From Fidelibacterota bacterium (lineage in GTDB: Bacteria; Fidelibacterota; Marinisomatia; Marinisomatales; SCKK01): a DNA stretch of 45,954 nt. Below the pieces are notes generated by a model. The model did not search any database and was not told the DNA's origin. It saw nothing but the letters and a program-made list of their open reading frames with translations. Position 1 is the stretch's first letter, and the number at the start of each line of letters is the position of its first letter. This document shows, piece by piece, positions 1 to 45,954 of this stretch. The position numbers were made by a program, and so were the translations under genes. The stretch is from the NCBI GenBank assembly GCA_004124475.1, contig SCKK01000028.1, positions 1-45,954 of the forward strand, read 5' to 3'.

Positions 1-75
1 CGGTTTCACCAGATGATCGCCAGGAGCTTGAACATCGATCCCAAACCCCTGGGTGTCGTGAATATTGGGTTGTGA
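1..75 (+). CDS. C-terminal end of an unidentified protein (partial)
   Basis: Frame 1 is open from the window edge and ends in TGA after 24 codons, with the tail ...KPLGVVNIGL. The residues look protein-like, but too little is visible to assign a family. The start lies outside the window. Confidence 0.4.
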   Translation, partial: RFHQMIARSLNIDPKPLGVVNIGL

Positions 76-331
76 AAATACGTAGTGACCATAAAAATGA
101 AATCGTGTAGTTATTATTGGGCTTATGCAACCCATATGACAAAGTTGGGTTATGTAACGCCTATCCATGCATTAAGCTGACGTAAGAGCTTTGGCGTAAA
201 TTTGACGTAGTTACTGTAAATCATCTCTTCCCACGATACTACTTCTCGCTTTTCAACTCACTTTGGAACATACTCTTTCGTAATGTACTTACCAACAAAT
301 AGTTGGTTTATAAGCAAAATAACAATAGGTG

Positions 332-642
332 ACTCATGTTTCGCAGATACATTCATTACGATTTCCCCGCCTGACTGGGCGCCAGATCGGGCAGGTATGT
401 TGAAAGGTATAAGGTATTAAGGGTATGAGAGACAATTAGTTCTAATTGAAACAGTTATACTTAACCCTCAATCTCTCAGACAAATAATACGAATATTTCG
501 GAAATAGGATGTCTCAATCGTCCGAGAATGAGTACCTACAAGATACCATATACCTTATACCATATACCCTACACGTCATTCTGGTATACTACCTCATTAA
601 TCATATAAATAATCAACTACTTAGCGTTTGCGAAACATGAGT
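332..642. repeat. Nested inverted-repeat element, about 310 bp
   Basis: The outer arms are exact 13-bp inverted repeats: ACTCATGTTTCGC at 332-344 and GCGAAACATGAGT at 630-642. Nested inside are exact 12-bp arms, GGTATAAGGTAT at 406-417 and ATACCTTATACC at 550-561. The interior has no credible ORF and also holds a GC-rich palindromic patch near 368-394. The layout resembles a non-autonomous mobile or folded element. The class is not known. Confidence 0.6.
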
Positions 643-645
643 TAT

Positions 646-1401
646 TTACTGTTCGTTTGTCCGGAATATTAAAAAGTATTGATAGGGGAGCAATTCCACT
701 TCTTGTGAAAGTTTGTAACCTGCCTCTGATAGTTCCGAAATGACTACCTGTTCGGATAATTTCATGTTGTCCGGAGGTCCGACAGGTATATCTCCTTTAA
801 CAAAATCTACAATTACCAATCGCCCATCAGGTTTAAAATCGTTCTTTAACCTCGAAAAATATTCGACCCTATTTTCGATATGATGATAAGTGTCACAAAT
901 GAAAATGATATCAGCATCTTCAGGAATCAGAGGATTGTCCGGTTTTCCTAAAATACTCTTCAGATTGAGGATGCCTTCCTGTTTGGCTCTGTCATTTAGA
1001 TAATCCACCATGGTTTCTTCGATGTCTATTCCGTAAACCTTCCCATCTGTAACCATTTTCGCAAAACGAATTGGAAAATATCCGGTTGCTGATCCAATAT
1101 CAACAACAATTTCATTACCTTTAAGGCTTAATGCAGCAATAACTGAATCCGGTTTCTGCCATTTATCCCTTTCCGGGTTTTCAAACCGTTTTGCCCACTT
1201 TTCAGCATCGACAAACCTATGTTGTCCTTTTTGTTGGGAATGGTTATGGGTTTCTCCTTGTTGATTCTGGTAAAATCCGTATTGACCTGGTACCTTAAAG
1301 AGACAACTTGAAAGAAAAATAACCAATGAGACTGGGATTAATCTTATTAATAATTTTGTGGTAGCATTTAGTTTAGTTGACATTTGGGTATGTGGAAGCA
1401 T
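646..1401 (-). CDS. Class I SAM-dependent methyltransferase, predicted lipoprotein
   Basis: The N-terminus is a lipoprotein signal: basic start, hydrophobic stretch and lipobox ending LSSC. The product is therefore probably membrane-anchored in the periplasm or outer membrane. The mature part has the Rossmann methyltransferase motif I VVDIGSATGYFP, an acidic GIDIEE strand end, the FICDTYHHI region and RLVIVDF, matching Methyltransf_11/25-type enzymes. An in-frame ATG at 1425 has no ribosome site. The ATG at 1401 is preceded by GGAG with an 8-nt spacer, so I chose it. The substrate is unknown. A methyltransferase fold behind a lipoprotein signal is uncommon but recurs in FCB and planctomycete genomes. 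No operon partner is visible. Confidence 0.8.
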   Translation of the reverse strand: MLPHTQMSTKLNATTKLLIRLIPVSLVIFLSSCLFKVPGQYGFYQNQQGETHNHSQQKGQHRFVDAEKWAKRFENPERDKWQKPDSVIAALSLKGNEIVVDIGSATGYFPIRFAKMVTDGKVYGIDIEETMVDYLNDRAKQEGILNLKSILGKPDNPLIPEDADIIFICDTYHHIENRVEYFSRLKNDFKPDGRLVIVDFVKGDIPVGPPDNMKLSEQVVISELSEAGYKLSQEVELLPYQYFLIFRTNEQ

Positions 1402-1512
1402 AGTCGATACTCCAATTAATAGCATTATTATTACGTGATTACCAAAGGAAATTATATAAATTCGGATTCAATTCCTCTATGAATTTCAGCTTCAGCAAAT
1501 TCTCAACTTCTG

Positions 1513-1530
1513 ATCCCGAAACTCCGGGAT
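1513..1530. repeat. Short palindrome ATCCCG/CGGGAT
   Basis: ATCCCG and CGGGAT arms flank a 6-nt loop. The related palindrome at 32489-32508 shares the TCCCG/CGGGA arms. Confidence 0.5.
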
Positions 1531-1564
1531 ACAGCGTCTTTTCTAGTGCTCGGTTTGACTTCTC

Positions 1565-1825
1565 TCATTTGTCCGTCAGCTGACGGATGCTCATTCTTTT
1601 AGATTTCAGAGATTGGTCCAGTGAGAAGTAAGCAAATACATGAGGTTTTGCTTTCAGGAGATAATGGGTGGAAAGATCGTAATTCAACTGACTCAGTTGG
1701 TTATGAAAGGTGTCGTATTGGTCTAACCTTTTTTCAATCTCAAGTTCCTTTGAAAAAAGGATATCGGAAAATCTCATGGATCGGTATGAACTTAAATTGA
1801 ACACTGAACGTTTTGTAGAAATCAA
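1565..1825 (-). CDS. Small hypothetical protein
   Basis: This is an 86-codon open frame of unrecognised family, rich in Leu, Ser and Lys, with a polar helical middle (KELEIEKRLDQYD) and no signal peptide. Its 3' end runs through the perfect 16-bp palindrome TCCGTCAGCTGACGGA (1572-1587). The last codons are therefore repeat-derived, which suggests a truncated or decaying gene. It may not be expressed. Confidence 0.3.
   Translation of the reverse strand: MISTKRSVFNLSSYRSMRFSDILFSKELEIEKRLDQYDTFHNQLSQLNYDLSTHYLLKAKPHVFAYFSLDQSLKSKRMSIRQLTDK
1572..1587. repeat. Perfect 16-bp palindrome
   Basis: TCCGTCAGCTGACGGA is its own reverse complement. It is one of many short GC-rich palindromes scattered through this AT-rich window. 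Confidence 0.6.
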
Positions 1826-1930
1826 CTATAAATATAAGGTAATATATTAAAGGAAATGGGTGATGGTACGTTATCCTATTTCCACAGTTCGATAGACGAT
1901 GTAAACTGTTAACTAAATATTTAAAAAATA

Positions 1931-2194
1931 TTGAAAGATGATCCCGAGCTTTCTCTTTGTATCGGTATTCATATTAGGGATGTTATATTTGAGGATGGAG
2001 ATATTTTGGGGGATGGCGTCAATGTTGCCTCTAGAATTGAACAATTGGCAGAACCTGGAGGAATATATATTTCAGAACGAGTCTACTATAATATTCGAAA
2101 TAAACCGGATATACAAATTATTTTTCTGGGTGAAAAGCTGATGAAAAATTTCATCTTTAAGCTAACAGTTTATTTCCCAGCCACGTCAGAATGA
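1931..2194 (+). pseudogene. Remnant of a class III adenylate/guanylate cyclase
   Basis: The frame encodes the C-terminal half of a class III nucleotidyl cyclase catalytic domain: GIHIRDVIFEDGDILGDGVN, then VASRIEQLAEPGGIYISERV and LGEKLMKN. In intact relatives this block (GIHxGDV...GDxVNxAARIE) lies mid-domain and is followed by TPR repeats or an effector region. Here the upstream metal-binding half is absent and the frame ends about 15 residues after the catalytic domain. The usual GD of GIHxGDV is RD here. I read it as a truncated gene, not a functional enzyme. The surrounding 1826-2466 bases hold no other gene. Confidence 0.75.
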
Positions 2195-2466
2195 AATGAT
2201 AACACCAAGAATTCTTGGAGTTTGTAGTATTTTGAGATCTCAATGTCGGATACCATAATGGTGAAATACGCAAATAAAAGAAGGTTTAAATTATTCGTGT
2301 TTATGTACACTAATACTTGACATTAATATGTCATTTATTAAAATTCGCATGACTTGGCAATAGATCTGTTGAGCATTAGTTATAAATACAGGAAAAAGAT
2401 CGCATTTCAGGGATAACTTTATGTTTAACAAGGAATTAATGATTAATTCTCGAGTATTGGAATTGT

Positions 2467-4284
2467 ATGGATTTAAAACTTTGTAGAATATCTATTCAAA
2501 ATTATAAAAGTATCAAATCAATAGATTTGACCGATTTGCCTAATTTGGTCGTATTTGTGGGAAGGAATGATGCGGGCAAATCGAATATTCTTGATTGCAT
2601 TAATTTTCTTTATCAAGCTGAAAGAAATTTAAATGAGGCACTTCAGTTACGTGGGGGCAGCTTTAAACATATTCTTCGTAATAGGAATGTCGCTAATGAA
2701 ATCAAAATAGAAATAGTATTTGAAGTTATAAAAGAAAAACGAACATATTTTATTCAACATTTGTTTAAAAAAAATCATACTTTGGGACCTGTTAATGTAC
2801 TTAAAAGTCCATTTCTTAAAAATATTACATACTCTTTACAAATCGACGATAAAAATTTTTCTGAAGAAATCTTAACAGAAGATGTTGTTAATGGTGATCA
2901 ATCAGTGTGTCTTATACGAGCTGAAGGTGATGCTGATGGAGGTCATTCCAAATTTACATCAAATCTTGAGGAGGTATGTGAAGTAACTATGTTAGGAGAT
3001 CCCTTGGAAGTGAGTCTTGATAAGACGGGAAGTGGCAGTGGAAGTCCCTCGCGCATTCTTTTTAATCGTTTGGGACAACCAACTCCTCCTACAATTTGGT
3101 ATCAACTTATGGATTTAGTGCGCGTTGAATTGATCAATTTCCTGTGGATTAGTCCAATCCGTAAAAGTATTTCAAAAGTTCGGATACAGAGTAGTGATCA
3201 ATTAGACTCTGAGTCGGCCAATTTAGTAGATGTAACCCATACCATAAATACACGTTATCCAGAAAAATTCAGAGAAATCGAAGGTGAGATACGGAAGTTG
3301 GTTCCCAGAATTGGAATGTTTTTAACCCCTACAACTGGGGGTGATGCAACTCTTGGTGTGCAAGATAATAATTTACCTCCTGATGAATATTACGAGTTAG
3401 ATCCGATTAGTTTTGGCACACGAACTGCTATTGCAATTATAACAGGTGTGATGCATGCAAAACCTGGAACGTGGATATGCATCGAGGAACCTGAAACAAA
3501 TCTCCATCCAAAAGCACAGGCTCAACTTTTTAACTTCCTTCAATTTCACGCTATAAATAAGCGGATTTTTGTCACCACGCACTCATCAGTATTTGCAAGT
3601 CTTGCTCCTGCTGATTCAGTCTTTCTAATTACCCGGGATAAGGATGATGGGACAGTTGCCGAACGTATTGAGGAATCAAATGTGGACGACGTGATTTTGG
3701 AATTGGGAATAAGAGCTTCCTATAATTTTGAAGCTGATGCAATTGTTTTCGTTGAAGGGCCTTTTGACTTACCAATATATAAAATATGGACTAACCGCTA
3801 TGGGTTTAATGACGATATCCAATTAATTGATTCTGGTTCGTGGAATAATATGTCGTATTACGCAAACGCAAAAATATTACAAAATAGGCGAATCAAGGTT
3901 CAAGTCTTTGTAATTTTTGATGGGGATACTGAATGTACTAAAAAGATTCGCAAACTCAAGAATCGGTTAATAGCAGAATTAAAGATACCTAAAGATCATA
4001 TATTAACATTAAACCAAAGTGAAGTAGAAGGGTATCTACTGGATTCGCGAGCAATTACTGATGCTTTTCCAGAAATACACCTTTCTCAAGAAGAACTTGA
4101 CAAACGTATTGGTCCATATCGAGGCAGGCGAAATCAAAAAGCTGTCCTCGATGAACTATTTAGGGAATTTGGAATAGGCCGATATGATGGGGAATTAGGT
4201 GCTCGGATTGTCCAGAAGATGGAAAAAATTCCTCCTCAGATTGAGAAATTCTTTTCTAAAATTAAATCTACAGTTGATGGCTAA
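2467..4284 (+). CDS. OLD-family ATP-dependent endonuclease (AAA ATPase + TOPRIM)
   Basis: The 605-residue protein starts with an SMC-like ABC ATPase: Walker A GRNDAGKS at residues 32-39, and Walker B WICIEEPETNLHP around 336-348 followed by the switch FVTTHSS. A C-terminal TOPRIM domain follows, with the acidic VFVEGPFDLPIY near 426 and VIFDGD near 481. This order and length match overcoming-lysogenization-defect (OLD) nucleases, many of which act in phage defence. No UvrD-like helicase (GajB) is adjacent, so it looks like a single-gene class 1 OLD, not Gabija. Nothing resembling an operon is near; the flanks are AT-rich and largely non-coding. A role in defence is inference from the family. 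Confidence 0.85.
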   Translation: MDLKLCRISIQNYKSIKSIDLTDLPNLVVFVGRNDAGKSNILDCINFLYQAERNLNEALQLRGGSFKHILRNRNVANEIKIEIVFEVIKEKRTYFIQHLFKKNHTLGPVNVLKSPFLKNITYSLQIDDKNFSEEILTEDVVNGDQSVCLIRAEGDADGGHSKFTSNLEEVCEVTMLGDPLEVSLDKTGSGSGSPSRILFNRLGQPTPPTIWYQLMDLVRVELINFLWISPIRKSISKVRIQSSDQLDSESANLVDVTHTINTRYPEKFREIEGEIRKLVPRIGMFLTPTTGGDATLGVQDNNLPPDEYYELDPISFGTRTAIAIITGVMHAKPGTWICIEEPETNLHPKAQAQLFNFLQFHAINKRIFVTTHSSVFASLAPADSVFLITRDKDDGTVAERIEESNVDDVILELGIRASYNFEADAIVFVEGPFDLPIYKIWTNRYGFNDDIQLIDSGSWNNMSYYANAKILQNRRIKVQVFVIFDGDTECTKKIRKLKNRLIAELKIPKDHILTLNQSEVEGYLLDSRAITDAFPEIHLSQEELDKRIGPYRGRRNQKAVLDELFREFGIGRYDGELGARIVQKMEKIPPQIEKFFSKIKSTVDG

Positions 4285-4490
4285 TAATTTAACAAACACT
4301 GATAACAAACCGTCTTAAAGTACACTCCAAGCAAAATATTCAACAGCTCAGTTGGGTTTTATGCATTATGATTCCTTTACTTGGCTAATAGGGTGAATTT
4401 TAATTGCTGGGCGTTATGCCGAGACACGAATTGAGGAAAAGGATAAATCAAGTCTATTCTGCGAAATAACCTCTATTTAAACTAAAAATT

Positions 4491-5228
4491 TTATTTTCTT
4501 AATGAAGCCTTCGAAAAAATATACTCCGGGATATCCACATCAAACTCAATCGATTCGATGATAAACTCCGTTCCTTTCCCCTTTTGCAGCATATCCTTAA
4601 ATATAAGTACTTTCGGATACCATCGACCATCAACTTGAAATACTTCTTTGATAACGGTGGTTTTTAGAAGTTTTCCGCTTTTCGCAAAAAGATCTTCCTT
4701 CAGGATAATCATCCGCTCTCTGTCTACCCAGATTTTCCTGGAATGGTAGGTAACATCATCCTTTCTGGCGATTAATTTCACAACCCAGCAGTTGCGATCG
4801 TTCACTAACTCTTCTCCAATTACAGTAGCAGTATAAAGATCTGCCAAGTGGGGACTTTCCATCATGTCTTCGTAAGAAAGATCCGAACCCATGAGGGATT
4901 GTCGTAGCATATGTCCGGCGATCTTAATAGTTCGGTCCGTTTGGGGGGAGTAGACCCAGAGTCGATCTTCAAGTTTGAGCATCTTGGTTCCTTTTTCCCG
5001 TGGCGGCGCAAGATATTCTGAAAAGGACTTATCCCTACCCTGTATCCACGATTTTGCGGTAACGGATCGACTACCCCGCCGACCATGAATCACCATTGTA
5101 GACATAATAATCTCAGTGTCCGATGTCATGTTTTCATCCACTTTTTTTAATATATCTTCCCCGGATGGGTATTGAGCCGGAATGACATCTGTCAAGAGAT
5201 AAATAACTATTAGGAGGTATTTAATCAT
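4491..5228 (-). CDS. Outer-membrane lipoprotein-sorting (LolA-like) periplasmic protein
   Basis: A signal peptide (MIKYLLIVIYLLTDVIPAQ) precedes a LolA-like domain of the type that accompanies MacB/LolCDE-type exporters (COG2834/PF17131-like). Typical features are KSWIQGRDKSFSEYLAPP, the GTKMLKLEDRLWVY strand pair and HSRKIWVDRERMIILKEDLF. The in-frame ATG at 5243 lacks a ribosome site. The ATG at 5228 is preceded by AAAGGA with a 6-nt spacer and gives a clean signal peptide, so I chose it. It is the last gene of the minus-strand export operon, 168 bp after the second permease. It probably receives or shuttles a lipidic substrate between membranes; the substrate is unknown. Confidence 0.8.
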   Translation of the reverse strand: MIKYLLIVIYLLTDVIPAQYPSGEDILKKVDENMTSDTEIIMSTMVIHGRRGSRSVTAKSWIQGRDKSFSEYLAPPREKGTKMLKLEDRLWVYSPQTDRTIKIAGHMLRQSLMGSDLSYEDMMESPHLADLYTATVIGEELVNDRNCWVVKLIARKDDVTYHSRKIWVDRERMIILKEDLFAKSGKLLKTTVIKEVFQVDGRWYPKVLIFKDMLQKGKGTEFIIESIEFDVDIPEYIFSKASLRK

Positions 5229-5396
5229 AAACAATCCTTTCATTTCGGAATACGTGAATTTCGTTTAACGTCTAACATTTAACGTTTTTCTCCATAGGAT
5301 CGTTTTATGAAAACACTTCATATCTACATTACTCCCTATCTGCTGACTGGCAAGCATCATTTCATTATTCCATTACTCCAACACTCCAATCTTTTA

Positions 5397-6671
5397 TCAA
5401 ACTTCCAACTCCCTGAACAGTTGCGCTGTTTGCCTCTTATAAATACCGATCCCAGATAGAGCCGTCCCAAGTACCGTGGAAAACAGACCCGGAAAAAAAC
5501 CGATATAATAGGTCTCCGTGGTAACCGATGCGCGGAAAACGGTCGGTAACATCATAGTGACGTTTTTCATCATAGAGCTTATATCCAATCCCTTTACCTG
5601 TAACCAATATGCCGCTCCTAATCCGAATCCGGTACCGATTACCGATCCGATGAAACCGATAATGATTGATTCGTAAATCAGCGACCGGTAGATATGTCCT
5701 TTGTGCTCGCCAATTGCTAACCGGAGACCGACTTCACCATAGCGTCGCAGACCACCTAACAAGCCGGCATTCCACAATACAATTGACATTACCAGCACAA
5801 AAACGGTAATGATAATACCGGAAAAATACGAGGCATAATCCAAATATTCACCCAGGTTGCTTAAATCCTTCAAATTACCCATTATGGGCACAAACTCATC
5901 ATCGCTTTCCCGGAAAGCAGCGTTGTAACGCTCCGCAATAGCAGCCGCTTTCGAGTCATCGTATACATTGTTCTCAAAATATCCCAACACCTCGCCGGCA
6001 GCGTCGATCATATCCAGAGCTAACTGAATATCCGTAATATCCGCTATCAGGGCGCCCCGATCCATGACAGCGACTCCAAATCTGACTGTGCCAACGATTG
6101 TAAAATTGTGCATTGCCATGCTGCCGTACATGGTTGAGCTCAACAACGTGGCTGTCTCGCCTAAAGATACTTCCAATTTCCCAGCTAATTCGTCGCTTAT
6201 TAATACTTCACCTGAGCGTTGCGGCATCCGGCCTTTTACCAGGGAATTTTCTATGTTCAGTGTGAGAATTTCTGTACTCTCAGGTGACAACAGATCCACA
6301 CCCATGCCCATAACCGGTCCCTGAGACCGGGTTTCGCCGTGCTCATCAGGTACATCCAGGAGACCACCGAACTGAATCCGTTTTACCCAAGTCATTTCAG
6401 GATATTCCTGTTGGAGTTGCGTCATTATCTCATCAACACCTAGGAGAGCAAGATCATTGGGAATTTGATCGGCATTTTCGGCATACGCCCAGGTCATCAC
6501 CTTTACATGGCCTGTTGAAAATCGAGCATTATAATCGATCATATCGGTAAAAACCCCGGTGATCCATGCTTGTAAAAATACCGTTATCCAGACGCCTATG
6601 GTGACAATCATGACAGGAAATAAACTCCGGTGCCAGTCACGGAGCAAACCTTTAATTAGAAATCTGATCAT
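5397..6671 (-). CDS. ABC transporter permease, FtsX/MacB type (second subunit)
   Basis: The 424 residues have MacB-like topology. There is one N-terminal membrane segment (about 17-38), a long periplasmic domain (about 40-285), and three C-terminal segments: around 286-308, the FIGSVIGTGFGLGAAYWL region, and a final one near 390-412. The cytoplasmic LRRYGEVGLRLAIGEHKGHI loop matches FtsX permeases. Its start overlaps the end of the preceding permease by 4 bp (ATGA), showing translational coupling. The periplasmic domain suggests a mechanotransmission exporter, not an importer. It pairs with the other permease as a LolC/LolE-like heterodimer. Confidence 0.87.
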   Translation of the reverse strand: MIRFLIKGLLRDWHRSLFPVMIVTIGVWITVFLQAWITGVFTDMIDYNARFSTGHVKVMTWAYAENADQIPNDLALLGVDEIMTQLQQEYPEMTWVKRIQFGGLLDVPDEHGETRSQGPVMGMGVDLLSPESTEILTLNIENSLVKGRMPQRSGEVLISDELAGKLEVSLGETATLLSSTMYGSMAMHNFTIVGTVRFGVAVMDRGALIADITDIQLALDMIDAAGEVLGYFENNVYDDSKAAAIAERYNAAFRESDDEFVPIMGNLKDLSNLGEYLDYASYFSGIIITVFVLVMSIVLWNAGLLGGLRRYGEVGLRLAIGEHKGHIYRSLIYESIIIGFIGSVIGTGFGLGAAYWLQVKGLDISSMMKNVTMMLPTVFRASVTTETYYIGFFPGLFSTVLGTALSGIGIYKRQTAQLFRELEV

Positions 6672-7840
6672 TGGATCTTCCCCCTGATAGCATCGGTCGG
6701 TTTCATTTTGGATATCCGGCGAGCCGGTAAATAACTAACAATAGTGGTGGTAATCAGCACTATCAGAGTGGTACCAATAACCAGCCCCAGGCTGTAAGCC
6801 GGATAGATTATTTCCGCGATGGTCAAACCATAATCATCAGTCCCTGCGGGCATGGTCCATCCTTTAGACGCCTGATACATCAACATCGGTATTCCATAAA
6901 TTGCCGCCAGGATTGCAGCTAAAACAGCGTGCATTGCGCCTTCTACGGTAAATAACGTAACAACCTGCCCCCGGGTCATCCCCAGAGCAATGTGAGTACC
7001 AATCTCTTTTTGACGGCGGAAGATGGATAAGACCTGGGTATCGAAAATTGCCAACATGGCTAAAGATAAGAGTATAATAAAAAAAACCGATCCGCTAACT
7101 GACTTCATTTCAATCATTTCGCGAATCTCGGTCAATAGAAAATAGTGGTCCTTAAAATCCCAGCCAATAATCGACCCGATAAAACCTTTTTCTTTGCCGG
7201 TTACCAGAATTGTCGCTTCATCCGGCATCTGCATCATCTCCCGGTGCCGCTCCAAGGGAATCCACAGGATACCGTTATCTAAAGTAGGGACATTGGTTTT
7301 AAAAATGTGAACTATCTGCATCTCGGCAGCATCGAAGGTTCCGTTTACGTCACGCCAGCGTACCGTCACATAATCACTTATGTTCAGTTTGCTGCTCCGG
7401 GCTACCCGCTTTCCGATGATAGCAGGAATTTCATCAATATCAGTATCCAAATAAGCTGTGGGTAAATCAATCAACGTTTGTCCGGAGTCTACACCCTTTA
7501 ACAAAACATTCTGGATTCGCCCTTCCGGGTACATCGTCGCTTGCGATATCAAGATTGGTGTAAGTGTACTCTGTTCAACCGCCATTTGCATCATTTCCGA
7601 CAATTTACCGTGACTGTCTTCAATTGTGAACGGATCATACGGATCATATTTTTCATGCCAATATTGACCTCCGCCAATTTCCCAATTAATCGTATCCCGC
7701 CGGGCTTGTTGGTTCCAGCCTTCCAGTAATCCTTTGTTCCAAATAATCACGATAAAAGAAAAAGACAGCACAATTACATTCAGCCATGTCCTGAGTCGAG
7801 CTCCCATAAGGTTTCGATAGGCTAATTTTAAAGCTAACAT
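6668..7840 (-). CDS. ABC transporter permease, FtsX/MacB type (first subunit)
   Basis: This permease has an N-terminal segment (RTWLNVIVLSFSFIVIIWN), a periplasmic domain with a WRDVNGTFDAAEM stretch, then three C-terminal segments. The FtsX loop RRQKEIGTHIALGMTRGQVV follows the second segment, and the protein ends SYLPARRISKMKPTDAIRG, typical of MacB/LolCE permeases. The frame is open to 7870, but the ATG at 7840 has a very strong ribosome site (GGGGGAG, 6-nt spacer) and begins MLALKLAYRNLMGARLRTW, the usual family start. I therefore moved the start. It lies 13 bp after the ATPase gene and overlaps the next permease by 4 bp. Confidence 0.87.
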   Translation of the reverse strand: MLALKLAYRNLMGARLRTWLNVIVLSFSFIVIIWNKGLLEGWNQQARRDTINWEIGGGQYWHEKYDPYDPFTIEDSHGKLSEMMQMAVEQSTLTPILISQATMYPEGRIQNVLLKGVDSGQTLIDLPTAYLDTDIDEIPAIIGKRVARSSKLNISDYVTVRWRDVNGTFDAAEMQIVHIFKTNVPTLDNGILWIPLERHREMMQMPDEATILVTGKEKGFIGSIIGWDFKDHYFLLTEIREMIEMKSVSGSVFFIILLSLAMLAIFDTQVLSIFRRQKEIGTHIALGMTRGQVVTLFTVEGAMHAVLAAILAAIYGIPMLMYQASKGWTMPAGTDDYGLTIAEIIYPAYSLGLVIGTTLIVLITTTIVSYLPARRISKMKPTDAIRGKIQ

Positions 7841-7853
7841 CGCATTCTCCCCC

Positions 7854-8558
7854 TTAGCGGTTATTTTCAATCAACTCATCAGCTACTACGCGACCGTCCT
7901 CCAGGCTGATCTTGCGGTGCAGGTACTGGATTACTTTTTCATCGTGGGTAGCAAAAATAAAGGTGGTACTCAACTCCGAATTCAGTTTTTCCATTGTCTG
8001 TAAAATATTATGGGAATTTTTCGCATCCAGATTGGCGGTTGGTTCGTCCGCCAAGACGATCTTCGGCTCTTTCACCATCGCCCGGGCGATTGATACCCGC
8101 TGGCACTCACCACCGGATAACTGGGCCGGACGTGATTTAATCTTATCCAACAAACCAACCCATTCGATTGCCCCCAGCACTGCTTTTTTCCTTTCTATTG
8201 CAGACATCTTCAATAGCAACAGTGGCAATTCCACATTCTCATATACCGTGTAAACAGGTAATAAATTATAAGTCTGAAAGATGAACCCTAAGTACCGATT
8301 GCGAAGGTCCGCTGCCTGCCTCTGAGAAAGTTCATTTACAGCCTTTCCCATAACAACCACTTGTCCTTTTGTTGCCACATCAAGAGAGCCTATGATGTTT
8401 AATAAAGTCGTTTTGCCGGAGCCGCTGGGACCTACGATACCTGCGAATTCACCTGCAGCAAAGGTAAGGTTCACATCCTTCAGAGCCGTAAATTCGCTTT
8501 TCCCCATGGGAAAGGTCTTCACCAAGTCTTTTACTGTGATTAAGACAGAGTTTTTCAT
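7854..8558 (-). CDS. ABC transporter ATP-binding protein, MacB/LolD family
   Basis: The 234 residues form a complete ATPase. Walker [10 protein letters not shown] is at residues 43-51, the Q-loop is in [12 protein letters not shown], the signature is [14 protein letters not shown], Walker B is [12 protein letters not shown] and the switch His is in ATHDEKV. The LolD/MacB-type QTYNLLP and VYENVELPL elements place it with the extracytoplasmic exporters, not nutrient importers. AGGG lies 7 nt before the ATG. It sits between the barrel gene and two FtsX permeases and is almost certainly the motor of that transporter. Confidence 0.92.
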
Positions 8559-8585
8559 GTTTTTTTCCCTGTATTACTAATAATC

Positions 8586-9734
8586 TCAGTGATTAAAAAT
8601 CACCATCAGTTGAATTCCTTTTTGACCAAAACTTGTTAGAGATTGGCTTGCTTCAGTTAAACCGTGTTTTCCTCTACTCCAGAAAACACTTACATGAAAT
8701 ATCCAATGATCGTAATTCCGTTGCCAACTTACGTAATGGTAAGGTAAATTTTCACTCCAGTTATAAAAACTGAAATAGGTTAATTGGTCTATCAGTCCAA
8801 TCGAATAGAGCATCATCAGTCCTGAAATGTCTTTTTTTGTCGCAGTTCCAAAGGGAGTATCATCCACAGTAAAGAGAAGATGTTCGCCCAGTATGGTCAG
8901 TCCATTCCCAATTCCTAAAGTATAGTCCATCCCAAGAGTTAGCAACGATTGCCAATTCTGATTGGAATCTTCCATATCTGTTTTTATCAAAGCCGATTCA
9001 AAAAAGACTCCAACTCCAATATCCCACACTCCATCCAGGGCTATTCGGTTTTCCGCTATGGATTCACCTGAAATATCAATCACCCGATTGTGAGTTGTAA
9101 TGGCCATTTCGCCGTTCCCAATGGGATATTGAAATCTAACTCCGTACTCAGGCGATTTATCCCTTGTTGGTATAACTTCCATTCCTTTGAGATCTTTATT
9201 TCCATATAGTCCCCATATCCAGATGTTGGCATTGTTCTGAAAATCATATCGCAATCTGAGACTATATACGCCCTCTGCCAATTGAAGTGGATCCTGTGGA
9301 TCCAGACTATCAAACCATCTTAGAGCTCGGAGAAGCTTGGCAGGACCAAAATTGATTTTTTGTAATCCCAGCCGGGACTCGAATCGATTAGTTGAATAAC
9401 GCAGCCAAAAACGATATGCTTTAAAATTTGATGCATCTGTAGAACTATCAGCAGAAACGATTTGATGCGAACCTGAGAGATTCCCCGCAATTTCAAAATC
9501 GATGTGATTCTTTTCGGTAGATGAAAATTCCAAATAAAACGTTGGGATGTAGCGGAGGCCAAAAGTGACTGGATTTGAGGTAGATCCATTGTCAACAGCA
9601 CGTGTCAATCCGGAAAGCTCACCATTGAACTCTTGGGGTATAACTTCCGTAATAGGAAATAAAAGTGAGCCAGCCACCATCACACATTTCAGAGCGTTAC
9701 CCATTCCCCTGTTCATCTTGCGCCATGACACCAT
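8586..9734 (-). CDS. Predicted outer-membrane beta-barrel protein of the export operon
   Basis: This protein of about 380 residues has a signal sequence (NALKCVMVAGSLLFPITEVI) followed by many short alternating amphipathic strands rich in aromatics. Examples are FGLRYIPTFYLEF, YRFWLRYSTNRFESRLG and HWIFHVSVFWSRG; the last strand ends QLMVIFNH. This is what a 14-18-strand barrel looks like. I do not recognise a named family. The open frame starts at 9734 and overlaps the TetR end by 38 bp. Internal ATGs at 9716 and 9704 are equally plausible and none has a clear ribosome site, so translation may be coupled to the regulator. It could be the outer-membrane acceptor or exit of the ABC system. Confidence 0.6.
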   Translation of the reverse strand: MVSWRKMNRGMGNALKCVMVAGSLLFPITEVIPQEFNGELSGLTRAVDNGSTSNPVTFGLRYIPTFYLEFSSTEKNHIDFEIAGNLSGSHQIVSADSSTDASNFKAYRFWLRYSTNRFESRLGLQKINFGPAKLLRALRWFDSLDPQDPLQLAEGVYSLRLRYDFQNNANIWIWGLYGNKDLKGMEVIPTRDKSPEYGVRFQYPIGNGEMAITTHNRVIDISGESIAENRIALDGVWDIGVGVFFESALIKTDMEDSNQNWQSLLTLGMDYTLGIGNGLTILGEHLLFTVDDTPFGTATKKDISGLMMLYSIGLIDQLTYFSFYNWSENLPYHYVSWQRNYDHWIFHVSVFWSRGKHGLTEASQSLTSFGQKGIQLMVIFNH

Positions 9735-10302
9735 AAAAAAAGAGGTTCAACCAGTCACGCGTGAGCTCATACATATTCGGAAAAATCGACAGGAGACGAG
9801 GGTCTTCTCTCAATTCCAATAAGTGATCAATCATGAACGACAGGAATTCCAGGTTAAGGTCCTTTTTTAATTCTCCTTTTTGCTGGGCTTCACGGAATAA
9901 GTCCTTCATCTGTTGTATTCCCTGTTGAGATCGCTCTAAAACTAAGTCGTGAATCTCCGGTGTGTAACCGATAATATCCTGATAGAATTCTTTGCTGAAC
10001 CGCTTTCCGTAATCCAGTTTAAGCTGAATGAATTGACTTATCTTTTCAGCAAAGGGTATGTTCTGGGACATGATATCGTCAAATGCGACTTGTCCCTCAT
10101 CCAACATATTTATTATTAACCGCAATGCCAGATCATTCTTATTCCTAAAGAATTTATAGAAAGTCATCTTGCTGACATTAGCAGTCTTGCAAATCTCTTC
10201 AATAGAAACTCGTCTGATCCCATATTGCATGAAGAGATCTTCTGCGGTTTTCATTAACTGGTTAAATTTAGGGGATTGGATTTTTTGAGTGCTCAGAGTC
10301 AT
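9697..10302 (-). CDS. TetR/AcrR-family transcriptional regulator
   Basis: The 201 residues have an N-terminal TetR helix-turn-helix at about 12-60 (AEDLFMQYGIRRVSIEEICK, then TANVSKMTFYKFFRNKNDL). An all-helical ligand-binding half follows. It is the first gene of a six-gene minus-strand unit with barrel, ATPase, two permeases and LolA-like protein. It probably represses that unit and itself. Two copies of a near-palindromic site lie in its promoter region (10320-10387), one inside the -35/-10 spacer, which fits autorepression. The ligand is unknown; a membrane-active or lipidic exporter substrate is a reasonable guess. Confidence 0.88.
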   Translation of the reverse strand: MTLSTQKIQSPKFNQLMKTAEDLFMQYGIRRVSIEEICKTANVSKMTFYKFFRNKNDLALRLIINMLDEGQVAFDDIMSQNIPFAEKISQFIQLKLDYGKRFSKEFYQDIIGYTPEIHDLVLERSQQGIQQMKDLFREAQQKGELKKDLNLEFLSFMIDHLLELREDPRLLSIFPNMYELTRDWLNLFFYGVMAQDEQGNG

Positions 10303-10319
10303 TGACGTTCCTATTTCAA

Positions 10320-10387
10320 ATTTACGTTATCCGTTTTACTTTACGATTCCAGTAACAAAAATAAGTTAACGTAAACTATATTGTCAA
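10320..10387 (-). promoter_or_regulatory. Promoter and paired operator of the TetR/export operon
   Basis: On the minus strand a perfect -35 TTGACA (10387-10382) is followed by an 18-nt spacer and a -10 TATTTT (10363-10358). The spacer contains GTTTACGTTAAC (10376-10365), a palindrome at 10 of 12 positions. A second copy matching at 10 of 12 positions lies at 10320-10331, just before the start codon. Two similar sites flanking and overlapping a promoter fit TetR autoregulation. Which protein binds is inference. Confidence 0.65.
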
Positions 10388-10583
10388 GGGTTTTTACAAT
10401 CCTGGATTCAAATTGTTTTCCTATGTAGAAAAATCGGAGGAATTTTTGATATAGTCATTAAACTCAATTCCTTCGAATAATGTACCTTTAACAGCACAAT
10501 TAGAAATTCACTATTTTCAATTTTAGTTGAGTGATTTTTATTTAATTTGGGTATATTTAATATATTCGTATTTTGATAAAACG

Positions 10584-10739
10584 ATGAATAACCATACAGA
10601 AATTCTTAATAAATTAATCAGGCGGATTGAAGTCTTTTTTCAAAGTCTTGGTGATGTGGAAGAAGATCTCTGGCCACCGGCAAGAGAAGTGATTCTTGAA
10701 TTGAAACATATAATCGATTCTGCTGAACCACCCATTTGA
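10584..10739 (+). CDS. Small hypothetical protein
   Basis: This is an open frame of 51 residues beginning MNNHTEILNKLIRRIEVFF and ending IIDSAEPPI. The acidic, helical composition looks protein-like, but there is no recognisable family and no ribosome site. The frame extends upstream to 10527. It is followed closely by another small frame on the same strand. The 280 bases before it hold only the TetR promoter. Confidence 0.35.
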   Translation: MNNHTEILNKLIRRIEVFFQSLGDVEEDLWPPAREVILELKHIIDSAEPPI

Positions 10740-10758
10740 TTATATATACAACTTTCTC

Positions 10759-10995
10759 TTGAGTGGCCCATTAAATAAACCCAAATTACCCCGTAGATCA
10801 AAGCAATTAAAATTTGCATGCATCGTAGCTACAATTTGGTTAGCTACTATAATTTATTTGTTTTATACAGATCTGGCGGTAGCAGGATATATGTCTGGGG
10901 GAGTTCTATTTTCTATTGCATTTTTAGTAAGTACAACCGATTTTTGTATACCTTCTTTGGTTTACAATTTTCTTTTTAAGTATAAAGTAAAATAG
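10759..10995 (+). CDS. Small two-segment membrane protein
   Basis: The frame has 78 residues with a TTG start and two hydrophobic segments (FACIVATIWLATIIYLFY and MSGGVLFSIAFLVS), plus a basic N-terminus (KPKLPRRSKQLK). The family is not recognised. It lies 19 bp after the preceding small frame. The lack of a clear ribosome site leaves doubt that it is translated. Confidence 0.4.
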   Translation: MSGPLNKPKLPRRSKQLKFACIVATIWLATIIYLFYTDLAVAGYMSGGVLFSIAFLVSTTDFCIPSLVYNFLFKYKVK

Positions 10996-11316
10996 TAACG
11001 ATTTGCCAACACTAAATATACGGTATTAAAACACCGCATATTATTAACGTTGAAAATAAAAATGAAAAGAACACATAACAAATCGTTCTACCTAACATTT
11101 TTCCTTCCCGCTCCAAAATGCAGGCGAACTCAACCGTTGTGCAGTCAAGGAAGATTGTATTGTTTAAATTATCCGCTCCTTTAATTAAAGATTTGGGCAT
11201 TAAGACCTCTTCCATTAAAAGAACCTGGAAATACGCATACAGAATTAGCATTGCAATTTGATTAATGAGAAGTTAGATTTAATTTAAGTCATAACACTGA
11301 CTTTCTGCGGCTAAAG

Positions 11317-11350
11317 AAGGGGAGGGTTCATTAGAGCTGTCCCCTTTTTT
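11317..11350 (+). terminator. Possible rho-independent terminator
   Basis: A 7-bp stem AAGGGGA/TCCCCTT (11317-11323 and 11340-11346) closes a 16-nt loop and runs into a T-tract on the plus strand. It could end transcription of the small membrane protein gene. I see no convincing gene between 10996 and 11422. Confidence 0.5.
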
Positions 11351-11422
11351 GTTGCTTTTTATTGTTGGTGTAGTAAATTCGGTTTGTGAGAGATTTAATT
11401 AACCTCCGCCAGAAGGGATCGG

Positions 11423-11533
11423 ATGAAGATATTATTACTAATACCTCCACTTCTGATTCTATTCACAACTTGTGTAGATCCGACTGAAGAAGGTGAAACT
11501 ATCTCTTACGGGAATGGTGGGAAGGATGTCTGA
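11423..11533 (+). CDS. Very short lipoprotein or truncated lipoprotein start
   Basis: A 36-residue frame starts MKILLLIPPLLILFTTCVDP, a clean lipoprotein signal with the cysteine at position 17, and ends 19 residues later. AGAAGGG lies 5 nt before the ATG. It could be a genuine mini-lipoprotein or the 5' end of a larger lipoprotein gene cut by an early stop. No continuation is apparent in the next 60 bases. Confidence 0.45.
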   Translation: MKILLLIPPLLILFTTCVDPTEEGETISYGNGGKDV

Positions 11534-11594
11534 TTAATCAAGACAGAATTCCAGGGCTATTTATAGGCCAAAACTCAAACCGTACTCCGAACAA

Positions 11595-12182
11595 ATGCGG
11601 TCCTCTTACCAAAAATTAACTAAAAAAGAAATTAACGATCTGCCGCTTCATCAGTATGATGGACCGATTCACGTCGTTGCATCTTTAAATGATGCCGATC
11701 GGGCTAGTGACGCTCTGCTTAAAGAAAATGTCATTGGTTTTGACACTGAGACGCGGCCTTCGTTCCGTAAAGGCGAGGTTCATTTACCGTCCATTCTACA
11801 GTTGGCGGGAAATGATGCTATTTATATTTTTCAGTTAAATAAGGTTGGACTCTGCGAATGTATATTGTATATCCTGTCAAATCCAGATATTATCAAATGC
11901 GGCGTTGCACTTGATCGCGATCTGGCAGATTTGATGCAACTATCCCCGTTTGACCCTAAAGCAGTCATAGATCTGGGTGTAATTGCCCAACGGGCTGATG
12001 TACCACACCACGGCCTTCGAGGGTTAACAGCACTCTTTTTGGGTTTTAGGATATCGAAACAGGCACGCACGGCAAATTGGAACGCAAAGGAACTGTCCAT
12101 TAAGCAGATAAACTATGCTGCCACCGATGCCTGGGTTGGGCGCGAATTATATTTCAAATTCAAGGATGAACAGCTGCTCTAG
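11595..12182 (+). CDS. 3'-5' exonuclease domain protein (DEDDy, RNase D/WRN-like)
   Basis: The 195 residues carry all three exonuclease motifs. Exo I is FDTET with D50 and E52, Exo II is GVALDRDLADL with D107/D109, and Exo III is INYAATDAW with Y174 and D178 in the DEDDy spacing. The protein is just the nuclease domain, without the HRDC domains of RNase D. It is of the stand-alone type common in FCB bacteria and acts on RNA or DNA 3' ends; the substrate cannot be read from sequence. No operon partners are visible. Confidence 0.87.
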   Translation: MRSSYQKLTKKEINDLPLHQYDGPIHVVASLNDADRASDALLKENVIGFDTETRPSFRKGEVHLPSILQLAGNDAIYIFQLNKVGLCECILYILSNPDIIKCGVALDRDLADLMQLSPFDPKAVIDLGVIAQRADVPHHGLRGLTALFLGFRISKQARTANWNAKELSIKQINYAATDAWVGRELYFKFKDEQLL

Positions 12183-12835
12183 GAAAATGGGACCTAATTG
12201 CTGTGATACCAAACGAAGATTCTATCCGGATGCCTTATACAAATTCGTAGCATATGTGTGCCTTAAGCTATGAATTAAATATCGATCCTGGAGTCCTGCT
12301 TTCCTTAAAAATCTTGTTTGTGAAACCCACAAATCGACGTTTATTTTAAAGGAAGATGGGTTACAACCGTGTATAGCGTTTATTAATTGATTAGTACTTG
12401 AATCTACAGATAGATACCAGAATTATGTAACCTAATTTAAGAAATTTACGGGTCAATATGAAGGTAAAACCAAAACGGGATATTCGGTAACTCGCATAAT
12501 ATTAAAGAGATAGACAATAATAGCAAATTCCTTAAAATCCCTCAGATGTTGAGGCCGTGCCGGTTCCCTGCCCGCCGGTCAGGCGGGGAGTTCGGCCCCG
12601 GGTTCTATAGTGAACGTTGATTTGGTATTGCATATTTTTGATTGTAAAATGTCTCACACAAATGAGCTTAGTTGTTTTTTTAATTTTCTCATTAATCCCA
12701 AATCAATCTTAATAAATTGTAGATTATAGACACATCTATTCTTATTTTGCCTTGTCACGATAGACAATAATCAATCCTCATCCGGTTGTGATAGGCAAAA
12801 TATTCATACCAAAATAAACTTGAATTCCAATCGTA
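12183..12835. other. Gene-free 650-bp interval with repeats upstream of the SDR gene
   Basis: I see no credible ORF. It contains a CCCGCC/GGCGGG palindrome at 12571-12587 and a 13-bp direct repeat GATAGACAATAAT at about 12508 and 12769. It also contains an inverted repeat, ATTTTGCCT at 12744-12752 against AGGCAAAAT at 12793-12801. The arms extend with one extra base to TCAC/GTGA. The last repeat sits 35-90 bp before the reductase start and could be an operator. Confidence 0.45.
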
Positions 12836-13693
12836 ATGTTTGAACTAAACTTGTTGAAAAATAAAACGATCATTGTCACGGGAGGCGGGACAGGTCTTGG
12901 AAAGTCGATGGCTCACCGGTTTGGGGAGTTGGGCGCAAACTTGGTTATTGCAAGCAGAAAAATGGATATACTGGAAAAAGCGGCAGATAAAATTAGAAAA
13001 ACCGGGACACAAGTCCTACCTATTCAATGTGACGTTAGAGATTATGATCAAGTGAGTAAAATGGTTGAAAAGACAATAGCAGGATTTGGTTCCGTCGATG
13101 TACTTGTGAATAATGCAGCAGGGAATTTTATCAGTCCAACGGAGCGACTCACCGCCGGAGGATTTAAGGTGATTGTTGATATAGTATTACATGGGACATT
13201 TAATTGTACTTTGGCTGTAGGAAAGGAAATGATCAAAAATAAGGGTGGCACAGTTTTAAACATTGTCACCACCTATGCATGGACGGGGTCTGGCTATGTT
13301 GTTCCTTCTGCAGCAGCGAAAGCAGGCGTCCTTGCCATGACACGATCTTTAGCAGTTGAGTGGGCAAAGTATGGCATTCGAACCAATGCTATTGCTCCAG
13401 GTCCCTTTCCAACTAAAGGTGCGTGGAAACGGCTCGTTCCTCCCGGATTTGGGTTGGAAAATAGAATGAAAAAACGGATTCCTCTCGGTCGTTTTGGGGA
13501 ACATGAAGAATTGGCGAATCTGGCTACCTTTTTGGTTAGTGATGGTTCATCTTATATTAATGGTGAAGTTGTTACGATTGATGGGGGAGAGTGGCTAAAA
13601 GGGGCAGGACAGTTCAATGAACTCGACCGTCTGCCGAAATTGGCGTGGAAAACCATGGCTGCCTTGAGAAAAAAATCTTACAAAAAAAAATAG
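12836..13693 (+). CDS. 2,4-dienoyl-CoA reductase-like SDR (DECR1 type)
   Basis: This is a short-chain dehydrogenase of 285 residues. The cofactor motif TGGGTGLG is at 15-22 and NNAAGNF at 92-98. The classical YxxxK is absent. Instead Y147 and K162 are 15 residues apart, the unusual arrangement of mitochondrial 2,4-dienoyl-CoA reductase. The flanking VVPSAAAKAGVLAMTRSLA, PGPFPTKGAW, the DGGEW loop and the C-terminal GQFNELDRL also match that family. It would reduce 2,4-dienoyl-CoA with NADPH during oxidation of unsaturated fatty acids. No other beta-oxidation genes are adjacent. The next gene, an amidohydrolase, follows after 13 bp. Confidence 0.85.
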   Translation: MFELNLLKNKTIIVTGGGTGLGKSMAHRFGELGANLVIASRKMDILEKAADKIRKTGTQVLPIQCDVRDYDQVSKMVEKTIAGFGSVDVLVNNAAGNFISPTERLTAGGFKVIVDIVLHGTFNCTLAVGKEMIKNKGGTVLNIVTTYAWTGSGYVVPSAAAKAGVLAMTRSLAVEWAKYGIRTNAIAPGPFPTKGAWKRLVPPGFGLENRMKKRIPLGRFGEHEELANLATFLVSDGSSYINGEVVTIDGGEWLKGAGQFNELDRLPKLAWKTMAALRKKSYKKK

Positions 13694-13706
13694 GGAGGAG
13701 GTAATT

Positions 13707-15368
13707 TTGAAAAGGGGAAAATCGTTCCTCATACTAATCGTTCTAATGGGTAGTATCATGAATTCATGTAATAACAATAATCCGAATGTCATTTATACAA
13801 ATGGAAATATTTGGACTGGAATCCCTGATACACCAAGAGCAGAGGCAATTGCTGTTAGTGGGGAAACCATCCTTGTGGTTGGGACAACAAAGGATTTGAT
13901 GTTGCTGAAAGTTACAAACACTCATATCATCGACTTGGAAGGGAAATTTGTGGTCCCCGGGTTTATCGATAGTCATACGCACTTTATAAGTGGGGGATAT
14001 CAACTCTCAAATGTGGATTTACGACATGCAAAAACACCCAAAGACTTTATCCGAATAATTAAGGAATTTTCTGCAACGATCCCTGAAGGGCGTTGGATAT
14101 TGGGAGGTGACTGGGATCATGAGAATTGGGGAGGTGAATTACCGGAACGCTCATGGATTGACTCGATTACTTCTAATATTCCGGTTTTTGTGGACCGATT
14201 AGATGGGCACATGGGTCTTGCCAATTCCGCAGCCTTGAAATTAGCTGGAATTACTTCTAAGACACTGGATCCTCCGGGAGGGCTAATTATCCGTGATAAA
14301 GAAGGAACTCCAACCGGAATTCTTAAAGATGAAGGCATTGATCTTATTACTGCTGTCATCCCAGAACGGTCTGAAGAGGAGCAGGATGAAGCTCTTGAAC
14401 GAGCAACGGAATTTGCATTATCCAAAGGGGTTACCCAGGTCCATGATATGTGTACGTGGTCCCATTTACAAACATTCCAACGCTCAAATAAACGAGGGAA
14501 ATTGAAAATAAGGATTAAAGCGTTTGTCTGGAATGACAATTGGGAAAAGTTAATCGATTACGGAAAGACAAACGGTTGGGGAAATGATTGGCTTGGATGG
14601 AAGGGAATCAAAGCGATGGTAGATGGGTCTTTAGGCTCCCGGACTGCCTGGATGTATCAACCTTATATAGATGATCCTTCCACATCCGGACTATTGGTTG
14701 CTGCGGATTCCTCGGAATTAAAATCACTTCTTTTGGCGTCTGATAAAGCCGGTCTTCAATTGGTAATTCATGCAATAGGAGACAAGGCAAACGATTGGGT
14801 TTTGGATGTATTTGAGTACATTGCACATCAGAACCCTTTCCGAGAACGCCGTCATAGAATTGAACACGCTCAACATCTTTCGTCAGATGCTATCCCTAGA
14901 TTTGCCTCTCTTGGTGTGATTGCCTCCATGCAGCCTTACCACATTATCGACGATGGACGATGGGCAGGGAAGAGGGTAAGTACAGATGTTTTAAAAACCA
15001 GTTATGCAAACAAGTCACTTTTAGATGCTGGAGCAACGTTATCATTCGGATCGGATTGGACCGTAGCGCCCATCTCCCCGATTTTAGGTATTTATGCAGC
15101 TGTTACTCGTCAAACTTTGGATGGAGATAATCCTGATGGATGGTATCCAGAGCAAATAATTAATGTGGAAGATGCTTTAAAAGCATATACCTATAATGCT
15201 GCCTATTCCGTATTTATGGAGGATAAATTAGGAACATTGGAGGAGGGGAAGTTGGCAGACTTTGTTGTATTATCTGAAGACTTGTTTATGGTTGATCCTG
15301 TAGACATTAAGAATGTTAGGGTTCTGCGTACGGTGATCAGCGGGAAAGATCGGTACCTGGCAGATTGA
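13707..15368 (+). CDS. Amidohydrolase (YtcJ/Amidohydro_3 type), predicted lipoprotein
   Basis: The 553 residues start with a lipoprotein-like signal ending MNSC. The metal-binding GFIDSHTHF follows near residue 90, then the DWDHENWGG region, AMVDGSLGSRTAWM, the metal-ligand strand HAIGDKAND, HRIEHAQHL and FGSDWTVAP. These are the landmarks of the YtcJ-like amidohydrolase family. The start is TTG with a strong ribosome site (AGGAGG, 6-7 nt spacer). Most members have unknown amide or cyclic substrates. It probably forms an operon with the upstream reductase. A link to fatty-acid breakdown is not evident. Confidence 0.86.
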   Translation: MKRGKSFLILIVLMGSIMNSCNNNNPNVIYTNGNIWTGIPDTPRAEAIAVSGETILVVGTTKDLMLLKVTNTHIIDLEGKFVVPGFIDSHTHFISGGYQLSNVDLRHAKTPKDFIRIIKEFSATIPEGRWILGGDWDHENWGGELPERSWIDSITSNIPVFVDRLDGHMGLANSAALKLAGITSKTLDPPGGLIIRDKEGTPTGILKDEGIDLITAVIPERSEEEQDEALERATEFALSKGVTQVHDMCTWSHLQTFQRSNKRGKLKIRIKAFVWNDNWEKLIDYGKTNGWGNDWLGWKGIKAMVDGSLGSRTAWMYQPYIDDPSTSGLLVAADSSELKSLLLASDKAGLQLVIHAIGDKANDWVLDVFEYIAHQNPFRERRHRIEHAQHLSSDAIPRFASLGVIASMQPYHIIDDGRWAGKRVSTDVLKTSYANKSLLDAGATLSFGSDWTVAPISPILGIYAAVTRQTLDGDNPDGWYPEQIINVEDALKAYTYNAAYSVFMEDKLGTLEEGKLADFVVLSEDLFMVDPVDIKNVRVLRTVISGKDRYLAD

Positions 15369-15405
15369 TCTTGCAAAAAACAGTCCAAAATAACGGAGGT
15401 TCGAA

Positions 15406-15984
15406 ATGAAGTATCTTATATGTATAGGTTTAGCTTTTACCTTATTCTGTTCCCAAGGATTAGCTGACGATGTAACAGTAACCATATCTGAGAAGACTGT
15501 AAATGAATTCATTGCGGCGATAGGGCCGGTTAAGGGAAAAGGTAAAAAGCAGGGAATCAAATATAATTGGAAGGTGAAGAAAGCCGAGTTCGACTTCGAG
15601 CCCGGGTCTGCGCAGTTCATTGCTTCGGTTGATCTGAATGCTGGAATCTTTAAGACCAGCAACATAGTGAAAAGCAAGGTGAAGGTGACGTACGATGGTG
15701 AAACAAATAAAATAAGGATGACTGTTGAAAAGGCTATCTACAAAATTTATATCAAGGTTTTTGGAAAGAAAATAAAGGTGGGAGAGGTTGATATTGCGAA
15801 ATATTACAAGCCGAAGTTCGAGTTCAATGGACCGGAGCCGGTTCAAAAAGTAGTAGAAGTGGAGACTGGCAAGAATAAAGTCCGCATTATTAAGGTAACT
15901 CCTACGAATAGACAACTTACCATCGAAAAGGACAAGATTCGAATCACAGTAGACTTGATATATAGTGGCTCGGACAAACCCTGA
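15406..15984 (+). CDS. Secreted hypothetical beta-rich protein
   Basis: A clean signal peptide (MKYLICIGLAFTLFCSQGLA) and a ribosome site GGAGG 6 nt before the ATG support this gene. The mature part is Lys/Val/Ile-rich with alternating strands (KVKVTYDGETNKIRMTVEKA) and an early VTISEKTVNEFIAAI helix. That order is reminiscent of small lipid-binding TULIP/YceB-like proteins, but I cannot assign it. It lies 37 bp after the amidohydrolase and may be co-transcribed. Confidence 0.65.
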   Translation: MKYLICIGLAFTLFCSQGLADDVTVTISEKTVNEFIAAIGPVKGKGKKQGIKYNWKVKKAEFDFEPGSAQFIASVDLNAGIFKTSNIVKSKVKVTYDGETNKIRMTVEKAIYKIYIKVFGKKIKVGEVDIAKYYKPKFEFNGPEPVQKVVEVETGKNKVRIIKVTPTNRQLTIEKDKIRITVDLIYSGSDKP

Positions 15985-16049
15985 CTTCTAGTACTGCGTA
16001 TCACAAAAATGTTTACAGAAAATCAGGCTAAGTGTTCATGTGTTTGAGT

Positions 16050-16105
16050 ATTAAAGTGTTTATGTTGTCCCGTCTTGAATTTACCTCAACACATGAATAC
16101 TTTAA
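16050..16105. repeat. Imperfect inverted repeat between genes
   Basis: The arms around TATTAAAGTGTTTATGTTG (from 16050) and CAACACATGAATACTTTAACA (to 16105) are complementary apart from a few mismatches and a 2-nt bulge. It could serve as a transcription end for the upstream secreted protein gene. Confidence 0.4.
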
Positions 16106-16178
16106 CACTTAAGCACTATCATATAGTGTTGCAAAGATTTTAGTGAAACGATCCACTAGTATTTAAAATACCTCGATT

Positions 16179-16913
16179 GTGCGCGAGACGGTCCGGAACT
16201 ATCTCACTAATTACGAACCGTTCCAGACGTTTGATATCTATCACACGATTTCTCTTGTTATTTTCATGGGACTTGCGACTTTGTTACCATTGTACGCAAA
16301 GCGGAACTTCTCAGAGAAATGGCAGCAACGTGTGGGAAGCGCTCTGGGATGGCTAGTTGCTGCGAGTTATTTAAGCTGGCCCACCCTCGAAATTATCGCA
16401 GGGACATTTGATCCTAAACTTCACTTACCATTTCATTTATGCCGATTCGCCAATCTTGCTTTACCCCTGGTTATGTGGAAACGAAATTATCTTGTGTATG
16501 AGGTACTTTACTTTTGGGGATTATCCGCCATGTTCCAATCGATATTCACTCCTGATATTCCCCAGGCTTTTCCTCATTACCATTTTTTTCGATTCTGGAT
16601 TTCCCACGAGTTAATGATTGTTGCACTTGTGTATGCCACAGTCATTTACAAGATAAGACCAACACTGAAAAGCCTCCGGAGGTCATTTGTGGCGTTACTC
16701 CTGTTTTTTATTATTACTATCCCAGTGAACCTGATTCTTGATGCAAACTATTTTTGGATTTGCGGAAAACCCCCGATGCCGACAATCCTCGACTACATGG
16801 GGCCCTGGCCTTGGTATATCGTGACAGGAACTGCCGCAGCATTAATCCACTTTTATGCGGTGTATCTGCCATTTGTTATCATAGATTGGAGAAAGAAGAA
16901 TAGGATAAGATAG
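16179..16913 (+). CDS. TIGR02206/YwaF-type integral membrane protein
   Basis: The 244 residues form about seven membrane segments. Hallmarks of the YwaF/TMEM164 family are LPFHLCRFANLALP, EVLYFWGLSAMFQSIFTPD, HYHFFRFWISHE, the NYFWICGKPP loop and the conserved GPWPWYI before the last helix. The start is GTG at 16179 and no ribosome site is obvious. Bacterial members have no established reaction; the human relative is an acyltransferase-like protein. It stands alone between an inverted repeat and a repeat patch. Confidence 0.82.
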   Translation: MRETVRNYLTNYEPFQTFDIYHTISLVIFMGLATLLPLYAKRNFSEKWQQRVGSALGWLVAASYLSWPTLEIIAGTFDPKLHLPFHLCRFANLALPLVMWKRNYLVYEVLYFWGLSAMFQSIFTPDIPQAFPHYHFFRFWISHELMIVALVYATVIYKIRPTLKSLRRSFVALLLFFIITIPVNLILDANYFWICGKPPMPTILDYMGPWPWYIVTGTAAALIHFYAVYLPFVIIDWRKKNRIR

Positions 16914-16973
16914 TGGAACAATTATTGTAACTATTCAGGCTAAGGCACAGGCACCCCGACACTGCGCGTACCT

Positions 16974-17060
16974 GCCCGTCTGGCAGACAGGCGCTGCGCT
17001 CCGAAAGGGAAAGAGAGATGGGTGATCCGCCAGACTTCGGCGTGAGCTCAGTCGAACGCT
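16974..17060. repeat. GC-rich palindrome plus dispersed 36-bp repeat
   Basis: A palindrome with arms GCCCGTCT/AGACAGGC lies at 16974-16992. Positions 17025-17060 are identical, in inverted orientation, to 27073-27108 over 36 bp. The sequence begins ATCCGCCAGACTTCGG and ends CAGTCGAACGCT. It is an intergenic repeat unit without coding potential. Confidence 0.7.
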
Positions 17061-17148
17061 TGCGGACTGAGGGATTACAACTGATTATAGAATTTGATTG
17101 GAGGTAATAAACCTTACAATTAAATTTGTATCAAATTTTAAACAGCGC

Positions 17149-17562
17149 ATGATGGCAACTGGAAAAAGAATACTCATATTTTTCATCACAGTTTTATTAG
17201 CAACGCCTGTATTTGCTAACTTTAAGTATTTTAAAATGGTACAACGATCAGCAGAGGTCTATAGGGTGGAATGCAAAGTAGATCAGATGAAATTGGTTGA
17301 TGCGGATGAAGATAAACAGGCTTTCTACATCAATCTAAAAAGTAATAGAAATAATTTTGAGATGGTGATGCTTGTCGGTTTCATAGCAGCAGGTGAAGCT
17401 ATGAAGATTGGAATTGAACCTGATGTGTTCTTTGTCAGGGTACAAATACCACTTGGTGAAGGCTTCGAGCTACTCGCTACAGCAAGTAAAGAAGATTTAA
17501 AACGGCTAATGAGTGGGGAGATAAATACAGCTCAATTTGCCAGACTTATTCAATATCTTTAA
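17149..17562 (+). CDS. Secreted hypothetical protein
   Basis: From the ATG at 17149 the product begins MMATGKRILIFFITVLLATP and is followed by VFA, a typical signal peptide. A mature part of about 115 residues follows, with no recognised family. The frame is open upstream to a TTG at 17098, but that extension would bury the signal, so I chose the internal start. The protein ends FARLIQYL and is followed after 16 bp by a small DUF350-like membrane protein gene with its own strong ribosome site. Confidence 0.6.
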   Translation: MMATGKRILIFFITVLLATPVFANFKYFKMVQRSAEVYRVECKVDQMKLVDADEDKQAFYINLKSNRNNFEMVMLVGFIAAGEAMKIGIEPDVFFVRVQIPLGEGFELLATASKEDLKRLMSGEINTAQFARLIQYL

Positions 17563-17578
17563 AAAATAAGGAGGAGAT

Positions 17579-17812
17579 ATGGATCCATTTGGACTTGAAG
17601 CAACCCTGATCAGTTATTTACGAGCAATCGGGTGGTCGATCGTAGCTGCCATCGGATTTTCTCTCGGTATTGGTCTCGCAATCAAAGTCTTTGACTGGTT
17701 GTCCAGCGACATAGACGAGTGGGAGGAAATCAAAAAAGGGAATATAGGTGTGGCTTTGATTTTTGTGTCACTTATTCTCACCGTCGGAGCATTGGTTTAT
17801 AAAGTAATCTAA
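17579..17812 (+). CDS. Small DUF350-like membrane protein
   Basis: The 77 residues form two membrane segments (SIVAAIGFSLGIGLAIKVFD and GVALIFVSLILTVGALVYKV). An acidic loop, DEWEEIKKGNIGVAL, separates them and matches the 'E-I-x-K-G-N' element of DUF350 proteins. AGGAGGAGAT precedes the ATG. A strong terminator follows at 17844-17872, so this ends an operon with the preceding secreted protein. Function is unknown. Confidence 0.72.
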   Translation: MDPFGLEATLISYLRAIGWSIVAAIGFSLGIGLAIKVFDWLSSDIDEWEEIKKGNIGVALIFVSLILTVGALVYKVI

Positions 17813-17843
17813 GATCGATCTTTTAAACCCTTTTTAAATTGTT

Positions 17844-17872
17844 AGAGTGGGGACTATTCTCCACTCTTTTTT
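17844..17872 (+). terminator. Rho-independent terminator
   Basis: A 10-bp stem with one G-T pair, AGAGTGGGGA/TCTCCACTCT, closes a 4-nt loop and is followed directly by a run of six T. It ends the 17149-17812 unit. Confidence 0.85.
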
Positions 17873-17923
17873 AAATTCATCGGTTAGGAATTTTCGATTT
17901 TCGTAATGGAAACAGCTGGGAAT

Positions 17924-17975
17924 AGTGCGAGGTACTTCCTCCGAAGGAGTCCCTACGGGACAAGTACGTCGCACT
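17924..17975. repeat. 52-nt three-way-junction palindromic unit
   Basis: The outer arms AGTGCGAGGTACTT (17924-17937) and AAGTACGTCGCACT (17962-17975) pair at 13 of 14 positions. Between them sit two perfect hairpins, CTCC-GAA-GGAG (17939-17949) and TCCC-TAC-GGGA (17950-17960). Together they form a compact cloverleaf, in the gap between convergent genes. Confidence 0.65.
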
Positions 17976-17986
17976 TAATTTGTTTG

Positions 17987-19609
17987 CTAAGAATAGTTCA
18001 CCCAGATAGGGTTAGTATAACAATAGTGATCTCTTTCATCGATGGTTGAAACCAATTTTCCCCTAATGTACCCTGATATTCCATTAAAATTGTATGAAAA
18101 ATCAAGCGTTTCCGAGTATGTATTCAAATCAAATCGGTGAGCAAAAACTACTGTCTCTTTAGCCGTTCGAAAATTACCAAGATAAAGAGTAACTTCTTTT
18201 AATTCTCCGAATTCTACAGTTGAATCATTTCCAATTTTTATCCTTATATTACTTCCATTAATCGTATCACCTAAAGTTACACTTTCAGTATCATTCTCAG
18301 CAATTAGTGATAATAAAGGTCCATCGGAAATCACACATTTACCTTGTTTTAGTGATTGGATTATGGAATCGATATTAGGGGATCCATCCAGTAAAATTCC
18401 TGTCCTGCATTTTCCGAATAGATGATTTAGATTATCCCAAGTAGTTACCATCGGTATTTTTATTTGGCGGAACCGGTTAAAATTCCCGTGGGCATCATTT
18501 CCTGCATAAATAAAGCTTTTCTGCTTTTTTAACAAAATATCTATCCAGTAATCTAATCCTTTGTAAAAACCATCGTTAAAATGTCCATTTAATATTTCAA
18601 ATCCATTAAGACCATTCAATTCTAAATCTGTCTGGTGCCATGTGTCCCTATTCAAAAAAAGTCTCTCTAAAATTGAAAATGGTTCGCGAGGGTGGCTTGC
18701 AATTATTAGTGTATTTTCTTTTTTAATCTTGATGATATTTTTAATGGATAATTCTGTTTTCGTATGAAACCATTTTTCCGCACTATCTCCTGAACCGGGG
18801 AGAAATTCAGGGTGATTCAATACCAGAGCATGTACATTTTTATTGTCTGAGTTGGAGGTAGTCAATTCTTCTCCTGGTAACAAGACAGGTTTCTCTGGTT
18901 TATTAAGCTCATTAACTTCCTTTAGAAAATCCTTCCATTTAGTGAGATTAATGTCTTTGCTCCACCAGGAACCGGGTAGATTATCAATATCGTAAGAGTG
19001 ATCAGTAATGCAAACAAAGGATAAGCCCAAAGCTTTGGCAGACAATTGTGTTGCTTCCAATGGCGCTCCGAACTCAACAAAATCCTCTGTGTACGAGCTG
19101 TGGTAATGAAGGTCACCCCAGTGCCAACCTTTATCAACTCCAGGCAGAGGATCGTTAGAAATGAATACTGATAATGGTTTTTCAGGAGAGGTTTTAAGAT
19201 TGTGATTTATACAGGATTTTATTTTCCCATTTATTTCATAAGTGAATACCACATTTATTTTACACAAACCGGAATGTACATCGACATCTAAAAATATGGT
19301 CTCGTACCACCATCGATCATTGATTTCCACATCTTTCTTGTATTTAAAATTTTTACGATTTCCTTTTTTACTAATTAATTCGATATCGATTGAGGAAAGA
19401 ATAATTGGATATTTATCAGCATCTTTAACTAAAATGAGGACAGGTAGTGGCTTTCCGGGATCGAGGCGAAAGGGTGTATCAGCAAGGATTTCCGGTTCAC
19501 GTCGGAAATAACGGCTGAAAGGGAAATACTTGAAGCGATAATGCATTTCCGCATATAGAAAAATGCCTAACCCTAAGGTGATAAAATCAAATTGAACTGG
19601 AAGTAACAT
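17987..19609 (-). CDS. CehA/McbA-family PHP-domain metallohydrolase
   Basis: The 540 residues have an N-terminal hydrophobic start and a beta-sandwich-like region (about 30-150). A PHP domain follows with GDLHYHSSYTEDF, the FVCITDHSYD motif, PGEELTTSN, ASHPREP and YAGNDAHG. These are the conserved metal ligands of CehA/McbA-type hydrolases. The C-terminus is another beta region typical of this family. It likely cleaves a phosphoester or carbamate outside the cytoplasm; the substrate cannot be read. The gene is convergent with the DUF350 unit. No ribosome site is evident before the ATG. Confidence 0.82.
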   Translation of the reverse strand: MLLPVQFDFITLGLGIFLYAEMHYRFKYFPFSRYFRREPEILADTPFRLDPGKPLPVLILVKDADKYPIILSSIDIELISKKGNRKNFKYKKDVEINDRWWYETIFLDVDVHSGLCKINVVFTYEINGKIKSCINHNLKTSPEKPLSVFISNDPLPGVDKGWHWGDLHYHSSYTEDFVEFGAPLEATQLSAKALGLSFVCITDHSYDIDNLPGSWWSKDINLTKWKDFLKEVNELNKPEKPVLLPGEELTTSNSDNKNVHALVLNHPEFLPGSGDSAEKWFHTKTELSIKNIIKIKKENTLIIASHPREPFSILERLFLNRDTWHQTDLELNGLNGFEILNGHFNDGFYKGLDYWIDILLKKQKSFIYAGNDAHGNFNRFRQIKIPMVTTWDNLNHLFGKCRTGILLDGSPNIDSIIQSLKQGKCVISDGPLLSLIAENDTESVTLGDTINGSNIRIKIGNDSTVEFGELKEVTLYLGNFRTAKETVVFAHRFDLNTYSETLDFSYNFNGISGYIRGKLVSTIDERDHYCYTNPIWVNYS

Positions 19610-19740
19610 CTTAATGAAACTTGTGAGATTAATCTAAAATTCCAAACTAAAATCGGGAATACAATTAATAGCAACAGAGATTATTGAGTTTATTTCATCA
19701 GGATAATTTAATCGTATGCACAGCATCCTGCGGATACTCT

Positions 19741-19831
19741 ACCGTCACAGACACTCTTATTTGTTAAGAATTCATACGAAGTGTTCCTAATAAAACGATA
19801 TTTGTTGAAAGTCATAAGTGTCTGTGACGGT
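19741..19831. repeat. 91-bp element with 15-bp perfect terminal inverted repeats
   Basis: ACCGTCACAGACACT (19741-19755) and AGTGTCTGTGACGGT (19817-19831) are exact inverse complements. The arms continue inward with one extra base on the left (CTTAT against ATAAG). No target duplication is evident. A separate hairpin CCCGAA-GG-TTCGGG follows at 19868-19881. The 19610-20040 stretch holds no gene. Confidence 0.6.
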
Positions 19832-20040
19832 TAACTTGAATTGATATTATTCATAACCAAATTGAGCCCCGAAGGTTCGGGAGGCATTTTACTTTGTGTT
19901 TATTTTATTGGGTAGCTTAAAGTTTGTGTTCGCCTTGTTGTGTGTTGTTTTATTCATGTACATAGGCCCAATCTTTGACATGAACAAGATACCCTCCATA
20001 TCCATATTTTGGATAATTGCCATTTGGATAATAAAGAAAT

Positions 20041-20148
20041 TCATCCCAATTCACGAGCCATTTGAATCTGCGCATGAGTCAAGTGATATTTCTTCCTTGC
20101 TTCTATCCATGGCTTCAACTTGTTTGGGATAAAGCCTTTATCTGGCAT
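20041..20148 (-). pseudogene. Truncated conserved 'KLKPWIEARK' hypothetical protein
   Basis: The frame encodes 35 residues, MPDKGFIPNK then LKPWIEARKKYHLTHAQIQM and ARELG, and then stops. I recall this as the start of a conserved small uncharacterised protein seen in many bacteria, which normally continues MNPKK...NHKQEPWK. Here the frame ends right after ARELG, and the +1-shifted continuation does not restore the family ending. It is therefore a remnant. It begins 22 bp after the attC-like site at 20170-20234 in cassette orientation. Confidence 0.6.
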
Positions 20149-20169
20149 ATTTTTTCTCTTTTCTTCATC

Positions 20170-20234
20170 ACGTAACGGCTTAACTATAAGCTGTAGCAGC
20201 AGCAGGCGATCATCTGCTGATCGTGTTGTTGGGC
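20170..20234 (-). other. Candidate degenerate attC site
   Basis: Read on the minus strand, it starts with a perfect core GCCCAAC (20234-20228), 22 nt after the DUF3616 stop codon. It ends with GTTACGT (20176-20170), 22 nt before the next start. The length (65 nt) and position fit a cassette recombination site. The expected L-box pairing is not present; only CAGCAG/CTGCTG pairs inside. I keep it as a weak candidate. Confidence 0.35.
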
Positions 20235-20256
20235 GGCCTCTTCAGGATTGCGCCCA

Positions 20257-21354
20257 TTACTTTGGGATCATCGTTGCGCGGAAGAACACATTCGGATGGG
20301 CTTCGCCTTTGCTGTTCTTTTTGCGAATATTGTCGCACGTCCGATCGCCATCGTCAGCCTCGTAGTCCACACGCTTTATCTTGCCGTCGTCGCTCAAGAT
20401 CAACCAGTGGCTGCCCAAATCTAATATGCCTTCAGCGTTCAAGCCCTCCAAACTCATAGTCTGTTTCTGGGGGTCAGCCCCGTTCCAAGCATAGAGCGCG
20501 AACTTCCCTCCCGAACCTACGGGTCCTGCTACAATCATGTATCCGGTGCCGTCGTTGACGATGTCACGGACACCGCGGTTGCCCAGATCCAGCAGGCTTA
20601 CGCTCTGCACTTCGAACGTATCACCCTTTGGCAAAAGGTTGACAACTAGCGCCTTTCCAGTCACGCCGTTTGCTCCCGATAGTGGCGATCTAAATCCCAC
20701 AAGGAGGCCCCCGTCGGCACTTTCAGCGAGGCCTTCAATACTAACTCCACCTTTTTTCGGAGGTTGCTGGCGAGCACTGACCGTCAAAACCTTTGCCACT
20801 TCGGTTGAGGTCAACAGTACGTAGGTCAAATCCAGAGGTCCAGCAACGATCTTCATATCACTGAGATCAGGAGATGGGACATTGGTTGCGAAGAGCATGC
20901 GGCGGTTCGGTGCATCCTTACCATCCTTGTCAAGACTATGAGAGCCGATCCACCAGATGCGCTCGCCGGAAACTGTGGCTGCTTCGATGTCGATCTCATC
21001 AGAAGTCTTAAGATTCAACATCTTTGTGAGGTCAAATCGATAAGTCGGCATTCCCCCGGATGTAGCGAAAGCGAATAGGGTGTTTAGCTCGTCGTACGCC
21101 ACTAGGATCGTCTCGTCCTCGAGCTTAACTGCAGCAGATCCGTCACAGATTCCCTTGAAGGTGATTAAATCCTCACTACTTTGATTGTCGGTGGCTTTGA
21201 CCTCGGTTTCAGCCATCGATTGTACTGCGCCTTTTTCCTGAGAGGCGTCGTTTGACACCTTGGGTTCCGGCGAGCTCGCGTACGCCCATATACTCACCAA
21301 CATGATGAAAATCGCGAATACCGTTGTCTTGGTCATGCAAGGTCGATAATTCAT
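20257..21354 (-). CDS. DUF3616 domain secreted protein (cassette-like)
   Basis: AAGGAG 5 nt before the ATG supports the start. A signal peptide follows (KTTVFAIFIMLVSIWAYA). The mature protein matches DUF3616: FKGICDGSAAVKLEDETILV, IDIEAATVSGERIWWIGSHS, PNRRMLFATN and IEGLAESADGGLLVGFRSP. This is a predicted beta-propeller-like family of unknown function. It is clearly richer in G+C than its AT-rich flanks, suggesting separate origin. It lies between an attC site (21534-21657) upstream and a weaker candidate downstream, in the orientation expected of an integron cassette. The attC core to start distance (about 180 bp) is long for a cassette. Confidence 0.8.
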   Translation of the reverse strand: MNYRPCMTKTTVFAIFIMLVSIWAYASSPEPKVSNDASQEKGAVQSMAETEVKATDNQSSEDLITFKGICDGSAAVKLEDETILVAYDELNTLFAFATSGGMPTYRFDLTKMLNLKTSDEIDIEAATVSGERIWWIGSHSLDKDGKDAPNRRMLFATNVPSPDLSDMKIVAGPLDLTYVLLTSTEVAKVLTVSARQQPPKKGGVSIEGLAESADGGLLVGFRSPLSGANGVTGKALVVNLLPKGDTFEVQSVSLLDLGNRGVRDIVNDGTGYMIVAGPVGSGGKFALYAWNGADPQKQTMSLEGLNAEGILDLGSHWLILSDDGKIKRVDYEADDGDRTCDNIRKKNSKGEAHPNVFFRATMIPK

Positions 21355-21533
21355 ATTTACTCCTTAAATTAAAAAACTTTTTTATTTTTATAGTACCTAA
21401 AATACGAAATAATTTAATTTCACTATTTGTAAATTTCACCTTTAGCTTCTTATGGATTTCGATTGTGAAAAATCATCTTTGTTACCTCCTTTCAAATTTT
21501 AATTATTGATTTTTATTTAATTAATTGTTGCTC

Positions 21534-21657
21534 GTTAACGATTTGAATAACTTGCCCCCAACAATAGTGGGTAGACTTGAATGATAAAGAAGTTGTAAAA
21601 AAAAAGGTAAATGAAAAAAGCTGGTTGTTGGGGGTTAAGTTTATTCTTTTGTTAGGA
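21534..21657 (-). other. attC-like site downstream of the alpha/beta hydrolase cassette
   Basis: On the minus strand: core TCCTAAC (21657-21651), a 4-nt unpaired spacer, then a 5' arm GAATAAACTTAACCCCC with CAACAA. The matching 3' arm is TTGTTGGGGG then CAAGTTATTC, a 5-nt spacer, and core GTTAACG (21540-21534). The arms pair over GAATAA, CTT and CCCCCAACAA, with extra bases only in the 5' arm. That asymmetry is a hallmark of attC sites. The loop is about 45 nt, so the site is long (124 nt). The core heptamers match the consensus only partly. Confidence 0.7.
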
Positions 21658-21712
21658 TTTTTATCGATACATCCCCTACTTCACCTTTTAATTAAATTTG
21701 CCATCAAAAACA

Positions 21713-22795
21713 TCAGTCTTTCAAAAATTGTGGTAATACCTCTTTTCTAAAAGCCGTATTTTTTAGATATAAGCCACCATCATGTTCGTCCAGATCTTTG
21801 AATTCAACTCTTACAAATAGATTGGGGAAATCTTTGTCTAATTTCTTGAATACGTCAGGATCACATCCAACTGCTGTTGATCCTAATTTATACCCTAGCT
21901 TCAGTTTTTTCAACATAGGTATAAATTCTTTCTTTAATATTTTATCATTTTCATTCAATCCAATAATTATTTTATTAATTGGGGAGCCATTTTTTGGTAA
22001 ACTATCGAAAGCATATGTTCCAATTGCTGGCGCAATTAGCGCCATACGTACATTTGTAAATTTATTGATTTTAGAATTAAGTATAGATTCGAAATCGTAA
22101 TCATAAAATTTTTTGATCATACTTCTTGAGTCTTCTGAAATCTCTTGGTTTGCAAATGCACTAATAGCAACAGCAGCTCCCCTACTCGTTGTCAGAATTC
22201 TAATTGGTGTGGTCGGTTCAAATCGGTTTAATAATTTTCTAAAACCATTCATTCCAACCAATTTGGAGTATATTACTGCTTTCCACCATAATGAAATAAG
22301 TTCTTTAGGTCTCCCTTTTGGATGATATAGTCCATCCCAATGAACTTGTAAAAACACATAGTCTATATTTTCTTTATAGTATTCAGTTATAAACTTTCTT
22401 GCTATTGCGTAGGTTCCTCTTGCATCAGGTATGCTATTACTAAAACCGTGAATAAGAATGATTAGCTTTGTATCAGGACCAAGAGATTCCTTTATTCTTT
22501 TTGCTAATGTATCTAGCTCTTTCTCGTCATCATAATGATTTATTTTAAGGCTATCCTTCATATATTTCCGTACTGTGAAAGCATAATTTCCTATCTCATC
22601 TGGGGCCTGTAGTACTCTAAGTGTATCAGACAAAGGGTATATAACCCCACTTTGGTCAAACACAACTTGAAATACAGTATTTGATGAAATTACGCCCGGA
22701 TTCATCTTATATGAATCGTCCATTGGGATCACATGATACGCACAACCAGATTTCAGCAACACAATAAGTAGTAAAATGTTGAAATAGATTTTCAT
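21713..22795 (-). CDS. Alpha/beta-hydrolase-like lipoprotein (first cassette of unit III)
   Basis: The start at 22795 has GGGGG upstream and gives a lipoprotein signal (MKIYFNILLLIVLLKSGC, Cys18). The upstream ATG at 22849 would bury it. The fold signs are the LIILIHGFSNS strand-loop, a nucleophile elbow ILTTSRGAAVA (T-S-R-G in place of G-x-S-x-G), MALIAPAIG and a late His in DEHDGGLYL. It is probably an esterase or acyl hydrolase anchored to a membrane; the specificity is unknown. It starts 43 bp from a divergent integrase fragment and is followed by an attC-like site after 55 bp. Confidence 0.68.
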   Translation of the reverse strand: MKIYFNILLLIVLLKSGCAYHVIPMDDSYKMNPGVISSNTVFQVVFDQSGVIYPLSDTLRVLQAPDEIGNYAFTVRKYMKDSLKINHYDDEKELDTLAKRIKESLGPDTKLIILIHGFSNSIPDARGTYAIARKFITEYYKENIDYVFLQVHWDGLYHPKGRPKELISLWWKAVIYSKLVGMNGFRKLLNRFEPTTPIRILTTSRGAAVAISAFANQEISEDSRSMIKKFYDYDFESILNSKINKFTNVRMALIAPAIGTYAFDSLPKNGSPINKIIIGLNENDKILKKEFIPMLKKLKLGYKLGSTAVGCDPDVFKKLDKDFPNLFVRVEFKDLDEHDGGLYLKNTAFRKEVLPQFLKD

Positions 22796-22838
22796 AATAT
22801 TGCCCCCTTTGTTGGAGGGGAGTTTAAGAGAACAGTCT

Positions 22839-22985
22839 ATGGAAAACAAGAAAAAAACCTCACCAAAATTCTCTCCGGTCCCTGACCTGGAGCTAATGGA
22901 TCAGGTACGTCAAGTGTTAAGGTATCATCATTACTCTTATCGAACAGAACAGGCTTACTGCGGCTGGATAGTAAGATTTATTTAG
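22839..22985 (+). pseudogene. Integron-type integrase fragment, copy 1
   Basis: The 48 readable codons hold the N-terminal SAM-like part of an integron integrase-type tyrosine recombinase: DLELMDQVRQVLRYHHYSYR, then TEQAYCGWIVRFI. A TAG stop follows where the family continues with xxHG (YHG is still readable after the stop). The catalytic domain is absent. The fragment is divergent from the minus-strand cassettes, as intI normally is. The same stop occurs at the same codon in copy 2 (27267-27413), so the lesion predates their duplication. Confidence 0.8.
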
Positions 22986-23045
22986 TACCACGGGAGCAAA
23001 ACTCAGCCAGTGTTCTTGTCCCTCTTTGAGAATATGTGTACAATC

Positions 23046-23210
23046 TTACTTCCTCCGTCTTTTTTTCTTGCCGTTGTGTGATATGTGGTCTTCTAACACA
23101 ATGTGGAGGTAGTCCGATAAGCTGCGTCGATCGGCTTCAGCAAGCGCTTCTAAGGATTTCTTGAGAGATGGGGATACACGAAGAGCGATAAATTCATCTT
23201 TGGTTTCCAT
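23046..23210 (-). CDS. Ribbon-helix-helix protein, copy 1
   Basis: The 54 residues run METKDEFIALRVSPSLKKSL, then EALAEADRRSLSDYLHIVLE, then a very basic tail GKKKRRRK. A beta-strand of alternating residues followed by two helices is the Arc/MetJ/CopG pattern, so this is a small DNA-binding protein, perhaps an antitoxin-like repressor. The ATG at 23210 is chosen over 23249 because a promoter -10 and operator lie just upstream of it (23217-23245). A near-identical copy is at 27705-27869. No toxin partner is adjacent in either copy. Confidence 0.75.
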   Translation of the reverse strand: METKDEFIALRVSPSLKKSLEALAEADRRSLSDYLHIVLEDHISHNGKKKRRRK

Positions 23211-23216
23211 GGTTGT

Positions 23217-23245
23217 ATTGTATAACGTTGTTAAACATTTTGCAA
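23217..23245 (-). promoter_or_regulatory. Promoter and palindromic operator of RHH copy 1
   Basis: On the minus strand there is a -35-like TTGCAA (23245-23240), a 17-nt spacer and -10 TACAAT (23222-23217). GTTTAACAACGTTATAC (23236-23220) overlaps spacer and -10, with arms GTTTAAC/GTATAAC. The site is conserved at 27876-27904. Confidence 0.6.
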
Positions 23246-23293
23246 GCACATTGTGGTGAGAGATGGAAAAGGTTTTTGGAACGATCCTTCCCG

Positions 23294-23313
23294 CCTGCCA
23301 TCAGCCGGGCAGG
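23294..23313. repeat. CCTGCC/GGCAGG palindrome
   Basis: CCTGCC and GGCAGG arms lie 8 nt apart. The related position at the end of the copy 2 block (27950-27975) has diverged. The 23246-23470 stretch otherwise holds no gene. Confidence 0.5.
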
Positions 23314-23407
23314 GAGGGAACCCTATTCCACAGGGCAAGATGAAAAAGGAATGTTCTAAAGCCTAGTGATATAGAAGAAAATTTATACTACCGAAGGTTT
23401 AATTCAA

Positions 23408-23433
23408 CCGTCGGCTGGAGTGATTTGTTATGT
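23408..23433 (-). other. Half attC remnant after the DUF2971 gene
   Basis: On the minus strand, starting about 38 bp after the DUF2971 stop, the sequence reads ACATAAC core, AAATC spacer, then ACTCCAGCCGACGG. This is a standard attC left half. The matching right half (…CCGTCGGCT…GTTRRRY) is missing; only CCTTCGG follows. I read it as a truncated attC. Confidence 0.5.
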
Positions 23434-23470
23434 ATCATACCCGAAATTAAAGTAGTTATAAAACACTCAA

Positions 23471-24214
23471 TCATAATAATGAAGGGTCTGCTAGACTAGA
23501 TTGTTTCACCGGTTTATCTAGGTTATATTTTTTTACAACGGCACCAACTAGGTCCATAAACCACTGAGGGGCTGTAGGAGATACAAGTATATTTTTAATG
23601 AGAATATTTAGATCGACAGGAATATATATACCGCTATCATGCGGTTTAATTGTCCAATCTATTTGACCTAATTTATTAATCGGTAATTGTTGTATAACTG
23701 CCCTTATTTCTTGCTCATGTGCAAAACTTTTTCTTTTATGAAAAAATGGAGCTATGAGGTCGCCTTCGGGCATTGAAAAGGACTCGAAATCAATATACTT
23801 TACATCATGTATATTCATTACGCCTTGTACTTCGTTCTTTCCAAGTTCTTTTATAAGAGAATCAAAGGTCGATTGGATTGCGATTCCTGCATCAGATTTA
23901 ATGTATAATTCCCACATCGCAGCAGATTCATACTCATTCCAATGCCAACAGTTTACAATAGTGTATTTTCTAATTTTTCTTAGAAAATCTAGAATTTTCT
24001 CTCCTCCTTTGACATAATCTTTAAAAGAAGCGGAGAGTCGTTCCAGGTTGGCTTTTGTCCAAGAACCTTCAAATTGATCTAGTAGCTTATCTGCTCTGGT
24101 AAAAAATAGTGCCTGTTTATCTAATAGCGATATAAATTTTGTAAAATCAAGATATCTCCATATCATAACCTTTTCATTCACCGTTTGTTGACTGCTCGAA
24201 ACTGATTTATTCAT
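23471..24214 (-). CDS. DUF2971 domain protein (cassette-like)
   Basis: The 247 residues show the DUF2971 pattern: WRYLDFTKFISLLDKQALFF, TRADKLLDQFEGSWTKAN, CWHWNEYESAAMWELYIKSD, GIAIQSTFDSL, then FFHKRKSFAHEQEIRAVI and the ILVSPTAPQWF region. The function is not established, though such genes are often found in accessory and defence regions. It begins 18 bp after a perfect GTTAGGT core (24239-24233) and is followed by a truncated attC half. Both fit an integron cassette on the minus strand. Its composition is AT-rich, unlike the upstream GC-richer secreted protein gene. Confidence 0.8.
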   Translation of the reverse strand: MNKSVSSSQQTVNEKVMIWRYLDFTKFISLLDKQALFFTRADKLLDQFEGSWTKANLERLSASFKDYVKGGEKILDFLRKIRKYTIVNCWHWNEYESAAMWELYIKSDAGIAIQSTFDSLIKELGKNEVQGVMNIHDVKYIDFESFSMPEGDLIAPFFHKRKSFAHEQEIRAVIQQLPINKLGQIDWTIKPHDSGIYIPVDLNILIKNILVSPTAPQWFMDLVGAVVKKYNLDKPVKQSSLADPSLL

Positions 24215-24225
24215 AATACCTTATT

Positions 24226-24363
24226 ATATGATACCTAACGATATCTATGTTCCCCATTGCTGGGAAGAGTAATTTATGATGAAAAACCTGATGGGTTATC
24301 AGGTTTAAACCTTGAACCAACAAAGGGGAACTATGATGAATAAACCTTCCTTTGGTATCATAT
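24226..24363 (-). other. Nested inverted repeat with attC-like core
   Basis: Three stems are nested: ATATGATACC/GGTATCATAT (24226-24235, 24354-24363), GTTCCCC/GGGGAAC (24249-24255, 24325-24331) and AAACCTGAT/ATCAGGTTT (24284-24306). On the minus strand the 3' end carries GTTAGGT (24239-24233), a perfect GTTRRRY core right before the DUF2971 gene. The 5' core is not recognisable (ACCAAAG). It is either a decayed attC or a cassette-boundary hairpin. Confidence 0.55.
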
Positions 24364-24367
24364 GATA

Positions 24368-26956
24368 TTATTTCAATAATACCATCTTCCTTGTCTGCAC
24401 AAAGTCACCAGCCCTGATATAATACAGATATACTCCTGCACTTACATGTTCGTCAAGATCATTTCTACCATTCCATAAAACTGACTTGAATCCTGGTTCT
24501 TGAACGTCTTGTACTATTATCTTCACTTGTCTACCTAAGATATCATAAATGGACAGCACGACATCTGATCGTTCAGGGAGATCATATCGCAAGGTAGTGA
24601 TTGGGTTGAAGGGGTTGGGGTAGTTCTGATGAAGCGCATAAACCTCAGGAAGTATACCTTCTTCACTTGCAATACCAACCTCAGGTTCAACATGGATTGT
24701 AAAACTATCGCTCCAAAAGAAATATCCTTCACTAGCAATAGAAAGCTGAATAGGAATATACGTTTCCTCCGGACAATCATCTGTTATTTCAATTTTGTAG
24801 TAATCATATGTCATAAGTACAGTTTCACCAGCATCAATATCATCAACTGGATATACAATAAAATGTTTGAGAACCAATACACAAATGTCATCGCTACTTA
24901 ACTCAATACTTACATCGGGTGCCGTACCCGTTGAACCATTATTTCTCAAAACTAGTCTGAACAGAAGAATGTCACCAGGATTGGGGAGAGTGTCATTACT
25001 AATATAGACCAAATTCTCATAAACAACCGGGCCGATGGTGGTGAAGCGGGTGGCATTGTTTAGTATAAAGCTGACCGCTTTTTCTACTAAAGTGACTTGA
25101 AGATCCACAAAGTAGTGTCGTTCTTCAACAGCAGGTACAGGCCAAATGTTGCCAAAGAGACTGTCCCCCACTCCGCCGTCGTTATGGGCACCATCGTCGA
25201 AGAGCTGCACCGTATCTATCGGACTTCCATTGAGTGAGTCGATCTCCGCGAAAAGAGTCAGTCCGGAGGTAATGCCCTCCAGCTGGACAGTCACGACTAT
25301 TGAATCAACTCCGGGGTCCGCATACGAGGGTGAGACATTAGCCTCTATAACGTAGAAAGGAGGTACAGCAACTGCTTGAGTCGCATAAAACCAGGTACCC
25401 CACCTATTGCCTGTCTCGGCATACTCGGTAAACATCCAGAAGGTCGTGCTATCCACGGGATCCAGCGCTATGCCGTTATAATCCCCCCAGCGGTTGCGTC
25501 CATTCCTAATTCTTTGATAATATGCCTTGCCTTTCTGCATGGTTACCGAAGGTTGAAGCCCAGGTGGATCGGAGGCCAGACGCCAGGTAAAATAGGCCCC
25601 AACGTACTCGGTCAAGCCGGACCGGCTGAACGTGATGGCAACGTTCCCATCCCGGTCTACGACAATGGCTGGATAAAAATACCAGAACCCTTCAGCCCCG
25701 AATGAAACATCTTCCAGCAACGTCCCAGTGAAGGTGTTGATGCGAACGTAGCGGACACTGGAGTACTGGTTTCCGGGGCCGCTGGCCACCGAATGGACCA
25801 ACCAGAGCGAGCTGTCGCGATAAACCGGTTCGTTTGTAAGCCACCATCCTCCTCCTTCGATCGCAGCATCGCCGCCGAGCTGCCCCGCATTCGGCGCTAG
25901 ACTCCATTCCGTTACTGGGATGTGAACGGCGGAAAGAGCAGGTGAAGTCAGAGGATCGGAGAGGGTGTAGAGGACGAAATACGTTCCGGGTGTGATACCC
26001 GGTTTTCCCACGAGATAATACTCACCAGGTGTCCCATGAATGATTGCTGGTCGAGTCGAGTACATGTCGTAGCCATTCAGGTCTCGCAAATCCCAGAAGT
26101 CCGTCCAGGTTATGGGGCCGGCGTCGTTGGCATAGAATTGAGCCTTGGCCATGATCCGGACCTTTACATAAGCGTAATACCCGGAGTGCGTGAATTGATT
26201 AGAGGTAATATAAAACGCCTGGTCATCGAACCCCACCCCCTCATAATCTACCCATTGCCCAACAAGGTCACTCCCGTTAACGTTCCCCGGAAGAGCCCAG
26301 TTATACCATGTGCCCAGCGGGTTATCATCATCTGAGACTGAGACGAGATAATACGAGACACTCGGGCTGCGACCCAGCCATACCATAATCCAGCGATTGG
26401 CAAAATGGTCGTAATGAACCTTTGGGTCAAACGGTCGGGAAAGCCCTGGATAGACGCTCAGTAACCAGTCTTTTGCATCGATAGTTTTCAGTGTATTTCC
26501 TGATTTATCAGATATGCGGAACCGGGAGTTCACCACCGCCATCAAGTGGTTTGGACCGACCGCAACATACGGATCTGGTGGAAACCTGGTTCCTAAGTCC
26601 GGTATGCCCGGGAAACTGATGGAATTGTTTGAGCTGGATAGGGTAACGGAACGCGAGCCCTGGAAGGTGCGCGCTACGGAGGGGTCTTCCATGTAGTTCG
26701 ATCCCTCCGGGGCTGCCGCTGGTGGAAAGTCTGCGGGTGCGGGGAGCGGCTCTACGACAGGGTTGATATCCCACCCATGGCTGACAGAGGGACCCTTGGC
26801 AAGAGCGTCAAACTGGGCCGACACACCCGGATAGGAATCGGTGGAAACGATCACACCCCCCGGGATCGATCCGCTGGCGGGTCCCTGAGCCAGTTGACCG
26901 AATGCCGTGGTGGTGCCCAACAGGGCGGAAATCAGGACAGTGTATAGGTTTTTCGT
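24368..26956 (-). CDS. Large secreted protein with type IX secretion (Por) sorting domain
   Basis: The protein has about 860 residues: signal-like KNLYTVLISALLGTTTAFGQ, a long beta-rich region (PDPYVAVGPNHLMAVVNSRF, repeated W/Y-rich strands), Ig-like segments, and a C-terminal sorting domain. That domain contains YPNPFNPITTLRYDLPE, SIYDILGRQV and AGVYLYYI, ending MVLLK. The frame is open to an ATG at 27091, but that extension is encoded by a dispersed repeat. At 26956 an ACG codon sits 7 nt after AAGGAAGGA, exactly where the signal peptide's first Met belongs, so I place the original start there. A GTG at 26998 is the alternative. It is GC-richer than its flanks and very large for a cassette. 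Confidence 0.78.
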   Translation of the reverse strand, partial: TKNLYTVLISALLGTTTAFGQLAQGPASGSIPGGVIVSTDSYPGVSAQFDALAKGPSVSHGWDINPVVEPLPAPADFPPAAAPEGSNYMEDPSVARTFQGSRSVTLSSSNNSISFPGIPDLGTRFPPDPYVAVGPNHLMAVVNSRFRISDKSGNTLKTIDAKDWLLSVYPGLSRPFDPKVHYDHFANRWIMVWLGRSPSVSYYLVSVSDDDNPLGTWYNWALPGNVNGSDLVGQWVDYEGVGFDDQAFYITSNQFTHSGYYAYVKVRIMAKAQFYANDAGPITWTDFWDLRDLNGYDMYSTRPAIIHGTPGEYYLVGKPGITPGTYFVLYTLSDPLTSPALSAVHIPVTEWSLAPNAGQLGGDAAIEGGGWWLTNEPVYRDSSLWLVHSVASGPGNQYSSVRYVRINTFTGTLLEDVSFGAEGFWYFYPAIVVDRDGNVAITFSRSGLTEYVGAYFTWRLASDPPGLQPSVTMQKGKAYYQRIRNGRNRWGDYNGIALDPVDSTTFWMFTEYAETGNRWGTWFYATQAVAVPPFYVIEANVSPSYADPGVDSIVVTVQLEGITSGLTLFAEIDSLNGSPIDTVQLFDDGAHNDGGVGDSLFGNIWPVPAVEERHYFVDLQVTLVEKAVSFILNNATRFTTIGPVVYENLVYISNDTLPNPGDILLFRLVLRNNGSTGTAPDVSIELSSDDICVLVLKHFIVYPVDDIDAGETVLMTYDYYKIEITDDCPEETYIPIQLSIASEGYFFWSDSFTIHVEPEVGIASEEGILPEVYALHQNYPNPFNPITTLRYDLPERSDVVLSIYDILGRQVKIIVQDVQEPGFKSVLWNGRNDLDEHVSAGVYLYYIRAGDFVQTRKMVLLK

Positions 26957-27072
26957 GCTTGCGTCCTTCCTTGACCATGTGTGAGTATTATCTGCCACTA
27001 CGCAGGGGCACGATGCGTTGTGCCCTATCCCTACCGCAGCAGCCCTACCCTTCGGCAGGCCTTCGATCCACC

Positions 27073-27108
27073 AGCGTTCGACTGAGCTCACGCCGAAGTC
27101 TGGCGGAT
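27073..27108. repeat. Second copy of the 36-bp dispersed repeat
   Basis: It is an exact inverse complement of 17025-17060. It lies in the apparent 5' extension of the large secreted protein gene, showing that extension is not genuine coding sequence. Confidence 0.75.
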
Positions 27109-27165
27109 CGGGCAGGATAGACTGGAAATAATAACCATCTACTGATATATTGTGATCGGAATATG

Positions 27166-27185
27166 CCTGCCTGCCGGCAGGCAGG
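27166..27185. repeat. Perfect 20-bp GC-rich palindrome
   Basis: CCTGCCTGCCGGCAGGCAGG is its own reverse complement. It lies in the gap between the integrase fragment copy 2 and the secreted protein gene. Confidence 0.7.
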
Positions 27186-27266
27186 GAATAATAATTGGTG
27201 TTTGTCTATGTATAATTGCTTTAATATGGTTAGCATAGAATTTTAACATAATTAACGGGTAAGATT

Positions 27267-27413
27267 ATGAAATTACCATACAATTTTCAACCTAAATTTG
27301 TTCCTGACCCAGACCTGAAACTCATGGATCAGATACGTCAAGTATTAAGGTATCATCATTACGCTTATCGAACAGAACAAGCTTACCGTGGCTGGATAGT
27401 AAGATTTATTTAG
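27267..27413 (+). pseudogene. Integron-type integrase fragment, copy 2
   Basis: An ATG-started frame of 48 codons, MKLPYNFQPKFVPDPDLKLM then DQIRQVLRYHHYAYRTEQAY and RGWIVRFI, stops at TAG. The downstream residues YHG are still readable after the stop. The start differs from copy 1, but from PDLxLMDQ onward the two agree closely. The identical stop codon shows shared decay. It is divergent from the minus-strand genes. Confidence 0.8.
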
Positions 27414-27447
27414 TACCACGGGACCAAACTCAGTCAGTGTTCTTGAT

Positions 27448-27676
27448 TCAAATTCACCCTCATGATAATACCCCAGGGGCCTTAGCTTCTTGGATCGCCA
27501 GACTGTCAGCCGTGGATGACTTAGCCCCGAGGGAAACACGAAGCTCATCCTTATCCTCACCTGGATCTTTCAACACCCGTCGTTTGTGATGGACACTGCT
27601 AAGAGCTACGGATGTGTCAGCAAGAAAGCGGTGAGTTCCCCAATCCCCACGAGCGTACCACCAGACGCGCTTTTTG
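27448..27676 (-). other. 229-bp insertion between integrase fragment and RHH gene of copy 2
   Basis: Copy 1 joins '...AGTGTTCTTG' directly to 'TCCCTCTTTG'. Copy 2 has about 229 extra bases there. On the minus strand the extra bases are open for about 66 codons (WWYARGDWGTHRFLADTSVA through DELRVSLGAKSSTAD to a stop at 27460) without an ATG. It may be a gene fragment carried in, or copy 1 may have lost it. The family is not recognised. Confidence 0.5.
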
Positions 27677-27704
27677 TCCCTCTTTGTGAATATGTGGGCA
27701 AATC

Positions 27705-27869
27705 TTACTTCTTCCGTCTTTTTTTCTTGCCCTTGTGTGATATGTGGTCTTCTAACACAATGCGGAGGTAGTCCGATAAGATGCGGCGATCGGCTTCAGT
27801 AAGCACTTCTAAGGATTTCTTGAGAGATGGGGATACACGAAGAGTGATAAATTCATCTTTGGTTTCCAT
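27705..27869 (-). CDS. Ribbon-helix-helix protein, copy 2
   Basis: The 54 residues begin METKDEFITLRVSPSLKKSL and end GKKKRRKK, differing from copy 1 at only a few positions. Reading frame, length and upstream operator are all conserved, unlike the neighbouring integrase fragments. This suggests the gene stayed under selection after duplication. It sits between the GNAT cassette's attC and the integrase fragment. It could regulate itself, or formerly the integrase; no toxin gene is next to it. Confidence 0.75.
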   Translation of the reverse strand: METKDEFITLRVSPSLKKSLEVLTEADRRILSDYLRIVLEDHISHKGKKKRRKK

Positions 27870-27875
27870 GGTTGT

Positions 27876-27904
27876 ATTGTATAACGTTGTTAAACATTAC
27901 GCAA
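27876..27904 (-). promoter_or_regulatory. Promoter and palindromic operator of RHH copy 2
   Basis: On the minus strand there is TTGCGT (27904-27899), a 17-nt spacer and TACAAT (27881-27876). The operator-like GTTTAACAACGTTATAC is at 27895-27879 and identical to copy 1. Confidence 0.6.
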
Positions 27905-27987
27905 GCACCTTGTGGTGAGAGATGGAAAAGGTTTTTCGGAACTATCCTTCTTGCCTGCCATCATTCGGACAGGTGGAAAAGTTAAGT

Positions 27988-28071
27988 GATTAACGGCGAA
28001 AATAAGCTACCTGGGACTGAGCGCGGCAAAGCCGCGCAGAGAACCAACTAAGCTTCATTCTCTTGTTATCT
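27988..28071 (-). other. attC site of the GNAT cassette
   Basis: On the minus strand: core AGATAAC (28071-28065), spacer AAGAG, 2L AATGAAGCT, a central hairpin GCGCGGC-TTT-GCCGCGC, 2R AGCTTATT, a short spacer, and core GTTAATC (27994-27988). 2L pairs with 2R except for one extra G in 2L, the diagnostic unpaired base. The GNAT stop codon lies inside the site, as is common for integron cassettes. Confidence 0.85.
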
Positions 28072-28486
28072 GCCCATTTGCTTTTGAATGCTCACGGTTG
28101 CGTATAATCATCCCGATCTTGCTTGAAAACCCAAGTTGCTGATAAAAGCCCTTTAGAGTTTCATCGCATTGTAGATCAATCGCGTACATGCTTGAAAGAC
28201 TATCGATCATACGTTTGACGAGTTCTCGACCAATACCTTTCCCTCGATACGCGGGTAGGACTTCCAAGAGAGGAATGTACGCATAGAAGACACCATCCGA
28301 AATGGCGTTGATTCGGCCAACGCATTGCTGACCATCCATGGCCAGCCATACCTTGTAGCTGCCGGCAAGGATGCGAAGATGCGCCTCGGCATCAGGATAC
28401 GTTAGCCAGTCGACGAAGAAACCTTGTAATTGGTCGGCAGTGAAGCCTTCGAGATTATCCGTATAGCTTACATCCATCTTCTTCAC
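28055..28486 (-). CDS. GNAT-family N-acetyltransferase cassette
   Basis: The 143 residues carry the GNAT acetyl-CoA motif PAYRGKGIGRELVKRM near residues 80-95 with R-x-x-G-x-G, preceded by YAYIPLLEVLP, and end with a FYQQLGFS strand typical of motif B. The substrate is unknown. The first codon is GTG at 28486, only 2 nt after the attC core of the preceding cassette; ATG at 28477 is the alternative. No ribosome site precedes it. Its end overlaps its own attC by 17 bp. It is flanked on both sides by good attC sites, so this is the clearest single cassette in the window. Confidence 0.87.
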   Translation of the reverse strand: MKKMDVSYTDNLEGFTADQLQGFFVDWLTYPDAEAHLRILAGSYKVWLAMDGQQCVGRINAISDGVFYAYIPLLEVLPAYRGKGIGRELVKRMIDSLSSMYAIDLQCDETLKGFYQQLGFSSKIGMIIRNREHSKANGQITRE

Positions 28487-28488
28487 GC

Positions 28489-28559
28489 AGATAACGCTGA
28501 GGTTAACCGTTTTTTTTGGAGCACAGCGGAAAAAAATCCGGTTGAACCGTTTGTTAGGT
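28489..28559 (-). other. attC site of the HEPN-motif cassette
   Basis: On the minus strand: perfect core ACCTAAC (28559-28553), spacer AAACG, 2L GGTTCAACCG, T-tract, loop, A-tract, 2R CGGTTAACC, spacer TCAGC and core GTTATCT (28495-28489). 2L pairs with 2R apart from one extra C in 2L. The T- and A-tracts extend the stem. The upstream gene's TAA lies inside the first core. Confidence 0.9.
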
Positions 28560-29216
28560 CTTTAGTAGATTTTTTTCAATATCTAACAGAAGATAAATGG
28601 CGTCCCCTGGCCCTAAAAATCCACGCTTCTGGTTATCCCAAAAAAGAAGTGTTCCATGAAGGGATTTGTCGATTTTTAATGAGCGCCATTGAGCGAGCCT
28701 TCGAGGTTCATTTCTCATCAAATTAAAGTGACCTTTATGTGCAGCGGCATTCCTACAATGGCGTAGAAATTCCCAAAGTGGCTCGTGATTATGATCAGCA
28801 CCTGTTAACTCCCAAGCCATTATTAATAAGGCTCCCGCTGACAAACTACCAAAAAAGTTCATGGAAACTTTAGGATCTGAAATAATAGCACTTGCAAGAA
28901 GTGATGTATTTACTTTTGGCCCTTTATCAAAAACACTGCCAAGCCTTTGGACACCTACAATTGGAGACGATTTAGACTGCAAAACGGCTTGGACATGCTC
29001 CTTATAACCATCATTAATCCCTTCACAGAACTCTTTAATTTTCTCATTAGCTTCTTCAACATCCTGCTGAAGGTTACTTTCTGCTTTAATGAATAGATTT
29101 CGCATTCCCCTAGCAGATAGATCCAATAGACCGTGTACTTGAGCAGCATATGCTACAACAATTGAATAAAATGGTTTCTTTGTATCAAATTCTATATGAG
29201 GTTCAATAAAATTCAT
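28554..29216 (-). CDS. HEPN-motif hypothetical protein (first cassette of unit I)
   Basis: The 220 residues are mostly helical. The only recognisable signature is FLRHCRNAAAHKGHF, with R155-x4-H160, the R-x4-6-H catalytic pattern of HEPN RNases, in a helix preceded by the acidic EPLWEF. HEPN proteins act as toxins or phage-defence nucleases, but the motif alone does not prove it. The ATG follows a perfect GTTAGGT core by 10 nt. The stop codon is inside its attC, so the gene fills its cassette exactly. No antitoxin is visible in the cassette. Confidence 0.7.
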   Translation of the reverse strand: MNFIEPHIEFDTKKPFYSIVVAYAAQVHGLLDLSARGMRNLFIKAESNLQQDVEEANEKIKEFCEGINDGYKEHVQAVLQSKSSPIVGVQRLGSVFDKGPKVNTSLLASAIISDPKVSMNFFGSLSAGALLIMAWELTGADHNHEPLWEFLRHCRNAAAHKGHFNLMRNEPRRLAQWRSLKIDKSLHGTLLFWDNQKRGFLGPGDAIYLLLDIEKNLLKT

Positions 29217-29226
29217 TATTATTTTG

Positions 29227-29233
29227 ACCTAAC
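29227..29233 (-). other. Cassette insertion core (attI- or attC-like)
   Basis: On the minus strand GTTAGGT matches GTTRRRY perfectly and sits 10 nt before the first cassette gene of unit I. Upstream is a small TGGAAA/TTTCCA hairpin but no full attC. The integrase fragment copy 3 starts about 220 bp away on the other strand, so this may be the attI point. The intervening bases hold only GC-rich repeat patches. Confidence 0.5.
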
Positions 29234-29450
29234 TCGTCAATCAATGGAAAAGTTTCCACGATATAACCCTTCCCGCCCTGTCTGACTGTATATGCGTGGG
29301 CAGGCTGACTGGACGTTAGTTTGGGCAGGATAGCTTGGAAATTATTCCGCATATTCTTATCCATCACTTAAAAAAGCGGAAAATATCCTGTATGTCATCC
29401 ACATATTGAAACAACCTTTTTGTTACAGGGGAGTTTAAGAGAACAGCCTA

Positions 29451-29697
29451 TTGAAAACAAGAACTAAACCTCACCCCTGCCCGTCCGGCAGGCGGGAAAA
29501 TTCTCCCTAAACCCCGACCTGTGGTGAAATATGATCATATTCCGGTCGTGATGACACAAGATGAAGTGAAGTCGGTTTTCAACCCGATGCACGGGTATCA
29601 TTTGATCATGGCGAAGCTGCTGTACGGAGGTGGTCTTCGGTTGATGGAGTGTATGCGGTTACGGGTTTACGCCAAACTTAGGTTTGTTTCTCCATAG
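29451..29697 (+). pseudogene. Integron-type integrase fragment, copy 3 (catalytic part)
   Basis: The first about 35 bases match copy 1 (the stretch from GGGGAGTTTAAGAGAACAG onward), including a TTG where copy 1 has ATG. A CCTGCC/GGCAGG palindrome interrupts at 29476-29492. After an internal deletion the sequence encodes part of the catalytic domain, VVKYDHIPVVMTQDEVKSVF through HLIMAKLLYGGGLRLMECMR then LRVYAKL and a stop. LLYGxGLRLMExxRLR is the first catalytic-arginine box of integron integrases. This fragment shows what family the other two pieces belong to. Confidence 0.82.
29476..29492. repeat. CCTGCC/GGCAGG palindrome inside integrase fragment
   Basis: Arms CCTGCC (29476-29481) and GGCAGG (29487-29492). 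Copy 1 of the same sequence lacks it, so it is an insertion. Confidence 0.6.
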
Positions 29698-29760
29698 GTG
29701 ACATTGTAAATTCGTCCCTATTAACAGTAGCTTCTCCAAAGGATCCTGTGGAAAGACATA

Positions 29761-30321
29761 ATGGCGACGACAGCAGATATCAGAAACGGGTTGGTGATCG
29801 AGTATAAAGGTCACCGGTTGAAAATCATAAAATTCCTTCATGTCAAACCTGGGAAGGGGGGGGCATTCGTTCGAACCAAACTCAAGAATATCGTGACGGG
29901 TCAGGTAATTGACGTGACATTTCGAGGGGGTCAAAAGATAATTCCTGTCAGAGTGGACACAAACGAAATGCAATACCTGTATTCCGATAGCGATTCTGCT
30001 ATATTTATGAACAATGAGACTTTTGATCAGGTATCTATTCCCCTGGATAATGTTACAGATGAGAGCAATCTTCTAAAAGAGGGGATGAATGTAGAAGTAT
30101 CCTTTGTGGGGGAGGAAGTCATTGGGATTAAACTTCCTGTATTTGTTGAATTGGAAGTCAAAAAGACCGATCCCGGTGTAAAAGGAAATACAGCCGCAGG
30201 GGGTTCAAAACCAGCAGTTCTTGAGACCGGATACACTCTTTCCGTACCCCTATTTATCAATGTGGGAGATAAATTGAAAATTGACACAAGAACGGGGAAA
30301 TACTCCGAACGTGTGAGGTAA
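29761..30321 (+). CDS. efp: Elongation factor P
   Basis: The 186 residues are the full family length with three domains. An N-terminal KOW-like domain carries the conserved loop [11 protein letters not shown]32 is the usual modification site, and no epmA/epmB is in the window. Two OB-fold domains follow, ending [17 protein letters not shown], a diagnostic EF-P end. It relieves ribosome stalling at polyproline stretches. GGAAAG precedes the ATG. It forms an operon with accB, whose ATG follows its stop after 1 nt, an arrangement seen in several bacteria. Confidence 0.97.
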
Positions 30322-30322
30322 T

Positions 30323-30781
30323 ATGTGGCAGGATAAACTAAAAGAGATCATAAAGATATTAGAAGAAAGTAACGTCAACGAGATCGAGGTAAATTTCTGG
30401 GGGCGAAAATTTCGTGTGTCTAAAAATCCGGGAATTGTAGGAAATCCAACTCATGTTGACTCGTCCATCCCGGTGGAAGTGAAATCCCCTGTTCCCGGAC
30501 AAGGCGTCGAAGTCGTTTCTGCCACTACGCCGGAAGATGGTATGATTGAAGTTACAGCGCCTATGGTGGGCACTTTCTACAGCGCCTCTTCTCCGGAAAC
30601 CTCTCCATTTGTGAAGGTTGGAGATCAAGTGACTGTGGGACAGCCGCTCTGTATCATTGAGGCAATGAAAATCATGAACGAAATTGAGGCTGAAGTTGCG
30701 GGTGAAATCATGAAAATATTAACAGAAGATTCCCAACCTGTGGAATATGGTCAGCCTCTGTTTCTTGTTAAACCTGTCTGA
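30323..30781 (+). CDS. accB: Acetyl-CoA carboxylase biotin carboxyl carrier protein
   Basis: The 152 residues are a short N-terminal domain, a Pro/Val-rich linker (about 45-75) and the biotinyl domain with the biotin lysine in [12 protein letters not shown]. The [20 protein letters not shown] stretch contains the 'thumb' typical of bacterial BCCP. It carries carboxybiotin from AccC to the carboxyltransferase. It follows efp directly and precedes accC by 76 bp, so the three are likely co-transcribed. Confidence 0.96.
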
Positions 30782-30857
30782 ATTTTTACCAATTTTCATT
30801 CCAGCACTTTAGTTACGAGTAATTTCACCAATTTGACTAAAAGTTCATTATCACTCT

Positions 30858-32210
30858 ATGTTTAAAAAAATATTAGTCGCCAATCGAGGGGAGATAGCTC
30901 TCAGGGTAATCCGGGCATGCCATGAATTAGGTATTTCCACCGTAGCTGTCTATTCTACGGCTGATGAACTGTCACTACACGTCCGGTTTGCGGACGAAGC
31001 CGTCTGCATTGGACCACCGGACAGTCAGAGTAGTTACCTGAATATTCCCAGTATCATGAGCGCTGCAGAGATAACGGATAGCGATGCCATCCATCCCGGG
31101 TACGGGTTTTTAGCCGAAAATCCCGAATTTGCTCAGGTCTGTGAAGATAATGAGTTTACATTCATCGGACCTACAGCAGAGATTATTCAGGCAATGGGGA
31201 AAAAGGCTGAAGCAAAGAAGACCATGAAAAAAGCAGGTGTCCCCGTAATCCCAGGTAGCGATGGAATTGTAAAAGATGCTACCACGGCAAGAAAGCTCTC
31301 AGAAACAATAGGATACCCCGTTATGTTAAAAGCATCTGCTGGGGGGGGTGGAAAAGGTATGAGGATTGTCCATAAACCAATGGAGATGGAACACGCTTTT
31401 AATATGGCAAGTACCGAGTCTTTAAAAGCATTTAACAATGGTGACCTCTATCTTGAGAAATTCATGGAGAATCCCCACCATATTGAAATCCAGGTGGTGG
31501 CTGACAAGTATGGCAATATTATTCAGTTGGGTGAAAGAGACTGTTCAATTCAGCGCCGTCATCAAAAATTAATCGAGGAATCTCCATCACCCGTTTTGAA
31601 CGATGAACTAAGAGAAAAAATGGGGAGGATGGCAATTCTGGGTGCGGAATATATTCAATATCGGGGAGTGGGAACCGTGGAGTTTTTACTCGGGGATGAT
31701 GGGCAATTTTTTTTCATGGAAATGAATACAAGAATTCAGGTTGAACACCCGGTCACTGAGATGGTTATCGGGATAGATCTGTTGAAAATGCAGATCAATA
31801 TGGCAGCAGGTGAGAAATGCCCTGATTACTTGAAATCGATAAAACTTCGAGGACATGCAATAGAATGTAGAATAAATGCGGAGGATCCCGAAAAAAACTT
31901 TATGCCCTCCCCAAAATTGATTGAAAGCTTTCATGCGCCCGGTGGAACGGGAGTGCGTGTGGATACGCATGTCTATGCCGGATACCAAATTCCACCCTAT
32001 TACGACAGTCTGATTATGAAGATTATAGTTCACGCAGACGATCGACCAAGCGCTATTAACAGAATGCAACGTACCCTCGAAGAGACAATTATTGAAGGAC
32101 CTGAAACAACCATACCGTTTCATCAGGCAATTATGAGAGATAAAAACTTCCGGGAAGGTAAATTTAGTACCGCTTTTCTCGATACGTTTGAATTTCCAGT
32201 AAGAAAGTAG
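30858..32210 (+). CDS. accC: Acetyl-CoA carboxylase biotin carboxylase
   Basis: The 450 residues match the usual AccC length. ATP-grasp landmarks are the N-terminal [31 protein letters not shown], the glycine-rich [29 protein letters not shown] and the metal/active-site block [15 protein letters not shown]. It carboxylates biotin on AccB using bicarbonate and ATP, the first step of fatty acid synthesis. The carboxyltransferase genes accA/accD are not in the window. Confidence 0.97.
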
Positions 32211-32393
32211 CTACGATCCAGAGGATCTCTTTTGGAGCAAATTAATTAAAAATGTTTTTTAATCGATATAAGATTTGTGATTTAAGATTTTAGATTTAAA
32301 TGGACAAACAAGGATTACTCAGAAGAACCCGACAGTTTGCAATTGGAGTTTTTAAGGTAGTTGAAAAGTTTCCTAGATCGAAAACAGCAGATG

Positions 32394-32413
32394 TGCCTGT
32401 CTGCCGACAGGCA
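32394..32413. repeat. Inserted palindrome (GC-rich family 1)
   Basis: TGCCTGTC-TGCC-GACAGGCA is a clear 8-bp stem. It interrupts the four-helix-bundle reading frame, with a GTG triplet on both sides of the extra 20 nt. Confidence 0.75.
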
Positions 32414-32488
32414 GGGTGGCATATCAACTTTTGAAAGCGTCGTCTTCAGTGGCTGCCAATTACAGGGCTGTTAACAGAGCAAAATCAA

Positions 32489-32508
32489 TCCCGACACTCG
32501 TGTCGGGA
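32489..32508. repeat. Inserted palindrome (TCCCGACAC family)
   Basis: TCCCGACAC-TC-GTGTCGGGA is a 9-bp stem inside the same pseudogene. Confidence 0.75.
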
Positions 32509-32717
32509 CAAAAACAAAATAAAAATTGTATTAGAAGAATCAGACGAAAGTAATTTTTGGCTTACATTTATTCAAGATATTGACTTGATTAGACCAGATA
32601 CGGAACTTGAATTCCTGATTAAGGAGTCGGATGAGTTCGTTGCAATCTTAACTTCGGCATTAAAAACGCTTAATAAATCATAAATCTAAAATTTTACCGG
32701 AAACATTGAAATTCCCT

Positions 32718-32735
32718 GCCTGTCGGCAGACAGGC
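32718..32735. repeat. GC-rich palindrome (family 1)
   Basis: GCCTGTC-GGCA-GACAGGC, in the gap between the dead four-helix gene and gcvH, is followed by another GC-rich patch at 32757-32790. No gene lies between 32684 and 32832. Confidence 0.7.
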
Positions 32736-32832
32736 GATATAGGAACATAGCTGTGGTCCCGTCCGCCGCCTGCAGGGAGGCTGGGCAAGCAGGGTAATAC
32801 ATCAAATTAGACAAAGTTTACACGGAGGGATA

Positions 32833-33210
32833 ATGAACATACCTGAACACCTTTTTTATACGGATTCTCATGAATGGATATCGTTGGATGGAGAAATTGC
32901 AACGGTGGGTATCACCGATTTTGCTCAGAGTGAGTTGGGTGATATTATCTTCTTGGAATTTCCTGAAATCAATATGAATATTGAGTATGGAGAACCATTT
33001 GGAACGATTGAAGCGATCAAAACGGTTGCCGATCTCAATGCGCCTGTATCGGGAAAAATATTGGAAGTGAACACTACCCTGGAAGATTCACCGGAAAAAG
33101 TCAACGAAGACCCGTACGGTGAGGGTTGGCTGGTGAAAATAAAATGTTCAAAACTGGAAGAGATTAAAAAGTTATTAAGTAAAGATGACTACGAGAAAAT
33201 CATTGCCTGA
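32833..33210 (+). CDS. gcvH: Glycine cleavage system H protein
   Basis: The 125 residues match the usual length. The lipoyl domain begins YTDSHEWISLDGEIATVGIT and the lipoylated lysine is K63 in GTIEAIKTVADLNAP, a slightly unusual version of ESVKAVSD. The C-terminal NEDPYGEGWLVKIK is diagnostic. It carries the aminomethyl group between the P and T proteins. GGAGGG precedes the ATG. Its 3' end overlaps gcvPA by 26 bp, so the two are coupled. Confidence 0.96.
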   Translation: MNIPEHLFYTDSHEWISLDGEIATVGITDFAQSELGDIIFLEFPEINMNIEYGEPFGTIEAIKTVADLNAPVSGKILEVNTTLEDSPEKVNEDPYGEGWLVKIKCSKLEEIKKLLSKDDYEKIIA

Positions 33211-34543
33211 ACCCACCCATTTCGTTCCGTACACTCAAGAAATTGAACGGGAAATGCTGGATGTCATTGGGGTATCCACATTCGATGAACTGCTTGAAGG
33301 CATACCGACCAATCTTAAAAATGGATCTTTTTCCCTTGATTCTTCAAAATCAGAGCTTCAGGTTACAAGGGACCTTACCAATTTGTCGAAGAAAAATCTT
33401 ACGGGCGAGGAGTTGATTTCGTTTGTGGGGGGAGGCGCTTATGATCATTTCATTCCTGAAGCTGTTTCGGCGCTAACTTCCAGGTCTGAGTTTGCAACTT
33501 CCTACACACCCTATCAAGCGGAAGTAAGTCAAGGAACCCTTCAGTCGATTTTTGAATTTCAGACCATGATTTGTGATATTACAGGAATGGAAGTAACCAA
33601 TGCCTCTCTTTATGATGGCGCTTCAGCCGTGGCAGAAGCCTGTCTTTTGGCAAACCGTGTCAACAATGCGTCGGTAGTCCTCCTTTCGGAAGGTCTTTTT
33701 GATGATTATATTCGTGTGACAAATACTTATTTACAAAATTCTCATATCGATGTTGAAATAATACCCGCAAAAAATGGATTTCTTGACTTTAATTGGTTAA
33801 AGGACCGGTTAAATGATAATGTTTCTGCTGTCGTTATCCAGTCCCCCAACAGGTTCGGGTTGATCGAATCCGGGCACGAAGTTGGTAAGTTGATTTCAGA
33901 ATACCCCACTCTTTTTGTTGTATCCGGGAATCCATTATCATATGGGTTATTCGCTTCTCCCGGTGAGTGGGATGCCGATATTTATGCAGGAGAAGGACAA
34001 GTTTTTGGAACCCCTGTTTCTTTTGGAGGTCCGTATCTTGGATTATTTTCCGGAAAAATGAAATATGTCAGGAAAATGCCCGGAAGATTGGTTGCCTCTG
34101 CGAAGGATGTGGATGGAAAACCGGGTTTTGTCTTGGCGTTGCAGACAAGGGAGCAGCATATCCGTCGTGAAAAAGCCACCTCTAACATTTGCACCAATCA
34201 GGGATTGGTTGCCCTTGCAGCGGCTATTTATTTATCGCTTATGGGAAAAGAAGGATTTAAGAAAGTGGCAAACCTCTGTTTTAATAAAGCTCACTATCTC
34301 GCCAACGAAATCAGTAATCTTTCAGGATTTCATCTACAATTTGGGGAAAGATTTTTTAACGAATTTGTTGTAAAATGTCCGGTGGATGCTCAAAAGATTC
34401 TTGAGGATGGATTAAAACAGGGTATCCTTGCAGGCACTATCCTAAAGGATGACCCCAAATTTCTCAGAATTGCAGTAACGGAAAAAAGTGTAAAGGAAGA
34501 TATGGATCAATTTATTACCTTTTTGAAAGGATATTCAAGATAA
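33185..34543 (+). CDS. gcvPA: Glycine dehydrogenase (decarboxylating) subunit 1
   Basis: The 452 residues begin FVPYTQEIEREMLDVIGV and include SFVGGGAYDHFIPEAVSALT, FATSYTPYQAEVSQGTLQSI, FEFQTMICDITGMEVTNASL and LALQTREQHIRREKATSNIC, the markers of the PLP-lysine-less N-terminal half of a split P protein. It needs GcvPB for activity, but the next gene is a GGGP synthase, so gcvPB must be elsewhere. It overlaps gcvH by 26 bp and the following gene by 1 bp (TAATG). Confidence 0.95.
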   Translation: MTTRKSLPEPTHFVPYTQEIEREMLDVIGVSTFDELLEGIPTNLKNGSFSLDSSKSELQVTRDLTNLSKKNLTGEELISFVGGGAYDHFIPEAVSALTSRSEFATSYTPYQAEVSQGTLQSIFEFQTMICDITGMEVTNASLYDGASAVAEACLLANRVNNASVVLLSEGLFDDYIRVTNTYLQNSHIDVEIIPAKNGFLDFNWLKDRLNDNVSAVVIQSPNRFGLIESGHEVGKLISEYPTLFVVSGNPLSYGLFASPGEWDADIYAGEGQVFGTPVSFGGPYLGLFSGKMKYVRKMPGRLVASAKDVDGKPGFVLALQTREQHIRREKATSNICTNQGLVALAAAIYLSLMGKEGFKKVANLCFNKAHYLANEISNLSGFHLQFGERFFNEFVVKCPVDAQKILEDGLKQGILAGTILKDDPKFLRIAVTEKSVKEDMDQFITFLKGYSR

Positions 34544-35286
34544 TGTATGTCTTTGAAAACCTATTAAAGATTAAAGAAGAAAAAGGGGCAGGATACATAG
34601 TCCTAGTGGATCCGGATCGGAAAAATGATGGGATTATAGACGAATTAGTTGCAGCTGTCCATGAAAGTGGTGCAGATGCAATACTTGTTGGAGGAAGCCT
34701 TTTCATGGATGGGAAGTACCATGAACGTGCCGCTAAAATAAAAGAACTCTCCAGTTTACCTGTGATTTTATTTCCGGGTGCTGTAAACCAATTGGGTCCA
34801 CATTTCGATGCGATTTTGTTTATGTCGGTGATTAGTGGTAGAAATCCTAATTACCTGATTGGGGAACAGGTGATCGCAGCACCAATTGTAAAGGATCTCG
34901 GGTTGGAGTCAATTGCAACAGCGTATCTGTTATTTGATGGAGGCGGGAATTCTACGGTTGAATTTATGAGTAGTACCCGACCCCTTCCCTTGAATCGGAC
35001 AGATTTGGCGGTTGCTCACGGGTTGGCAGCAAAATATTTGGGCATGAAACTTCTTTATCTGGAAGCGGGAAGTGGCGCCAAAAGGACTGTCCCAAACGAA
35101 ATTATTACTGCGATGAAAAGAGAAGTTGATTTGCCATTGTTCGTAGGGGGTGGAATTCGATCCCCAGATATAGCGAGGGAAAAAGTTGAAGCTGGTGCAG
35201 GTTTCATTGTGACAGGTACGGCAGTAGAAAATGTGAACAATTTTCATTTATTAGCTGAAATTGCACAGGCGGTTCATGGTGAGTAG
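34543..35286 (+). CDS. Geranylgeranylglyceryl phosphate synthase family protein
   Basis: The 247-residue TIM barrel of the GGGPS/PcrB family has VLVDPDRKN at the start, DAILVGGSLFMD, VILFPGAVNQL, the YLEAGSGAKRTVP phosphate/substrate loop and LFVGGGIRSPDIAREKVEAG, AGFIVTGTAVE. The enzyme couples sn-glycerol-1-phosphate to a polyprenyl diphosphate, the first committed step of archaeal-type ether lipids. Bacterial group II members occur in the FCB superphylum. No other ether-lipid gene is in the window. Its ATG overlaps the gcvPA stop (TAATG), which implies co-translation with an unrelated pathway gene. Confidence 0.9.
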   Translation: MYVFENLLKIKEEKGAGYIVLVDPDRKNDGIIDELVAAVHESGADAILVGGSLFMDGKYHERAAKIKELSSLPVILFPGAVNQLGPHFDAILFMSVISGRNPNYLIGEQVIAAPIVKDLGLESIATAYLLFDGGGNSTVEFMSSTRPLPLNRTDLAVAHGLAAKYLGMKLLYLEAGSGAKRTVPNEIITAMKREVDLPLFVGGGIRSPDIAREKVEAGAGFIVTGTAVENVNNFHLLAEIAQAVHGE

Positions 35287-35370
35287 TTTGGGAATTTTTT
35301 TAACTATAACTTATCTCAGTGATTCAGAAGAAACCACTTACCATCAGATATAAAGTATAACCGTAAAATA

Positions 35371-36264
35371 ATGGAGACTTATCTTCCTGAATATCTCATG
35401 TCGCTCAGAATCGAACGAAATCTTTCCCCCCACACCCTCGAAGCTTACAAGCACGATATTTCCAGATATCTCAAATTCATTTCAGATTTCAACATGGTTT
35501 CTACTCTGGACGATATAAAACCCATGCATGTTCGGGCGTTTATTCGCATGTTAGCAGATTTACATCTGCAGTCATCCTCTATTCGAAGGAATTTTTCTGT
35601 GATTCGATCATATCATACTTTTATTTTAGACGAAAAATATTCCACCATTGATCCATCCGAGCAGTTGGAAGCCCCCAAGCTACCCCAAAAATTACCGACC
35701 GTATTGACAGTAAACGAGATTGAAAAGATGCTGGCTGTTATTGATACATCAACATCAACCGGAATACGTGACAAAGCAATGATAGAACTGCTTTATTCTT
35801 CAGGATTGCGAGTATCTGAACTGGTAAACTTGAGACTGGTAAATTTACTTGCAAATCAGGGAGTGATAAAAGTATTGGGCAAGGGGATGAAAGAACGTCT
35901 TGTTCCCATGGGTGGGAAAGCTGCCTATTGTCTGGAAAAATATATAAATGATTCCCGCCATAAACTTGTTAAAAAAGGGAAAAGAACCGAGTTTCTTTTT
36001 CTCAACGTTCGGGGCGGTAAAATTACACGAAAAGGTGTTTGGCCTCTGGTTAAGGCGTATGCAACTAAGGCGGGTATAGAAAAAAATGTAAGTCCTCATA
36101 CATTACGACATTCTTTTGCTACCCATCTGTTGGAAGGTGGTGCAAATTTAAGAGCTGTCCAGGAGATGTTGGGTCACGCCGATATCAGTACGACACAGAT
36201 TTATACTCATTTGGATAAAAGTTATTTAAAGGAAGTTCACAAAACTTTCCATCCGAGGTGGTAA
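35371..36264 (+). CDS. Tyrosine recombinase XerC/XerD family
   Basis: The 297 residues include an N-terminal SAM-like domain (LSPHTLEAYKHDISRYLKF) and a complete catalytic domain: R147 in SSGLRVSEL, K171 in LGKGMKERLVP, H243 and R246 in HTLRHSFATHLLEGG, H269 in LGHADISTTQIYTH and Y278 as nucleophile. The length and spacing match Xer proteins that resolve chromosome dimers at dif. It is followed by an overlapping M50 protease gene. Xer and intI are separate families, so this is not the missing integron integrase. Confidence 0.93.
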   Translation: METYLPEYLMSLRIERNLSPHTLEAYKHDISRYLKFISDFNMVSTLDDIKPMHVRAFIRMLADLHLQSSSIRRNFSVIRSYHTFILDEKYSTIDPSEQLEAPKLPQKLPTVLTVNEIEKMLAVIDTSTSTGIRDKAMIELLYSSGLRVSELVNLRLVNLLANQGVIKVLGKGMKERLVPMGGKAAYCLEKYINDSRHKLVKKGKRTEFLFLNVRGGKITRKGVWPLVKAYATKAGIEKNVSPHTLRHSFATHLLEGGANLRAVQEMLGHADISTTQIYTHLDKSYLKEVHKTFHPRW

Positions 36265-36896
36265 TGGTTAATTTATTTATATTAATACCTCCTATTCTTG
36301 TGGCAATCACTTTTCATGAATATGCTCACGCATTTGTGGCTGCAAGATTTGGGGATCCCACAGCAAGAATGCAGGGAAGGTTGACCCTGAATCCGTTAGC
36401 CCATTTAGACCCGGTTGGGACATTGATGCTGTTTCTGGTTCATTTTGGGTGGGCGAAACCGGTGCCGGTAAATCCCGCATATTTTTCCGATCCTAAACGA
36501 GGGATGCTCTGGGTTGCTCTTGCAGGCCCTGCTTCGAACATGGCAATTGCTTTATTATCCGGGATGTTATTGACGACCATGGTTTCATCAGGATTCGGAC
36601 ATAGTCTGTTATCAGCAAAAATAATAAATATGGTACTCATGAGCCTCAAAATAAACCTTGCCCTTGCTGTGTTTAATCTTTTACCCATTCCTCCTTTGGA
36701 TGGTTCAAAAGTTTTGTGGGGATTGTTACCACCGGAATATGACCATATCACCTACAAGTTGGAACGTCATGGACCGTGGATTTTGATGGGGTTAATTTTA
36801 TTTGGTATGCTGACAGGAAGGTCAATTCTTTGGGCATTTATTGGACCCTTTGTGAAATTCTTTTCCGCCATTTTTACCTTTGGACTGGTGTCGTGA
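36264..36896 (+). CDS. Site-2 protease family (M50) membrane metalloprotease
   Basis: From the ATG at 36264 (about 210 residues) the zinc motif is FHEYAHAFVAARFGD, and the second motif NLLPIPPLDGSKVLWGLLP supplies the third ligand. There are about four to five membrane segments. It belongs to the compact YwhC-like branch without a PDZ domain. The open frame starts at a GTG at 36258, but the ATG overlaps the Xer stop as TAATG with GAGGTGG upstream, so it is preferred. It cleaves membrane substrates; the targets are unknown. Confidence 0.9.
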   Translation: MVNLFILIPPILVAITFHEYAHAFVAARFGDPTARMQGRLTLNPLAHLDPVGTLMLFLVHFGWAKPVPVNPAYFSDPKRGMLWVALAGPASNMAIALLSGMLLTTMVSSGFGHSLLSAKIINMVLMSLKINLALAVFNLLPIPPLDGSKVLWGLLPPEYDHITYKLERHGPWILMGLILFGMLTGRSILWAFIGPFVKFFSAIFTFGLVS

Positions 36897-37024
36897 AACA
36901 TGAAATCAGGTTTAAGAGAATTCTTGATAGAAAAATGCCTAAAAGATCACTCGTGTGGTTTCTGATACTCTTAGGTTTGGTCATATTTATTTTTAAATAT
37001 TTAAGAATGTTAGCGGAAAGATAA
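36893..37024 (+). CDS. Small single-span membrane protein
   Basis: This 43-residue frame starts at a GTG that overlaps the M50 stop (GTGA), so it is translationally coupled. It has a very basic N-terminus (KHEIRFKRILDRKMPKRS) followed by one membrane helix (LVWFLILLGLVIFIFKYL) and a short tail. No family is recognised. It could be an accessory of the protease. The frame extends upstream in another reading of the protease gene, which is not the real start. Confidence 0.55.
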   Translation: MKHEIRFKRILDRKMPKRSLVWFLILLGLVIFIFKYLRMLAER

Positions 37025-37116
37025 CTATTCAATCATAGAATCTTGCTTTGAATAGCAGGAATAGATCATGAAGAACCAAGAGCCAAGAACCAAGAAAAAA
37101 ATACGAAGGGGGTTGA

Positions 37117-37569
37117 ATGGTAATGAATGGTGAAAAGACTATGAAAAGGAAGGAGAAAATGAAAATATACATTGTGAAGGATACAAGCCCTCTAAATTAT
37201 CAGGTATCTGAAGAACAATCAGGGTATGCTATTAACCTCTCAGAAAGAACGTTTGAATTCGCAGTAAATATAATACTTCTATTGAAGACTGTTTCTTATG
37301 TGAAGGAGAATGATGTAGTTCGGTACCAACTTGCAAAATCAGGAACTTCTGTCGGTGCAAACTATGAAGAATCTCAAGCAACCAACTCCCGTGCTGATTA
37401 CAGATATAAAATTGGTATTTCTCTGAAAGAGGCTCTGGAATCAAATTACTGGCTACGGATTATGGGACGAACCAAGATGGGAAATCAACAGGCAGTAAAA
37501 AGATTGGTGAAGGAGTCCGGTGAGATTAAGGCAATCCTTGCTACCATCTTCAACAAGGTGTCCGATTAG
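37117..37569 (+). CDS. Four-helix-bundle protein (23S rRNA IVS type)
   Basis: The 150 residues resemble S23/IVP-type proteins: YAINLSERTFEFAVNIILLL, VVRYQLAKSGTSVGANYEES, QATNSRADYRYKIGISLKEA, LESNYWLRIM and a helical tail. The start at 37117 has GGGGG upstream. The internal ATG at 37159 (MKIYIVKDTSP, preceded by AGGAG) is equally likely. The family was first found in insertions of 23S rRNA; the function is unclear. The gene sits between 18-bp inverted repeats and is followed by a 7-bp terminator-like hairpin, so it looks like a movable unit. Confidence 0.88.
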   Translation: MVMNGEKTMKRKEKMKIYIVKDTSPLNYQVSEEQSGYAINLSERTFEFAVNIILLLKTVSYVKENDVVRYQLAKSGTSVGANYEESQATNSRADYRYKIGISLKEALESNYWLRIMGRTKMGNQQAVKRLVKESGEIKAILATIFNKVSD

Positions 37570-37575
37570 TAATCC

Positions 37576-37606
37576 AGAAAGGGGACTCACCTTGAGCCTT
37601 TCTTTT
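37576..37606 (+). terminator. Weak terminator-like hairpin
   Basis: AGAAAGG/CCTTTCT arms (37576-37582, 37597-37603) with a 14-nt loop and a short T-run follow the four-helix-bundle stop codon. Confidence 0.45.
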
Positions 37607-37739
37607 ACAAATCTAAAATGACAGTCATTCCCCAATTACCCGTGAATTGTTCCTTGTACTATGTTCTGGGTCTTGGCTCTTGGTTCTTTCAGGTCCGCAA
37701 GTAGTCAACACAAACTGAATAGTTAAATAGAAAGATAAT

Positions 37740-39416
37740 ATGGAAAAGATTGTAGAGTGTGTCCCAAACTTTAGCGAGGGGAGGGACAAGAATATAATTG
37801 ATGCCATATCGCAATCGATAGAGAGTGTTGAGGATGTGGTGCTCTTGGATGTGGATCCGGGTGACGCCACGAATAGAACGGTGGTCACATTTATTGGTAG
37901 TCCTGAAGGCGTGAAGGATGCTGCCTTCTTAGCTGTTAAAACTGCCTCCGAGTTGATCGATATGCGTCATCATTCCGGGGCACATGCGAGAATGGGGGCA
38001 ACAGATGTCTGTCCCTTCGTACCGGTTCGTGGCGTATCCATGGATGATTGTGTCACAATCGCTAAGGAAGTAGGGGAGAGAATCGCTCGTGAACTCCGGA
38101 TTCCTGTCTATCTTTATGAGGATGCCGCCACGCGACCTGAAAGAAAAAACTTGGCTACCGTGCGTCAGGGGGAATATGAAGGGTTGGAAGAAAAATTAAA
38201 AGATCCCGAGTGGGTCCCTGATTTTGGGGAAGTAGAGTTCAATTCCAAAAGTGGAGCTATTGCCGTGGGTGCTAGGGAATTTTTAATTGCCTATAATGTC
38301 AACCTGAACACTACGGACAGAAAAATAGCTCATGATATTGCTCTGGGTATCAGGGAGAAAGGGAGAGCAAAACGGGATAAAGAGGGGAAAATCATTCGGG
38401 ATGAAGATGGGAAAATTGTAAAAGTTCTTGGATTGTTGAAAGAGTGCAAAGCAGTCGGCTGGGTCATTGATGAATACCAGAAGGCACAAGTTTCCATAAA
38501 CCTGACTAATTATCATGTAACACCTCCCCATGTTGTTTTTGAAACGATCAGGGAAGCGGCAAGAAAGAGGGGGCTCAGGGTAACGGGAAGTGAAATTGTC
38601 GGTCTCATTCCCCTTGAAGCGATGTTGATGGCAGGTCGGTATTATCTGAACAAGCAGGGAAAAACAACGGGTGTAACCGAAAAAGAATTGGTTAGAATAG
38701 CCGTCGACTCTCTCGGACTGAACGATGTGTCGGAATTTGATCCAAACGAAAAAATTGTGGAAAACAGGGTGATGGAGGGGAATTCACTGGCGAGTATGTC
38801 TTTAAACAATTTTATTGATGAAGTATCAACAGACAGTCCGGCGCCAGGAGGTGGTTCGGTTGCGGCTATGATCGGGAGTTTGGGTAGCGCTCTCATCAGC
38901 ATGGTTGCTTCCCTGACTCACAGTAAAAAAGGGATGGAAACGTATAAATCGGAAATGGAGGAAATTGGAGTTAAATCCCAAGAATTAAAGAATAGGTTAG
39001 CCACACTTGTGGATGAAGATACGAGGGCTTTTGATGCAGTGATGTCTGTTTTTCGAATGAAAAAGAAAACCGGTGAAGAAAAGCTGGTACGGAATAAAGC
39101 AATTCAAGAAGCAACAAAAAATGCCACACAAGTTCCGTTGGAAGTGTGCGAATTGTGTCTGGAAACGTTGGAGCTTGCAAAAGTGGTGGCAACGAGAGGT
39201 AACCCCAATTCCGTCAGCGATGCAGGTGTTGCAGCGGAAGCATCTTTGGCAGGTTTGAGGGGGGCAGCATTAAATGTATTAATCAATTTGCAGGGAATTG
39301 AGGATAAGTCATTTTGTGATAAGATGACTCATCATGTCAAGGATTTGAAATCCTCCGCCACAGAATTAAGGGATGAAATGGCAGAGATAGTCGAAAAAGT
39401 GATTAAAAGTTTATGA
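37740..39416 (+). CDS. ftcD: Glutamate formimidoyltransferase / formimidoyl-THF cyclodeaminase fusion
   Basis: The 558 residues contain both enzymes. The N-terminal transferase (about 1-330) has ECVPNFSEGRD, the catalytic region DMRHHSGAHARMGATDVCPF, then the C-subdomain VGWVIDEYQKAQVSINLTNY. The C-terminal cyclodeaminase (about 345-558) has DEVSTDSPAPGGGSVAAMIG and NPNSVSDAGVAA. The fusion is typical of animals and some FCB bacteria; many bacteria split it. It moves the formimino group of formiminoglutamate, from histidine breakdown, to tetrahydrofolate. It stands alone with no hut genes in the window. Confidence 0.94.
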   Translation: MEKIVECVPNFSEGRDKNIIDAISQSIESVEDVVLLDVDPGDATNRTVVTFIGSPEGVKDAAFLAVKTASELIDMRHHSGAHARMGATDVCPFVPVRGVSMDDCVTIAKEVGERIARELRIPVYLYEDAATRPERKNLATVRQGEYEGLEEKLKDPEWVPDFGEVEFNSKSGAIAVGAREFLIAYNVNLNTTDRKIAHDIALGIREKGRAKRDKEGKIIRDEDGKIVKVLGLLKECKAVGWVIDEYQKAQVSINLTNYHVTPPHVVFETIREAARKRGLRVTGSEIVGLIPLEAMLMAGRYYLNKQGKTTGVTEKELVRIAVDSLGLNDVSEFDPNEKIVENRVMEGNSLASMSLNNFIDEVSTDSPAPGGGSVAAMIGSLGSALISMVASLTHSKKGMETYKSEMEEIGVKSQELKNRLATLVDEDTRAFDAVMSVFRMKKKTGEEKLVRNKAIQEATKNATQVPLEVCELCLETLELAKVVATRGNPNSVSDAGVAAEASLAGLRGAALNVLINLQGIEDKSFCDKMTHHVKDLKSSATELRDEMAEIVEKVIKSL

Positions 39417-39567
39417 TGATTCTAACATCAGCCACAAAGGAAGAAAAATTATTAGGATTAAATCTCTGCTTCTTGGATCAACTTGTATGGCTTATTTTTT
39501 ATTGAATATTTTGGTGTCTTTGCGCCTTGATGGCAGATAATCCAAGCCAGGTGTTTAATGGAATGAT

Positions 39568-41310
39568 ATGGGAAATATACACGTTTTAGCAAAAGATCTT
39601 AGGAATAAAATTGCTGCCGGTGAGGTTGTTGAACGACCTGCATCGGTGGTAAAAGAATTAATTGAAAATAGCATCGATGCGGGAGCCACAGAAATATCAG
39701 TTATCATTTCAGGGGGTGGAAATGCTTCGATTCAAGTTGTTGACAACGGAGATGGACTCGACTCTGAAGATCTTGAACTTGCCTTTCACAGGCACACTAC
39801 TTCAAAAATCAGCAAAACGGACGATCTGCAAAGCATTGGAACGTTGGGATTCCGGGGAGAAGCGTTAGCAAGCATAGCCTCAGTGGCAAAAATAAGAGCA
39901 GTATCCACGATTAATGGAGTGGAAGGAGGGAATGAGATTATCATTTCCGATGGAGTACTTTCTGATGTAACTCCTTCGGCAATTGCCAGAGGAACTTCTG
40001 TAACCGTGAGTGATCTCTTCTTTTCAATTCCAGCCCGCCGAAAATTCCTGAAAAGTCCCAGAATAGAGTTAAGGCATATTTTACAGACGGTTCAGAGATT
40101 TGCATTATGCTATCCTGATATTGGTTTTAAATTTCAGTCTGATAAAAAGGAAATCCTTGTTCTTCAACCGGAATCACTTTCAAACAGGGTTAAACATATA
40201 TTTGATCCCACTTATGAGCCAAATCTCTTGCCAGTACAGTTTGAAAAAGACGAATTCCATGTATCGGGATTTGTAGGCAATCTTAACCTGGTAAGAAAGA
40301 GGAGAGGGGGACAATATTTATTTCTCAACAAGCGGTATATTGTGAACAATCTTTTGAATTCCGGAATTTATTCGGCGTACCAATCGCTGCTATCACGAGG
40401 GGAATTTCCATTTTTTGTTCTCAATCTGGATATGCCTAAAGATCAGGTGGATGTGAATGTCCATCCGACAAAGATTGAAGTCCGTTTCCGGGACGAATGG
40501 CGTGTCTACCATGTATTAAAATCAGCGGTTACAAATGCTATCAGCGATATTTTGAGTACAATTCCTGATTTATCACCAAACATAAAAATGGATACCCAAT
40601 CCAAGTATATTTCTACTAGTATGCCGGATTTTAGTAGTCAACCAAGGTCAGACGCTCAAACAACACTAACAACCAGAAATGTGGAGAGAGCAAAAGATTA
40701 TGTGAAACATTTTACTTCTCGTGAGGGTACTCGACAGCTTCCTGATTTGGGGAAAATATGGCAGGTACACAACAAGTATATCATTTCAGAGATCAAAAGT
40801 GGATTGGTTATTATTGATCAACATGTAGCCCACGAACGGGTTCTTTTTGAACAGGCTCTCAATGCGATGGAAGGACAAACTGTCCCAAGCCAGACTCTAT
40901 TATTTCCGCAGGTGTTAGAATTTTCTGCAGACGACTTTTCCGTATTAATTGAACTGTTTCCTTATATAGAAAAAATCGGATTTAGAATGAAAGAATTTGG
41001 AAAGACTACCTTATTGATTGAAGGGGTTCCATCAGAAATAGATTGGGGTAATGAAAAAAAAGTTTTGCAGGATATAATTGATTATTACCGGAATCATAAC
41101 AGAGAACACTCTTCACATCAGGAAGCTATTGCCGCTTCGTTTTCCTGTCGTGCTGCTGTGAAAGCCGGTGATGAATTAACCTCAGAAGAAATGCAGACAT
41201 TGATCGATCGGTTGTTTGCCACGAAACATCCCTACTATTGTCCCCACGGGCGTCCAATTATCATCAATCTTTCTCTGGATGAGTTGGATCGGCGGTTTGA
41301 GCGGAGTTAG
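39568..41310 (+). CDS. mutL: DNA mismatch repair protein MutL
   Basis: The 580 residues have a GHKL ATPase N-terminus: IAAGEVVERPASVVKELIEN, SIDAGATEI, then VDNGDG and GFRGEALASI. The transducer holds the DQVDVNVHPTK motif. The C-terminal endonuclease domain holds IIDQHVAHERVLFEQ (DQHAxxER type), SCRAAVKAGDE and CPHGRP. These metal-binding motifs show a nicking MutL as in bacteria that lack MutH. mutS is not in the window. The preceding 150 bp gap holds no gene. Confidence 0.95.
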   Translation: MGNIHVLAKDLRNKIAAGEVVERPASVVKELIENSIDAGATEISVIISGGGNASIQVVDNGDGLDSEDLELAFHRHTTSKISKTDDLQSIGTLGFRGEALASIASVAKIRAVSTINGVEGGNEIIISDGVLSDVTPSAIARGTSVTVSDLFFSIPARRKFLKSPRIELRHILQTVQRFALCYPDIGFKFQSDKKEILVLQPESLSNRVKHIFDPTYEPNLLPVQFEKDEFHVSGFVGNLNLVRKRRGGQYLFLNKRYIVNNLLNSGIYSAYQSLLSRGEFPFFVLNLDMPKDQVDVNVHPTKIEVRFRDEWRVYHVLKSAVTNAISDILSTIPDLSPNIKMDTQSKYISTSMPDFSSQPRSDAQTTLTTRNVERAKDYVKHFTSREGTRQLPDLGKIWQVHNKYIISEIKSGLVIIDQHVAHERVLFEQALNAMEGQTVPSQTLLFPQVLEFSADDFSVLIELFPYIEKIGFRMKEFGKTTLLIEGVPSEIDWGNEKKVLQDIIDYYRNHNREHSSHQEAIAASFSCRAAVKAGDELTSEEMQTLIDRLFATKHPYYCPHGRPIIINLSLDELDRRFERS

Positions 41311-41630
41311 TATAGTAGATTGTACCTGCCCGCCATTGTTAGGATCAATTTCCAGAGCTTTTTCAAAACGGGTTTTTCCGCTTGTTTATCCCCTAATTCC
41401 AATTCCATCTGCCTGAGCCAGCTATAGGCTTCACTGTGTCCCCAGTCGGGCATCAGAGGATCCGCCTTTTCATGGGTAAACAGATCCACAGACTTTTTCA
41501 TAGCCTCTCTCGCTTTTCCTTTACCTCTACCCCATATCTCTGGGTTGAAATAGAAAGATATCCCTTGAATAAGATGAACACGAGGATTCTGCGCAAGATA
41601 CTTTAGACTTTGGATCCGACACGGAGTCAT
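41307..41630 (-). pseudogene. C-terminal fragment of a TPR-like protein, frameshifted
   Basis: The frame encodes RIQSLKYLAQNPRVHLIQGI and FYFNPEIWGRGKGKAREAMK, then DWGHSEAYSWLRQMELELGD, as in TPR-containing proteins. After KQAEK the natural continuation, FEKALEIDPNNG, is in another frame, while the open frame drifts into KPVLKKLWKLI. The 5' part is missing; upstream only short broken stretches remain. It overlaps the mutL end by 4 bp on the opposite strand. I take it as a dead remnant. Confidence 0.6.
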
Positions 41631-41788
41631 CCATCCAAAGGTAAGAGCTACTATGGATAGTCATTGCTGAGGGAGTCTTTGAGCTTTGGAAAACTACCAC
41701 AGTCTACATACGACATAAATGAAAGAAATAGTCCTTGTTATTCACGATCAGGCTTGCATCTTTCTGATGTAGAAATTAAATTGATTCT

Positions 41789-41918
41789 GCGAAACAAACG
41801 ATGAATAAACCCGACAATAGAAAAAGTCAATACCCGAACTTGAAGCCCGAGTGGCACTCAGGGGAAGTTTCCCCTGGAAGCGACCCGCAAGGGCTGTTCG
41901 GGTTATCGTTTGTTTCGC
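41789..41918. repeat. 130-bp compound palindromic element
   Basis: The outer arms GCGAAACAAACGAT (41789-41802) and ATCGTTTGTTTCGC (41905-41918) are exact inverse complements. They continue inward with AACCCGA/TCGGGTT after a 5-nt bulge. A perfect hairpin CAGGGGAA-GT-TTCCCCTG sits at 41859-41876. It resembles a non-autonomous mobile or structured-RNA element. The 41631-42048 stretch holds no other convincing gene. Confidence 0.6.
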
Positions 41919-42048
41919 AACAACAATACCTGAGTGTGGCTTTCAGGGGATTTTTGTTGGCTGATACGATCGCAAATTTTATGTATATTCCTGACCCACT
42001 ATCCTACAGTCTCGTTAAGATCATGACAAAAACAATTCTGTTATCTCT

Positions 42049-42204
42049 ATGACAGCGTATGTGAACTCAAAACCGGGTAAGAGACCCAACCAATTCTTTG
42101 GGGAGCGGCTGTTTGACAAGCCTCTTAAGAAGAGGGTGCTGATTGGGAAAGTGAGGGGGTTGGTTGAGAGCACGAGTGGCAGGGTTAAAAAAGCATCTAA
42201 ATGA
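42049..42204 (+). CDS. Small basic hypothetical protein
   Basis: A 51-residue ATG-to-stop frame, MTAYVNSKPGKRPNQFFGER through GKVRGLVESTSGRVKKASK, is very basic and GC-richer than its flanks. No family is recognised and no ribosome site is clear. It may be a fragment of a larger gene. Confidence 0.35.
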   Translation: MTAYVNSKPGKRPNQFFGERLFDKPLKKRVLIGKVRGLVESTSGRVKKASK

Positions 42205-42263
42205 AATGCGGTTATGCAGATGTTAGGCGTCATTTTGCCTATCAATTAAAAGGGGTAGAATCT

Positions 42264-42524
42264 ATGAACAAATTGATAGTTTTAAGAAAATACTCTTTGA
42301 AGAAACCATCAACTGGTTTTATTAAGCCTGGACCTTTTGAAGGTATAATTAAATTTGAAGTAGATGGACGGGTAACCTTAAAGCAAGGGGCCTATTTCAC
42401 TACAAACATGTTCAATACTGCAGGTGAAGCTCAAAAACATCTGGCTATTACTTATTCTCCTAAATATGAATGTAAATTTGAATTAAATAAAGATCTGGAT
42501 TCAAGTAGTAAGTGCAACACGTGA
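42264..42524 (+). CDS. Hypothetical protein
   Basis: The 86 residues begin MNKLIVLRKYSLKKPSTGFI, with AGGGG 8 nt before the ATG. The family is unknown and composition is AT-rich. A perfect GTTAGGC (42222-42228) lies 36 bp upstream, the form of a cassette core, but no complete attC is visible. Its stop overlaps the next start (TGATG), so the two are coupled. Confidence 0.5.
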   Translation: MNKLIVLRKYSLKKPSTGFIKPGPFEGIIKFEVDGRVTLKQGAYFTTNMFNTAGEAQKHLAITYSPKYECKFELNKDLDSSSKCNT

Positions 42525-42889
42525 TGTTTCGCCGAAAAATACTTGGTGGATTAGGTGTTGTTCTTAGTTGGATAGGACTTCCTTCGTCCAATCTTTATGC
42601 AATTTCTTGCGCCTATAAGAAAATGCACAATTCTACAGATTTAAGATTCTGAGGATATATTTGGGATGACAAAAACGATGATAGATTTTTATCTAAACCT
42701 GTTACCAGAGATCATTGCTTCCCCTACAGGATAGAAGAAATAAAGCGAAGGATTACCCAATATAAAGATCCTTTAAGTACTATTGAAAATACCTTAACGG
42801 AGATACATAATTGTCTGATACCAGTGGCTCAGAATTTTGATAGGGCTGCTAAGGATACCATTAAATTACCTCCTTATGAATCCTTATAA
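42524..42889 (+). pseudogene. Secreted small protein interrupted by an in-frame TGA
   Basis: From the ATG at 42524 a signal peptide is encoded (MFRRKILGGLGVVLSWIGLP SSNLYA). At codon 43 a TGA (42650-42652) interrupts, but the same frame stays open for 78 more codons (GYIWDDKNDDRFLSKPVTRD through DTIKLPPYESL). This looks like one gene with a nonsense mutation; W in place of TGA is an easy restoration. No selenocysteine stem-loop is evident. It follows the previous small gene directly. Confidence 0.55.
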
Positions 42890-43032
42890 GTTTGCTATGA
42901 CTCCTCCTAAACAAAATGGCCGGTTAACAAAGTATAAAAGGTTAATTCATATCGGCACTCGCCCCAATTTTTGCTTCTTAAAAACTTCTTTTATGTTGAG
43001 GTCGTTATTTTTAAGTGTGAAATTGTTATAAT

Positions 43033-43200
43033 ATAAGGCCAGATAACCGTCACAATGCAAAAGAAAAAGGAGAAGAATCTAGAAAAATTGAGAAGATTAG
43101 AACACGTGGAAGGAATATTGCGACATGGCAATTCCGGATTGGTTCTTTAGGGTTAGTAGGATTTTTCATTTACGGTTTTATTACGTATTTGATAAACTAA
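43033..43200 (+). pseudogene. Remnant of a small membrane protein lacking a start codon
   Basis: A frame open from 43033 spells RPDNRHNAKEKGEESRKIEK then GRNIATWQFRIGSLGLVGFF and IYGFITYLIN, a charged part plus one membrane helix. It has ATA where an ATG would fit. No ATG is in frame. It may be a decayed gene or have an unusual start. Between 42890 and 43032 I see nothing else. Confidence 0.4.
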
Positions 43201-43226
43201 TTATCTTTTGAATGAAAGGAGGAAAA

Positions 43227-45857
43227 ATGTTATATAGAAATTCTTTATTGATAACAAGCTCATCTATCATTTTGATAGCTATGGTCCAGAAAGCACAGGC
43301 AATAGACTGGACAACAGAAACGATTGAGTCGTCGGGAGGGGTAGGTCAGTACACTTCCCTTGCTTTAGATAAAGATGGTTGGGCACGTTTAAGTTATTAC
43401 GATAATGGTGATGGTGACAACGATTTGAAATACGCTTATGAGGATAGTTTGGGTTGGCATCTAACTGTTGTCGATGAAGGAGCATGGGTGGGCAAATGGA
43501 CCTCTATCGCAATAGATAGTCTCGGTTATCCGCACATCAGTTACAAGGATGATGGCAATGGTAATTTGAAACATGCATATAAGGATGAGGTTGCCTGGTA
43601 CATTGAGACAGTGGATGAATACGGTAACGTAGGAGAACAATCGAGGCTTGCACTCGATAGTGATTCCAAACCCCATATTGTGTATCTGGGAGATTATGAT
43701 GGTCATAAACGCTTAAAATACGCTAAAAAGGAAGAGTCAGGATGGAATATTCAAGAAGTGGAGACAGATGTGGTCTGGGGCCACAGCAACATTTCCATGG
43801 ATTTAGACAGGTATGATTTACCTCACATAACGTATTATAAGGAAGGTGATCTTTGGTATGCGTACAAAATGGGGCAGAATTGGAACTTCGAAATGATCGA
43901 GGATGCTGCAAATTTTCCCGGGATATCTGCTCTTGCCCTGGATCAGAGCGGGTACGCTCATGTAGTGTACGTAACATATCACGATCTTAAGTATGCATTT
44001 AAGGATGCCCAAGGATGGCACTACTCAACTTTGTCCACTGGGGACGTGTGGGATGGCTATTCATACTTATCAATTGCAATCGATCTACGTGGTTACGTCC
44101 ATGTCGCATTTTATACTTATCCGGGGCATTATCAGTCTAAAAGCGAATATAATCTGAAGTACGCATATAAGGATGAAAGTGGTTGGGATGTGCAGTATGC
44201 GCACTATAGTTACTACAATGTCGTTGGTCAGTGGTGTTCAATTGCCGTGAACAAAGTTGGTGAGCCACATATAAGCTATTACGATGGCACTAATGGCGAT
44301 CTCAGATTTGCCAGACCACAGAGTTACAGCCCGGAGCCATTCACTCTTCTCTCGCCGTCGAATGGTTCTTGGGCAAATGTAGAGCCCATGTTTAGCTGGG
44401 AAGCTAGCAGCTATCAGGGAGAAGGTCTTTCTCACTATGAACTTTGGATTGATGGTGTTTGGAATAAGAATGTGCCCAAGACTCAACCTTTTTCGAAGCC
44501 TGCATCTTCACTGTCCAGCGGCATGCCCACCTGGAACGTCAAGGCTATCAAAGCAGACGGTACTTCAATAACGTCCAACGAAACATGGTCTGTAAGAATA
44601 GATGCTACATCTCCAACCGGGTTCAACTTGACTTCGCCAGACGACCGTCTATGGACCAGTGACAGAACCCCAACTCTTGCCTGGCAGGCCTCAAGTGATG
44701 CAGAATCAGGACTTAAAGAGTATAAACTTTACATAGATGGTTCACTTGCTAGAGCAGGTATTTCCAGTGATTCCATATCGAGCACACCATTGTGGGATTT
44801 GAGTAGTGGCGACCACACATGGGATGTTGTTTCACTTGATAATGCCGATAACACTACTCGATCAAGCCAGACAAGGACGATAAGAATTGATTACACCGGA
44901 CCGAGTGCCCCTCTGCTCTCTTCCCCTGCTTCAGGCATATATACTGCGGACTCCACCGTTACGTTTGCCTGGGAGCCGAGCACAGACGCAGGTGTGGGTC
45001 TGTCTCACTACCAGTTGTGGGTTGTCCTTAGTTATTTGACTTGGACCTATGCTACGGTCAAAGACTCTCTCACGGATACGTCCTATACGCTGCTGCCGGA
45101 TCAATCACTAATTGATGGAAGAGCATACATCTGGAAAGTTCATGCTGTCGATAGCCTGGGCAACGTTAGTTCGGCGTATTCCAAGAGTTTTCATGTTGAT
45201 CTTAAACCACCATTAGGGTTCTCTCTTGTTTCACCGACGGATAGCAGCGTGGCAACGCTTCCGACCCCCACCTTCTCCTGGGAGGAAACCTCCGATTCTG
45301 ACTACTGGTTCGGCGACTACGGCTCCGGACTTTCCCATTACCAGTTATGGATTGATGATACCCTAAATGTGGACAATATACCCCCCGCTACTACCTCCTC
45401 TGCCCCATCTTCACCCCTTACCGAAAACCCCCATGAATGGTTTGTCAAAGCAATTGATAATGTGGGGAACGCTCGCAGTTCCAGCGATACGTTTACCGTT
45501 ATTCTGGACTGGAATCCGCCCAGTGCTTTTGATCTAGCATCGCCAGCAGACGGTGATACAATCCTGCTCAGTTCCCCGGTGTTATCATGGCATCCGTCTT
45601 CCGATGCTGGAGGAATTGAGAAATACCAACTATGGATCAATAATAGCCTAAATCGCGATAACATATTGAACACAGATACTTCTTCAACGCCTGTAAGCTC
45701 CCTTGATAATGGATTATATAATTGGTTTGTAAAAGCATTAGACTATGCCGTGAATTCAAAATCTTCCGCTTCCACCTGGAGCTTTATCGTAGATGCAGAC
45801 ATTATCCCACCAGTTTCTCACATAACCTCCGCGCGATTTTTTAACTGTGTCGTATAA
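43227..45857 (+). CDS. Large secreted beta-propeller/Ig-like repeat protein
   Basis: AGGAGG 4 nt before the ATG at 43227 fixes the start (the frame opens at 43212). A signal peptide (MLYRNSLLITSSSIILIAMV then QKAQA) is followed by about seven copies of a roughly 45-50-residue unit (LALDxxGxPHISYYDxxNxDLKYAYKDxxGW) to about residue 370. Then come five Ig-like units of about 95 residues with FxLxSPxDG...LSWxxSSDAxxGLxxYQLWID...W.VKAxDxAGN. The last unit ends IIPPVSHITSARFFNCVV and stops, with no C-terminal sorting domain. In FCB proteins that motif usually precedes more repeats and the YPNPFNP domain, so this copy is probably truncated. It may bind or degrade extracellular polymers. Confidence 0.8.
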   Translation: MLYRNSLLITSSSIILIAMVQKAQAIDWTTETIESSGGVGQYTSLALDKDGWARLSYYDNGDGDNDLKYAYEDSLGWHLTVVDEGAWVGKWTSIAIDSLGYPHISYKDDGNGNLKHAYKDEVAWYIETVDEYGNVGEQSRLALDSDSKPHIVYLGDYDGHKRLKYAKKEESGWNIQEVETDVVWGHSNISMDLDRYDLPHITYYKEGDLWYAYKMGQNWNFEMIEDAANFPGISALALDQSGYAHVVYVTYHDLKYAFKDAQGWHYSTLSTGDVWDGYSYLSIAIDLRGYVHVAFYTYPGHYQSKSEYNLKYAYKDESGWDVQYAHYSYYNVVGQWCSIAVNKVGEPHISYYDGTNGDLRFARPQSYSPEPFTLLSPSNGSWANVEPMFSWEASSYQGEGLSHYELWIDGVWNKNVPKTQPFSKPASSLSSGMPTWNVKAIKADGTSITSNETWSVRIDATSPTGFNLTSPDDRLWTSDRTPTLAWQASSDAESGLKEYKLYIDGSLARAGISSDSISSTPLWDLSSGDHTWDVVSLDNADNTTRSSQTRTIRIDYTGPSAPLLSSPASGIYTADSTVTFAWEPSTDAGVGLSHYQLWVVLSYLTWTYATVKDSLTDTSYTLLPDQSLIDGRAYIWKVHAVDSLGNVSSAYSKSFHVDLKPPLGFSLVSPTDSSVATLPTPTFSWEETSDSDYWFGDYGSGLSHYQLWIDDTLNVDNIPPATTSSAPSSPLTENPHEWFVKAIDNVGNARSSSDTFTVILDWNPPSAFDLASPADGDTILLSSPVLSWHPSSDAGGIEKYQLWINNSLNRDNILNTDTSSTPVSSLDNGLYNWFVKALDYAVNSKSSASTWSFIVDADIIPPVSHITSARFFNCVV

Positions 45858-45954
45858 TAGAAAGTTTAATAAGCTCTAACTCTGGAATTGTAGTGTGAAG
45901 AGAGCATTACAATTGCCAATAAGAACCACTTCATAAACATGGAGTCAATACATG

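Follow-up and report, generated by a model that had tools for sequence, protein, structure and literature searches.

A very probable attC site of a GNAT gene cassette in a decayed chromosomal integron of a Fidelibacterota bacterium

The window, i.e., the whole stretch of 45,954 nucleotides analysed here (contig SCKK01000028.1 of a Fidelibacterota bacterium, GenBank assembly GCA_004124475.1), contains the following integron features and neighbouring genes, with the array adjoining efp.

29330 to 29667, plus strand: relic of an integron integrase gene (intI), oriented divergently from the cassettes, gapped internally and truncated at its 3' end
29227 to 29345, minus strand: attI region; six platforms are homologous as far as G|TT, and each continues into a different cassette
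28554 to 29216, minus strand: first cassette gene, 220 aa, without family match, with its stop in R'' of attC1
28489 to 28559, minus strand: attC1, the preceding canonical attC (R'' ACCTAAC, R' GTTATCT), with the same layout as attC2
28055 to 28477, minus strand: GNAT acetyltransferase gene (PF13673, 7.7e-14; ATG at 28477)
27994 to 28494, minus strand: GNAT gene cassette of 501 bp, delimited by two crossovers predicted by the integron G|TT rule
27988 to 28071, minus strand: attC2, the site under study, very probably the attC of the GNAT cassette
27108 to 27421, plus strand: second attI/intI 5' relic
23471 to 24214, minus strand: gene of 247 aa, PADLOC candidate defence family PDC-S31 (E 2.5e-19)
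23390 to 23433, minus strand: half attC, consisting of R'', spacer, and L'' only, behind the PDC-S31-like gene of 247 aa
22804 to 23001, plus strand: third intI 5' relic
21533 to 21657, minus strand: further candidate attC (L arms 8/8, 10-bp continued stem) after a lipoprotein-like ORF at 21713 to 22849
11073 to 11142, plus strand: lone attC outside the array, following a small ORF and without neighbouring integrase

The ATG of the GNAT gene lies 17 bases past the G|TT crossover of attC1, translation could alternatively start from an open GTG at 28486, and the stop codon falls inside the L'' arm of attC2. PADLOC gave no match for the GNAT or the 220-aa protein; among viral contigs, no relative of the 220-aa protein was found, and those of the GNAT were remote (4 loci, at best 42% over 49 residues). 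By eye alone, the 220-aa protein showed a HEPN-like motif, which is not claimed here. Promoter-like sites in the region were fewer than in shuffles (2 vs 4.1), and for this reason no Pc is claimed. A small RHH-like gene (RelB-like, E 0.042) is located in a repeated element (27705 to 27869 and 23046 to 23249, minus strand), of which more copies occur in the genome and in its congener at 92–97% identity, some adjoining an attI/intI relic. Additionally, a MITE-like element at 24222 to 24367 has terminal inverted repeats of 20 nt and further copies in the genome, and matches to the T9SS sorting domain were seen.

Read along the minus strand, attC2 is composed of these parts, in this order.

28065 to 28071, minus strand: R'' AGATAAC, followed by the 5-nt spacer AAGAG
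28051 to 28059, minus strand: L'' AATGAAGCT, with an extra G at 28056
28021 to 28037, minus strand: terminal hairpin GCGCGGC/GCCGCGC
28001 to 28008, minus strand: L' AGCTTATT, followed by the 6-nt spacer TTCGCC
27988 to 27994, minus strand: R' GTTAATC

An earlier note had described an attC with these cores, L arms, single extra G, and terminal hairpin, and every element was recovered in place on the minus strand. The layout is 7-5-9 ... 8-6-7, the one extra base being the fourth position of L'', and L'' and L' pair at 8/8 positions once this base is skipped. The inverted repeats have AAC and GTT cores and canonical spacing, and the extrahelical base of the L arm (G 28056, minus strand), which gives the site its strand asymmetry, is placed at the same index as in the references. 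R'' matches the site's own R' at 4/7 positions only. Compared with RYYYAAC/GTTRRRY, the cores AGATAAC/GTTAATC keep AAC/GTT and depart at 2 and 1 positions, respectively; departures from the consensus R core also occur in other attC sites of the same genome. The plus strand of the window, which would be the recombining strand of attC2, folds with a z-score of -2.49, with 1 of 200 shuffles equally stable. For the bottom strand of the GNAT attC, DNA folding gave -17.7 kcal/mol in the circle form vs -14.4 kcal/mol in the integrated form.

The chance expectation was estimated using a scan for the exact layout together with 8/8 L pairs, with the reference layout measured on attC sites of plasmid class 1 integrons; this fixed-geometry scan replaced an earlier regex scan with loose rules, which had given mixed results. 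The window gave three sites, each on the minus strand (28489 to 28559, 27988 to 28071, and 21533 to 21657), at an expectation of 0.1 per window (mean of 100 dinucleotide shuffles), and none were found in 391,516 bases of control DNA from 53 loci of unrelated genomes. The scan is specific rather than sensitive: applied to array DNA (91,942 bases), it returned no more than 3 sites. In addition, two covariance models were trained without any site of the window, R1 on 12 sites (11 plasmid, 1 from a relative) and R2 on 19 sites (10 from this genome and the congener, 8 plasmid, 1 from a relative). The R2 alignment (A3, 19 rows) contains only sites with standard spacing, so that R2 favours that geometry; 87.7% of its cells are paired, and its covariation score of 0.472 vs 0.155 in shuffles supports the arms. 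An alignment of 21 sites of the own lineage (A2) was dropped because sites with other spacings were aligned out of register.

Searching the window with these models, as the earlier note had proposed, placed attC2 at the right coordinates, albeit weakly: R1 located it at 27988 to 28070 (15.5 bits, E 0.09 for 46 kb), and R2 recovered its exact ends, 27988 to 28071 (20.8 bits, E 0.018 for 46 kb). For attC1, R1 yielded 34.4 bits (E 8.1e-7) and R2 44 bits (E 1.8e-7), and for the lone site at 11073 to 11142, R1 yielded 32.9 bits (E 2e-6) and R2 28.6 bits (E 3.8e-4). The candidate at 21533 to 21657 received no support from the covariance models; judged by its arms, it is probably a further attC. In whole-genome searches, in which at most 150 best candidates were scored per genome, the R2 list at E ≤ 2 comprised at least 37 attC-like matches for this genome and at least 17 for the congener, ten of them being training sites, and attC2 was not among the matches listed for R2 or R1. 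The score of attC2 is marginal when taken alone; its position behind a strong attC, on the same strand and with one ORF between them, makes the assignment safe, and the textbook geometry and the weak placement by both models support the reading of 27988 to 28071 as an attC.

An ordinary hairpin behind a chromosomal GNAT gene, i.e., a terminator or a REP-like repeat that resembles an attC by chance, is extremely unlikely. Such a hairpin would fit the strong GC stem, the marginal covariance score, and a genome rich in short palindromic repeats, but not an arm geometry that, extra base included, is expected 0.1 times in a shuffled window and was absent from the control DNA. No terminator-like site was called at attC2, no T-run follows its hairpin, and an Rfam search of the window returned nothing above the gathering scores. 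Nor is the sequence of attC2 repetitive: elsewhere in the genome, 27900 to 28150 has a single match, which covers the RHH element and not the site. The relation of R'' to the preceding attC also argues against a chance hairpin. In an integrated array, each attC takes its R' from the beginning of the cassette that follows, and hence the R'' of a cassette pairs with the cassette's own first bases. R'' of attC2, AGATAAC, is the exact reverse complement (7/7) of R' of attC1, GTTATCT (28489 to 28495), an inverse match that had already been pointed out and considered as expected at a conserved cassette boundary. Reference arrays agree with this expectation, as closure was 7/7 in 8 of 10 neighbouring pairs of plasmid class 1 arrays (6/7 in the other 2) and in 13 of 15 pairs of an Anaerolineales array genome; in other arrays of the present genome it was 7/7 in 5 of 11 pairs, some of which are non-neighbouring or out of register. 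In the first cassette, the cassette's own R'' ACCTAAC is fully complementary to GTTAGGT on the attI side. The AGATAAC/GTTATCT match is the circle-closure signature of a cassette, and together with the single ORF between successive attC sites of the same orientation it identifies a gene cassette. Just past attC2 on the array side, neither an intact attC nor a GATTAAC-type R'' for a next cassette was found.

attI proper is located at 29230 to 29259, where the array begins, and the sequence at 29227 to 29345 is homologous to sequence adjoining other integrase genes of this genome. The six attI copies that were aligned, including one of the congener, are alike as far as G|TT and diverge thereafter, placing attI at a G|TT junction with the first cassette. 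A pattern derived from these copies matched seven times in this genome and once in the congener, while the reversed pattern, used as a control, gave 0 matches. The integrase gene at the locus is a relic only, and uninterrupted copies reside on other contigs: six matches in the genome exceed the curated cut-off of the integron-integrase model TIGR02249, four of them uninterrupted and two broken. The integrases on contigs C57, C71, and C54 retain what we take, by eye, to be the HxxR, H, and Y motif residues; that on C50 has a Tyr in place of what is presumably the first His of HxxR, and the congener copy on C128 has His at this position. With the second and third relics, remnants of what look like three integrons lie side by side in the window, in a presumed order.

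Taken together, we consider attC2, with a probability of roughly 0.93, as the attC of the 501-bp GNAT cassette, second in a decayed sedentary chromosomal integron adjoining efp. The array is ordered as attI, the 220-aa gene, attC1, GNAT, and attC2. An integron integrase would fold the bottom strand (plus strand of the window) into a hairpin and cut the R box at G|TT, the resulting circle would be inserted at attI or at another attC, and in the circle R'' AGATAAC would pair with GTTATCT. We infer that attC2 recombines and that an integrase encoded elsewhere would act on it in trans.

The efp contig of the congener begins inside the same intI relic, and the 3' truncation is common to both species at the same efp edge. 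Because this breakpoint is shared, the local integrase was presumably dead before the two species parted. The region of the window from 19.7 to 29.5 kb otherwise had only repeats and short partial matches in the congener, whose contigs end at this locus, so that its cassettes there are unreadable. The GNAT gene is absent from this only congener (93% complete). Such a difference in content would require a loss in one of the two species or the action of a non-local integrase; with the local integrase being a relic, exchange of any kind would depend on an integrase gene located elsewhere in the cell.

These observations bear on the possibility that attC2 is a fossil, i.e., a former cassette boundary at which the changed cores AGATAAC/GTTAATC no longer recombine and the GNAT gene is fixed. 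The truncation of the array's integrase before the split from the congener, the decay visible in the nearby half attC, and the low score relative to attC1 all suit a fossil, whereas the intact AAC/GTT cores and 8/8 L arms, the perfect pairing of R'' with the cassette start, and an intact attI matching those adjoining complete integrase genes point the other way; we regard a fossil as possible, although on the doubtful side.

The distribution of the GNAT gene is patchy. Fixation of the gene and both sites in all relatives, which had been named as evidence against a cassette, was not observed: besides the absence from the congener, no GNAT match above 42% identity was found among 60 relatives of the order, and 23 of 61 genomes (own included) had a match at E 0.001. 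Within the phylum, 7 of 245 genomes (own included) matched at E 1e-20, with 57% as the highest identity outside the own genome, and 238 of the 244 other genomes had no match at this threshold. The closest relative (80% over 140 residues) was found in a MAG of the Anaerolineales, and this MAG alone exceeded 50% identity among 301 genomes drawn from that order. In the GNAT tree, the path to the Anaerolineales copy is 0.23 vs 0.89 to the next row; the tree does not resolve the deep nodes, pairs the two copies by distance, and gives no direction of transfer. At the DNA level, the homology to the MAG is a single ungapped block of 432 bp (28062 to 28493 of the window, 347/432 identical), which begins one base inside the crossover; its 3' end lies just past R'' but also near the coding end, so that only the 5' end is independent evidence. 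The MAG had 26 attC-like matches at E ≤ 5, and their arms are nearly uniform (CTCCACC...) and resemble those of a chromosomal array. Its GNAT copy resides on a contig with other genes, and no attC was detected at this copy, with R2 included in the search; a degenerate attC behind it (6/8 L pairs, R'-like ATTAGCC) was rejected, as a second position scored equally and R2 returned nothing.

The GNAT cassette appears to have arrived laterally. Vertical inheritance of the GNAT gene with losses in the relatives and independent arrival of the attC sites around it is very unlikely: homologues at 49–57% identity in a few genomes of the phylum would be compatible with it, but the relative that is nearest by far lies in the Anaerolineales MAG, at the path lengths and with the limit on deep nodes given above, and nearly all other genomes of the phylum had no match at E 1e-20. 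A broader scenario, which we offer tentatively and consider rather unlikely as a whole, is that one platform has multiplied in the genus, leaving at least seven attI copies, many dead relics, dozens of scattered attC sites, and few live integrases acting in trans, and that GNAT-like cassettes may move between these dispersed docking sites and across phyla despite a dead local integrase.

The locus adds to this lineage a well-supported cassette with both boundaries and attI. The close GNAT pair in two phyla, both genomes having attC sites, is a concrete candidate for the transfer of a cassette between phyla, and since the congener has the dead integrase but not the cassette, integrase action in trans is testable at one locus. 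In the literature collection searched, no paper was found on integrons, Marinimicrobia, and attC, and none on integrons in Anaerolineales as judged by title and abstract. Integrons are listed for many phyla, Chloroflexota included (PMC8618304), attC covariance models by taxon are established (PMC8352920), and an integrase acting in trans can still excise or capture cassettes that have none nearby, with cassettes passing even between domains (PMC9668308). Several integrases per genome and single attC sites scattered about are described for Shewanella (PMC9229058), and R and L repeats, extrahelical bases, an unpaired central spacer, a variable terminal structure, and bottom-strand preference are listed as attC features (PMC8946536).

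The system of attC2 is a new example of a decayed sedentary chromosomal integron, a kind already known. With the attC sites (59-base elements) of class 1 integron cassettes on plasmids, attC2 shares the arm order, the spacing 7-5-9 ... 8-6-7, the position of the extra base in L'', the AAC/GTT cores, the strand logic, and the closure rule. It differs from them in that R'' AGATAAC and R' GTTAATC lie outside RYYYAAC/GTTRRRY and in its extra base on the top strand, which is a G, as is frequent in other attC sites of this genome, whereas most of the class 1 sites used have a C. Like sedentary chromosomal integrons whose integrase has decayed, and like CALIN and SALIN elements, the locus has attI and cassettes beside a non-functional intI, with lone attC sites elsewhere in the genome; unlike those integrons, this genome has seven copies of one attI type, and this window holds three integrase relics within about 7 kb.

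Follow-up and report, generated by a model that had tools for sequence, protein, structure and literature searches.

The window, a stretch of 45,954 nucleotides from a 3.15-Mb Candidatus Neomarinimicrobiota metagenome-assembled genome (MAG), carries on its minus strand two genes that read as successive integron cassettes and that adjoin an attI leader and the remains of an integron integrase gene (intI). Cassette 1 (28494–29232, minus strand, give or take one or two bases at either end; bounded by G/TT at the attI junction and by the G/TT in its own attC) holds an orphan gene of 220 codons (28554–29216, minus strand), whose TAA stop codon lies, as the original prediction had it, within the R'' core box of the attC that follows it (attC1, 28489–28559, minus strand). 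Cassette 2 holds a gene for a GNAT-family acetyltransferase of 143 amino acids (28055–28486, minus strand), and inside the end of this gene begins a probable second site, attC2 (27988–28071, minus strand).

The 220-residue protein has no convincing homologue in plasmids, phages, viral contigs, the PDB, Pfam, PHROGs, NCBIfam, PADLOC or 199 genomes of the phylum, orphan status being usual for cassette genes, and its single-sequence structure prediction was uninformative (pLDDT 39). One segment, WEFLRHCRNAAAHKGHF, is similar to the RX4-6H motif found in HEPN proteins, which serves as a lead only. A homologue of the GNAT gene in another genome (G024, 42%) was considered as a cassette gene elsewhere and rejected, as there is no attC beside it.

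The attI junction and the integrase relics

Upstream of cassette 1 lies a leader (29234–29448, plus strand) homologous to those of intact integrons on three other contigs of the host (C57, C71 and C54). Positions 29227–29486 align with these leaders and with that of an intact intI on contig C32 of a congeneric genome, G001, and all of the alignments end at the TAAC of ACCTAAC (29227–29233; GTTAGGT on the minus strand), past which the DNA differs from locus to locus. Because the homology ends so sharply at GTTAGGT, we take this to be the attI crossover point, with exchange between G and TT; a crossover of the form G/TTRRRY thus stands beside intI, as in an integron platform. The intI relic itself (29449–29667, plus strand) is positioned and oriented as is canonical for a divergent intI, has a frameshifted start and an internal deletion, and ends near position 140 of the IntI profile. 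A second relic (27250–27430, plus strand) comprises the N-terminal part with a TAG stop after about 45 residues, and a third (22838–23018, plus strand) shares this TAG and is 88% identical to the second. Profile searches with TIGR02249 returned only fragments in the window (29533–29667, 27321–27428 and 22893–23000) and no functional intI over the cut-off, so that the locus is not a complete integron and is classed as a degraded integron or putative CALIN.

Several further features accompany these remains. The leader carries an insertion of roughly 58 bp (at about 29272–29329), as does the leader on contig C16, and the insertion resembles GC-rich palindromic repeats interspersed elsewhere in the window (27165–27190, 29485–29503). 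An intI N-terminal relic paired with a small ribbon-helix-helix-like ORF on the opposite strand occurs in two copies (22862–23313 and 27290–27973, 88–92% identical); this unit recurs in the sister genome (L098:55-356) and partly adjoins an attI-like leader. A gene at 23471–24214 (minus strand) matches PDC-S31, a candidate defence family in PADLOC (E 2.5e-19), has GTTAGGT just upstream, and is followed by a sequence resembling the 5' half of an attC, possibly a decayed one (23433–23390, minus strand; a weak covariance match of 10.5 bits, E 3.2), so arranged that the gene is probably a third, decayed cassette. The segment 24234–24344, which starts from the GTTAGGT boundary upstream of this gene, has two further copies on contig C3 (87–91%). 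A possible defence gene at 2467–4284 (plus strand) encodes an AAA ATPase of the OLD/GajA/HEC-01A type, whose best PADLOC match has E 7.5e-36.

Architecture and scoring of attC1

Read on the minus strand, where the coordinates and architecture originally proposed hold, attC1 consists of ACCTAAC AAACG GTTCAACCG GATTTTTTTCCGCTGTGCTCCAAAAAAAA CGGTTAAC CTCAGC GTTATCT, that is, R''-spacer-L''-loop-L'-spacer-R'. The R'' box (28559–28553) matches RYYYAAC perfectly, as had been claimed. It is followed by the 5-nt spacer AAACG and the 9-nt L'' arm GTTCAACCG, GTT(C)AACCG, which pairs with the 8-nt L' arm CGGTTAAC. The L stem had been described as 9 bp long; it is instead 8 bp with one extra C, which does lie in the 5' arm only. 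Spacers of 5 nt had likewise been described, and this stands for the 5' spacer; the 3' spacer CTCAGC is 6 nt long up to GTT and comes to 5 nt only if the core is written CGTTATC. Within the 29-nt loop the predicted T/A-tract extension is present, T7 and A8 lengthening the stem past a small GA/A internal loop. The R' box (GTTATCT, 28495–28489) has the GTT and fits GTTRRRY at two of the four further positions, deviating at the other two. With these deviations the core boxes of an attC (RYYYAAC...GTTRRRY) are in place, and so are the paired L arms, with the extrahelical base on the 5' side, and the unpaired spacers.

To see how often such a structure arises by chance we scored a grammar (AAC, a spacer of 4–7, L arms of 9 and 8 nt with one extra base, a spacer of 4–7, GTT) against 300 dinucleotide-shuffled windows on both strands. 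The score of attC1 (12.5) was equalled or exceeded four times in the 300 shuffles, an expectation of 0.013 per shuffled window. We also built a covariance model from 22 attC sites, nine of them class 1 integron sites from plasmids and the rest from integron arrays of the host genome and other bacteria, with the window's own sites left out. The top match in the window was attC1 (21.6 bits, E 0.011, model positions 4–49), and in the whole 3.15-Mb genome the full model gave it 30.4 bits (E 0.0088). These values, well above background and significant for a model built in this analysis, bear out the earlier view that the combination is not expected by chance. The score is mid-range, 30 bits compared with 39–55 for many class 1 sites (24–55 bits for the class as a whole under the same model, many of these having been training sites). 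No family in Rfam matched at the gathering score.

The predicted fold bulges the extra base out on both strands, and its energy is only modestly better than that of shuffled sequences (z –1.96 for the minus strand; z –0.92 for the plus strand, over a slightly longer stretch). Single-strand folding energy thus backs the architecture of attC1 without proving that it is an attC, and is not decisive.

Cassette boundaries and the identity of the site

Each cassette brings with it a 5' TTRRRY and, close to its 3' end, an R'', and these two face each other when the cassette is a free circle. In both cassettes of the window the first bases and the R'' are complementary at every one of the four variable positions: cassette 1 begins TTAGGT and has the R'' ACCTAAC, and cassette 2 begins TTATCT and has the R'' AGATAAC. 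In reference arrays seven of nine cassettes follow this complementarity fully and the other two are off by one base, and mispaired combinations of 5' ends and R'' boxes reach 4/4 in only 4.5%. The same rule accounts for the R' of attC1, which reads GTTATCT rather than GTTRRRY because the bases that deviate are already part of cassette 2.

The second site has the R'' AGATAAC, an L'' arm AAT(G)AAGCT, a GC hairpin, the L' arm AGCTTATT and the R' GTTAATC. Its fold is better than that of any shuffled sequence (z –2.98, none equally good), and the covariance model missed it in the window search. From its grammar score, its position at the end of a gene, its fold and the cassette-end rule, we regard attC2 as a probable attC-like site. 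None of this, from attC2 and the boundary at attI to the relics of intI and the many integrons of the host genome, figured in the original prediction.

If the site bounds a mobile cassette then related genomes should vary around it. In the single congeneric genome compared, G001, the efp region (29700–30800) is 94% identical and has the same truncated intI relic beside it, and the left flank is shared up to 19697 (93.8%). Neither cassette gene turned up in a search of that genome, whose contigs break at the island, a stretch flanked by efp on one side and a CehA-like gene on the other. The case that would have spoken against an attC, the same bases in relatives with no cassette variation around them, is thus not what is seen: G001 keeps the flanks and has neither cassette gene.

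Together, the attI junction, the cassette boundaries and the relic intI are the decisive sequence evidence, and we conclude with a probability of about 95% that 28489–28559 is a bona fide attC, belonging to cassette 1 of a chromosomal integron that has two cassettes and a destroyed intI. The element is of a known kind, integrons being well known, and the notable part is that the host genome holds unusually many of them.

In integrons the bottom strand of the attC forms a hairpin on which the integrase is guided by the bulged base and the unpaired spacers, and the cassette moves when strands are exchanged between G and TT. The bottom strand of attC1, which is the plus strand of the window, would when single-stranded fold in this way, its extra base protruding from the stem, and an integron integrase would exchange strands at the G/TT of the R box, so that the cassette integrates at attI or is excised. 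The integrase of this locus being dead, the two cassettes have either lost their mobility or can move only through an intact integrase encoded elsewhere in the cell; we infer that attC1 may still recombine, with an integrase acting on it in trans.

The reading that competes best accepts the site as a true attC and holds that it is an inert fossil, which has lost recombination through changes such as its AT-rich stem. All of the neighbouring intI copies are dead, a half-site-like sequence lies nearby and the covariance score is mid-range, as such a fossil would have it. However, the R and L boxes, the spacers and the extra base of attC1 are all intact and the complementarity of R'' with the cassette end is still perfect, so that no decay is visible, and we consider an inert site unlikely, although by no means negligibly so. 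Far less room is left for a chance inverted repeat or a rho-independent terminator that resembles an attC by accident: the T/A tract, the position at the end of the 220-codon gene and the modest fold z-score would suit a terminator, but neither the covariance score, nor the homology to attI exact to the crossover, nor the adjoining intI relic, nor the complementarity of R'' and 5' end in two successive cassettes would be expected of one, and given the junction evidence this explanation is very unlikely. Insertion of the cassette at a secondary, non-integron site, for which the broken local integrase and the mere two cassettes left might speak, is equally improbable, as cassette 1 is joined on its upstream side to a recognisable attI, whose leader is conserved and which has intI remains adjoining it.

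Integron load of the host genome and comparison with known systems

Reading the host genome as stretches around integrase and attC matches, we found four intact IntI (contigs C57, C54, C71 and C50), two frameshifted ones (C65 and C13) and several fragments. The intact integrases of C57, C54 and C71 share 80–87% identity with one another, that of C50 is 44–46% identical to these three, and the frameshifted copies represent further lineages, giving about four lineages with identities of 39–58% between them and 80–87% within one. By integrase the closest named relative is a Candidatus Neomarinimicrobiota MAG (95% identity), and nine of 41 related genomes have an integrase over the curated cut-off. 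The covariance model returned 20 attC matches at E ≤ 1 in the host, spread over more than ten contigs. More than one IntI occurs in 22% of IntI-bearing genomes, and up to four complete integrons are on record in a K. pneumoniae genome (PMC9024848), which makes the load of the host high rather than unheard of. In the open-access literature we found no report of integrons in Neomarinimicrobiota, which is weak evidence that there is none.

These observations firmly establish that a marine phylum which has been little studied carries integrons with cassettes, and attC1 shows plainly that a true attC can look imperfect when bases of its R' are owned by a cassette. Since dead integrons and several intact integrases occur together in the host genome, one can test whether orphan cassettes are mobilised in trans. 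More tentatively, the genus might be an integron hub in which intact integrases act in trans to keep the cassettes left behind by dead integrons mobile, a suggestion that we rate at somewhat less than even odds.

Compared with the aadA-type attC of class 1 cassettes (e.g. L103:6843-6902), attC1 shares the RYYYAAC box and 5-nt spacer, a GTTCAA-type L'' with one extra C and a complementary L', a 6-nt spacer followed by GTT, and a length of about 60–70 nt. The two differ in the stem, which is a T/A tract in attC1 and GC-rich in the class 1 site, and in R', where attC1 has GTTATCT owing to the start of its downstream cassette. At the level of the locus, the window resembles sedentary chromosomal integrons and CALINs as described with IntegronFinder (PMC9024848) in several respects: consecutive attC sites share a strand, most genes are orphans, and attI and intI stand at one end. 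For a CALIN, at least two attC must lie close together on one strand with no intact intI; of the two sites here attC1 is clear, and attC2 is backed by its structure and the boundary rule and missed by the covariance model. In contrast to the sedentary integrons it retains only two cassettes and its intI is a relic, which places it with the degraded integrons or, putatively, the CALINs, and unlike those described it belongs to the phylum Neomarinimicrobiota.
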